The translations under genes and the position numbers were made by a program. Positions 1 to 37,794 of a stretch of 37,794 nucleotides of DNA are shown here, piece after piece. Every line of letters begins with the position of its first letter. The first letter of the stretch is position 1. Location of the stretch: positions 1 through 37,794 of IMG/VR virus record IMGVR_UViG_3300042197_001218, one strand, 5' to 3'. This DNA comes from a virus. The notes beneath the pieces were generated by a model. It searched no databases, had not been told where the DNA came from, and saw only the letters and a list, made by a program, of their open reading frames with translations.

Positions 1-187
1 CAGCAAGATCGTCTGGGAACAATGTTCGTCCATCACGGTTGAATATCACATACCCAACCTGTTTGCCATCAACTATGGCTCGTACATCAACATTAGCGCC
101 ATCAATACTATAATCTAGTGTTAGATCTTCGTAATTGGTTCTGGCTTCTACTAAGTTTGTTTTTGTGATTATTTCTTTTGCTCTCAT
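1..187 (-). CDS. N-terminal part of a leader-tagged protein, possibly an acetyltransferase (runs off the window)
   Basis: The first 62 codons are visible. The start is the ATG at 187, with AAGGA nine bases upstream, a few bases after the stop of the kinase-like gene. The protein begins MRAKEIITKT and continues to NLVEA. This is the same M-R-x-x-E-I-I leader found on the neighbouring genes, and L-V-E before Ala fits a T4-type prohead protease site (L/I-x-E). The following segment, with VRAIVDGKQVGYVIF, looks like the first strands of a GNAT acetyltransferase, but the acetyl-CoA loop is outside the window, so that part is inference. It is the last visible gene of a six-gene minus-strand run starting at 4389. 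Confidence 0.6.
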   Translation of the reverse strand, partial: MRAKEIITKTNLVEARTNYEDLTLDYSIDGANVDVRAIVDGKQVGYVIFNRDGRTLFPDDLA

Positions 188-196
188 TTTAAGTCC

Positions 197-856
197 TTAA
201 ATACCCCAGTCATATACCCAAAATGGGTCAGTAATCACAGGATTACCGTCACTGTCTATCATGAAATTACCATCATGTAAATCTAATTTATAACCATTAT
301 ACTTTGCTAGTTGATACAAATTGAATATAGTTTTGTACATTTTGGTTAATCCTTCACGGCCTAAATGTATGATTAATGTTTCTAGTCCATGTCTTACCCG
401 ATTACCTGTCTCAATCTCATCTTCTAATGACTTTATATATCTATTTACTGGAACATTATTTTTCACATTACTTGTCATATTGGCTAGTAAAAAATTCCAA
501 CCTTCAGCACCTTTATTAAATTTAGATAATCTTTCCATTCTTATTTCAAGATATGGATTTTTTAACTCACCAAATTCAAACAGTTTGTAATCATATATCT
601 CGGGCAAAAATTCATTAGTTGGATCTCTCTTTATAGCATCATAAAAAGTTTTAAAACTTTTGTGTTTGGCTGTCAATTTACCACTGTATCCGCCCTTGGG
701 AGTGGTACCATATATCTTTAATACAGTATTACCATCAGGCTCTAGAAAAGCCATTTGATCAACACCTTTGCCCAAATATTTGTATCCTTTGTCAAGAAAA
801 AACTGTTTGATACCTGGATCAAAATGGGCTTCAGTAATTATTTCTTCTGCTCGCAT
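197..856 (-). CDS. Leader-tagged small protein-kinase-fold / aminoglycoside-phosphotransferase-like protein
   Basis: This 219-residue protein has a kinase-like fold. A glycine-rich loop (LGKG, residues 28-31) is followed by a lysine in VLKIYG (K47). A hinge-like RMERL lies mid-protein. Near the C-terminus is a catalytic-loop motif DLHDGN (D192, N197), then VITDPF (D210) in the position of the DFG metal-binding aspartate. It is shorter than typical kinases or APH enzymes, so the C-lobe is minimal. The N-terminus MRAEEIITEA matches the leader family with I-T-E before Ala. The start at 856 is preceded by GGATAGGATAAT, and the gene follows the GNAT gene with only one base between stop and start. 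Substrate unknown. A second, more diverged copy lies at 13538-14227. Confidence 0.7.
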   Translation of the reverse strand: MRAEEIITEAHFDPGIKQFFLDKGYKYLGKGVDQMAFLEPDGNTVLKIYGTTPKGGYSGKLTAKHKSFKTFYDAIKRDPTNEFLPEIYDYKLFEFGELKNPYLEIRMERLSKFNKGAEGWNFLLANMTSNVKNNVPVNRYIKSLEDEIETGNRVRHGLETLIIHLGREGLTKMYKTIFNLYQLAKYNGYKLDLHDGNFMIDSDGNPVITDPFWVYDWGI

Positions 857-857
857 A

Positions 858-1811
858 TTATCCTATCCATGACGCTACTAAGGTGACAAAATCATCCACA
901 TCGTCAATGTCTTGTTTATGGTAGATTTTTACACCAGAAGCATATAGTTCTTTGGCTATTCTATCTTTTAGTTTTATCTCTTTGGTCTTAACGGGAAATA
1001 CAAATGGCACATGATCATTAAATTGCGCCCTGCTGTAATTTACCAGTGGTTGAGCTCCTAACTTTTTGATTTTTCGTTGATTGCTTTTAATTTCGTCTTC
1101 ATTCCAATTGTTAGCGAACTTGGAATCAAATACCCCACGCATTAACTCAATTTTCCCACGAACCAATACACCCGGTGTTTCACTTAATCGTGCCCATAGT
1201 CCAATAGCCTGTGGTGTTTGTGTAATATCAGCAACTATAGAAAAGCCTTGTTGTAATATAGTTTTGTACATCAATACACCTACGCCACGCCCACGATAAT
1301 TACTGTCTAAAACTGTATTGCTTACCTGCCAGGTGTTTTTAAATCCTGGCAGTGTATATCTTCTTAGTCCAATATAGCCAATGTATCGGTAACCTTCTTC
1401 AGTACGAGCAAAAAAGTCAAAGCGTTTATCTGTGCCAGTTAGATTTATACGATCACGCTCACTATAGCCAACTTCTTTAAATCCATATTCGGGATTATCT
1501 GGCATAGGTGTGATATCTTTAGTAACAGTGTCACTGCTGCCATACCAAGGTTCATTATCACCTTTTACTCGCTGAATTTCACTTATTTTCATAGTTTTAC
1601 TTTTTTTATTAGCACGATCTAGTTTATCTATTGTAGCAGCCACATCCATCCAATAACGGTATTGTGCGGTATTACTTTCATAACTTTGAGCATGATCTAC
1701 TGCGCGGTCATAGGAAGTATATTTTAGTCCACTATAGTTTTTAAGCATTCGGGCAGCAGTTGCTTCCACATCACCTAGTGTTGTTTCGGTTATGATGTCA
1801 TGTACTTTCAT
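858..1811 (-). CDS. Leader-tagged GNAT-family N-acetyltransferase
   Basis: The 317-residue protein carries the acetyl-CoA pyrophosphate-binding loop of GNAT enzymes, RGRGVG at residues 173-178, preceded by the strand VSNTVLDSNY and followed by LMYKTILQQG. About 130 residues precede the GNAT core and match nothing I recognise. The N-terminus MKVHDIITET is the shared leader, with I-T-E as a possible prohead-protease site. The C-terminal 40 residues (around SGVKIY and ending WIG) resemble the end of the adjacent GNAT protein (SGVKVY, ending YVG), so the two are probably a diverged duplication. The start ATG overlaps the upstream stop as ATGA, with GAGG upstream. The acceptor substrate is unknown. 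Confidence 0.7.
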   Translation of the reverse strand: MKVHDIITETTLGDVEATAARMLKNYSGLKYTSYDRAVDHAQSYESNTAQYRYWMDVAATIDKLDRANKKSKTMKISEIQRVKGDNEPWYGSSDTVTKDITPMPDNPEYGFKEVGYSERDRINLTGTDKRFDFFARTEEGYRYIGYIGLRRYTLPGFKNTWQVSNTVLDSNYRGRGVGVLMYKTILQQGFSIVADITQTPQAIGLWARLSETPGVLVRGKIELMRGVFDSKFANNWNEDEIKSNQRKIKKLGAQPLVNYSRAQFNDHVPFVFPVKTKEIKLKDRIAKELYASGVKIYHKQDIDDVDDFVTLVASWIG

Positions 1812-2536
1812 CCTACATACCTCGCTATGAGTCCTGTACTACTACCGCCACCATACACTTTTACACCACTACCTTTTACGGCTATTTCTAATTCACGCTT
1901 GTTAGGTAACTTTTCTACGGGGAATTCAAAAAACCAACTATGTTCTGTTTCGCCTAGATATGTACCACCCACTTTGCTAAAAAATTTAGCCATTTGATTA
2001 TCGCTATAGTTTAAAACAAGCCCTTCGTTTTTTCTAATCTTAACCCATCCAGTGACTTCAATATCGGATCGAGATTTTAGATTAGCCCACATAGCACGAC
2101 CGCCTGGACTTTGACTATCACCTGCCATTAATATGCCATCTAATCCACTAGGGTTTGGCAGCATGAAACCATCATAAAGATGTTGTGCTATGCCTTGCCC
2201 GCGGAATTCGGGATTAACACCTATAGCACCTACGCCATATATAACTTTTTGATAATAGTTGTCAATTCCCATATTATATGCGTTCAAAGCACCAACGATT
2301 TTCCACTGAAAAGGCGCTTCCCACTGATTGTAGTGAGGTGCCTCATCTGAATTTTTTACAGCAATTAAGGACAGTGATGATGTTCTATACAGTGGCTGTA
2401 TACTGTGAAAGAATGGGTTATCACCGGGCACTTTTCTCCACTGATCTGCGGCTAAGTTTTTATACTTATGATGGTATAGTACTAAATCATCACTGGGATC
2501 ATAACTGCGGATTTTAAAAATTTCGTTTATCTTCAT
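1808..2536 (-). CDS. Leader-tagged GNAT-family N-acetyltransferase (paralogue of the next gene)
   Basis: A 242-residue protein with the GNAT motif A loop FRGQGIAQHLYDG (R112 to G117 region) after the strand GVGAIGVNPE. It begins MKINEIFKIR, matching the leader pattern but lacking the downstream I/L-x-E of the others; only I-N-E at residues 3-5 fits. Its last 40 residues resemble those of the 858-1811 protein. It overlaps both neighbours by four bases (ATGA), which suggests translational coupling with the amidoligase-like gene upstream and the second GNAT gene downstream. The target is unknown; packaging in the virion is inferred only from the leader. Confidence 0.65.
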   Translation of the reverse strand: MKINEIFKIRSYDPSDDLVLYHHKYKNLAADQWRKVPGDNPFFHSIQPLYRTSSLSLIAVKNSDEAPHYNQWEAPFQWKIVGALNAYNMGIDNYYQKVIYGVGAIGVNPEFRGQGIAQHLYDGFMLPNPSGLDGILMAGDSQSPGGRAMWANLKSRSDIEVTGWVKIRKNEGLVLNYSDNQMAKFFSKVGGTYLGETEHSWFFEFPVEKLPNKRELEIAVKGSGVKVYGGGSSTGLIARYVG

Positions 2537-4389
2537 GATTGTGCTCGTCTATATCCATAACCAGCAGGTGAGTTAATACCTCTATTAATTAAGTATTGTC
2601 TGAATATTGCTCTTCTACTTTCCGGTGCGGGGGAGGAATAGAACCTTCCTATAATTTCATTGGGATTATCGACCGCAAAGACCTCGTATTGTATTTCTGT
2701 TTCATTACCTGGTTCCAATTCATTACGCTGGGTATCTAAATCGTATCGTCTAGTAGGTGTTGCCCTCAATCTACCTGCAGTAATACCTTGTCTAACCCAC
2801 TCCGGTGTGCCATTTAACGCCATTTGTTTTGCTTCTTCAGCATCTTTACCAACTACTTCAATACCATAACTAGAGCCTGGCAATTCAACCTTCCACCAAT
2901 ATTTGCCACTTGCTACACCTGACGAAATATCTCTTTGAAGTCTTTCTTTTTGTAATACATCTAACGCTTGTTTTCTAAAAGATTTAGTAGTGTCAATACT
3001 AGCACCGCCGCCGATCTTAATTAAATATTTACTAAATTCGTCTACCATGTCACCGTAAACGTCTTTAGATGGCTTTAGCAGTTTATAAAGTTTCTTTAAG
3101 TATTCTTCACGATACTTGTCTGGATTACTAGCAGCATCTAGGGCTACTATAAATCGTAACATAGTAGGTTTCACTTCATTCCAAAATCTATCATCCAACC
3201 AATCGCCACCAGGGCTACGGAATTCAATATATTTGTCTTTGAAGTTTACACTAAAGCGTTTGTCTGGGTTAGCACTGGCAATACTCTGAGCACCTAGATG
3301 GGCAAGATACCTACGCATCTTGTCAAATATTTCTGGAATTACATCAGGCTTTTCTCTAACTGCCCGATTTACATAATCAAACGAACTTTTGGCGTATGTA
3401 TTACTACTGCGATTGAATACATCTAATACATAGTTGTCGTCCAACAATAATACTAATTTTACATAGTCAACCGTTAATCTGCTGAAATTAGGAACACTAA
3501 CACTAATATGTAGGCCTGTGCTGTTATTGGTATAACATCCTGTGTCATCTGCCCACCGTTTAACCAGATCCATTTTCTCTAACATTACATCTAGAGGTAA
3601 TCCACCATCTGGTGTCACAAATTCTAGTCCACCATCAGTATCATCATTGGTACTAATACTGCCATCTGGTTCTACTCGCCAATCAGTTTTATTGACATTT
3701 CTATATCTACCACTACTGTATACGGCGTTTACACCTACGCTATCACCAAAACTTTCCGCTACATCTTCACCACTAATGTCGGGTGAACTAGTGGATTCCG
3801 GTTCGGTCCAGTATGGCCAATCAACGATATGATCATATTCGTTGTAAACATCCAACATGGTGTCCAAACCTACATCTTCTAAGAATTCTTCTTCAGTAAG
3901 TTCATCGGATTTTACTGCACGGTATTCGTCATAAATTTGTGACGGTACCTTGTCTATTGTTCTTTCAACCAGTTCTTCAAATTCTTTGTCGCTCATGTCC
4001 TGAGCGCCGTCAATATCGTTGAGGTATAGATAATCGCTAATGAATTCTTTTTTATCTCTTTCCCACGTTGCTTCAGCTTGTGTCTCCATCCAATCCCGCC
4101 AACGATCTTCCAATCTATTCATTAGACGACTCACAGACTGTCTACTGTTGTTACCACCGCCACTGAAAAAATCCTCAATATTGCTAATACTGTCTGCCAC
4201 TTCATCTTCTCTTTCGCGTTCTGGCTCACTTTCCTCCTCGCGTTCTCCAGCGCCAGGCACGCACATTTCAAATTCCATTCCTACTCTAACACCTTGAACT
4301 TGACTGGCCAACTGTTCAAGATTGGTTGGACTCATGTTGATTTCAAATAAATCAACTGCTGGTTTTTTGGTAAATTCGCGTAATCTCAT
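2533..4389 (-). CDS. Leader-tagged amidoligase-like (COOH-NH2 ligase) protein
   Basis: The frame is open from 4461, but the first 24 codons translate the terminator hairpin at 4425-4455, so I choose the ATG at 4389, which gives 618 residues starting MRLREFTKKP. The long leader ends in L-F-E before Ile, again a possible prohead-protease site. Motifs fit the Amidoligase_2 family: VGMEFEM near the N-terminus, WRVEPDGSI, GLEFVTP, TGLHISVSVP and YIEFRSPGGD, which in the family form the ATP/Mg and substrate site. A highly acidic insert (E/D/R-rich) lies between the first and second motifs. A C-terminal region of about 150 residues has no recognisable domain. It is the first gene of the tagged run. 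The substrate is unknown; family members form amide or peptide bonds. Confidence 0.6.
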   Translation of the reverse strand: MRLREFTKKPAVDLFEINMSPTNLEQLASQVQGVRVGMEFEMCVPGAGEREEESEPEREREDEVADSISNIEDFFSGGGNNSRQSVSRLMNRLEDRWRDWMETQAEATWERDKKEFISDYLYLNDIDGAQDMSDKEFEELVERTIDKVPSQIYDEYRAVKSDELTEEEFLEDVGLDTMLDVYNEYDHIVDWPYWTEPESTSSPDISGEDVAESFGDSVGVNAVYSSGRYRNVNKTDWRVEPDGSISTNDDTDGGLEFVTPDGGLPLDVMLEKMDLVKRWADDTGCYTNNSTGLHISVSVPNFSRLTVDYVKLVLLLDDNYVLDVFNRSSNTYAKSSFDYVNRAVREKPDVIPEIFDKMRRYLAHLGAQSIASANPDKRFSVNFKDKYIEFRSPGGDWLDDRFWNEVKPTMLRFIVALDAASNPDKYREEYLKKLYKLLKPSKDVYGDMVDEFSKYLIKIGGGASIDTTKSFRKQALDVLQKERLQRDISSGVASGKYWWKVELPGSSYGIEVVGKDAEEAKQMALNGTPEWVRQGITAGRLRATPTRRYDLDTQRNELEPGNETEIQYEVFAVDNPNEIIGRFYSSPAPESRRAIFRQYLINRGINSPAGYGYRRAQS

Positions 4390-4424
4390 ACTATTCCCAG
4401 GAACTATATAATAAGTATTTAGCC

Positions 4425-4455
4425 AAAAAACAAAGGCCGCTAATATAGCGGCCTT
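4425..4455 (-). terminator. Rho-independent terminator of the nuclease gene
   Basis: A 10-bp perfect stem (AAGGCCGCTA / TAGCGGCCTT, 4433-4442 and 4446-4455) with a 3-base loop. On the minus strand it is followed by TTTGTTTTTTGG. It lies 17 bases after the stop of the thermonuclease gene and before the amidoligase-like start. Confidence 0.85.
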
Positions 4456-4471
4456 CGTCATTGAGAATCAA

Positions 4472-4909
4472 TTAACACCAACTGGTTTTTGCTTCACCGT
4501 AGTATTCACGGGCAAATCCATTTTGAATTAGTGATTGACGTAAACTCACACCATTCAAAATTACATCACCTAATACGCGACCACCATACTTATCCCAGCC
4601 CATTAGAGCAATTTGCCTGGTTTTAGCCGCTGCTACTAATTGCTTAGTATAGGCACTTGCCATTTCACCACGTTGCGCTTCAGCGGGACAACCTGCTCTA
4701 TGTCCCTTTTCAGGAGTATCAACGCCGAATACACGAATGCTTAATTCCTTTTTGAGTGGATCTGGCAACCAATCAGCACGAAATGCCACAGTGTCACCAT
4801 CAACTACCCTAGTTATCACTACATCATAAACAACTGCTCTGTTTTCCCTCGCAGTTTGAGCAAATAGTAGACCTGATAAAAATGCTAATAGAAAAAATAT
4901 TACTTTCAT
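4472..4909 (-). CDS. Secreted thermonuclease (SNase/TNase family)
   Basis: The 145-residue protein starts with a signal peptide (hydrophobic VIFFLLAFLSGLLFAQ, likely cut after about residue 18-20). The staphylococcal-nuclease fold follows, with ITRVVDGDT, the catalytic Arg/Glu region IRVFGVDTPE, and GGRVLGDV carrying the second catalytic Arg. Length and motif order are normal for a minimal SNase domain. The C-terminus ends in Cys and a second Cys lies in the GCPAEAQRG loop, so a periplasmic disulfide is possible. The enzyme should cut DNA or RNA with Ca2+ in the periplasm or outside. Its start and Shine-Dalgarno lie in a hairpin that overlaps a late-promoter octamer. Confidence 0.88.
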   Translation of the reverse strand: MKVIFFLLAFLSGLLFAQTARENRAVVYDVVITRVVDGDTVAFRADWLPDPLKKELSIRVFGVDTPEKGHRAGCPAEAQRGEMASAYTKQLVAAAKTRQIALMGWDKYGGRVLGDVILNGVSLRQSLIQNGFAREYYGEAKTSWC

Positions 4910-4938
4910 CGTAACTCCAAACGAAAGTAATATTTATC
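4895..4938 (-). promoter_or_regulatory. Late promoter overlapping an RBS-sequestering hairpin (nuclease gene)
   Basis: A 13-bp perfect inverted repeat (4895-4907 and 4923-4935) leaves a 15-base loop holding the Shine-Dalgarno GGAG (4915-4918); the last base of the start codon is in the stem. The T4-late-like octamer GATAAATA (minus strand, 4938-4931) overlaps the 5' arm. Transcription would start near 4925, so late transcripts would lack most of that arm, while read-through RNA could fold and hide the ribosome site. Confidence 0.7.
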
Positions 4939-4949
4939 ATAATAAAAAC

Positions 4950-5102
4950 TTATCGCTTATGCCACGATGTGGTTTCTTTAACTGCGGCACTGGCCATCTG
5001 TGTGTTCACGCCAGTATGCTTTACAACATACTTGATAGCATCACTTGTGTTTAGTTGTAGAACAAAAATAGCGTCATTTGCTACACGTTGTAGATCAGTC
5101 AT
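4950..5102 (-). CDS. Small 50-residue protein of unknown function
   Basis: The frame starts MTDLQRVAND and ends TSWHKR. It has a good AAGGAG Shine-Dalgarno eight bases before the ATG at 5102, and it fills the gap between the 63-residue gene and the nuclease gene. It is predicted to be mostly helical and soluble, with no motif I recognise. It appears to be the last gene of a small operon driven by the promoter at 5555-5583. Confidence 0.65.
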   Translation of the reverse strand: MTDLQRVANDAIFVLQLNTSDAIKYVVKHTGVNTQMASAAVKETTSWHKR

Positions 5103-5116
5103 GATTAACTCCTTAA

Positions 5117-5308
5117 TTAAAACTTCTTGAGAATAGATTGAACATCAGTGCTAATGGCATCAACACTTGATTCCATAGCATCAAATTTATCGCAGATAGC
5201 AAGAGAAACTAATTCCTGTAATTCACGAAATGCGATTAAAAACTCATCGTCAGACATTGAAAGCAGTGATGCTTCCATATTCTTCCATAGTTCAACATCA
5301 TCATTCAT
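5117..5308 (-). CDS. Small acidic helical protein, unknown
   Basis: A 63-residue acidic, mostly helical protein (many D/E, ending SILKKF). The ATG at 5308 overlaps the stop of the upstream gene as ATGA, a coupled arrangement. The region IAFRELQELVSLAICDKFDAM could form an amphipathic helix. No family recognised. It belongs to the same short cluster as the 74- and 50-residue genes, typical of early-expressed host-takeover loci in T4-like phages, though that role is only inferred from position. Confidence 0.6.
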   Translation of the reverse strand: MNDDVELWKNMEASLLSMSDDEFLIAFRELQELVSLAICDKFDAMESSVDAISTDVQSILKKF

Positions 5309-5529
5309 TTGAAAACGCCGTCCTTGATACAGGCCTCAAATGTTTCAAATAACTTATTGAACTTTTGATCGTATAGTTCGGTAACACCAATCAAAATGTT
5401 TAACACTTGATCGTCAGTGTGTTCACGATCATAAACATCACCTAACGTTTTTAGATCGTCTACGACTCGCCAACAATCTAGGATTTGCTGTTCAAGATCA
5501 AAACGATCCGGGGATTTAAAAAGAGACAT
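5305..5529 (-). CDS. Small helical protein, unknown
   Basis: The open frame extends to 5631, but the ATG at 5529 has AGGAG nine bases upstream and lies just downstream of a sigma70-like promoter, so I take the 74-residue form starting MSLFKSPDRF. It is rich in helix formers, including ILDCWRVVDDLKTLGDVYD and ILIGVTELYDQKFNKLFET. No family is recognised. It is the first gene of the 5529-4950 cluster. Confidence 0.65.
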   Translation of the reverse strand: MSLFKSPDRFDLEQQILDCWRVVDDLKTLGDVYDREHTDDQVLNILIGVTELYDQKFNKLFETFEACIKDGVFK

Positions 5530-5554
5530 GAAAGTAAACTCCTGTAAAAAATTC

Positions 5555-5583
5555 ATTGTAACATAGATCAGAGACATCTTCAA
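5555..5583 (-). promoter_or_regulatory. Sigma70-like (early-type) promoter
   Basis: On the minus strand TTGAAG (5583-5578), a 17-base spacer and TACAAT (5560-5555) preceded by TGT (extended -10). It points at the small gene cluster starting at 5529. The -10 matches the consensus at 5 of 6 positions. Confidence 0.6.
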
Positions 5584-5643
5584 CTTTTTTGTGTAGGTGA
5601 TATCCTCCCTGCTAAATAATGTGTAACCCAAACGGAGTAAAAA

Positions 5644-6045
5644 ATGGAGTTCATACTAATCTTGATCGTTGCCATTGGCGCAATAATTATCATTAATCGT
5701 TTACAGAATAAGAATGTAACAACTACAGAAGAAACACCAGTACCATACAAGGTAGAAGTAGCAGAGGTAAAAGCATCAGAACCTGCTCCTGCTCCAGTAC
5801 CATTAGAGCCACTGCCCGACACTATCACCGTAGCACCCGTAGAACCAGTTAATACTGTTGTTGTTCAACCTACGCCTGCTCCCAGTCCAGTTGTTGAAGA
5901 GCCAGCACCTGTTAAGAAGCCAGCAGCCAAGAGAAAACCTAAAACTACTCAAGAAAAGACAGTTGCTGAAGTGAAAAAAGTAGCAAAAGTTGTTACTCCC
6001 AAAACTACAGCAAAGACTAAAGCCAAAACTTCAAAGAAATCCTAA
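5644..6045 (+). CDS. Single-pass membrane protein with Pro/Val-rich stalk and Lys-rich tail
   Basis: A 133-residue protein with an N-terminal transmembrane helix (FILILIVAIGAIIIIN, residues 3-18). A Pro/Ala/Val/Glu-rich low-complexity segment (about 45-100) and a strongly basic Lys/Thr/Ala tail ending KTSKKS follow. The composition resembles TonB-type or spanin-like stalks, but no defined domain is present. The start has CGGAG seven bases upstream. It is one of only three plus-strand genes here, reading divergently from the early-type promoter. Function unknown; an envelope-associated or DNA-binding tail is possible. Confidence 0.7.
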   Translation: MEFILILIVAIGAIIIINRLQNKNVTTTEETPVPYKVEVAEVKASEPAPAPVPLEPLPDTITVAPVEPVNTVVVQPTPAPSPVVEEPAPVKKPAAKRKPKTTQEKTVAEVKKVAKVVTPKTTAKTKAKTSKKS

Positions 6046-6059
6046 TTCTTTGTTGAAAT

Positions 6060-6154
6060 TGTATAAATAAAATTGCCGATCACGATGCTACCAACATCTA
6101 TCGGCTCTAACTGCTATATTTTTACAAGGAGCAATCAGCATGACTATTTATACA
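6060..6154 (+). promoter_or_regulatory. Consensus late promoter whose octamer can pair with the start of the homing endonuclease gene
   Basis: TATAAATA at 6062-6069 exactly matches the T4 late -10 element. The ten bases 6060-6069 are complementary to 6145-6154 (codons 2-5 of the following gene). A nested 6-bp stem (GCCGAT 6075-6080 with ATCGGC 6100-6105) lies between. RNA coming from upstream could close this structure around the Shine-Dalgarno (AAGGAG, about 6126) and ATG; RNA started at the late promoter cannot. Confidence 0.55.
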
Positions 6155-7021
6155 CATTCAACGCTGTCAGAAAGAGTTATAAATAATTTTGTCCCGACAC
6201 GTCTTTATATAAAAGAACTAGTCGGAATAAAATATTTTGGAAAAACAACACAGAACAACATTGAATCATATTCTGGATCTGGTGTTGTTTGGTCGAAGCG
6301 AATCAAAAAGTACGGCAAGCAAAATATAAAAACTCTATGGATTAGTGATTGGTATCATGATCCATATGAGATCATGAAAGATGCTCTAAGATTCTCGATA
6401 GAAAACAACATTGTTGAGTCTAGTGAGTGGGCAAATTTGTGGCCAGAAAATGGAATAAACGGTGGAAGAACTCGCAAAGTATCAGCAAACAAGGGAAAAT
6501 GTGTTGTTGCTGATCAAAATGGCAACACATTTATGTTAGATAAAGATTCACCACTGATCTCTTCTGGTCAAGTAAAATCAATAAATAAAGGAACAATAGG
6601 AGTTATTGTTGTAGGCACTGAAAAGTCTAAACGAGTCAGCATTGAAGAATTTCATAATAATAGACATCAGTATATGACGCTAACTGAGGGTAAGAGTAGA
6701 AAAGTAGATAAATTACGAGGGAAAATAACAGCAAAAGACTCTACTGGAAAAACAGTGAAGATTGATATAACCGATGAAAGACTAAAGTCCGGAGAACTAC
6801 ATGCTCTCTCGAAGGGAAGAGTAAATGTTGTTGATGAAAATGGAAAATCAATTAGTGTTTCAGTTGAAGATCCTGACTATATCTCCGGAAAATTTAAATT
6901 TTCCGGAGGTACAAAAAAAGGATTCAAACAACAAATCGTAACTTGTCCACACTGTGGTAGATCCGGCGGTAAAAGTAATCTAACTCGTCATCACTTTGAT
7001 AAGTGTGATTTCAAGAATTAA
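6140..7021 (+). CDS. GIY-YIG-like homing endonuclease with repeated DNA-binding modules and a C-terminal zinc finger
   Basis: The 293-residue protein begins with a degenerate GIY-YIG-type domain: RLYIKELVGIKYFGKT supplies the two short motifs, and GSGVVWSKRIKKYG and the WANLWPENG region follow as in phage homing endonucleases. Residues about 120-260 contain three diverged modules with the pattern V-x-D-x-x-G-x, then an acidic strand, then S-G-x...K-G. The C-terminus has CPHCG...H-H...C, a likely zinc finger. AAGGAG precedes the ATG. It is a plus-strand insertion among minus-strand genes and its 3' end overlaps the end of the UvdE-like gene by 11 bases, as expected for a selfish element. The target site is unknown. 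Confidence 0.72.
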   Translation: MTIYTHSTLSERVINNFVPTRLYIKELVGIKYFGKTTQNNIESYSGSGVVWSKRIKKYGKQNIKTLWISDWYHDPYEIMKDALRFSIENNIVESSEWANLWPENGINGGRTRKVSANKGKCVVADQNGNTFMLDKDSPLISSGQVKSINKGTIGVIVVGTEKSKRVSIEEFHNNRHQYMTLTEGKSRKVDKLRGKITAKDSTGKTVKIDITDERLKSGELHALSKGRVNVVDENGKSISVSVEDPDYISGKFKFSGGTKKGFKQQIVTCPHCGRSGGKSNLTRHHFDKCDFKN

Positions 7022-8057
7022 GTGTCCATTGCGAGTATAGATCATTACTGGCAAGATTCTTCAATTTTGATTCGACCATACAGTCTCCCCATTCCCAGTG
7101 TTGGCGTGCCCATTTGTTTACCGCGATATTCCACATACCGTTGCTATGAGCGCGAAGTTTGGCTTTTTTATGTCCTAATTCAATTAGCGCACTAATGGAG
7201 GGAATGGCGTCATGAGGATGTTCTCCGAGTACACTTTCATGACTTTGACTGTAATGAAAAGTAGGACGACGATCAATACCGCTGCGACACCAACTTTCAA
7301 TAACCATTTGAATGCGTGAATCATCTGCTTCAATATATTCTCCTGTATTGATCCAATGATGATGTAAATCCAGGACGATGCCTGCTTTATGTTTTAGTTT
7401 CAGCACAACATCCAATCCTGCTTGAAACTCGTCGTTTTCTAGAGTCAACATATTACGAAGTTCCGGACTCATACGATTCCAAGCAGAATCAAATCCACTC
7501 ACTGCGCGTTTTCCACTCAAATGAATATTTATTTTAGCGTCTAGAAGAGAATTTCCATATCCCATCCATCGCATCATATCAGTGTGATACTCAAGTTCTT
7601 CCAAACTATTTTGAACAATTCCCTCATTTTCACTAACGATGCAGCAGAATTGGCCTGGGTGAAATGATAGCCGAACATCACGCTCCCGCGCAATACGACC
7701 TACCTCAGCGAAGTGTCGTTCAGCATACCTAATTACGTCGGATTGTTTGTAAAAATAACCCCACTTTGGCTCAGTGTATACGGGTAGAACTTCGCTTGAT
7801 AGACGCACCATTCGTAGATGTGGTTCAAATGAGCCAACTTTTGTGACCAGTTTACGCAGTGATTCAATGTTTGATTTCATCAAATCCCACAACTTGTCTT
7901 CGGCCACAGATACACTTTGACGATTTAGCCACGCAACGGTGGTAGTACCAGTATTGTACTGCTTACACTCATCTTTAGGCTTGATACTGTCCATTTGTGA
8001 TGGATAGTCAATCAACTTACAAGCAAAGCCTAGCCGACGCACAGAATTATTAAACAT
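7011..8057 (-). CDS. uvsE: UV damage endonuclease (UvdE/UvsE-like, TIM barrel)
   Basis: The 348-residue protein follows the UvdE family throughout: N-terminal VRRLGFACK, RLSSEVLPV, LSFHPGQFCCI (His ligand), INIHLSGK (His), LTLENDE (Glu), LDLHHHWIN (His) and FHYSQSHES. These are the metal-binding positions of the xylose-isomerase-like barrel that nicks DNA 5' to UV photoproducts. Length is normal for the bacterial enzyme. It lets the phage repair its genome independently of photolyase or nucleotide excision repair, useful in sunlit water. No Shine-Dalgarno is evident before the ATG at 8057, but a consensus sigma70 promoter lies just upstream. It converges on, and slightly overlaps, the homing endonuclease gene. 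Confidence 0.85.
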   Translation of the reverse strand: MFNNSVRRLGFACKLIDYPSQMDSIKPKDECKQYNTGTTTVAWLNRQSVSVAEDKLWDLMKSNIESLRKLVTKVGSFEPHLRMVRLSSEVLPVYTEPKWGYFYKQSDVIRYAERHFAEVGRIARERDVRLSFHPGQFCCIVSENEGIVQNSLEELEYHTDMMRWMGYGNSLLDAKINIHLSGKRAVSGFDSAWNRMSPELRNMLTLENDEFQAGLDVVLKLKHKAGIVLDLHHHWINTGEYIEADDSRIQMVIESWCRSGIDRRPTFHYSQSHESVLGEHPHDAIPSISALIELGHKKAKLRAHSNGMWNIAVNKWARQHWEWGDCMVESKLKNLASNDLYSQWTLNS

Positions 8058-8091
8058 TGTTTGTTTTTGGTAGTAGTTGTAGGATGTTAGT

Positions 8092-8120
8092 ATTGTAGCA
8101 AATTACCACATTTCTGTCAA
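8092..8120 (-). promoter_or_regulatory. Strong sigma70-like promoter of the UvdE gene
   Basis: On the minus strand TTGACA (8120-8115, perfect), a 17-base spacer and TACAAT (8097-8092) preceded by TGC (extended -10). It overlaps the stop codon of the 84-residue gene. Expected early expression by unmodified host polymerase. Confidence 0.75.
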
Positions 8121-8371
8121 GTCTTGGCCAACACGTAGAGCATAGCGTCTGGGCCGTTGATGACAATGACATCATTTGAGTATTTATTGTGCTCACCCGT
8201 ATCCCAACGAGAGGTACTTTTTCTAAGTTCTTTGACTTTGATCATCTTGGCATTTAACTTTGTTACTTTGCCAATTTTCATATTGTTATGTGTACAAAAT
8301 GCCACAACATCGTCAAGTAAAATTTCTTTACCCAGGATGTCTAAGTGTACATGCTTAGATGGTTTCGTCAT
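8117..8371 (-). CDS. Small beta-rich (SH3/KOW-like?) phage protein
   Basis: An 84-residue protein with alternating strands (VHLDILGKEILLDDVVAFC, MKIGKVTKLNAKMIKVKEL), consistent with a small SH3-like barrel. The pattern resembles KOW or Sm-like phage proteins, but this is only a fold impression. Its C-terminus, GPDAMLYVLAKT, resembles the D-A-M-x-F-x-L-R-W ending of the tandem family downstream in coordinates, so a distant relation is possible. AAAGGATC precedes the ATG, and it overlaps the 103-residue gene by 17 bases. Confidence 0.6.
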   Translation of the reverse strand: MTKPSKHVHLDILGKEILLDDVVAFCTHNNMKIGKVTKLNAKMIKVKELRKSTSRWDTGEHNKYSNDVIVINGPDAMLYVLAKT

Positions 8372-8666
8372 TATTTTGATCCTTTGATCCGTTACTGTGT
8401 GTTTCTCGTACTGTGTCTACATCTTGATAGAAACGCTTTTCTTGAATAGGTAATTTATCTTTGTGAGTTCTTCTCGGATTTCCACAAACATAACATTGAG
8501 TATTACCGCAATCCATGGCGTGATGTTTGGCCAAACGATGTGGCTCCTTTACGATCTTGCCGTTAAAGGAGGAACTTTGTTTAGCGATCTTAAGTTGTCG
8601 CTTAATGGCTCGTTCGGTTCTCTGAATACGCTTGCCATGCCGATCTCGTTCGTTCGCTGTGCTCAT
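8355..8666 (-). CDS. Small basic zinc-binding-like phage protein
   Basis: A 103-residue basic protein. The central HRLAKHHAMDCGNTQCYVCG segment followed by NPRR gives a His/Cys-rich motif (H-x-x-x-x-x-H, C-x(4)-C-x(2)-C) of a type I recognise as a conserved small-protein signature in many tailed phages, probably a zinc knuckle. The N-terminal third is rich in Arg and Lys, suggesting nucleic-acid contact. AAAGGA lies before the ATG. No experimental function is known to me. Confidence 0.65.
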   Translation of the reverse strand: MSTANERDRHGKRIQRTERAIKRQLKIAKQSSSFNGKIVKEPHRLAKHHAMDCGNTQCYVCGNPRRTHKDKLPIQEKRFYQDVDTVRETHSNGSKDQNNDETI

Positions 8667-8669
8667 ATA

Positions 8670-8933
8670 TTATCCTTTAAGTAGTTCAAGTAACTTTTCG
8701 TGTGTGATAACTTCATGAACATCTTTGGTTCCGCGTTCTACAACTTCTAATTCAACAATGTCCCAATCTGGGATATATTCACGATTATGATTGTCCAACA
8801 CACCTGTGATAAAGGCACGCAGTCTACCTAATTTTTCAAAAGTTCTACCCGTGCCGTCATAACTCAAGTAGTAGGGTGTGCCCTTTACATATTTTGTTGG
8901 GTCAGACTTTCGCCGAATTTTATATACAATCAT
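8670..8933 (-). CDS. Conserved-type small phage protein, unknown
   Basis: An 87-residue protein starting MIVYKIRRKSDPTKYVKG. This opening, with Y-K-I-R-x-K and a later G-R-x-F-x-K-L-G-x-L-R, is common in small proteins of T4-like phages that I cannot assign to a function. The Shine-Dalgarno GGAG is supplied by the Trp-Ser codons that end the last array gene, so its translation is likely coupled to the array. Confidence 0.6.
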   Translation of the reverse strand: MIVYKIRRKSDPTKYVKGTPYYLSYDGTGRTFEKLGRLRAFITGVLDNHNREYIPDWDIVELEVVERGTKDVHEVITHEKLLELLKG

Positions 8934-8937
8934 AATT

Positions 8938-9303
8938 TTAACTCCACATCAATGCCATGATTATAGCATGGTTCTGGTATTTTTGTCTAACTTTGATCGT
9001 TATGTGATCAATGTTATGCTTTGACATGCCCCACTGCCAATCTCTGCCCTGCCGTCCAACATGTTTTTCTAGGTACCATCTACAATGGTCATTGGGATTA
9101 GTACTGAATCCTAGATCAACCCAAACAGCACCCATATCCACCCATCTAGGATCATTGTGATCTACAACGATGTTTCCTGACGGCCATTTGATATCAATGA
9201 CGGTACCTGGAACAAATTTCCACCAAAGTTTTTCCCAAAATCCTAAACCATGTGGCATAGTTTTGTCATTAAATAAGCGATCTATCAAACGCATCATTGT
9301 CAT
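8938..9303 (-). CDS. LRW-family array member 19 (last)
   Basis: 121 residues; the C-terminus is HAIIMALMWS, so the Arg is replaced by Met and Ser is encoded by AGT, giving GGAG for the next gene. It is longer than most members, with WEKLWWKFVPG and PSGNIVVDHNDPRWVDMG before the family end. The start lies inside the extended tail of the previous gene, with no GAGGTGG signal. Confidence 0.65.
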   Translation of the reverse strand: MTMMRLIDRLFNDKTMPHGLGFWEKLWWKFVPGTVIDIKWPSGNIVVDHNDPRWVDMGAVWVDLGFSTNPNDHCRWYLEKHVGRQGRDWQWGMSKHNIDHITIKVRQKYQNHAIIMALMWS

Positions 9304-9535
9304 GGTGTATATATTCAGGTTTCTTCAGTGCGAATATTACCGCATTGTGTGGATCATCGAATTCAACTATGGCTTTATCTGCGTCACGGTGTGGTGTTAT
9401 ACTGAATCCCACACACTGAAGACCGATTCGCCAACACCCGGAAATATGTTGATCAATCCAAACGATCCAATTAGCACGATCACGCTCGTATTCATAATCA
9501 CCACCATTACCGCAATAAACTACCACTGAATTCAT
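9269..9535 (-). CDS. LRW-family array member 18, C-terminus altered
   Basis: 88 residues from the ATG at 9535. The family ending is recognisable (FDDPHNAVIFALK) but the Trp-Ser-stop is missing and the frame runs 17 residues further to DRSLI, overlapping the next gene by 35 bases. This looks like loss of the usual stop, and with it the standard Shine-Dalgarno for member 19. Confidence 0.65.
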   Translation of the reverse strand: MNSVVVYCGNGGDYEYERDRANWIVWIDQHISGCWRIGLQCVGFSITPHRDADKAIVEFDDPHNAVIFALKKPEYIHHDNDAFDRSLI

Positions 9536-9729
9536 GACCACCTCAATGATACTAAAACAGCATGTTCTTCTTTGTAAACGTATAAAAACAATTTTTTATC
9601 TAATGTATTATAAATTGTATTCCAATCTTCATATGGTTCGCCAATATTATTTCGGAGCCATTTTCGTATTTCTGCTGTTTCTTTACTATGGTAGTAGTAT
9701 TTTGTTTGAATAACAAATTTAGATTTCAT
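9532..9729 (-). CDS. LRW-family array member 17
   Basis: 65 residues from the ATG at 9729, placed 5 bases after GAAGTGG. It has the helix IRKWLRNNIGEPYEDW, a strand KKLFLYVY and the ending EEHAVLVSLRWS. This is one of the clearest minimal forms of the family and useful as an alignment seed. Confidence 0.65.
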   Translation of the reverse strand: MKSKFVIQTKYYYHSKETAEIRKWLRNNIGEPYEDWNTIYNTLDKKLFLYVYKEEHAVLVSLRWS

Positions 9730-9911
9730 GACCACTTCAGTAAATACATCATATATACATCTTCATCCATAGTTATACATTGTTCGTAGTAGTCTACATA
9801 TGTATCCCAACGATCTTCTATTCTGCCAAAATTTTCAGTTAACCAATTACAGACTTTATAATAATGATAAGGATCCCACTTTCCGTATTCTACCGAATAT
9901 CTTATCATCAT
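9726..9911 (-). CDS. LRW-family array member 16
   Basis: 61 residues from the ATG at 9911 (the open frame extends to 9971 but lacks a ribosome site there). It contains VCNWLTENFGRIEDRW and ends DVYMMYLLKWS; Lys (AAG) replaces Arg (AGG), a single-base change that also weakens the next Shine-Dalgarno to GAAGTGG. Confidence 0.65.
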   Translation of the reverse strand: MMIRYSVEYGKWDPYHYYKVCNWLTENFGRIEDRWDTYVDYYEQCITMDEDVYMMYLLKWS

Positions 9912-10126
9912 AACCACCTCAATACAAAAAGTGCGGCATCTGACTCTCTCAAATAGATAACGCTGCCCCAATCAGGTTTAGTATGAGGAGGCGGGATATT
10001 TAATTCCCGTAACCACTCTTTTAACTGCTTTATTTCTTCTAATCTATATTCTATCAGTTCAATCCTGTATTCGTAGGGGTAATCTGGAGTTTGTTTATAA
10101 CCTAACTTAATCATACGAAATTTCAT
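9908..10126 (-). CDS. LRW-family array member 15
   Basis: 72 residues from the ATG at 10126. It contains IKQLKEWLRELNIPPPHTK and ends ESDAALFVLRWL; the last residue is Leu because the junction reads TGGTTATGATG rather than TGGTCATGA. Confidence 0.62.
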   Translation of the reverse strand: MKFRMIKLGYKQTPDYPYEYRIELIEYRLEEIKQLKEWLRELNIPPPHTKPDWGSVIYLRESDAALFVLRWL

Positions 10127-10311
10127 GTCCACCTCAATACGAAAAGCATGGCATCCTGTTCAGAATTAAATTTCCACTGTAATGTATTAACATTACCTGG
10201 CGCAAAGTATACTCCAATAAAAGTTGGACAATTGTCCTGAGTCCACCATTGAATTTCGTCATAATCTGCCATTGAAAATTTTGGTGTTTCTATGATTGTA
10301 ACAGAATTCAT
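10123..10311 (-). CDS. LRW-family array member 14
   Basis: 62 residues from the ATG at 10311, five bases after GAGG. It contains EIQWWTQDNCPTFIG and ends FNSEQDAMLFVLRWT, close to the family consensus; Thr (ACA) replaces the terminal Ser. Confidence 0.65.
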   Translation of the reverse strand: MNSVTIIETPKFSMADYDEIQWWTQDNCPTFIGVYFAPGNVNTLQWKFNSEQDAMLFVLRWT

Positions 10312-10553
10312 GACCACCTCAAAAGAAACCACGCCCACTGTTCTTCAGTGAATTCAAATGTAATAAAACCCTCTCTATTACGATACATACGAGTTATACC
10401 AAAATGTTGCGGCGCCAGTGAAATCAATCCATCATATCCATTTTTACACCAACTTATATTCATTTCTGGTGTAAAATTGACACGAATAATACGATCCACC
10501 ATGGACCAATAATTGAAATTTGTATCAGTTACTTTTCCAGTGAAAATCAACAT
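10308..10553 (-). CDS. LRW-family array member 13
   Basis: 81 residues from the ATG at 10553, preceded at 11 bases by GGGAG from the previous gene's Trp-Glu codons. It has more beta strand than most (ISWCKNGYDGLISL, MYRNREGFITFEF) and ends EEQWAWFLLRWS. Confidence 0.62.
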   Translation of the reverse strand: MLIFTGKVTDTNFNYWSMVDRIIRVNFTPEMNISWCKNGYDGLISLAPQHFGITRMYRNREGFITFEFTEEQWAWFLLRWS

Positions 10554-10561
10554 AATGTATT

Positions 10562-10906
10562 TTACTCCCAACGCAGTAAGAATAGTGAAAATTCTTTATC
10601 AGTTCTGAAAAATATACGCTCTTGATTTTCATCCATTTCCCAACACCAATGCTCATTATGTGATACAGCATCTGGATTCAAGACTTTGTTATGATCTAAG
10701 TCTTTATACCACAGTTTAAGCGTTTTGCTAGGACCCCAGGTTTCCCAACACCATGCGAACCAACTATGAAATTGTTGCTGTGCTTGATAAGTTGAAATTT
10801 TACTATTAGAGTTGAAATAGGAATATGGATTAGGCCGTTTTACATAGTATGTCCATTGTCCATACCCACTATGTCGCCCATCAATTTTATGTACATGTTT
10901 CATCAT
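10562..10906 (-). CDS. LRW-family array member 12 (long form)
   Basis: 114 residues from the ATG at 10906. The ending FSLFLLRWE is encoded CTG CGT TGG GAG TAA, so Leu and Arg use codons unrelated to the usual TTG AGG: evidence for selection on the peptide. Very rich in Trp, Tyr and His (HSWFAWCWETWGPSK). Confidence 0.65.
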   Translation of the reverse strand: MMKHVHKIDGRHSGYGQWTYYVKRPNPYSYFNSNSKISTYQAQQQFHSWFAWCWETWGPSKTLKLWYKDLDHNKVLNPDAVSHNEHWCWEMDENQERIFFRTDKEFSLFLLRWE

Positions 10907-11115
10907 AACCACCTCAACGCAAACCACATAGCATCCTCTGATCGCTCAAACCACCAAGTGTCAGTTCCATAATACACATAGAATTTTCCAGTGCTGGGCT
11001 GTTGCTGACACCAACGCTTGAGTGCTTGATCACCTACATGATATAGATTTTTGGGCCTTGAAATTTTGGTCCAACATCTACGCCTAATATCTTTATCCTT
11101 GTTCCAGTATTTCAT
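10903..11115 (-). CDS. LRW-family array member 11
   Basis: 70 residues from the ATG at 11115 (GAGGTGGGC upstream). Basic N-terminus (KDKDIRRRCWTKISRPK), then ALKRWCQQQPSTGKFYVYYG and the ending SEDAMWFALRWL, almost identical over eleven residues to member 10. Confidence 0.64.
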   Translation of the reverse strand: MKYWNKDKDIRRRCWTKISRPKNLYHVGDQALKRWCQQQPSTGKFYVYYGTDTWWFERSEDAMWFALRWL

Positions 11116-11318
11116 GCCCACCTCAACGCAAACCACATAGCATCCTTCGATCTAGCAAAGTAAATAACTCTCCGATCATAATCCTGTAAGTCTACACCAG
11201 CAGCATCATAGTCCATGTCATGAACATTGTCGATCAACCAGATACGCAGATCACGCCATTGTCCTGTGCTACGATAAGTCACACTGACAGCGATATTACA
11301 CCGATCTCGTTTACTCAT
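11112..11318 (-). CDS. LRW-family array member 10
   Basis: 68 residues from the ATG at 11318. It contains LRIWLIDNVHDMDYD, RRVIYFARSKDAMWFALRWA. The shared DAMWFALRW with member 11, also similar at DNA level, marks the most recent duplication in the array. Confidence 0.65.
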   Translation of the reverse strand: MSKRDRCNIAVSVTYRSTGQWRDLRIWLIDNVHDMDYDAAGVDLQDYDRRVIYFARSKDAMWFALRWA

Positions 11319-11497
11319 GACCACCTCAATACAGTTAGTATATAATCTTTTTCGTCACTAAAATAAAAACGGTAACAATTAGTATCACGACAAACATCAT
11401 TTGTTATGTAAGATGGACAATTCTCTTTAATCCATAATAACACTGATTCAGTTACTATAAATAGTCGGCCACATGGCCAATAAAAAATATAACTCAT
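11315..11497 (-). CDS. LRW-family array member 9
   Basis: 60 residues from the ATG at 11497, the shortest member. It has VLLWIKENCPSYIT and ends DEKDYILTVLRWS. Its Shine-Dalgarno is poor because the upstream gene ends AAA GCA TGG instead of TTG AGG TGG. Confidence 0.63.
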   Translation of the reverse strand: MSYIFYWPCGRLFIVTESVLLWIKENCPSYITNDVCRDTNCYRFYFSDEKDYILTVLRWS

Positions 11498-11706
11498 GAC
11501 CATGCTTTCTTAAATTTGATGGCATGTGCTTCACTCTTGAAATACCAAACAGTGCGAGTAGTACCGGTCATCACATATTCAGCAGGATCTATGCCCAACT
11601 TATACCAATCTACATCAAATTCACCAATATGAGCCTGACACCACAATTGTATCTCATACCACTCAGGGGTGTATAGCGTTATGTGAAATTTCCATTCAGG
11701 ACTCAT
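11494..11706 (-). CDS. LRW-family array member 8 (ends KAWS)
   Basis: 70 residues from the ATG at 11706. It contains YEIQLWCQAHIGEFDVDW and ends SEAHAIKFKKAWS. It is the only member with Ala in place of Arg before Trp, and the change removes GAGG from the next gene's ribosome site. Confidence 0.63.
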   Translation of the reverse strand: MSPEWKFHITLYTPEWYEIQLWCQAHIGEFDVDWYKLGIDPAEYVMTGTTRTVWYFKSEAHAIKFKKAWS

Positions 11707-11936
11707 GACCACCTCAAACCACAAAGTAAAGCAAGCCGTTCATCGTCAATTCTAACTAAAAATTTTGTTGGCTGATATGGAAAAGAACCACTGTAACCAT
11801 ACAAGTTCATTGACCAACCAGAACCTTTCCATTCAACAATTGGTTTGCTCCACAATACTTTACTGATATTGCCTTCTAACCATTCTACAATTTCATTTGG
11901 ATTACCCTTGGCTATAATATTGTGTGGCATATACAT
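11703..11936 (-). CDS. LRW-family array member 7
   Basis: 77 residues if started at the ATG at 11936 that overlaps the upstream stop (TGATG); an in-frame ATG at 11945 is possible. It has IVEWLEGNISKVLWSK, a long aromatic strand segment with WKGSGWSMNLYGYSG, and ends ERLALLCGLRWS. Confidence 0.62.
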   Translation of the reverse strand: MYMPHNIIAKGNPNEIVEWLEGNISKVLWSKPIVEWKGSGWSMNLYGYSGSFPYQPTKFLVRIDDERLALLCGLRWS

Positions 11937-12139
11937 CAATTCCATCTTAATATAAACAGTGTAGCAAACTTTTCATCCTGAATGTAAATATGCTCATTCC
12001 TGAAGCCCCAGGTGAAATTATGTTCAATCACATCCTGTGCAGGACCAAAATGTTCCTTGCACCATTTTATTTTTTTAAGGAAAGCAGAGTAGTCGTCATA
12101 CCGGTCTACCCAACAACCGAACATTTCATTGTATTTCAT
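11936..12139 (-). CDS. LRW-family array member 6
   Basis: 67 residues from the ATG at 12139. It contains KKIKWCKEHFGPAQDV and ends DEKFATLFILRWN, encoded TTA AGA TGG AAT TGA; Asn replaces Ser and Leu/Arg use alternative codons while LRW is kept. Confidence 0.64.
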   Translation of the reverse strand: MKYNEMFGCWVDRYDDYSAFLKKIKWCKEHFGPAQDVIEHNFTWGFRNEHIYIQDEKFATLFILRWN

Positions 12140-12369
12140 GACCACCTCAGCAGAAAATAAACATAATCCTGTTCGGATTCAAATTCAAGTTTTGAAGGTC
12201 CACTGTGAATATATTTCGCATTGTATGGTTTCAATTCATTGTTTATGTACTGAATGACCCCACTAAGAGTTAGCATTATGTTTGGTTCAATAGTTTGGCA
12301 AAAGTTTACCCAAAATTTTGGTGTTTCAAATGAAAAAAGATCAATTCTATATATGAATTTTTTACTCAT
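12136..12369 (-). CDS. LRW-family array member 5
   Basis: 77 residues from the ATG at 12369. It starts MSKKFIYRIDLFSFETPKFW and ends FESEQDYVYFLLRWS. Together with member 4 it forms a recognisable pair: both have F-x-x-E-T/I-P-x-F/Y-W-x-N-F near the start. Confidence 0.65.
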   Translation of the reverse strand: MSKKFIYRIDLFSFETPKFWVNFCQTIEPNIMLTLSGVIQYINNELKPYNAKYIHSGPSKLEFESEQDYVYFLLRWS

Positions 12370-12584
12370 GACCACCTCAAAACAAAAAACACGAAATCCT
12401 GCTCACTATCAAATATCAATCGCTCTGGATCTTCAACATATACGGCATTATATTGTTTTAACGAACGATTTGATTCTTTGCGCCAGTCATTAATGGATAG
12501 GTCTAAACTAAATAAGAAATTTAACCAATAATTAGGTATCTCATTAGTAAATCTTCCGACCGTAACAACAAATTTTTCATTCAT
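12366..12584 (-). CDS. LRW-family array member 4
   Basis: 72 residues from the ATG at 12584. It has FTNEIPNYWLNFLFSL, LKQYNAVYVEDPERLIFDS and the ending EQDFVFFVLRWS, close to member 5 (PYNAKYIHSGPSKLEFES), so the two are probably a tandem duplicate. Confidence 0.65.
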   Translation of the reverse strand: MNEKFVVTVGRFTNEIPNYWLNFLFSLDLSINDWRKESNRSLKQYNAVYVEDPERLIFDSEQDFVFFVLRWS

Positions 12585-12811
12585 GCCCATCTCAACAAAA
12601 ATAGCATATAGTTTTGTTCAGTGCCAAAATCCACTGGAGTATATTTTTTATAAGAATCAAACTCGCCTATTTCAACATCAAATTCTTTCTTGATTCTTTT
12701 TTTAATTTCTGATATATCAAACGGTGGATTTTTTTTATTTACATACTCAATTGCTTTAACTAAACAATTAAATGTTATGGTGCCGTTTCTAACATTTAAG
12801 ATATAACTCAT
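12581..12811 (-). CDS. LRW-family array member 3
   Basis: 76 residues from the ATG at 12811. It is more basic than the others (IKKRIKKEFDVEIG) and ends TEQNYMLFLLRWA, with Arg encoded by AGA and Ala by GCA. Confidence 0.63.
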   Translation of the reverse strand: MSYILNVRNGTITFNCLVKAIEYVNKKNPPFDISEIKKRIKKEFDVEIGEFDSYKKYTPVDFGTEQNYMLFLLRWA

Positions 12812-13074
12812 GACCACCTCAGGGCAAAATACACGGCATCCCGTTCATGACGAAAATAAATCAGACGCCGAGTATGATTGTTAGGATCAGTACCATAAAT
12901 TTGATAATCATTTCCTGCTACATTGTCCCACAACCATCGTTGTTGTTCCTTAAAATCATCTGCTGTTCTCCAGACATATGAAACAGGAATCATTTCGGCA
13001 ATGTTTCGTCTAATTTGTCGTGCTGTCTCCTCTGCTGACTTAAAGGTTTCTGGTCCCCAAAAAATCGTAGTCAT
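12808..13074 (-). CDS. LRW-family array member 2
   Basis: 88 residues from the ATG at 13074, six bases after GGAG. It contains KEQQRWLWDNVAGNDYQIYG, TRRLIYFRHERDAVYFALRWS. The middle resembles member 10 (RRVIYF), supporting common descent across the array. Confidence 0.66.
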   Translation of the reverse strand: MTTIFWGPETFKSAEETARQIRRNIAEMIPVSYVWRTADDFKEQQRWLWDNVAGNDYQIYGTDPNNHTRRLIYFRHERDAVYFALRWS

Positions 13075-13076
13075 TA

Positions 13077-13484
13077 TTAACTCCACCTCAATATAAACAA
13101 CATGTAATCACACTCATCGGTAAAGGCAGCAAAAATGTAATCACCGCCCCCTATTTCATTTATTTCCCATTCATTGCCAGTGCTAGGATATTTTATAGCA
13201 CGATGGCCATCAAGTCGCCACTTGCCTGATAAATTTTTCCTACACCATTTTGTTACATCATATGAACCAACAAATGCCAAATCCCAATAATATATTTGAT
13301 GTTTGTGATTTTCAAAACAATAGATATATTTGTATCCGTGATAGAAATCTACTAGACGAGTTGCTATGGGATTGTGTAGTGGATCATATTTGAGATTGTA
13401 TTCCTCACGATTTCTACAACCGTGCTTACGCAAAAATCTCTGCTCACGCCAATCTTGGTACCATGCTACGATCTTTTTGTACAT
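13077..13484 (-). CDS. LRW-family array member 1 (first, longest)
   Basis: The frame is open from a TTG at 13520, but a sigma70-like promoter covers that stretch, so I take the ATG at 13484 (135 residues). The N-terminal half (RFLRKHGCRNREEYN, DFYHGYKYIYCF) is not shared with other members and resembles proteins of other marine phages I have seen as hypothetical. The C-terminal half is the family domain, KWCRKNLSGKWRLDGHR to ECDYMLFILRWS. Ser is encoded AGT here but TCA elsewhere. Confidence 0.68.
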   Translation of the reverse strand: MYKKIVAWYQDWREQRFLRKHGCRNREEYNLKYDPLHNPIATRLVDFYHGYKYIYCFENHKHQIYYWDLAFVGSYDVTKWCRKNLSGKWRLDGHRAIKYPSTGNEWEINEIGGGDYIFAAFTDECDYMLFILRWS

Positions 13485-13491
13485 GTCTTGA

Positions 13492-13520
13492 AGTTTAGCA
13501 CATCTACGAATTGTAGTCAA
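13492..13520 (-). promoter_or_regulatory. Sigma70-like promoter of the LRW array
   Basis: On the minus strand TTGACT (13520-13515), 17-base spacer, TAAACT (13497-13492) preceded by TGC. It points into the array and lies a few bases from the divergent late octamer of the plus-strand gene. The -10 is only a 4-of-6 match. Confidence 0.45.
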
Positions 13521-13524
13521 ATCC

Positions 13525-13532
13525 TATAAATA
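13525..13532 (+). promoter_or_regulatory. Consensus T4-type late promoter octamer, five bases before the ATG
   Basis: TATAAATA at 13525-13532, exact late consensus. The ATG of the kinase-like gene is at 13538 and no Shine-Dalgarno is visible, so the late transcript may be leaderless or nearly so. Confidence 0.65.
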
Positions 13533-13537
13533 CAAGC

Positions 13538-14227
13538 ATGAGAATAGATGAAATAATCCAACCCCGTGAGCGTACTCAAAATGTCCCATTTACTTGGGAT
13601 GACGAACAACTAAAGCAAAAACATAATAAAGCATTAGGATTCGGCTCAAAATATAATCCCAGCCCTAGCGCAGGATATTATAGTCAAGGTTATAATGTTC
13701 GAGATCCATTCATGTACGGTAAAGTATCTCATTTACCTACTGAATTGGAACAAGACGGTTTTTATCAATATGCCCAGTTAATCAAGCCTATTATGGATAG
13801 TAATCCATATGTACCAAGAATTTATAGTATAAAACTAATTAAGGATAAAACCGGAAGAATAAGACCAGATTATCGTATGGAGAAACTAGTACACGGTCAA
13901 ACTTTAAATAAAGACATTATTCATGCTATGGGTACAAGAACACTGGGCAATGAAGAATGGTATACAAATTCCTCATACATTGATGCCGCGGATCTATGGC
14001 GAGTATTATGTAAAGAAATTGCTATAGTAATAGATGGCTGGCCTAAATTACCAAAAACATCAATAACACTTGAGATAGATCCACTATTGTTACAAGTGGC
14101 AAAGTTAATCAAGATGGCTGAGATAAAAAATCCAAAACTTGAAATTGACTTACACACTAACAATTTTATGGCCAGACCTGGGCCTGTGCCGCATATTGTA
14201 ATTAGTGATCCATTGGCTACTGAGTAA
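13538..14227 (+). CDS. Leader-tagged kinase-fold-like protein, diverged
   Basis: A 229-residue protein starting MRIDEIIQPR, the shared leader. The C-terminal part keeps a kinase-like catalytic loop, LEIDLHTNNFM, and HIVISDPLA in place of DFG, as in the protein at 197-856; YRMEKLVHGQ corresponds to its RMERL hinge. The glycine-rich loop is not obvious (around SAGYYSQGY) and the invariant lysine is uncertain, so activity is doubtful. It is a plus-strand gene convergent with the methyltransferase-like gene. Function unknown; head packaging is inferred from the leader. Confidence 0.6.
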   Translation: MRIDEIIQPRERTQNVPFTWDDEQLKQKHNKALGFGSKYNPSPSAGYYSQGYNVRDPFMYGKVSHLPTELEQDGFYQYAQLIKPIMDSNPYVPRIYSIKLIKDKTGRIRPDYRMEKLVHGQTLNKDIIHAMGTRTLGNEEWYTNSSYIDAADLWRVLCKEIAIVIDGWPKLPKTSITLEIDPLLLQVAKLIKMAEIKNPKLEIDLHTNNFMARPGPVPHIVISDPLATE

Positions 14228-14248
14228 TATTAAGCGTAGTTTAACAGT

Positions 14249-14965
14249 TTATTCAAATCTGACGCTTATTACATGTTCATAGTTCTTCTTTAATATACCT
14301 TTGTACATAAGATTTTTATGAACTAAGAAATCACTGGCGCCGCTATCATACGCAAACTTGGCAAATTGCTTGAAGAACATTGTTCTACGATTCCATTCAC
14401 CTATACACTCAGCATTCAATGCTTCTAAACGATATAAGTATGAGGTCCAGCAGGCACGATGTTGCTGTGACCAGTCATGCATTTCTAGATATGATAATAA
14501 CTTATTATTTCTAATTACGGCTGGTTGACTATACTCGCGTTCTTTGAATTCTTGATTTTTATAATCTTTTACTGTGGTTATGAATAGATCGTTGCTATGA
14601 TCACATAAGAATTTTATTTTTTCTATTTGTGATTCTTCACTATCAGCAAATGTTAAATATTCATCGGTGGCAATAATACAATCATAGTTATCTACTATTT
14701 TATCAACATGAGTAAATGATATATTATTTTCCTTGAGCCAATTACATATCTGAGAATTTACTTCGGTTATATATATTTTTCTGCCTTGATGTAATTTAAG
14801 AATTGCTGGATTAAATCCAACGAATAAATATGTCTCGCATCTACGATTGTAGAATTCCTCAACGGCCTCCACAATATAGGCTTTTCTGTCTATAATATCA
14901 CGCTGTTTTTGATGGGCTAAAAACGCATTGAATATTTCAAAATTATAACGAGTAAAGTTTTCCAT
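14249..14965 (-). CDS. Methyltransferase-fold-like protein, degenerate SAM motif
   Basis: The 238-residue protein has the strand-helix rhythm of a class I methyltransferase: TYLFVGFNPAILKL in place of motif I (no GxGxG), KIYITEVNSQ as motif II with an acidic residue, and YDCIIATDEYLTFA as motif IV. The lack of a glycine-rich loop makes SAM binding uncertain. The second half, including ITTVKDYKNQEF and YSQPAVIRNN, is a pattern I associate with hypothetical proteins of marine T4-like phages. The start at 14965 has no clear Shine-Dalgarno but is preceded by a small hairpin overlapping a late octamer. It is transcribed away from the dehydrogenase terminator. Confidence 0.5.
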   Translation of the reverse strand: MENFTRYNFEIFNAFLAHQKQRDIIDRKAYIVEAVEEFYNRRCETYLFVGFNPAILKLHQGRKIYITEVNSQICNWLKENNISFTHVDKIVDNYDCIIATDEYLTFADSEESQIEKIKFLCDHSNDLFITTVKDYKNQEFKEREYSQPAVIRNNKLLSYLEMHDWSQQHRACWTSYLYRLEALNAECIGEWNRRTMFFKQFAKFAYDSGASDFLVHKNLMYKGILKKNYEHVISVRFE

Positions 14966-14969
14966 AAGA

Positions 14970-14994
14970 TATTACCATTTCAGTAATATTTATG
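14970..14994 (-). promoter_or_regulatory. Late-type promoter overlapping a hairpin next to the start codon
   Basis: CATAAATA (minus strand, 14994-14987; 7 of 8 late consensus) overlaps the 5' arm of a 7-bp stem (14983-14989 with 14970-14976; 6-base loop) that ends four bases before the ATG. Same layout as at the nuclease gene, with weaker folding. Confidence 0.45.
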
Positions 14995-15000
14995 TGAACA

Positions 15001-15032
15001 TCAAATAAAATGGGATCATTTAGATCCCATTT
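15001..15032 (-). terminator. Rho-independent terminator of the UDP-sugar dehydrogenase gene
   Basis: A 10-bp stem AAATGGGATC / GATCCCATTT (15008-15017 and 15023-15032) with a 5-base loop, followed on the minus strand by TTTTATTTGA, immediately after the stop codon. Confidence 0.8.
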
Positions 15033-15035
15033 GAC

Positions 15036-16280
15036 TTATCTACGGGTATTACCGTAGTGTATCACGGTCATATCTGGCCGTTCTGGTTCTTTTCGGAACG
15101 GATCAACTAACACTGAACCTGACTTAAATTGAAAGTAGTCGGGATCAGCGGTTTCTAACCCAGCATAACCATAAGTCACGGTGCGATTATGAGCCAGTAG
15201 TATTACTGCCGGATAATTAACACTATCCACGACTTCTGTTTGATCATCCGCTAGGGGATCAACATATACAACAGTATGGCCAGCCTCTTTGATGTAATGT
15301 CCTACAAGAGTGCTGTAACTGCCAATACAGTATGGAACATTAGGCTTATATGCCTTGCCGTGAATTACGATGGGCAAGTTATGTGCTTCTGATTGTTGGA
15401 TTAAAAAGTGTGCTAAATTTTTTGCTTGAATTTCACGAGCGTGCATGATCGTATCAAACAAATCATAGCCAATATCATATTCCTGTGCTAGCCAACGTAG
15501 TGCGATATTGTCTCGTGGATGACAAGCGCCGCTATCGCCCATGCCAGCAGTCATGTACTTTGGTCCCATAATACGCATGGTACTTCTGGCTAACGCATTT
15601 GTAACAACATCAACATTGATATTGCCAATACGTAGCGCAAAGTCTTGAATCATATTTACCAGACCAACTTTGGCACTGATAAATGTATTGTAGAAAATTT
15701 TGATGGCTTCGCATTCATCCCATGTCCCGACTTCGTATCGTGGATCATTCTGCATGATTGTTTTGTATAAATCAATCAATTCGCCAGCAACTCCAGTTAG
15801 ACTACCATCTTCAGTACCAATGATTACCATTTCTGGATTAGCCATATCCCACTTTACACTGCCCATAGCAATTAAGTATGGATTGTATAAGAACAAGTGT
15901 TTACTATCCAGCAGCGTAACAAACTTCTTACGAGTAGTGCCAGGCAATACTGTACTGATCAGCACTACTTTTTTCGTTGTAGTAGCGTGTTTGTTGATTT
16001 TTAAAATAGCATCGATTACCGCATCGTGTCCAAAATCTTTTGGAGGCATATGACTACTAGGCACTGATCCATCATAGCCTTCTGTGTGTGGTGTAGGTAC
16101 GGCAATAAAAATCCAATCACTCTCTGTAACTAGTTCTTCAATTCCGCACACTTTTACAGTATCACTGACACGTGGAACAATATCATATCCACGAACTTCA
16201 TGACGTTCTGCCATGACTTCAGCACAATCAAGTCCTAATTTTCCAATTCCAATAAATCCAATTTTCTCTCTTTTGATCAT
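15036..16280 (-). CDS. ugd: UDP-glucose/GDP-mannose 6-dehydrogenase family enzyme
   Basis: From the ATG at 16280 (GAGG nine bases upstream; the longer frame would need a TTG start) the protein has 414 residues. The N-terminal Rossmann fold has GFIGIGKLGLD. The catalytic cysteine sits in GDSGACHPRDN, matching the G-x-C-x-P-(K/R)-D motif, and the C-terminal UDP-binding domain includes GKAYKPNV and VVYVDPLADD. Such enzymes oxidise a UDP- or GDP-hexose to the uronic acid with two NAD+. The substrate cannot be read from sequence. UDP-glucose to UDP-glucuronate would fit the nearby Agt-type glycosyltransferase, which in marine bacteria uses UDP-glucuronate for glucuronosyl-diacylglycerol; surface-polysaccharide synthesis is the alternative. 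Confidence 0.8.
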   Translation of the reverse strand: MIKREKIGFIGIGKLGLDCAEVMAERHEVRGYDIVPRVSDTVKVCGIEELVTESDWIFIAVPTPHTEGYDGSVPSSHMPPKDFGHDAVIDAILKINKHATTTKKVVLISTVLPGTTRKKFVTLLDSKHLFLYNPYLIAMGSVKWDMANPEMVIIGTEDGSLTGVAGELIDLYKTIMQNDPRYEVGTWDECEAIKIFYNTFISAKVGLVNMIQDFALRIGNINVDVVTNALARSTMRIMGPKYMTAGMGDSGACHPRDNIALRWLAQEYDIGYDLFDTIMHAREIQAKNLAHFLIQQSEAHNLPIVIHGKAYKPNVPYCIGSYSTLVGHYIKEAGHTVVYVDPLADDQTEVVDSVNYPAVILLAHNRTVTYGYAGLETADPDYFQFKSGSVLVDPFRKEPERPDMTVIHYGNTRR

Positions 16281-16307
16281 GTGTTCAAACCTCAAATGTA
16301 ATACAAT

Positions 16308-16336
16308 ATTATATATGCCTACTACGGCATATACAA
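16308..16336 (-). promoter_or_regulatory. Possible promoter with an inverted repeat in the spacer, upstream of ugd
   Basis: Minus-strand TATAAT (16313-16308) with a weak -35 (TTGTAT, 16336-16331) at 17-base spacing. An 8-bp inverted repeat (TATATGCC 16312-16319 with GGCATATA 16326-16333, 6-base gap) fills the spacer like an operator. A weak terminator of the upstream gene is the other reading. Confidence 0.35.
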
Positions 16337-16350
16337 AAATAATAGATGAT

Positions 16351-16674
16351 TTACCTACCTACAACAGAAGGAGGAAGTGATAGTTCTACTGTGTCTCCTG
16401 ATGTGATAAGACACGCTACTGTGTCATTAAACTCAAGCACAGAAAAAGTGTCCTTTAGTGGATTGTAAAGAACAGCAACACTGGTTATTGGCTCTTTCTT
16501 ATCCTCGATTTCGCCTAGAAAAATAGGACGTTCCTTGAGATCTTCCATTAAATATTTAAGAAATGATTTTGTTGCCATACAGTAGACTGTTTTTTGAACT
16601 TCTACTGCTTTTGACTGAGCGTAGGAGAACGAAGAACTAAGAACGATGGCGGCGGCGATGACAAACTTTTTCAT
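16351..16674 (-). CDS. Small periplasmic protein with signal peptide, unknown
   Basis: A 107-residue protein with a clear signal peptide (KKFVIAAAIVLSSSFSYA, cut before Q). The mature part has one cysteine near the start (VYCMATKSF) and one near the end (TVACLITSG), so one disulfide is possible. The segment VAVLYNPLKDTFSVLEFNDT resembles small secreted proteins I have seen in other aquatic phages without a function. AAGGAG precedes the ATG. It lies between the nucleotidyltransferase and ugd on the same strand. Confidence 0.65.
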   Translation of the reverse strand: MKKFVIAAAIVLSSSFSYAQSKAVEVQKTVYCMATKSFLKYLMEDLKERPIFLGEIEDKKEPITSVAVLYNPLKDTFSVLEFNDTVACLITSGDTVELSLPPSVVGR

Positions 16675-16698
16675 GAATTTACTCCTTGTGTGAGAGCA

Positions 16699-17691
16699 TT
16701 ATACCACATCAGCAAATAAACTCGAAATTTGTCTGCTGCCAGTGTACAACACTTTTTTGGTCTTTTCGGCTAACGCCTGCGCTTCTGGAGTAGATGCTTT
16801 GTTGAATTTACTAGAATTGATAACCTTATCAATCTTGCTTAAATATACGTCTCTAATCTTAGTTATCAAATCTTGAGCACTGCTATAATTTATTCCAGTA
16901 ATAGATAACTTATTATTTGATTCTAATGTTCGAGCAATTCCTACAATTGATCCTATCAGTTGTTCTATAGTGCTTTCGTCGCCCATACCGGGATAGCGTT
17001 TAAGTAGTGGATCAATATTCTTACATCCAAAATATTTAACGGTATCAATTGCCCAGTTTTTGCGATCTGTAGTTATGTTAGTTACTTGAACGTCTTTTTG
17101 TTTACTAAATGGTACTACCTTACCGTCTGATGTTTTGATTTGAATTCCCAAATCACTGATACTTAGATTTAATGCTTCTGCCAGTGCTGAATACAAACTA
17201 GCACTTAGTACACCTTTAACACCTTCTGGTGGTGTAAGAACTGTACTCCAATCTACCAGATCAGTAAACAAACTGACTAAATCTATTTGAACGTAGTTAT
17301 CATCATCGATATTAACTATGATGTTTTTGCCATTCTCTGTTTCAAAAACACCACTGCTGTCACCGTATTGCTTGATTAGATCATAATAAAACTGACGATT
17401 TTCGTTCGTTGATTTATCTGATAGTCTAGGTATAATGAATTGAATATCTATGTCGCCATATTGTTTATCTGGTTGTGTTTGTAGGTGTTTCTGATAATAT
17501 GTTCCACTGCCAACTGGATTACCAAATTCTATGGGTTGAATATTATTTGAACTTAGCCAAGAATTTATTTTTGGTTCTATAGTATTTTTTAAGTATTCAA
17601 CTACTCGTTTTAGTAGTCCTGGCGTTAATACAGTGCTTTGTGTTTTGGTACTTGCCCAACCGCCTTCAGATATTATTTCGTATATTCGCAT
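16699..17691 (-). CDS. Leader-tagged nucleotidyltransferase (Pol-beta fold)
   Basis: The 330-residue protein begins MRIYEIISEGG, the leader with I-S-E before Gly. The core nucleotidyltransferase motif is present: GNPVGSGTYYQKHL as the G-S helix start, then YGDIDIQFIIP with the D-x-D metal ligands and YVQIDLVS with the third aspartate. The C-terminal half is helical and may be the substrate-binding domain, as in poly(A) polymerase, CCA-adding or CD-NTase-like enzymes. Which of these it resembles cannot be decided by eye. There is no Shine-Dalgarno; AATAAATA lies five bases before the ATG, as at 13538. It could add nucleotides to a host RNA, protein or small molecule after injection, but that is inference from the leader. 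Confidence 0.65.
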   Translation of the reverse strand: MRIYEIISEGGWASTKTQSTVLTPGLLKRVVEYLKNTIEPKINSWLSSNNIQPIEFGNPVGSGTYYQKHLQTQPDKQYGDIDIQFIIPRLSDKSTNENRQFYYDLIKQYGDSSGVFETENGKNIIVNIDDDNYVQIDLVSLFTDLVDWSTVLTPPEGVKGVLSASLYSALAEALNLSISDLGIQIKTSDGKVVPFSKQKDVQVTNITTDRKNWAIDTVKYFGCKNIDPLLKRYPGMGDESTIEQLIGSIVGIARTLESNNKLSITGINYSSAQDLITKIRDVYLSKIDKVINSSKFNKASTPEAQALAEKTKKVLYTGSRQISSLFADVV

Positions 17692-17699
17692 TGATATAT

Positions 17700-18698
17700 T
17701 TATTGAATATCAATTAAATTTTCTTTAAAGATATTCCATGCGTTATTCCATGACCATCTACCGCTGCTTTCACTGACTTTATCACGATCTAATTTAAGAC
17801 AACACGATATGGCATAGTGTAAATCATAGGACAAATAGCCGTCTACTCCGGTAACTACTACATCACGAGGACCTGTTACTGGATATCCAGCAACTGGCGT
17901 GCCACATGCCAGTGATTCAATCATAACTATACCAAAAGTATCCCACGTGCTTGGAAATACAAAAACATCAGCATTTTGATAATATGATGCTAATTCAGTT
18001 CCTGTTTTAAATCCAACAAACTCAACGTCTTTATATTTTTCTTCTAATGTAGCACGATATGGGCCATCACCAACTAGTATTTTTTTAGAGTTTGGATAAT
18101 CTATACTACAGAAAGCATCTAAATTCTTTTCTTTACTAAGCCTACTTACACACAGTAATACTATCTGTTTGTTTTCTGGTTTAACTATCGGTTTAAATAT
18201 ATCACGATCAACGCCTCGTGTCCAAGGTAAGATATCAGTTTTAAGTCCATGATGTAATAATTCATCACACATGGATATTGTAGTAGTTAATACACGACCA
18301 CTATGTTTATGAAACCATCTTATATATTTCCATGTTAGAAATTCTGGAATACCTAATAACTTCTTTAGTGCTTCTGGCAATTTAGTATGATAACTGGTAT
18401 TATACCGTAAATTTTTGTTATCTAAATAAAATCTTGCCGCTAATCCTAGTGGTCCTTCTGTGGCAATATGAATATAATCTGGGTTGATTTTTCTGATTTT
18501 ATCGCCAATTTTCCATGGAATACTTAGTTTAATTTCGTTGTACCCAGGCATGGAGAAATTCTTGAATCCACTAGGGTCAAGAAAAATCATTTCATATTGA
18601 TTCAATAATGCTTGATGGGCTAAATTCTTGTATGTCGTCACAACGCCGTTAATTTGATCTGGCAGGTTGTCTGATATAATTAAGATTTTTTTACGCAT
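17700..18698 (-). CDS. agt: GT4-family glycosyltransferase, Agt-like (diacylglycerol glycosyltransferase candidate)
   Basis: 332 residues with both GT-B halves. The N-domain has SDNLPDQINGVVTTYKNL, IHIATEGPLGLAAR and SYHTKLPEAL; the hinge has LPWTRGVDRDIFKP; the C-domain has VSRLSKEKN, VGDGPYR and ESLACGTPVAGYPV with the E-x7-E-type nucleotide-sugar region. The N-domain motifs are those of the family containing cyanobacterial SqdX and alphaproteobacterial Agt, which put sugars on diacylglycerol. In marine bacteria agt sits beside plcP and is induced by phosphate starvation; here a plcP-like gene lies immediately upstream. The start has AGAGG before the ATG at 18698. A mannosyltransferase or polysaccharide role remains possible. 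Confidence 0.72.
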   Translation of the reverse strand: MRKKILIISDNLPDQINGVVTTYKNLAHQALLNQYEMIFLDPSGFKNFSMPGYNEIKLSIPWKIGDKIRKINPDYIHIATEGPLGLAARFYLDNKNLRYNTSYHTKLPEALKKLLGIPEFLTWKYIRWFHKHSGRVLTTTISMCDELLHHGLKTDILPWTRGVDRDIFKPIVKPENKQIVLLCVSRLSKEKNLDAFCSIDYPNSKKILVGDGPYRATLEEKYKDVEFVGFKTGTELASYYQNADVFVFPSTWDTFGIVMIESLACGTPVAGYPVTGPRDVVVTGVDGYLSYDLHYAISCCLKLDRDKVSESSGRWSWNNAWNIFKENLIDIQ

Positions 18699-18859
18699 TG
18701 TGCCTCTATTTTAAAGTTTTTGAACTTAAGTTCGTATTGTAATGTACGAGCAACACTAATACAACTTTCTTGTGAAGAAAATTCAATAGAAATTTTACCT
18801 GGGATATCTCTAGGATTGTTTACATTAATTGCTAGTAGTAGCAGTATCCATGTTTCCAT
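18680..18859 (-). CDS. Small 59-residue protein between plcP and agt
   Basis: This frame overlaps the end of plcP and the start of agt. It starts METWILLLLAINVNNP and ends AQCVKKS. A short hydrophobic stretch is followed by an amphipathic segment with IPGKISIEF, a Cys in the middle and one near the end. I recognise the N-N-P-x-D-I-P-G-K pattern from small hypothetical proteins of aquatic phages. No strong Shine-Dalgarno is visible, but it explains the 126-base gap between the two enzymes. It may be exported or membrane-bound. Confidence 0.55.
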   Translation of the reverse strand: METWILLLLAINVNNPRDIPGKISIEFSSQESCISVARTLQYELKFKNFKIEAQCVKKS

Positions 18860-19607
18860 TTTCTTTTGTCCATGTTATTACTTCCCATTCACCATTCCAT
18901 TTTTCTACTAAGGCAGTACAACTTTCAACCCAATCTCCTGTGTTCATATAGATTGTTTTGTCTATCATTTTAATTTCTGCTTTGTGAATATGTCCACATA
19001 TAATTCCATCAAAGCCACGCTTGACGCAATAACCTGCCAAATTTTTTTCAAATTGAAACATAAAATCTACGGCTCGTTTAACTCTAGATTTCAAAAACTT
19101 ACTGAGACTCCAATAACCAACACCAAATTTTCTTCTAATCCAATTAAACTTTGAATTTAAACTAAGAACAATATCATATGCTCTGTCACCTAGAAAACTT
19201 AGCCACGGAGCAATTCTGGTAATACCATCAAATAAATCGCCATGAACTAACAAATAATGTTTACCATTTATTCCTATATGTTCATACTGATTGTGTATTT
19301 CAATCATGCCAAAACTAAATTTATAAGAAATAAAAGGACGTAAAAATTCATCATGATTTCCCGCAATGTATACTACTTTTGTGCCACGCTTTGCGTGACC
19401 CAAAATACTACGTACAACATTAGTGTGACTTTGTTTCCATCTTAATCTGTTTTGTTGTATTTTCCAACCATCTATAATATCCCCCACCAAGTAAAGATTT
19501 TCACACGAATTATTTTTGAGAAAGTTAACTAGTTGATCTGCTTTACAGTCTTTTGTGCCAAGATGTATATCACTTATTGCTATTGTTCGGTAAGTCTTTT
19601 TATTCAT
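18825..19607 (-). CDS. plcP: PlcP-type metallophosphoesterase (phospholipase C candidate)
   Basis: 260 residues with the full calcineurin-type set: ISDIHLG (D13, H15), VGDIIDGW (D43), AGNHDE (N84, H85), VHGDLFD (H122) and CGHIH (H206, H208). Distinguishing segments such as GYWSLS and MNTGDWVESC belong to the LpxH-like subgroup that includes PlcP of Sinorhizobium and marine bacteria, which removes the phosphate headgroup from phospholipids to leave diacylglycerol under phosphate starvation. Annotation pipelines usually name this family UDP-2,3-diacylglucosamine hydrolase. The neighbours PstS upstream and an Agt-type glycosyltransferase downstream favour PlcP over LpxH. GGAG precedes the ATG. 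No signal peptide is present, so it acts at the inner membrane's cytoplasmic face. Confidence 0.75.
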   Translation of the reverse strand: MNKKTYRTIAISDIHLGTKDCKADQLVNFLKNNSCENLYLVGDIIDGWKIQQNRLRWKQSHTNVVRSILGHAKRGTKVVYIAGNHDEFLRPFISYKFSFGMIEIHNQYEHIGINGKHYLLVHGDLFDGITRIAPWLSFLGDRAYDIVLSLNSKFNWIRRKFGVGYWSLSKFLKSRVKRAVDFMFQFEKNLAGYCVKRGFDGIICGHIHKAEIKMIDKTIYMNTGDWVESCTALVEKWNGEWEVITWTKENGNMDTATTSN

Positions 19608-19624
19608 AGTTAATTAACTCCAAT

Positions 19625-19650
19625 AAAAAATAGGACCTTTCGGTCCTATT
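19625..19650 (-). terminator. Rho-independent terminator between pstS and plcP
   Basis: A 9-bp stem AATAGGACC / GGTCCTATT (19629-19637 and 19642-19650) with a GAAA tetraloop on the minus strand, followed by TTTTTT. A second 6-bp hairpin (19651-19656 with 19666-19671) lies directly before it. plcP would be reached by partial read-through. Confidence 0.85.
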
Positions 19651-19693
19651 TGCTGGTTACGAATTCCAGCACCACTTAATCGTTGTGGCCGAT

Positions 19694-20707
19694 TTAACGA
19701 TTATTAATCTGACTCCATACACGTTCACGAATTTGTGCGGTAACGGCGTCTGGCATAGGAACATAATCAAGTTCTAGTGCCATCTTTTTACCATTCTTGA
19801 ACGCCCAATCAAAGAACTTTAGAACATCACGACTTTGTTCCTTGTCTTTTGGTTCCTTGTACATGATGATAAAACTAGCGGTAGTAACTGGCCATGTTGC
19901 GTCACCCGTTTGATTGACGATACTTACACCCATACCTGGAACACTAAACCAATCAGCACCCGCAGCCGCAGCAGCAAAACTGGTATCATCTGGGCTTACC
20001 CACTTGCCAGCACGATTTTGAAGTTGCATGAACACTAGGTTGTTCTTCTTAACGTAGGCGTATTCTACATAGCCAATTGAGCCCTTTATACGTGCTACAT
20101 TAGCGGCAACACCTTCATTGCCCTTACCTCCGACACTACTGGCAGCAGGCCACTTTACAGCAGCGCCGCGACCAACACGTTGTGCCCACTCTGGACTTAC
20201 TACAGTAAGATAATCAGTCCAGTTGAATGTAGTGCCGCTGCCATCAGCACGATGTACTACAGTGATATTAGCATTTGGCAATGCTTTGCCTGGGTTTAGA
20301 GCAACTAGTTTGGGATCGTTCCACTTGAGGATATTTCCCATAAAAACTTCTGCTAGTACAGTACCAGTGATTCTTAGTTCACCTGGCTTGAACCCGTCTA
20401 GGTTAATGATGGGCACAGTGCCGCCAATTACTGCTGGGAATTGTACTTGTCCACGTTTATCTAAATCTTCACCATTCACTGGCGCGTCGGTAGCACCAAA
20501 TGCTACAGTGCCAGCATTAATCTGTCTAATACCGCCACTGCTACCGATACTCTGATAGTTCAAGCCTACACCAGTTTCACGCTTATAAGCCTCTGCCCAC
20601 TTGGCATAGATAGGGTATGGGAAAGTAGCACCTGCTCCTGTAATATCAGCAGCATGTACAGTTACTGCCGTTAGAGTGGCAGCAATGATTGAAAATAGTT
20701 TCTTCAC
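19694..20707 (-). CDS. pstS: Periplasmic phosphate-binding protein PstS
   Basis: 337 residues with a GTG start at 20707 and AAGGAG nine bases upstream. The signal peptide is KKLFSIIAATLTAVTVHA, cut before ADITGAGA. Phosphate ligands are in GAGATFPYP, SIGSSGG, GATDAP and HRADGSGTTFNWTDYL, as in E. coli PstS, and the length is normal for the proteobacterial form. The phage has no pstCAB in this window, so the protein would feed the host transporter. Phage pstS is known from cyanophages and other marine phages as a phosphate-starvation gene. A Pho-box-like sequence lies 48 bases upstream and a terminator follows the gene. Confidence 0.93.
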   Translation of the reverse strand: MKKLFSIIAATLTAVTVHAADITGAGATFPYPIYAKWAEAYKRETGVGLNYQSIGSSGGIRQINAGTVAFGATDAPVNGEDLDKRGQVQFPAVIGGTVPIINLDGFKPGELRITGTVLAEVFMGNILKWNDPKLVALNPGKALPNANITVVHRADGSGTTFNWTDYLTVVSPEWAQRVGRGAAVKWPAASSVGGKGNEGVAANVARIKGSIGYVEYAYVKKNNLVFMQLQNRAGKWVSPDDTSFAAAAAGADWFSVPGMGVSIVNQTGDATWPVTTASFIIMYKEPKDKEQSRDVLKFFDWAFKNGKKMALELDYVPMPDAVTAQIRERVWSQINNR

Positions 20708-20754
20708 GTTGTTAATCTCCTTGTTGTTAACATCTCGTATTTAAACATAATTAT

Positions 20755-20772
20755 GTGACAATCCTGTTACAA
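20755..20772 (-). promoter_or_regulatory. Pho-box-like operator upstream of pstS
   Basis: On the minus strand TTGTAACAGGATTGTCAC: two 7-base units (TTGTAAC, TTGTCAC) at an 11-base period, the geometry of PhoB sites (CTGTCAT repeats). A -10-like TTAAAT preceded by TGT lies 10 bases downstream. The site overlaps the stop codon of the upstream gene. Confidence 0.55.
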
Positions 20773-21081
20773 AGTTACATTTTGTAAAGAAATTTTATCA
20801 CGGATTGTATTATAAAACGTATCCAAATCACCACCAAATTTGCCAATAAGATGTTCAATGGCATCTAAACAAAATTTGTAATTTTTATCGTTGTACTCAT
20901 CAATCATTTTTTGATGTAGTGATTTGTATTGCTCTAGGTTTGTTATTTCTGGAATAGGTATGTTGTTTGCTACACAATATGTTTTTATTGGATTGCCAGA
21001 AATGTTAAACGTTTCAAGTTCAAGCACTGTATAATTTTCTCTTAGGCGTTCTGCTGCCATGTCACCTATAATGATATTCAT
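20767..21081 (-). CDS. Small phage protein, unknown
   Basis: 104 residues, beginning MNIIIGDMAAERLRENYTVL. The opening strand and the E-x-L-R-E-x-Y-x-V-L-E-L-E-T-F pattern recur in small proteins of marine phages, but no function is known to me. The C-terminal half is helical (CLDAIEHLIGKFGGDLDTFY). It overlaps the exonuclease gene by four bases, so the two are probably cotranslated. Confidence 0.6.
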   Translation of the reverse strand: MNIIIGDMAAERLRENYTVLELETFNISGNPIKTYCVANNIPIPEITNLEQYKSLHQKMIDEYNDKNYKFCLDAIEHLIGKFGGDLDTFYNTIRDKISLQNVTL

Positions 21082-21611
21082 AGTGTTGTTATTCCGAATT
21101 TTGAAACTGATCTCTTGATTGCTCGGATTTGTTCTTTACAATCTTCAAGTGCGTTATGTGCTTTTGTGCCAGCATTTCTGGTGTCACCCAATGCCTGTAG
21201 CAATGTTCTACTATCACGGACATTATAATATTGCCACGGGATAGGTGTTTTCTTCTGTCTGTATAGATTTTCAAGAATACCCATATCAAACACAGGTCCT
21301 TGTGCCCAGATGCGCTTTGAACCTACGACCATTTTGGTCAGTACGGGACTATATTCACTAAATGTTGTTCGTCCCTCATCTGATAATGCTTCATTTCTGG
21401 TTTCTTCGGACTGTCGTCCCCACCATTCAACTGTGTCTTCATTAACATCTCTGCCTAACTCAAGTTGTTCTTCAATATCAAACTTGAAGTAGTTTTCAGT
21501 ATAAAAACGTTCAACTGGATCAAATGGATCAAATTGAACTGCGCCAAGTGTAAGAACCACAGCATTTGGTAGAATACTAAGTGTTTCAATATCTATCATT
21601 AGGTCTGCCAT
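21078..21611 (-). CDS. DEDDh 3'-5' exonuclease (Rv2179c/DexA-like)
   Basis: 177 residues with the exonuclease motifs in order: MIDIETL (D-x-E), WAQGPVFDMGILE (second Asp), and KAHNALEDCKEQI (His and Asp of the DEDDh set). The D-T-V-E-W-W-G segment between motifs I and II is typical of the phage and Rv2179c-type exonuclease family. It should degrade RNA or single-stranded DNA from the 3' end; T4 DexA is a related functional analogue. GAAAG lies upstream of the ATG, just after clpS. Confidence 0.82.
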   Translation of the reverse strand: MADLMIDIETLSILPNAVVLTLGAVQFDPFDPVERFYTENYFKFDIEEQLELGRDVNEDTVEWWGRQSEETRNEALSDEGRTTFSEYSPVLTKMVVGSKRIWAQGPVFDMGILENLYRQKKTPIPWQYYNVRDSRTLLQALGDTRNAGTKAHNALEDCKEQIRAIKRSVSKFGITTL

Positions 21612-21614
21612 GAT

Positions 21615-21929
21615 TTAACTTTCTTGTTCAAGTTTAACGATTAGAGGATATCCGCTGTTACGAGCCAATACTGTTACTTCATAGCCCTTTTGTTCTGCCA
21701 TTTCGTATGGCAAAGTCGCAACGATTGAAGATCCTGCTTCATGAATTTTTTTGGCCATTTCTTCAGCATCAATTCGTTCATAACCAAAAATGACAATCAG
21801 TGATTCTACTACAAATTCAAACGTCGTTACTTCATCATTGATATAGATAACATTGTAACGTGATGGCTCTTGAATTCCAGATTTAGATTTTGGCTTAAGA
21901 ATAGGTTTTGCTTCTATAATTTCAGACAT
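21615..21929 (-). CDS. clpS: ClpS-like adaptor of ClpAP protease
   Basis: 104 residues. After a 25-residue flexible N-terminus the ClpS core is clear: RYNVIYINDEVTTFEFVVE, IHEAGSSIVATLPYEMAEQK and AR-x-x-GYPLIVKLEQE. The N-D-x-x-T-T-x-x-F-V region forms the pocket that binds N-degron residues (Phe, Leu, Trp, Tyr) and the rest docks on the ClpA N-domain. The phage has no Clp protease here, so it presumably retargets the host one. No Shine-Dalgarno is visible; the hsp20 terminator lies downstream. Confidence 0.88.
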   Translation of the reverse strand: MSEIIEAKPILKPKSKSGIQEPSRYNVIYINDEVTTFEFVVESLIVIFGYERIDAEEMAKKIHEAGSSIVATLPYEMAEQKGYEVTVLARNSGYPLIVKLEQES

Positions 21930-21956
21930 ATAGGTTATATAAGAATTGTTGAATTG

Positions 21957-21986
21957 ATTTAAAAGTGGGGGATTAAATCCCCCACT
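21957..21986 (-). terminator. Rho-independent terminator of hsp20
   Basis: An 11-bp perfect stem (21964-21974 with 21976-21986) around one central base, GC-rich (GGGGG/CCCCC), followed on the minus strand by TTTTAAAT. The single-base centre means the loop opens a few pairs. Confidence 0.75.
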
Positions 21987-21993
21987 AATTTAA

Positions 21994-22431
21994 TTACTTG
22001 GCAAAAGTAATTGCGATTTTCTTAGGACGTTGTTCTTCTGGAACTATGATTTCCAAATCAACGCTAAGAACGCCATTTTTTACCGATGCTAATTTTACTT
22101 CAACATTGTCTGCTAAAGTAAATGTTCTGGTAAAGTTTCTAGTACTGATACCCTTGTGAATATAACCAGGCTCTTTAATTTCAGTGGGCTTCTGTCCTTT
22201 GATAGTAAGCACACGATCGGTTAATTCAACATCCAATTCACTTTCTTCAAATCCAGCCACAGCAACTTCAACGATGTAGTGTGTTTCATCGACCTGAATT
22301 ACATTGTATGGTGGATAATTGTCGTTTAGTCGTATGGTAGACTTGGACAAATCATGTAGCATTCGTTCAAATCCAATGGCATGACGAGAAAGTGAAGGTA
22401 GATCTAGAGTATGAATTCCATATTTTGTCAT
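21994..22431 (-). CDS. hsp20: Small heat shock protein Hsp20 (IbpA-like)
   Basis: 145 residues with an alpha-crystallin domain: YNVIQVDETHYIVEVAVAGF, ESELDVELTDRVLTIKGQK, the loop GISTRNFTRTFTLADNVEV and NGVLSVDLEIIVPEE, followed by RPKKIAI, which carries the I-x-I oligomerisation motif. The N-terminus (LPSLSRHAIGFERMLHDL) is of the IbpA/IbpB class. It is an ATP-independent chaperone and common in cyanophages and other T4-like aquatic phages. A consensus late promoter and a thermometer-like leader lie upstream, and a strong terminator follows. Confidence 0.92.
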   Translation of the reverse strand: MTKYGIHTLDLPSLSRHAIGFERMLHDLSKSTIRLNDNYPPYNVIQVDETHYIVEVAVAGFEESELDVELTDRVLTIKGQKPTEIKEPGYIHKGISTRNFTRTFTLADNVEVKLASVKNGVLSVDLEIIVPEEQRPKKIAITFAK

Positions 22432-22437
22432 ATTTTT

Positions 22438-22456
22438 CTCCTTTCAAATAAGCAAG
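22438..22456 (-). promoter_or_regulatory. hsp20: ROSE-like RNA thermometer hairpin over the hsp20 Shine-Dalgarno
   Basis: In the minus-strand RNA, CUUGCUU (22456-22450) faces the Shine-Dalgarno AAGGAG (22443-22438) across a 6-base loop. Six pairs form, one of them U-G, if the central G is bulged. U(U/C)GCU opposite the Shine-Dalgarno is the hallmark of ROSE elements of bacterial small heat-shock genes. Confidence 0.55.
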
Positions 22457-22480
22457 TATGACTATGTTGTGGACCCTATT

Positions 22481-22504
22481 CAGGCATCCACGCCTGTATT
22501 TATA
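22481..22504 (-). promoter_or_regulatory. hsp20: Late promoter of hsp20 and a 5' stem-loop in its leader
   Basis: TATAAATA (minus strand, 22504-22497) is an exact late octamer. Immediately downstream is a stem CAGGC/GCCTG (22492-22496 with 22481-22485, 6-base loop) that would be at or near the 5' end of a leader of about 60 bases. Confidence 0.6.
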
Positions 22505-22518
22505 CATGGAAACAGAAA

Positions 22519-22761
22519 TTAAAACAATTTTTTTGGTAATTGTTGATCGGCGAGTTTTTTATTCCAACGATTGATAGCAGCGGCTTTTGCTCGCTTACGA
22601 ACTGCGGTTGGCTTCTGAAAAAACTCCTTTTCTTTGAGAGTTTGAAGTATTCCACTGTCAGCAACTTTCTTCTTGAATTTACGCAGGGCTTTTTCTATGT
22701 TATCGTCTTTAACAAATACTTTATTGCCCAACATTTGCGGGCGTCTAAATTCAGAAGTCAT
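22519..22761 (-). CDS. rpsU: Ribosomal protein bS21
   Basis: From the ATG at 22761 (AAGGA nine bases upstream; the longer frame starts with TTG) there are 80 residues. The S21 pattern is clear: VFVKDDNIEKALRKFKKKV, then FFQKPTAVRKRAKAAAINRW with the basic C-terminal helix. S21 sits near the anti-Shine-Dalgarno end of 16S rRNA and affects initiation. Phage-encoded copies are known from aquatic phages and huge phages and may bias host ribosomes. It overlaps the upstream gene by 11 bases. Confidence 0.9.
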   Translation of the reverse strand: MTSEFRRPQMLGNKVFVKDDNIEKALRKFKKKVADSGILQTLKEKEFFQKPTAVRKRAKAAAINRWNKKLADQQLPKKLF

Positions 22762-23023
22762 CGTCAATTTTCCTTAAAAGATCTAACGGTTCCATTTCGT
22801 GATAGTGTACCCAATTATATGTTTTAGCAGCATGAGTACGAATACCCTCTGCCCATTGAACATCTTTCATGCTATCATGATAAACATATATATCATAACG
22901 TTTATCACCTAGATGCTCAGTTAACGCCGTCATCTGCTCAACTGTCCATGAACAGTTTCTGATAAAAACTTTAGGTATAGTTCTATCAAAGTCTAAATCT
23001 GGAGGTGTAAAAATTCTAGTCAT
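22751..23023 (-). CDS. Small phage protein, unknown
   Basis: 90 residues beginning MTRIFTPPDLDFDRTIPK. The middle, VFIRNCSWTVEQMTAL and RYDIYVYHDSMKDVQWAEGI, has an alpha/beta rhythm that I have seen in small uncharacterised proteins of T4-like marine phages. No catalytic motif is visible. It sits between the methyltransferase gene (4-base overlap) and rpsU (11-base overlap), so translation of the three is probably coupled. Confidence 0.6.
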   Translation of the reverse strand: MTRIFTPPDLDFDRTIPKVFIRNCSWTVEQMTALTEHLGDKRYDIYVYHDSMKDVQWAEGIRTHAAKTYNWVHYHEMEPLDLLRKIDDDF

Positions 23024-23796
23024 AATGTCGCATCAATTAATAGATGCCAACCTAAATGTTTTTCGAATAACTTAAACATTTCATCTGGCATTGCTTCAAA
23101 CCATGGTTCAACCATGTATTCCTTTTTTATGTATTTTTCAGTGTTATACTTAAAGATAAAGTCTTGTACAACATCAACGGTTGAAAATTTACTAAACAGT
23201 GCTTTGACTTCATCTACGGTATACGTCATAGCCTGCGGACAATTTGATTGTGCCTCGGGCTGTTCTAAACCGCCACTTATCAGTATATTCTTCCAACTGT
23301 TCTTTGCGTATAACATTACCTTAGCAGTTGAACCACTTTTCATGTATTTAGGCAAATTAGCAATGATTTCTGGTGGATGTGGTGAATGATGAATTACGCC
23401 ATAACTGTATATCAAATCAAACTTCTCATTTGATTTTAATACACTATCAATAGACTCAGCATTACATTCAATAAATCTGCCAGAAAGATTATAAACTTCA
23501 AAACGACGTTTTGCTAGAGCAATACTTTCACCACTGATATCTAGTCCAGTGTAGTCTGCTCCTGCTCTAGTGAAGTTCACAGCATCAGTGCCTATGCCGC
23601 AACCTATTTCAAGTACTTTACACCCCTTCCATCTATCAAATTCAGCGAATTTATAGTTGTGTGGTTCGTTGAAGTAACGACGACGCTCAACTTCATCAAA
23701 GTATTCTACAGTGCCTATAGGTTGATTGCTATGACGTATATTACATGGACGATTGTTCCAGTATGCTTTGATATTTTCTAGTAGTTCGGTGGACAT
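23020..23796 (-). CDS. Class I SAM-dependent methyltransferase
   Basis: 258 residues. Motif I is VLEIGCGIGTDAVNF, motif II ends TGLDISGESIALAK, FIECNAESI binds the adenine, and motif IV is FDLIYSYGVIHHSPHP. This set is of the Methyltransf_11/UbiE type, usually acting on small molecules or lipids and sugars rather than DNA. AAGGAG precedes the ATG. It follows the GT2 glycosyltransferase directly (one base between), so the two may jointly modify a sugar or surface structure; the substrate is not known. Confidence 0.8.
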   Translation of the reverse strand: MSTELLENIKAYWNNRPCNIRHSNQPIGTVEYFDEVERRRYFNEPHNYKFAEFDRWKGCKVLEIGCGIGTDAVNFTRAGADYTGLDISGESIALAKRRFEVYNLSGRFIECNAESIDSVLKSNEKFDLIYSYGVIHHSPHPPEIIANLPKYMKSGSTAKVMLYAKNSWKNILISGGLEQPEAQSNCPQAMTYTVDEVKALFSKFSTVDVVQDFIFKYNTEKYIKKEYMVEPWFEAMPDEMFKLFEKHLGWHLLIDATL

Positions 23797-23797
23797 G

Positions 23798-24502
23798 TTA
23801 CGGCATCTCCTTTAACTTGTTAATCCAATTGATCAAATCAAGTTGACGATCACGATGAGCATAGTCATCAGGATTACTAGGATCTTTGCCATCAGCAGCA
23901 TAACTTTGTTCAGCAAACGTAGTATCATTGTTGCCGCCTGATAAGTCAGCACGATCATGATATACCTCCACTGAGATATTCTGAATTTTACCAGCAACAC
24001 TGGCAACATGGAAAATCCACCAGTCGCTATGTGTAACTGGACTTATACATCCAAAGAAGTTAATCCATTCTTTTGGAATTATAGGAAATAGTGCGAAAGG
24101 ATGATTGTGATTTACGCAAGGCATTCTTAACAAGCCAAACCAATCATTGTGTTTTACAATTTCTTCATCCCAATTATCTGTTAACATTAAGGCATCATCA
24201 TTCCAGAACATGATCCAGCGTCCACTGGCATTTTGCCCTAAAAAGTTTACATAACGATTTAACTTTAGATAACCATAACGTGGCGTTTCAAAAATTTTAC
24301 TAGTAGCAGAGCATTGTGCTATATAGTCACCCCATGTGTTCGCAAAAAATTCACGACTTTCTTCGTCATCGTCATCATATGCGATTAGAATTTCTATTCT
24401 TGAGGTATCTTTTGCTGCTGCTAGTAAACTGTTTAGACTGTTGATTAGGGTTTTTGTTCTTTTTCTGGTAGGCAATATTATTGAAATTTCAGGTGTGTTC
24501 AT
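23798..24502 (-). CDS. GT2-family glycosyltransferase
   Basis: 234 residues. The N-terminal GT-A fold is recognisable: ISIILPTRKRTKTLINSL, ILIAYDDDDEES for nucleotide binding, and RWIMFWNDDALML with the D-x-D-like metal site. The C-terminal part (HVASVAGKI, YHDRADLSGG) is as in phage GT2 proteins. It may glycosylate phage DNA, a virion protein or a host surface glycan; sequence cannot decide. AGAGG precedes the ATG, and it overlaps the membrane protein gene by 14 bases. Confidence 0.75.
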   Translation of the reverse strand: MNTPEISIILPTRKRTKTLINSLNSLLAAAKDTSRIEILIAYDDDDEESREFFANTWGDYIAQCSATSKIFETPRYGYLKLNRYVNFLGQNASGRWIMFWNDDALMLTDNWDEEIVKHNDWFGLLRMPCVNHNHPFALFPIIPKEWINFFGCISPVTHSDWWIFHVASVAGKIQNISVEVYHDRADLSGGNNDTTFAEQSYAADGKDPSNPDDYAHRDRQLDLINWINKLKEMP

Positions 24503-25892
24503 TGTTCCTCTTTAATTTTTCTGCTATTAGATCTTGTTCCAAACTACTTAATTGTTCTATATCGTATTCACCTGACGATATTTTTTCAATTAGGAAGTCA
24601 ATATATTTTTCATCGTAACTATAACTATCTGAGCGTGATTTATCAATCTCCATCCACTTTACACCATTGTATTTGTATAACTTGTTTGGGTTATAATCTA
24701 CTCGTAAAAATGTATCTCCTTTGTTTGCGTTCACGGGAAATGAAGTTCCAAAATCTGTTTTGACTTTTATGTCTTCCACTACTGTTGGTTTAACCTTACG
24801 CACGTTTAGCGTTTCAGGAACTACAGGTAGTGGTGCTTTATAGCGTTCAGCGGTTTCTGGTATCTTAGTTATAGATTTCGTTGCTTCAACTGTATTTACG
24901 GTTGTTTCAGTGGGTGTTGATTTTTCTTCTACCCATACCACTGGCTTAATATTTTTGAAGTGATCAAATTTATCAAGATATGGAAATTTTACAGGATCAA
25001 ATACCTTTTCGGGTGTTGATTCTTCTGTGGGTTTTTCTTCTATTATGGGTTCTGACTTAGCCTCTGGCTCTGGTTCTTTGATCTCCGCTTGCTGTGACAA
25101 TATGGGTATAATTTGAACATCTGGTGTTTGACTTTCAGACTTTGCCCATCGTAAACTTTGTTGCGCGGCAATGATTAGTATCAATGCTAATGGATCAAAC
25201 ACAGCAACAATGATGATGATAACTATCCGAACTGCCCGTTCAAGTAGATTGTTATCAATATCATCGCCGTAAATTAATGCCGCTATGTACTTTATGGGTC
25301 CAACTTCGGCTTCTATAGCACGAAGTTGAACTGCTAGAGGTTGTCTTTCGGCAGTATACCTAGATATGTTATTCTGTGCGTTCGCAATATCACCCTGCAA
25401 TCTTCTGCGTTCGGCCTGCTGAGATCGTCGTAGATTTGCGGCACGGATGACGGCTTCTTCGGAGGTTGATCTAGCAATAGTTTCATCAATTGTTTTATCC
25501 AATTGCTGTAATGCTTTTCGTGCGACATCTATATTCTCCTTCTCTAGACTGATCTTTTCATCTAGTAACGCAACCTGTGCTGTTACATTACTTGAAGGTA
25601 CCGCTTGATCCAGATGAGATTTGCTTAAGAAGCCAAATATGCCCATGCTGGTCAATAACATTAGTATGCCTACCGCTGGCACTAGATATAACTTATAAGC
25701 AAGTCCTGCCCTATGCCAGTTTAATTTCAACCATACCGCCGCTGTGACTTTACCAATCTCTAGCATAACACCCATTATAACAATGGGTAATACTGCCGCA
25801 GCAAATATAGCAGTTAGTCCAACTATACTATAGTAGGCGGCAACAGCACTGATTGCTAAAGCAACAGCAAGAGTAAAATATCCAAATATCAT
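24489..25892 (-). CDS. Large membrane protein with coiled coil, conserved type in T4-like aquatic phages
   Basis: 467 residues. Two to three N-terminal transmembrane segments (residues 2-22, 27-48, about 70-90) are followed by a long coiled coil (about 105-195, rich in E, K, R, A) and another strongly hydrophobic segment (AVRIVIIIIVAVFDPLALILIIAA). A Pro/Glu/Lys-rich linker follows, then a small C-terminal module with GTSFPVNANKGDTFLRVDY and LYKYNGVKWMEID. I recognise this architecture from hypothetical proteins of cyanophages and related phages but know no function. The ATG has no Shine-Dalgarno; CTAAATA lies four bases before it. Confidence 0.65.
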   Translation of the reverse strand: MIFGYFTLAVALAISAVAAYYSIVGLTAIFAAAVLPIVIMGVMLEIGKVTAAVWLKLNWHRAGLAYKLYLVPAVGILMLLTSMGIFGFLSKSHLDQAVPSSNVTAQVALLDEKISLEKENIDVARKALQQLDKTIDETIARSTSEEAVIRAANLRRSQQAERRRLQGDIANAQNNISRYTAERQPLAVQLRAIEAEVGPIKYIAALIYGDDIDNNLLERAVRIVIIIIVAVFDPLALILIIAAQQSLRWAKSESQTPDVQIIPILSQQAEIKEPEPEAKSEPIIEEKPTEESTPEKVFDPVKFPYLDKFDHFKNIKPVVWVEEKSTPTETTVNTVEATKSITKIPETAERYKAPLPVVPETLNVRKVKPTVVEDIKVKTDFGTSFPVNANKGDTFLRVDYNPNKLYKYNGVKWMEIDKSRSDSYSYDEKYIDFLIEKISSGEYDIEQLSSLEQDLIAEKLKRNNEHT

Positions 25893-25908
25893 GTACTATT
25901 TAGTCAAT

Positions 25909-26256
25909 TTATGTAATTACAATCTCATTTTTTTCTGATTTTGTGATACGATCTGAATAGAGTTTGTGACCTCGTGAGCGAACTAGATCTGCCATTTCTT
26001 GTGGTGTATCTTTAAACATGGTTATTAAATCTTGTTTAGTTACATCATTATTCACTGTTACGGCATAAATTTCATAATGGAGTTGTGGATTAAATTTTGC
26101 TCGTAATATCAGTGAATTCAACGAACGATCTAAGTTATATGTTGATTTGTCGCCAGACAATATACTAAGAATACGATTATGTTCAATCTCAGTGATGTTA
26201 ATAATGGACTCAAGTCCATACATGTCCCATGAAATTATATAGGTACAATCGCTCAT
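25909..26256 (-). CDS. Small phage protein, unknown
   Basis: 115 residues with the opening YIISWDMYGLESIINITE and the central LILRAKFNPQLHYEIYAV, a sequence pattern I associate with a widespread but uncharacterised small protein of marine T4-like phages. R-A-x-F-N-P-Q-x-H-Y-E-I-Y looks conserved and could be a binding surface. The start codon at 26256 is at the foot of a 12-bp hairpin that contains the only Shine-Dalgarno-like GGAA. Confidence 0.62.
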   Translation of the reverse strand: MSDCTYIISWDMYGLESIINITEIEHNRILSILSGDKSTYNLDRSLNSLILRAKFNPQLHYEIYAVTVNNDVTKQDLITMFKDTPQEMADLVRSRGHKLYSDRITKSEKNEIVIT

Positions 26257-26293
26257 GTAAAATTCCAGATGTGATGAATGATGGAATTCTACA
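26256..26293 (-). promoter_or_regulatory. 12-bp hairpin enclosing the ribosome site of the 115-residue gene
   Basis: Bases 26282-26293 pair with 26256-26267 (twelve pairs, one of them G-U on the minus-strand RNA; 14-base loop). The 3' arm holds TGGAA and ends on the A of the start codon. No T-run follows and no late octamer overlaps it, so it differs from a terminator and from the late switches. Confidence 0.5.
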
Positions 26294-26314
26294 TCAGATG
26301 AGTTTTTCTGTCAA

Positions 26315-26533
26315 TCAGTGGATGGCATTCAGATTCCAAAAGTTTATATTATACATTTGTAGAATAGTGTTTACGGCGTCTGGAATTTCCATTGTTTCAT
26401 AGTTCTCTGGCAAAATAACATTCTTTAAATTACCATCGCTATCTAAAACAAAGACAAAATCTTCTATATCCAGTGAGTCTAGAAATTCGTCTTCACTCAT
26501 ATCATCTACTTCTGAAGTGATATCTTGTTTCAT
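26315..26533 (-). CDS. Small acidic protein, unknown
   Basis: The frame is open further upstream, but the ATG at 26533 has AAGGGA eight bases before it and lies just after the stop of the membrane protein gene, giving 72 residues from MKQDITSEVD. It is strongly acidic (DDMSEDEFLDSLDIEDF), then VFVLDSDGNLKNVILPE forms a hairpin-like strand pair. Unknown function. Confidence 0.6.
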   Translation of the reverse strand: MKQDITSEVDDMSEDEFLDSLDIEDFVFVLDSDGNLKNVILPENYETMEIPDAVNTILQMYNINFWNLNAIH

Positions 26534-26544
26534 GTTATTTTCCC

Positions 26545-26844
26545 TTATCTGAAAAAAATCAAAGATAACAATATGGATTGGATAATAAATCCAATACCAA
26601 TCGTTAATGTATTTAATTGATCCTTTAACAACACTGCGCGAACAAACAATAACATCAATGCCGTCCACACAAACAATACTATTTCTACATTTGGTAATTT
26701 ATCAGCAATACCAGATAGTACTGCTAATAAACTAGGAACAGTACTTGATAGTAGTGTTAGAGTTGCTATCCATCCTAGTGTATCTGCCGTTATTGTTTTA
26801 AATCTGCTTGAAATATACTCTTTTACTTGACTGTAATAATTCAT
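26545..26844 (-). CDS. Small membrane protein with three hydrophobic segments, holin candidate
   Basis: 99 residues. Three hydrophobic segments are visible: about 24-46 (LGWIATLTLLSSTVPSLLAV), 53-72 (VEIVLFVWTALMLLFVRAVL) and 79-98 (LTIGIGFIIQSILLSLIFF), with a short soluble N-terminus. It follows the SleB-type hydrolase gene by three bases. Size and topology fit a class I holin, but no sequence signature proves this. AGAGAA precedes the ATG. Confidence 0.55.
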   Translation of the reverse strand: MNYYSQVKEYISSRFKTITADTLGWIATLTLLSSTVPSLLAVLSGIADKLPNVEIVLFVWTALMLLFVRAVLLKDQLNTLTIGIGFIIQSILLSLIFFR

Positions 26845-26847
26845 GAT

Positions 26848-27390
26848 TTATTCTCTATAAAAAATGTGTCTACCAATTTTTGTTACCTTTTTTTTCTTCC
26901 AACGTGGATTCACATAATCAGCATGATAGAAAAGAACTCCGTCAATGCTAGGTAACCTGAAGTTTTCAAATAATACCTTTTTTGCTATGTCTTCACTTTC
27001 CTTATAATGCTTTGGCGCAATTGGTTGAACTTTGTGTTTATTTTCACAAACCCAACTAAATTGGCATACCACGCGTTGTGAGAATTTTGTTTTTTGATGT
27101 ACTACACTACATATATTGTCACCAAATCTGCCATCATTTACCCGATTTAGTGTTACTTGCGCTACTGCTATTTTACCCTCTAGTGGTTCAGTGGCCGCTT
27201 CCCAGTATATGTTTCTGGTTAAACAGTCTAGTTGTTTTAGATTTTCTTTCAATGAGATAAGTTCTGAACGATTATCATTTTTGATGAGTAGATATTTAAA
27301 GTTTTTATCTAACCCATATAGAAATATAGCAACAAAAAGAGTGAAACCAATGATGTAGGTAGTTATCCTAACTAATTTATCAATATTCAT
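26848..27390 (-). CDS. SleB/CwlJ-type cell wall hydrolase, membrane-anchored endolysin candidate
   Basis: 180 residues. An N-terminal hydrophobic segment (about 8-28, ITTYIIGFTLFVAIFLYGLD) acts as a signal anchor. The Hydrolase_2 domain follows: LTRNIYWEAATEPLEGKIAV with the catalytic Glu, VAQVTLNRVNDGRFGDNICS, and CQFSWVCENK. The family cuts peptidoglycan glycan strands and is a common lysis enzyme of aquatic T4-like phages. The anchor suggests export through Sec, as in SAR endolysins. AAAGGA precedes the ATG, and the likely holin gene is next. Confidence 0.82.
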   Translation of the reverse strand: MNIDKLVRITTYIIGFTLFVAIFLYGLDKNFKYLLIKNDNRSELISLKENLKQLDCLTRNIYWEAATEPLEGKIAVAQVTLNRVNDGRFGDNICSVVHQKTKFSQRVVCQFSWVCENKHKVQPIAPKHYKESEDIAKKVLFENFRLPSIDGVLFYHADYVNPRWKKKKVTKIGRHIFYRE

Positions 27391-27412
27391 TGTTTTTCCT
27401 TTGTCACAAGGT

Positions 27413-29143
27413 TCACACGCTGCCCGTAATTTTTACTCCTATTTCTCCTAGTGCTTGTGTGTTCTTGTATTGGTTTAAAATAGATTTTGCTATGTCGCCT
27501 GCCTCATTTGATTGACACATACCATATAACATGGTATCTGTGCCAATGTTTTGATTATCGGCGGCATAGCCTGGCATGTTGTTTACAAAGTTATATATCT
27601 GACTATTATCTCTGTAAATCTCCGTACTAAAGTTTGCTCTATTAAAGTTCGCTACCTCGTAATAAGTAGCACGACATATTCTATTATATGCTGCGTTCAC
27701 CGTTTCGACTGTATTACTAAAAGTAGGATCAGCCGCGATGGAAGACAGTAGGGAATTATACGCTGCAACCTTATCATTGTATTGAGTTTTGGTAAAAAAA
27801 GTTGTTCCTACTCTGCCTCTTAACACATTACGCGCGGATGAAACATAACCTTTCCATGCTTGACCAATTTCATCTAATGCTGTATGAATTTGAATACCAT
27901 ACGCTGAATTTTCAATAGTTCCTAAACCTTCATTTACAATTTTTAAATCATCAGTTAGATATCCTGATGCCATACCTATTACATTCAACATGGATATAGG
28001 ACCGTTATCTGGACTTAAAGGTAAAAAATCTCTTAGAGCATCAATAATACTTTGTGGAAGTAATTTTCCTTCGCTACTTAAATTCTCTACATTAGGAGTA
28101 ATTTCTTCTAACACAGAATCAATGATTTCTACTAGTTCGGCTCCAGTTTCTACTGTCAATTGTGGTGTACGTTGTCTAATATCTGTACCAAATTCTATCA
28201 ATGTTCTGAAGAAACTATCGTTCTGTACACCACTGGTTTTTTCTATACTAATGTAATCCAGCGGAGATTTAAAATTATCTACTGTTGTTTTCAATACCTC
28301 TTGAATAATATTCAGATCAGACGGATTATTGATAGTTAACAGAACTTGACTGATTTGTTCGCTGTATAATGAATTGTATATGTTGTTGATATTGACGTTT
28401 GCGGCATTTAATTTTTCTATTAGATTACCAACAGATGATAATCCTGATTTTATCATAATACTAGCAATACTATTTGGTGTGCCAAAATATCCCACGTTAA
28501 TTTCAGTGATGATTTTACCTAGATTGGCTAATGATCGCTTAATGGCAACACTATTTTTATATCTACTATATCCTTGTGTTAGAAATTCTTGATAATTGTT
28601 ACTGCCGTAATATTGAACATCTGTATTTTCGCTATTTTTTAGTCCAGCGAGATATCCATTTGAAGTATTAACCCAGTTCAATACCTGATTGAATACGTTT
28701 ATAAATGAAAAATTGTCAAAATAATTGTTACCAGTAAGTCTGGTAAGTTGTAAATCAATATAGTATAGTAAATTGCCCGAAAAGTTAACAAAAGTAGCAG
28801 GTATTACACCAGTAATTGCAGGTATAGCAGAATCTGATCCAAGCGTCATTGCTGATGGATCTCGCCAATACTCACGTAAATAGCCAGTAAGATATGGTTT
28901 TATAGCAACAGTATTATTACTATCAGTAACATAATAATATGTACCAGTATTTGTTGCCATGGCAATTAAATTACCATGTGCTGATAATGTGCCTAAAAAC
29001 AGTCCACTATTATTTGGTATAGTGGGATTAAAAGGCAGTGTTTCATTGGGACATGTAAATCCAGGATTCAGTGAATTAGACACACTGGCTGGTGTTGCGG
29101 GTCCTACATATGGTAAACCATTAATTGTGATGCCATTTGCCAT
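27413..29143 (-). CDS. Probable tail/baseplate structural protein, unknown
   Basis: 576 residues starting MANGITINGLPYVGPATPA. The first 130 residues are Gly/Pro/Asn-rich strands (NSGLFLGTLSAHGNLIAMATNTGTYYYV); the rest is long helices rich in Asn, Ser and Ile without membrane segments. No enzyme motif. It is in an operon with the 232-residue and PAAR genes (four-base gaps, each with an AGGATAA-type ribosome site), so a role at the tail tip or baseplate is inferred from context. Confidence 0.55.
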   Translation of the reverse strand: MANGITINGLPYVGPATPASVSNSLNPGFTCPNETLPFNPTIPNNSGLFLGTLSAHGNLIAMATNTGTYYYVTDSNNTVAIKPYLTGYLREYWRDPSAMTLGSDSAIPAITGVIPATFVNFSGNLLYYIDLQLTRLTGNNYFDNFSFINVFNQVLNWVNTSNGYLAGLKNSENTDVQYYGSNNYQEFLTQGYSRYKNSVAIKRSLANLGKIITEINVGYFGTPNSIASIMIKSGLSSVGNLIEKLNAANVNINNIYNSLYSEQISQVLLTINNPSDLNIIQEVLKTTVDNFKSPLDYISIEKTSGVQNDSFFRTLIEFGTDIRQRTPQLTVETGAELVEIIDSVLEEITPNVENLSSEGKLLPQSIIDALRDFLPLSPDNGPISMLNVIGMASGYLTDDLKIVNEGLGTIENSAYGIQIHTALDEIGQAWKGYVSSARNVLRGRVGTTFFTKTQYNDKVAAYNSLLSSIAADPTFSNTVETVNAAYNRICRATYYEVANFNRANFSTEIYRDNSQIYNFVNNMPGYAADNQNIGTDTMLYGMCQSNEAGDIAKSILNQYKNTQALGEIGVKITGSV

Positions 29144-29146
29144 AAT

Positions 29147-29845
29147 TTATCCTGGTCCATCTCCGCGACTTGCGTCGGCAGTGCCTTCTGGGTCCGATGA
29201 TGCTCCAAAATCAGAACCTCCACTACTTCTACTAGCGTCAGCAGTTCCCTCTGGATCTGATGCCGCACCAAAGTTAGAATCTCCTACGTGGTCACTAGGT
29301 GGAGCCCATCCTTCAAAAAATACGTCTGGCGATTGTGGCACTGATTCTGGACTACCATAACTGCTGCCATAATCCGATACGATTGGAGGTGGACGTTCTT
29401 CCGCATTACATGGTCCAGGGAAAGCACTGCTTAACCCACCAGATCCCCATGGGCCACCGCCACCAGTACTCAGTGATCCTCCACGAACAGTGGCAGCATC
29501 AAATGTCCATGCTTTGGGCAGTAAGTCTGCTTTACTGCCTACTATTACAGAATCGTATCGCTCAATTTCTAATGGTCCACAATTCTCAGCACGACGAATT
29601 ATCTTGACCCATGGGCCATCTGAAATTACACTTACATTACCCACATTTTCTAAATTTAAATCACTGGGTGTCACCACTCCACTATTTGAAAATGTTTTAA
29701 GAGCATATATAAAATCAGTATTTACAGCAAATGGTACTTGCTGTCCTAAATCCATAAAATAAGCCAATGCTAATTGAAGAGGACTTAGATTGCCCGCATC
29801 TTGCGTAGGTGATCCTGCTAGATATTGATTAGGTACTGTTGCCAT
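29147..29845 (-). CDS. Virion-associated protein with repeated Gly/Ser-rich C-terminus
   Basis: 232 residues. The N-terminal 125 residues are alpha/beta (FMDLGQQVPFAVNTDFIYAL, NVSVISDGPWVKIIRRAENC). The C-terminal 100 are low-complexity Gly/Ser/Pro and end with two copies of S-N/D-F-G-A-A/S-S-D-P-E-G-T-A-D-A-S-R, whose DNA differs mainly at third positions. It lies between PAAR and the 576-residue protein; function unknown, probably tail or baseplate. Confidence 0.55.
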   Translation of the reverse strand: MATVPNQYLAGSPTQDAGNLSPLQLALAYFMDLGQQVPFAVNTDFIYALKTFSNSGVVTPSDLNLENVGNVSVISDGPWVKIIRRAENCGPLEIERYDSVIVGSKADLLPKAWTFDAATVRGGSLSTGGGGPWGSGGLSSAFPGPCNAEERPPPIVSDYGSSYGSPESVPQSPDVFFEGWAPPSDHVGDSNFGAASDPEGTADASRSSGGSDFGASSDPEGTADASRGDGPG

Positions 29846-29849
29846 ACTA

Positions 29850-30134
29850 TTATCCTAGTGTCACATCGGTACTACACGATGTCACAGAATGTCCGCAACT
29901 GCCAATTCCACTTAAAGTCAACGGAATTTGATCTTCAATTGTTACTCCGTATGAAATATCAATTGTAGATCCAAAACAGTGTTGTGGCCTACGAGGAGAA
30001 CAACCAGGATGAGGCGTATAAATACAGCCCTGTAATGCTACAGATCTATCATTTACAGTCACCGTGCTACTAGATGGAGAGGTTAAACTACCACCTCCAC
30101 CTAGTGTGTCACCTTGTCTTGCTACTCCTGGCAT
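29850..30134 (-). CDS. PAAR-domain tail spike tip protein
   Basis: 94 residues with the PAAR hallmarks: MPGVARQGD at the start, alternating glycine-rich turns with V-T-V-N-D-R-S-V-A-L-Q-G and the His/Cys residues of the zinc-binding apex (the H in CIYTPHPGC, CSPRRPQHC and the H in CGHSVTSC). It should form the sharp metal-stabilised point at the end of the gp5-type spike, as gp5.4 does in T4. AAAGAGG precedes the ATG. Confidence 0.85.
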   Translation of the reverse strand: MPGVARQGDTLGGGGSLTSPSSSTVTVNDRSVALQGCIYTPHPGCSPRRPQHCFGSTIDISYGVTIEDQIPLTLSGIGSCGHSVTSCSTDVTLG

Positions 30135-30143
30135 ACTTCCTCT

Positions 30144-30461
30144 TTACATAATCAATGAACCTTTAGACACTGGCTGTATTCCAGTTGTCGTTTGAAAATA
30201 ATGATCAGACATTTGCTTGATAACGGGCGCATGTAACATCACATGTTCTTTTTTAAGTTCTATATCTCTATTTATATCTGCGGCAAACATGCTCTGCATA
30301 AGGCCTAATCCTTGTGGGCTAGGAACAATGGTACATGGACGATTGACAGTAAAACTGATCATGTCTTCGCCTACGACTTTGGCAATAATTTCATCACCGT
30401 TAACTAACTTGAAACTTACAATATCACCTGAATCGTAAGTATTATTCTTTGATACTAACAT
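30144..30461 (-). CDS. Small beta-barrel (Sm/SH3-like) phage protein
   Basis: 105 residues. VSFKLVNGDEIIAKVVGEDMI and FTVNRPCTIVPSPQGLGLM give the strand pattern of an Sm- or SH3-like barrel, and I recognise the whole as a conserved cyanophage-type hypothetical protein. LKKEHVMLHAPVIKQMSDHY follows. RNA binding is possible but not shown. AAGGAAAAA precedes the ATG, which lies within the end of the glutaredoxin gene (20-base overlap). Confidence 0.6.
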   Translation of the reverse strand: MLVSKNNTYDSGDIVSFKLVNGDEIIAKVVGEDMISFTVNRPCTIVPSPQGLGLMQSMFAADINRDIELKKEHVMLHAPVIKQMSDHYFQTTTGIQPVSKGSLIM

Positions 30462-30705
30462 TTAATTTTTCCTTTAGTTGTTGATCAGACAATTTGGCTA
30501 AGCCTTGAAATCCACCTTCAACGAATAGTTGATCATCTAAGTATAGTTGCGGTACTGTTCTATGTCCGCGTGATAGCACGAATTCTCTAGCATCTGAATC
30601 AAGATCAATTCGTACTTCTTGATAACTGATATTTTTGCTTTCTAGTAGCCGTTTTGCTTGTACACAGTACGGGCAATTCTCTTTTGAATAAACTTTTAGT
30701 GTCAT
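30442..30705 (-). CDS. grx: Glutaredoxin
   Basis: 87 residues of standard Grx size: [16 protein letters not shown] with the redox C-P-Y-C, the cis-Pro loop [13 protein letters not shown] and GGFQGLAKL at the glutathione site. It is the reductant for the class Ia ribonucleotide reductase encoded upstream and overlaps nrdB by four bases (ATGA), a common arrangement in T4-like phages. Confidence 0.93.
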
Positions 30706-31835
30706 AAACTGAATCCTTGAAATGTATTTTTATCTACGTCTTGTTTTGTTCCACCTATGATATAAGATGAAATTTCTGTTTCTTGTGGTGCTACCTGAAC
30801 TTCTGCGCCTGCGATCCACTTTGCCGTCCATGGCAACGGATTACTGCCTACCTTAAGACCACTGCTTAATCCAACTGCGGTCATACGCTTATTGGTCAAC
30901 CAATCAACATAATCACATAGCAATTGCTTGTTCAATCCAATCATGGAACCATCTTTAAATAAGTATTCGGCCCATGCTTTTTCCTGTTGTGCTGCTGCTA
31001 AAAATAGTCGCTCACACTCTGCCTTAGTTTCGTCACGAATAGCAGCATAGTCTGGATCATCTTGTGGCAATAACTTCAGCAATGTTTGTGTACTGCCTAG
31101 ATGAACGTTTTCATCCCGAGCAATCAACTTGATAATTTTAGCATTGCCTTCCATCTTTTTCAATTCGGCGAACGCCCAACTACACGCAAATGATACATAA
31201 AATCTAATGCCCTCAAGTGCGTTTACTGAGTTGATACACATCCATAGTTTGCGCTTTAGATTATATGGATCTATCACAACTGTTCTGTCATTTACAGTAT
31301 GTGTACCGTAACCCAGTAGGTTGTAGTATTGTACTGATTCAAATAAATCATCATAGTATTTGCTGATGTCTACCGCGCAATCAATGATCTCTGGTATATC
31401 CATGATGCCATCAAAAATAACACTAGGATCAGCATAGATGTTTCTGATAATGTGTGTATAACTACGACTATGGATAGTCTCGTTAAATGCCCATGTTTGA
31501 ATCCATGTTTCTAATTCGGGTATAGTTGCGATAGGCAAAAATGCCAGATTTGGACTTCTACCTTGTACACTATCTAACAGAATTTGTCTCTTAAGATTGG
31601 ATGTAAAGATATGTTGTTCATACTTAGACAGTTCTTTGAAATCTTTAGCATCACGTAGTACATCCACTTCTGACGGTTGCCAGAAAAAGCCAATTTGTTT
31701 TGTTGTTAACTTTTCAAATTGACTATACTTAAGTACGTCATACCGTTGAACTGTTACTGGACCACTTGGATCCAGAAATGCTAACTTCTCTATATGTTTC
31801 TTTTTATCACTGATATTGAATACACTTATACTCAT
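30702..31835 (-). CDS. nrdB: Class Ia ribonucleotide reductase small subunit NrdB
   Basis: 377 residues, normal length. Iron ligands and the radical tyrosine are intact: D88, E119, H122, Y126 (in [14 protein letters not shown]), E208, E242 and H245 ([10 protein letters not shown]), plus W52. The C-terminal tail ENTFQGFSL-like segment docks on NrdA. It makes the tyrosyl radical for deoxynucleotide synthesis during phage replication. AAGG precedes the ATG, and the homing endonuclease gene lies between it and nrdA. Confidence 0.96.
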
Positions 31836-31846
31836 TTTAGTTTACC

Positions 31847-32560
31847 TTATTCATTAAATATATATTTCCATTCTTTCCATTTATCTTTTTCAGAAAGACA
31901 TCTATCTCTTACAATTTTAGTTGAAGACAAATTATAATATTTGACCACTTCCGTTACTGAATTAAAAACTCCATGAGGAGTAGATACTTTCTTCTTTCCT
32001 TTTGAATAATGTGGCAATTGAAAATTATTTTTATCTAAGATTTCATAATATGACCATATATAACCATGAGCATTTTTAAATTTCCCCTCGCATGTATATT
32101 TGATATTGCTTGGACTTTTCGCGCTTACATGTTTTGCCGCTTCGGTTAAACTATCAAATTTTCTAATAAATTTTCCAAATAAATCAAATTGATAAACTGG
32201 TTTTTTTAACATTTCATTCGCCCATTTATGCCATCCTTTACGAACATTAGTCCAATCTATATGTTCATATCCACCAGTTGGTGTATTACTTAAATTGTAA
32301 TAATTACGATTTTTTTTAGCATCAACACTTTTTAAATAAAACTCTTCTTTGACTTTTAAAAAGTTTATATCTTCAACAAATTCAAGTATTTCTCTTTTAA
32401 AGTTTTTCATTCCATATTTCTTAAATGCTTTATTTATGGCAGTGCCACCAGCCGTGTATCCATCGTTTAACGAACCGCGATGACTACCTATATATTTTTT
32501 GCCATTTATTAAATTGGTCCATTCGTATATAAATCCAACATAATTTTCAGTAGATGTCAT
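31847..32560 (-). CDS. GIY-YIG homing endonuclease between nrdA and nrdB
   Basis: 237 residues. The GIY-YIG nuclease domain is canonical: GFIYEWTNLINGKKYIGSHRG, then GGTAINKAFKKYGMKNFKRE and EEFYLKSVDA. Two C-terminal DNA-binding modules of the NUMOD/IENR type follow: VYQFDLFGKFIRKFDSLTEA...HGYIWSY and a second ending KEWKYIF. It is a free-standing element exactly between the two reductase genes, the position occupied by mob-type endonucleases in T4-like phages. GGAGG precedes the ATG but lies within a hairpin overlapping a late promoter. Confidence 0.9.
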   Translation of the reverse strand: MTSTENYVGFIYEWTNLINGKKYIGSHRGSLNDGYTAGGTAINKAFKKYGMKNFKREILEFVEDINFLKVKEEFYLKSVDAKKNRNYYNLSNTPTGGYEHIDWTNVRKGWHKWANEMLKKPVYQFDLFGKFIRKFDSLTEAAKHVSAKSPSNIKYTCEGKFKNAHGYIWSYYEILDKNNFQLPHYSKGKKKVSTPHGVFNSVTEVVKYYNLSSTKIVRDRCLSEKDKWKEWKYIFNE

Positions 32561-32589
32561 AATATTACCTCCAACATTATTTATCTACT
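32549..32589 (-). promoter_or_regulatory. Late-type promoter overlapping a hairpin that hides the endonuclease ribosome site
   Basis: Outer stem 32583-32589 with 32549-32555 (7 bp), inner stem 32576-32580 with 32559-32563 (5 bp); the apical loop holds GGAGG (32568-32572) and the start codon lies in the inner stem/internal loop. GATAAATA (minus, 32585-32578) overlaps the 5' arms. Same octamer and logic as at the nuclease gene. Confidence 0.65.
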
Positions 32590-32604
32590 ATTTTAATACT
32601 TTAA

Positions 32605-34911
32605 TTAAATGGCACAACTATCACATATTTCTTCAATATTTTCAACGTTTTCCACTTTATTTTCTTGTGAATTGATTAATTTATCTACGTCTATTTCTCC
32701 CTGTCCGTCATTAACGTTAAAATAATATAACTGCTTTCCACCGTATTTGTAGAACATCAATATATGCTTGAGCATTTCACTCATTGGTATTTTTTCTTCT
32801 TCGTAGAACTTAGGATTGTAACTGGTGTTAACACTGATACCTTGATCAATATACTTTTGAAGAATCGCACATAGTTTTAAGTATCCCTCTGGACTACGCT
32901 GATCCCATAGCAATTCATATTTGTTCTTCAGTCGTCTATATTCTGGTACTACCTGCTTCAAAACGCCATGCTTACTTTGTTTGATACTCACATAACTACG
33001 TGGTGGCTCGATTCCGTTGGTAGCATTTGAAATTTGTGCTGAAGTTTCTGCGGGCATAAGAGCCATCAGTGTAGCATTTCTTTGACCAACTTTCATAGCC
33101 TTTTGACGAAGTTCTGACCATGGCATACGTTCTACGTGTGGCACAAGTTCATCAACTTCACGCTTTCTAGTATCAATTGGCAGTATACCATGTGCTGATT
33201 TTAGATCTTGCCAACGAGTACATGCGCCTTGTTCTTCTGCTAGATCAATACTGGCCTTAAGTAGATAATAACTCCATGCCTCGGCGTATTCGTCTACTAG
33301 TGCCAGTGCTGCAGGATCGCTATATGATACATCATGCTTGGCTAAGAAATAAGCAAAGTTTACAATTCCGACACCCAATGGCCTAAATTCTTCAGTTGCT
33401 AATCTTGCCGCTAGTATAGGATAATTCTGATAACTCAGTAAAGCATCTAGCCCACGAACAGCAAGTGTACATCTGCGTTCAAAGTCACGTGGATGTTTGA
33501 TATTACCCCAATTTGTGGCACTAAGTGTACATAGAGCAATACGGCCATTTGGGTCATTGATGTCAGTTAGCGGCACAGTAGGTAAATCAATTTCGGTACA
33601 TAGATTGCTCATCTTAACTGGAGCAACACTTTCATTGAATGGACTATGTGTATTAGCATGGTCAACATTCATGAGATAAATTCTGCCCGTATCTTTACGT
33701 TCTTGAGCAAACTGTGAGAATAGATCAATAGCCTTGTATGTCTTTTTTCTTATCTTGGTGTTACGCTCTGCCTTAACATATAGTTCAGCAAATTTTTCTT
33801 GATCGTTGAAAAACGCATCATACATTTCAGGAACATCAGCAGGACTGAAACAAGTAATATCACCGCCACTAATCAGACGTTCATACATTAACTTGTTAAA
33901 TTGAACACCGTAGTCCATATGACGAACACGATTATCTTCCGTGCCCTTATTGTTCTTTAGTACCAGTAGATCTTCAATTTCTAGATGCCAAATTGGATAG
34001 TATAGAGTTGCGGCGCCGTTCCGAACACCACCCTGACTACAACTACGTGTTGCTGTTTGGAAATGTTTATAGAATGGAATTACCCCTGTATGAAAGGCAT
34101 CACCGTTTCTGATTGGTGATCCAATTGCGCGAATGCGGCCCGCGCCGATTCCAATTCCTGCTTTCTGGCTAACGTAGCGAACAATGCTACTAGCAGAAGC
34201 ATTAATACTATCCAGGCTATCATCAGTTTCAATGAGGACACAACTGCTGAACTGTTTTTGCGGAGTTCTAACACCAGCCATAATAGGAGTAGGCAAACTA
34301 ATATCGTGATTGCTAATAGCATTGTAGTACTCCTTTACCCAGCGCAGTCTTGTATTTACTGGATATTTCTGAAATAGAGTAGCAGCAATCAGCATATATG
34401 CCACTTGTGGTGTTTCAAACAATTCACCAGTTACTCGGTTTTGTACTAGATATTTGCCACGCCATTGTTCCATAGCAGCATATGTGAAATTTTCATCACG
34501 AACATGATCAATGGCTTCTTCTAATTCTTGCCATTCACTATCTGAATATGCGCTCAATAGTTCATCAGTATAAAATCCAGCAACAACGTTTTTCTTAACT
34601 AGATCTAACAGTTTCCATGGTTGATAATCACCGTATACCTGTTTTCTGATATGATAGTTAATTAATCTACCAGCAACATATTGATAGTTTGGTGTTTCTT
34701 CACTTATCAGATCAGCGGCACTCTTGATAAGGGTTTCTTGAATATCTGAAGTTTTGATGTTGTTATAGAACTGAACTTTGCTTTTGATTTCTACTTCGCT
34801 GGCACTTACTCCACTGATATCTCTAGTGGCCCAAAAAACTACCTTATGAAATTTTTCTAAATCCAATGGCTCACGGCGGCCATCACGCTTGGTGACATAT
34901 ATATTTGACAT
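32605..34911 (-). CDS. nrdA: Class Ia ribonucleotide reductase large subunit NrdA
   Basis: 768 residues, close to the 761 of E. coli. An N-terminal ATP-cone (KRDGRREPLDLEKFHKVV) implies allosteric activity control. Catalytic residues are C224 (FSSCVLIE), C438 and E440 (NLCTEID), C461 (ALCTLS) and the LYYFN tyrosine pair. The tail ends CDSCAI, the C-x-x-C that passes electrons from glutaredoxin. No intron or inserted sequence is present in the gene itself. It lies 10 bases after the 148-residue gene. Confidence 0.96.
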   Translation of the reverse strand: MSNIYVTKRDGRREPLDLEKFHKVVFWATRDISGVSASEVEIKSKVQFYNNIKTSDIQETLIKSAADLISEETPNYQYVAGRLINYHIRKQVYGDYQPWKLLDLVKKNVVAGFYTDELLSAYSDSEWQELEEAIDHVRDENFTYAAMEQWRGKYLVQNRVTGELFETPQVAYMLIAATLFQKYPVNTRLRWVKEYYNAISNHDISLPTPIMAGVRTPQKQFSSCVLIETDDSLDSINASASSIVRYVSQKAGIGIGAGRIRAIGSPIRNGDAFHTGVIPFYKHFQTATRSCSQGGVRNGAATLYYPIWHLEIEDLLVLKNNKGTEDNRVRHMDYGVQFNKLMYERLISGGDITCFSPADVPEMYDAFFNDQEKFAELYVKAERNTKIRKKTYKAIDLFSQFAQERKDTGRIYLMNVDHANTHSPFNESVAPVKMSNLCTEIDLPTVPLTDINDPNGRIALCTLSATNWGNIKHPRDFERRCTLAVRGLDALLSYQNYPILAARLATEEFRPLGVGIVNFAYFLAKHDVSYSDPAALALVDEYAEAWSYYLLKASIDLAEEQGACTRWQDLKSAHGILPIDTRKREVDELVPHVERMPWSELRQKAMKVGQRNATLMALMPAETSAQISNATNGIEPPRSYVSIKQSKHGVLKQVVPEYRRLKNKYELLWDQRSPEGYLKLCAILQKYIDQGISVNTSYNPKFYEEEKIPMSEMLKHILMFYKYGGKQLYYFNVNDGQGEIDVDKLINSQENKVENVENIEEICDSCAI

Positions 34912-34921
34912 TAATTTTCTC

Positions 34922-35368
34922 TTAAGTTATTTTGTGTAGTTGAAGATCTTGTACTGTTATAGTTTTTATAGGCACAAGATCCTCATTAATTTGTTTTTTA
35001 TTTATAATCTCATCGTGGAGGTAATTAAGAACATATTTTCCTCCTTCAACAAAGACTAAATTATAATTGTTCTTTGTACTTTTTTCTTGATAGATTTTTA
35101 TGGTGCCTTCAATGGCGTGTTCAGTTAAGTACAGAGTATATACCATTGCCAATGCTTTGGCAAGATCGCAATAGTAATTATCGTTAATTAACTCCCACGG
35201 ATTTGGCCAATTTTCTATATGATCGGTAGTCAAATAGTGCGAAACAAAAGGAGCATAACACCAAAGATGATGCGTTTCTTTTAAGGCATCCTCTTTTGTT
35301 AATTTGCTAATTTTTTTCCTAAAATCATGCCAATAGCGAAGGCGTTCGCTAGGTAATAGATTCCACAT
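34922..35368 (-). CDS. Small phage protein, unknown
   Basis: 148 residues starting MWNLLPSERLRYWHDFRKKI, helical, with HLWCYAPFVSHYLTTD and NWPNPWELINDNYYCDLAKA. The W-P-x-P-W-E-L-I-x-D-N-x-Y-C-D-x-A-K-A-L pattern is one I recognise from hypothetical proteins near nrd or structural genes in aquatic T4-like phages. No function known. It lies four bases after the 175-residue structural protein. Confidence 0.6.
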   Translation of the reverse strand: MWNLLPSERLRYWHDFRKKISKLTKEDALKETHHLWCYAPFVSHYLTTDHIENWPNPWELINDNYYCDLAKALAMVYTLYLTEHAIEGTIKIYQEKSTKNNYNLVFVEGGKYVLNYLHDEIINKKQINEDLVPIKTITVQDLQLHKIT

Positions 35369-35372
35369 GGTA

Positions 35373-35900
35373 TTAGAATGATAGTGTGCTTACGGTGTAT
35401 TGAATATTTGCGTTAAATCCAGTAGATGTTACTAAGTTGGCTGCTAATACAGCATACGCTCCTGGGCCACTGACTCCAACAGTATTTACATCCCACTTCA
35501 TGCCTATGTTTCCAGATTCAGTATATTCTTCGTCATAGTAATAGGTGTTATCGGATAACTTTCTGGCTAATTTGATCCAGCCAACACGGGTATCAACATC
35601 ACGCACCGCGGCATATTGAACATAAATTGCTGGTTTATTGGCATCAGCAATACCAAATGCTAAATTAGCGGCGGTACCATCTGATATACCCTGGCTGTAT
35701 ACAGTGTAGTTTGGCAGATTACTGTGCTCAGTTAATATTTCTGTATTGCCAATTTCAGGTGCGCCCTCACCTAATGTACCATTGCCAATATATAATTTTC
35801 TAGTATCTACGCTCCAGCCTAATTCTGCTGTAGCCAATTGCGGTAGATCACTCTGTACACCGCTTCTGTGTTTGATTTGAGAGATTTGAACAATTGCCAT
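35373..35900 (-). CDS. Tail fibre/decoration-like structural protein
   Basis: 175 residues. The N-terminus, VQISQIKHRSGVQSDLPQLATAELGW then DTRKLYIGNG, is the short beta-rich attachment motif (I-K-x-R-x-G-x...L-A-x-G/A-E-L-G-x...D-x-x-K-L-x-I-G-x-G) found at the start of many phage tail-fibre and structural proteins. The remainder is beta-rich with a YVQYAAVRDVDTRVGWIKL core. AAGGAT precedes the ATG, and AATAAATA lies farther upstream. Confidence 0.65.
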   Translation of the reverse strand: MAIVQISQIKHRSGVQSDLPQLATAELGWSVDTRKLYIGNGTLGEGAPEIGNTEILTEHSNLPNYTVYSQGISDGTAANLAFGIADANKPAIYVQYAAVRDVDTRVGWIKLARKLSDNTYYYDEEYTESGNIGMKWDVNTVGVSGPGAYAVLAANLVTSTGFNANIQYTVSTLSF

Positions 35901-35920
35901 ACTTTTACTATCCTTATGAC

Positions 35921-36610
35921 TTATTTATTCTGGAGACCATAATACATTTCCACACGATTGAGCCACACGTTTGAATAGTGTTCAAATTCATCATCAAGTA
36001 CTTCAAATTCCTGATACTGTCCGTCAGCACTACACATTAGAATAACACCCGTGTTGATATTTGTGCCATGTGTAGCATTATGCGCCATAGCATATGCTGC
36101 TGTTTGTAAGAAGTAATCTTCAATCCATTCACGTTTTTTTGGCTTATTTGTCTGTTTGAAGTCCATAATTGCTGGACGATCTTTCCATGTACCAATACAA
36201 TCTGATGTGCCAGCATATAGTTGACTGTAATACAGTGGTACTTCAATTCCCCAAAATTCACCAACATGTTTCTGTAGAGCATGTTCTATGATTGTTTTTG
36301 CCATACCGTGACTTTGAATGCTATACGGATTTGTACCTGGATCATCAATCTTGTCATGTTTAACCCAGTTCTCAAGCCACTTGTGCATCCTGGTTCCACG
36401 ACCTGCTGCTTCTGTGGTAATTTGTTGTGCTTGTGATTCACCGACGCGTCTTCGCCAGTCAAATAGTGCTTTCTTGGATTCTTCTGATTTTGTAGCATCG
36501 AGAATAGTAGTCACACTTGGAACTTTATGACCATCAGGTGTTTGATAGTGACGTTTGCCAGCGGCCTCAACTCTGCTTAGTGGTGTGTAGTTGTAAATGG
36601 ATTTAATCAT
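35921..36610 (-). CDS. PD-(D/E)XK exonuclease (RecB-like, phage type)
   Basis: The frame is open to 36643, but that part lies within the terminator, so I take the ATG at 36610 (229 residues from MIKSIYNYTP). Motifs: TPDGHKVPSVTTIL, AAGRGTRMHKWLENW (Arg-x-His helix of the RecB-like group), YAGTSDCIG and AIMDFKQTNK (D...D-x-K active site), and WIEDYFLQTAAYA. This is a known exonuclease type of cyanophages and other T4-like phages. No Shine-Dalgarno is visible upstream of the ATG. Confidence 0.78.
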   Translation of the reverse strand: MIKSIYNYTPLSRVEAAGKRHYQTPDGHKVPSVTTILDATKSEESKKALFDWRRRVGESQAQQITTEAAGRGTRMHKWLENWVKHDKIDDPGTNPYSIQSHGMAKTIIEHALQKHVGEFWGIEVPLYYSQLYAGTSDCIGTWKDRPAIMDFKQTNKPKKREWIEDYFLQTAAYAMAHNATHGTNINTGVILMCSADGQYQEFEVLDDEFEHYSNVWLNRVEMYYGLQNK

Positions 36611-36615
36611 GCTAT

Positions 36616-36646
36616 AAAAAAGTAATGTGCTATGATAGCACATTAC
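36616..36646 (-). terminator. Rho-independent terminator after the prohead-associated genes
   Basis: A 12-bp perfect inverted repeat around one base (36622-36633 and 36635-36646), followed on the minus strand by TTTTTT (36621-36616). It separates the 129-residue gene from the nuclease gene. Confidence 0.85.
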
Positions 36647-36677
36647 GTTTCAGGAATAAAATATTATGTAAATTGTG

Positions 36678-37067
36678 TTACGAACGACGCTTCATGGCAC
36701 TTTTGGCCATACGTGATACTGTATCCTCCGGACCAGGCTGTTCATTGCCACCATCGCCAGTATCCGATTTAGTATCACTATCTTCCTTGTCTTTGATACT
36801 ATCTGTTGAGAACACTATTCTGTTGCCACTAATACTTTTGAGAAGATTTTTCAATGAAGGATTCTTTTCATTCAAATCTACTAAATTATCAACACTGAAG
36901 TTAGAAATGCCAGTATTACGAACGTATCTAATAATCATATTGGTAGGCAATTCATTTGGAAGTTCACCAGATTTGATCTTGCCCGCCAATAGATTTAGTG
37001 CTGCCAGTACATTGGCCTCGATAGAAGACACTTCATTGTCTTCTCTGAGAAATTCATATGATTTCAT
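36678..37067 (-). CDS. Leader-tagged small protein, prohead-internal candidate
   Basis: 129 residues. The N-terminus MKSYEFLRED is the closest match in the window to the T4 internal-protein leader (of the form MKTYQEFIAE), with L-R-E before Asp as protease site. The middle has two helical segments (SIEANVLAALNLLAGKIKSG, LVDLNEKNPSLKNLLKSI) and the C-terminus is acidic then basic (KSAMKRRS). It follows the prohead-core-like gene directly. Likely an internal head protein; no enzyme motif. Confidence 0.55.
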   Translation of the reverse strand: MKSYEFLREDNEVSSIEANVLAALNLLAGKIKSGELPNELPTNMIIRYVRNTGISNFSVDNLVDLNEKNPSLKNLLKSISGNRIVFSTDSIKDKEDSDTKSDTGDGGNEQPGPEDTVSRMAKSAMKRRS

Positions 37068-37733
37068 TTAACGACGTTCTCTACCCATTTCTTCTGCGCC
37101 ACCAGCACCAGCTTCAGCGCCACCGAAGCCAGATGGTTCTTCTGCTGGCATTTCTCCAGGCATTGCCGCTGGTTGTGTGCCAGGCTGACCACCACCTTGT
37201 TGTGTCATAGGTTGTTGTTCACCCGCTAACACACGAGCACCGCTATCTAGCGCATCACGCGCTGCCTTTAATGCTTCCATAAGTCCTTGTAGAGCACTGG
37301 TAACAGTTGATTCAAACGCATCCGCCTCTGCTGTGCCAACTTGATCTCTGATGGAGTCTAGTAATGGTGGCAATTCTTCGTTTTGCATTTTACTAGCATC
37401 AGTAATCATGTCTTGGACAGTATCTACCATGTCCTTGGCAGCAAGAACTACTTCGGCTGTTTCTAATTCACCTTCAAGTAATACTTCTTGACGATTGATC
37501 CAGTCATTTAGACTTTCATTTACAAGTAGCATTTCCATGTACTTTGGATTTTTCTCTGCCTTATGTGCGCCGTAACTGCGTTTAATAGACATTAAACTTT
37601 CAGATAGAGCATTGCTTAAACGAATTGCTTTAGGCAAAGTTAACTTGTTATAGTTAATTTCAAAGCCAAAACGAGTTTCTAATAACTTGTTAATTCTTTT
37701 GGCCTTAGAAGGAGATAATTGGTTCAGGTTCAT
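37068..37733 (-). CDS. Prohead core/scaffold-like protein
   Basis: From the ATG at 37733 (the longer frame needs a GTG) the protein has 221 residues: MNLNQLSPSKAKRINKLLE, a helical region with NPKYMEMLLVNESL, then EGELETAEVVLAAKDMVDTVQDMI and a helical DALDSGARVL end, then a Gly/Pro/Gln/Glu-rich tail. I recognise the L-x-x-S-K-A...V-L-A-A-x-D-M-V-D-x-x-Q-D-M pattern from proteins of the prohead/capsid cluster of cyanophage-like T4 relatives, but cannot say which T4 gene it equals. The upstream gene ends in its start codon (ATGA). Confidence 0.5.
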   Translation of the reverse strand: MNLNQLSPSKAKRINKLLETRFGFEINYNKLTLPKAIRLSNALSESLMSIKRSYGAHKAEKNPKYMEMLLVNESLNDWINRQEVLLEGELETAEVVLAAKDMVDTVQDMITDASKMQNEELPPLLDSIRDQVGTAEADAFESTVTSALQGLMEALKAARDALDSGARVLAGEQQPMTQQGGGQPGTQPAAMPGEMPAEEPSGFGGAEAGAGGAEEMGRERR

Positions 37734-37794
37734 TTTAATTTTTCCCACACTTTCATATATTTAGCATGGGTGATATTTTTTTCTAATTCTTCCA
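37730..37794 (-). CDS. 3' end of an unidentified gene (runs off the window)
   Basis: The last 20 codons are visible: EELEKNITHAKYMKVWEKLK then TGA, overlapping the ATG of the next gene by four bases. Helical and charged; too short to assign. Its position next to prohead-type genes suggests a head-assembly protein. Confidence 0.5.
   Translation of the reverse strand, partial: EELEKNITHAKYMKVWEKLK

Follow-up and report, generated by a model that had tools for sequence, protein, structure and literature searches.

What do 19 consecutive small genes, most of which end in nearly the same residues, do for a virus? The genes lie in a window of 37,794 nt, which is the whole stretch analysed here (IMGVR_UViG_3300042197_001218, positions 1 to 37,794) and is probably a fragment of a giant T4-related phage. 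The initial annotation described a tandem array of 19 fast-diverging paralogues ending in LRW-Ser, and the array itself was recovered as 19 consecutive ORFs, all on the minus strand, which run head to tail from 13484 down to 8938, most of them encoding 60-120 aa. The features are listed below, where profile match refers to the LRW-family profile described in the second section.

13520-13492, minus strand: putative sigma70-like promoter TTGACT-N17-TAAACT, with TG before the -10, at the array head
13077..13484, minus strand: m1, 135 aa with an N-terminal extension; profile match; orthologue in G002 (52%)
12808..13074, minus strand: m2, 88 aa family member; profile match
12808..12822, minus strand: example joint CTGAGGTGGTCATGA, LRWS-stop with the Shine-Dalgarno GAGG and the ATG of the next gene
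12581..12811, minus strand: m3, 76 aa family member; profile match
12366..12584, minus strand: m4, 72 aa; profile match; near in-array relative of m5 (39%)
12136..12369, minus strand: m5, 77 aa family member; profile match
11936..12139, minus strand: m6, 67 aa family member
11703..11945, minus strand: m7, 77-80 aa (alternative ATG at 11936); profile match
11494..11706, minus strand: m8, 70 aa, ends in KAWS
11315..11497, minus strand: m9, 60 aa, CPSYITN lineage, present in many contigs
11112..11318, minus strand: m10, 68 aa, the most conserved lineage; AF2 model
10903..11115, minus strand: m11, 70 aa family member
10562..10906, minus strand: m12, 113-114 aa; LRW encoded as CTG CGT TGG; no overlap with the next gene
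10308..10553, minus strand: m13, 81 aa family member; profile match
10123..10311, minus strand: m14, 62 aa family member; profile match
9908..10126, minus strand: m15, 72 aa; orthologues in G003 (63%) and G010 (61%)
9726..9911, minus strand: m16, 60-61 aa; orthologues in G006 and G008
9532..9729, minus strand: m17, 65 aa family member; profile match
9269..9535, minus strand: m18, 88 aa; family core, LRW end lost; runs 35 nt into m19
8938..9303, minus strand: m19, 121 aa, ends in ALMWS

The C-terminal end and the gene joints

The sequence L[RK]W followed by one residue forms the C-terminus of 16 of the 19 members, compared with 0 of the 47 other proteins in the window. The exceptions are m8 (FKKAWS), m18, in which the end is lost (FALKKPEY...), and m19 (ALMWS); the m8 orthologue in G012 (48%) retains FKLRWQ. 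The richness in Trp and Tyr that had been pointed out is also evident, at 5.7% and 6.6% in the array proteins versus 1.7% and 4.5% elsewhere in the window. For m1, the ATG at 13484 was favoured over the TTG at 13520, which lies inside the putative -35. The promoter string, which had been taken as a sign of early expression, is present, but such matches occur at chance density (41 observed against 39.8 ± 6.6 expected), and it does not count as support for early expression.

The joints are mostly 4-nt ATGA overlaps of stop and start. The 15-mer TTGAGGTGGTCATGA has 13 copies (≤2 mismatches), all inside the array, against 0.07 expected; it encodes LRWS-stop and carries the Shine-Dalgarno (SD) sequence and the start of the next gene. 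A DNA pattern scan of viral contigs for the joint motif gave no match. Among the 38 members without an overlapping next gene, the SD letters are present in the tail of only 5, compared with 114 of 168 overlapped members (p = 5e-10); strict L[RK]W is kept in 22 of these 38. Because members with no gene behind them retain LRW, often in other codons (CGN or AAA), the LRW end is a feature of the protein.

A large phage protein family and its predicted fold

The LRW family was defined by a profile match, or orthology to matched proteins, together with F-x-L-[RK]-W at the C-terminal end, no more than about 3 residues before the stop. In 161 fetched loci the profile gave 1,332 matches with 921 distinct C-termini, whereas it matched 0 of 16,156 reversed ORFs. 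It matched 18 of the 19 window members and missed m19, which belongs through its fold and its orthologues, those from four other records being matched by the profile; the m19 lineage has 159 confirmed relatives in viral contigs.

The AF2 model of m10 shows a beta-alpha-beta-beta-alpha order (pLDDT 90.8), and in that of m19, the most deviant member, for which its own orthologues were the input, strands and helices follow one another in the same way (pLDDT 69.5). Both models match A0A6J5KTI1 and A0A6J5TB89 in BFVD, and the BFVD matches, these and other proteins of uncultured Caudovirales with the same predicted fold, have probabilities near 1.0 and TM scores of ~0.6-0.7. For both m10 and m19 the modelling thus predicts a beta-alpha-beta-beta-alpha core, with FxLRW in the C-terminal helix. 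In the aligned members, F is found at -4 in 88% and at -13 in 79%, both outside the ribosome-site codons, and inspection of the conserved positions revealed no obvious catalytic residues. No solved-structure family was matched significantly in the Foldseek search of the PDB, where ACT, ferredoxin-like and RRM proteins (e.g. La) matched weakly (best E 0.09, TM mostly 0.3-0.6). Paralogy, as originally proposed, is therefore upheld by the profile, the reversed-ORF control and the common predicted fold.

This phage protein family is large and undescribed, with about a thousand versions in related uncultured phages, and the array represents one local set of its members. Searches of Pfam, NCBIfam, PHROG and PADLOC gave scattered single matches and no consistent family, and no member matched known inhibitor, anti-CRISPR, immunity or defence families. 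The best Pfam match was DUF6756 (E 0.003, below its cut-off), which was rejected as an identity because it is one sub-threshold match only. Two subfamily patterns, searched in 84,980 species genomes, found no bacterial homologues, and tblastn of cultured phages with m1, m10 and an m19-type protein gave no convincing match. Low-copy members were found by profile match in Agrobacterium phage Atu_ph07 and Sinorhizobium phage Phosso (XYS97420, XYS97422 and XYS97425 in the latter), located outside long arrays and, in Atu_ph07, few and dispersed; none were found in Stenotrophomonas phage RAS14. Since these two phages are cultured, the function is directly testable. The literature searched described neither the family nor its arrays, and the BFVD, Atu_ph07 and Phosso relatives are all annotated as uncharacterised or hypothetical. 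This one fold, in hundreds of distinct versions, is arrayed in many environmental phages and absent from all the annotation libraries tried. It is a considerable part of phage 'dark matter', and a simple profile now suffices to recognise it.

Divergence, selection and exchange of genes

The paralogues in the window are far apart, with a median identity of 27%, yet orthologues elsewhere were identified for 153 of 211 members, and the m10 orthologues in other phages reach 82-85% identity. The dN/dS of orthologue pairs is 0.07-0.47, mostly 0.1-0.25. Because lineages recur elsewhere and dN/dS is low, the sequences indicate old lineages under purifying selection and no rapid local radiation. The description 'fast-diverging' is thus not borne out, and rapid arms-race divergence at the orthologue level is not supported by dN/dS. 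Purifying selection is equally compatible with housekeeping and with inhibition.

The lineages recur in other uncultured phages in varied combinations and orders, and only 11 of 117 adjacencies are kept between phages; copy number, which the initial annotation had proposed to compare, and content vary widely. The m10 protein is 82% identical to its counterparts in G001 and G003, though NrdA is 45-47% identical, and only 54-59% identical to those in G006 and G008, though NrdA is 79-80% identical; exonuclease relationships agree with NrdA against m10. Between some loci with different upstream genes, m10 DNA is 91-97% identical, and the homology stops at the gene edge. Since the order is shuffled and m10 contradicts the core-gene relationships, the comparison indicates that whole genes are gained, lost and exchanged between phages.

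The joint repeat was considered as a recombination site. The first statistics looked strong. Homology end points numbered 369 for 480 family joints against 79 for 338 ordinary genes, raw counts that are not corrected for conservation. However, homology ends are enriched 3.9-fold at family joints and 9.8-fold at other gene joints. Because homology ends more strongly at ordinary gene borders, and breakpoints were not concentrated at the joints above that level, the claim of joint-driven exchange was withdrawn.

Possible roles of the array

Judged from sequence, the role proposed in the initial annotation, small inhibitors that each suit a different target, is still the most likely one, because the proteins appear to be single-domain, with a core that is fixed while the remainder varies, and their content is mosaic and exchanged as whole genes. 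The array would be one operon with coupled translation, which is suggested by the LRW codons of one gene (TTGAGGTGG) holding the ribosome site of the next, so that a new gene behind a member would be translatable. Each protein would be a binder that pairs an unchanging hydrophobic core with a variable remainder and fits its own target, a protein of the host (or of a rival). Together the genes of the array may supply a portfolio of inhibitors or antitoxins against the host or its defences, like a host-takeover module or a polyimmunity locus. As a whole, this explanation of a portfolio of binders has about an even chance of being correct. Should the proteins prove to be inhibitors or antitoxins, every lineage would serve as a probe of a host target, and the combinations that phages retain would be readable from the arrays.

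Several known systems share part of this organisation. In the T4 promoter-early-stem-loop cassettes of Arbiol et al., small accessory genes of T4-type genomes are reportedly shuffled in association with a repeated intergenic promoter and stem-loop; the LRW genes are likewise shuffled with a repeated element between them, but the LRW joint is a 15-nt coding element where homology ends are less strongly enriched than at other gene joints. Homogeneous polyimmunity loci of bacteria (e.g. tandem SUKH genes) neutralise polymorphic toxins (PMC3482391), and the LRW arrays resemble them as tandem, small, distantly related paralogues, apparently on one transcript, with content differing between close relatives and many different targets inferred. 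Unlike these loci, the LRW genes lie in phages and have joints coded inside a conserved C-terminus, and no immunity-protein families are among the Pfam matches of array members. The SPO1 host takeover module comprises 26 genes with growth effects and early expression (PMC6873191), and the LRW array is similarly a cluster of mostly small, packed phage accessory genes. The array differs in being one paralogous family, which the SPO1 genes are not known to be. The zinc ribbon of Bacillus phage G (~35 copies; PMC7824862) is likewise a case of one small domain that has multiplied greatly in a jumbo phage, although it has a different fold and was described for a single phage, whereas the LRW family is spread over many.

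An extension of the portfolio reading, in which one coding element closes the fold (LRW), starts the next translation and serves as the common exchange joint by which phages trade single-domain binders, is rather doubtful. If true, such a three-job cassette would allow jumbo phages to draw on a common environmental pool and accumulate binders of one domain each, which would make the arrays the phage equivalent of polyimmunity loci, with host defences as the target. The genes may instead be cassettes that spread themselves with little benefit, each supplying the joint for the next while its product is unselected. The repeated joint, the shuffled order and the uncorrected excess of homology end points per joint are consistent with this, but orthologue-pair dN/dS is well below 1 and a decayed end occurs only in m18 of the 19 window members, and we regard it as very improbable. 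The least credible alternative, to be given almost no weight, is that the genes are unrelated and have only a ribosome-site-coded end in common, which the initial annotation had named as its own refutation. TTGAGGTGGTCATGA does encode both the LRWS end and the next gene's SD and start; nevertheless, retention of LRW where no gene follows, the two phenylalanines outside the ribosome site, the common fold in two distant members and the zero reversed-ORF matches contradict it.

Two further readings concern the phage's own molecules, and both are unlikely, the second marginally more so. The proteins may be accessory adaptors, each serving one partner among the phage's own proteins for replication, transcription or the virion. 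In relatives, genes flanking the arrays resemble, by inspection, those for UvsW, DNA polymerase, clamp and exonuclease, and purifying selection and the recurrence of some lineages in many phages agree with such adaptors. However, copy number and content vary widely and do not follow the relatedness of core genes, which is not the pattern of the parts of a conserved machine, and the Atu_ph07 members are few and dispersed. Alternatively, the three-stranded sheet may be an RRM- or ferredoxin-like platform with which the aromatic-rich members bind RNA, such as different tRNAs or mRNAs, or DNA. The weak Foldseek matches and the high Trp and Tyr content point this way, as does a peptidyl-tRNA hydrolase gene that adjoins one member in both Atu_ph07 and Phosso and could suggest a translation-linked role. 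Against nucleic-acid binding, the members have a median net charge of -1 and a median pI of 6.1, and the R/K of LRW is the sole strongly basic aligned position. The hydrolase link is not general, because a search for PTH2 in 16 array-bearing records, most of them fragments, gave none, and the peptidyl-tRNA hydrolase of Caulobacter phage CcrSwift has no LRW domain.

A structural match was also obtained to a CcrBL9 protein labelled 'peptidyl-tRNA hydrolase'.

Array layout and the repeated joint

On the minus strand, 19 ORFs (m1 to m19) follow one another from 13484 down to 8938 with almost no spacing, their starts being set by a simple SD score, as expected from the tandem array of 19 paralogues described in the initial annotation. 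The LRW-Ser end described there was recovered in 16 of the 19 as L[RK]W plus one residue and was absent from three; it was found in none of the 47 other window proteins. The richness in Trp was borne out, at 5.7% of residues in the array vs 1.7% in the remaining window. The 15-nt joint between array genes, TTGAGGTGGTCATGA, occurs in 13 copies with up to 2 mismatches allowed (0.07 expected), and is read both as LRWS-stop for the upstream gene and as GAGG, five bases and ATG for the downstream gene. m18 has no LRW end, and its reading frame runs on into the start of m19 (window 9269-9303).

Protein family, ribosome site and fold

These genes might be unrelated and merely share an end coded by the ribosome site, which accounts for part of the repeated spelling: SD letters are present in the tails of 114 of the 168 overlapped family members vs 5 of the 38 without an overlapping next gene (Fisher p = 5e-10). 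However, the strict L[RK]W end is kept by 22 of these 38, and several non-overlapped members use CGN codons for R or AAA for K. Because LRW is kept, mostly without SD letters, where no gene overlaps, the ribosome site is superimposed on a conserved protein end. Phe residues 4 and 13 positions before W, both outside the ribosome site, are conserved in 88% and 79% of 402 aligned non-redundant members; these were picked by an L[RK]W-like end, so that the last positions are conserved by sampling, but the Phe positions are not. The family profile matched 1,332 ORFs in 161 of the 170 fetched sequences and none of 16,156 reversed ORFs, which likewise contradicts unrelated genes.

The shared fold was examined by structure prediction for two members. 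The m10 model, from an alignment of 77 members (pLDDT 90.8, pTM 0.76), consists of a strand (9-14), a helix (18-31), two strands (37-42 and 49-54) and a helix (57-67). For m19, the most deviant member, a model of moderate confidence (69.5) built on 7 own-lineage sequences predicts the same order of elements: strand, helix, strand, strand, helix. Both models matched A0A6J5KTI1 and A0A6J5TB89 in BFVD, and solved structures showed a weak ferredoxin/RRM-like resemblance. Searches of Pfam, NCBIfam, PHROG and PADLOC with array members gave no matching family.

Source phage and distribution

The window, an entire IMG/VR virus record of 37,794 bases, probably represents only part of a larger phage genome. 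Both nrdA and nrdB are present in it. Among the records compared, the closest by NrdA (79-83%) and exonuclease (63-68%) are the IMG/VR contigs G010, G008 and G006. Since G008 and G006 are 374 and 354 kb long, a jumbo phage is the most likely source of the window; we read its gene content as T4-related. Two homing-endonuclease-like ORFs were noted by inspection:

31847-32560, minus strand, GIY-YIG type, between nrdB and nrdA
6140-7021, plus strand, second GIY-YIG type

Four alignments were used to scan viral contigs and gave 16, 80 (of 159), 20 and 68 partly overlapping loci; these were located by motif patterns and form a biased sample. No match came from 84,980 prokaryote species genomes scanned for two subfamilies. 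Copy number in related phages, a check proposed in the initial annotation, came to 210 members over the 16 phage records catalogued, of which the fetched portions of G006 and G008 hold 37 and 32; the contigs are fragments, so that these are lower bounds and absences call for the same caution. Because low-copy members occur in the cultured Rhizobiaceae jumbo phages Atu_ph07 (Agrobacterium) and Phosso (Sinorhizobium), the arrays may have arisen by expansion of an older domain. In both, a member overlaps the end of a PTH2-type peptidyl-tRNA hydrolase gene (MF403008 198223-198884, PV764938 176653-177305), forming a conserved pair.

Divergence, exchange and possible function

Paralogue identity inside the window has a median of 27% and a maximum of 45%. 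By reciprocal best scores, an orthologue in another phage was identified for 153 of 211 members (median identity 45%, up to 95%), and 10 of the 19 window members have none. Orthologue pairs have dN/dS values of 0.07-0.47, most of them 0.1-0.25, for short genes whose saturated pairs yield no value. Gene adjacencies are kept across phages in 11 of 117 testable cases.

m10 is 82% identical in contigs G001 and G003, whose NrdA is only 45-47% identical to that of the window, whereas it is 54-59% identical in G006 and G008, whose NrdA is 79-80% identical. As NrdA could itself have been exchanged, the exonuclease was also compared, and pointed in the same direction. Some loci that differ in their upstream genes share m10 DNA at 91-97% identity, with homology ending at the gene edge. 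This ending, together with the conflict between m10 and core genes, shows that whole genes move between phages. Homology ends concentrate at family joints; however, they concentrate even more strongly at ordinary gene joints of the same loci, a control based on rough gene calls. The joint repeat was therefore dropped as a guide of exchange, and only whole-gene exchange is supported.

In relatives, genes resembling UvsW helicase, DNA polymerase, clamp and exonuclease neighbour the arrays by inspection, consistent with an early or middle region. In the window, a DNA-repair-type gene is found downstream of the array:

7011-8057, minus strand, UV-damage endonuclease UvdE (Pfam E 6.5e-41)

The conserved family positions include no obvious catalytic residues. 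Generic nucleic-acid binding could be considered, but the near-zero net charge of the family counts against it. The proteins would instead be specific binders with a fixed hydrophobic core and a variable remainder. Such a core and remainder, together with mosaic content and the many stable lineages, would suit a set of binders of the kind seen in polyimmunity loci (PMC3482391) or in a host-takeover module (PMC6873191); the chances that the array is such a portfolio are roughly even.

Several unrelated window proteins have similar short N-terminal starts, M[RK]xxEII or MRLREF, which resemble the T4-type sequence that targets packaged internal proteins to the capsid; by inspection, they include GNAT-like, amidoligase (PF12224), nucleotidyltransferase-like and kinase-like types.

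Window proteins with the M[RK]xxEII or MRLREF start
197-856, minus strand
858-1811, minus strand
1808-2536, minus strand
2533-4461, minus strand
13538-14227, plus strand
16699-17691, minus strand

Family members at L026:10513-10944 (minus strand) and L025:8372-8662 (minus strand) have N-terminal additions containing SNLCKEI or TNLCKEI, then proline, which resemble the NrdA stretch MSNLCTEIDLPT; one addition is preceded by a P-loop-like GRQTGKS. A second small-gene family recurs near arrays and was seen 63 times across 25 loci or records:

loci L020-L039 and L066-L145, e.g. L105:8145-8381, small genes of FAELIIRRCVDVI type
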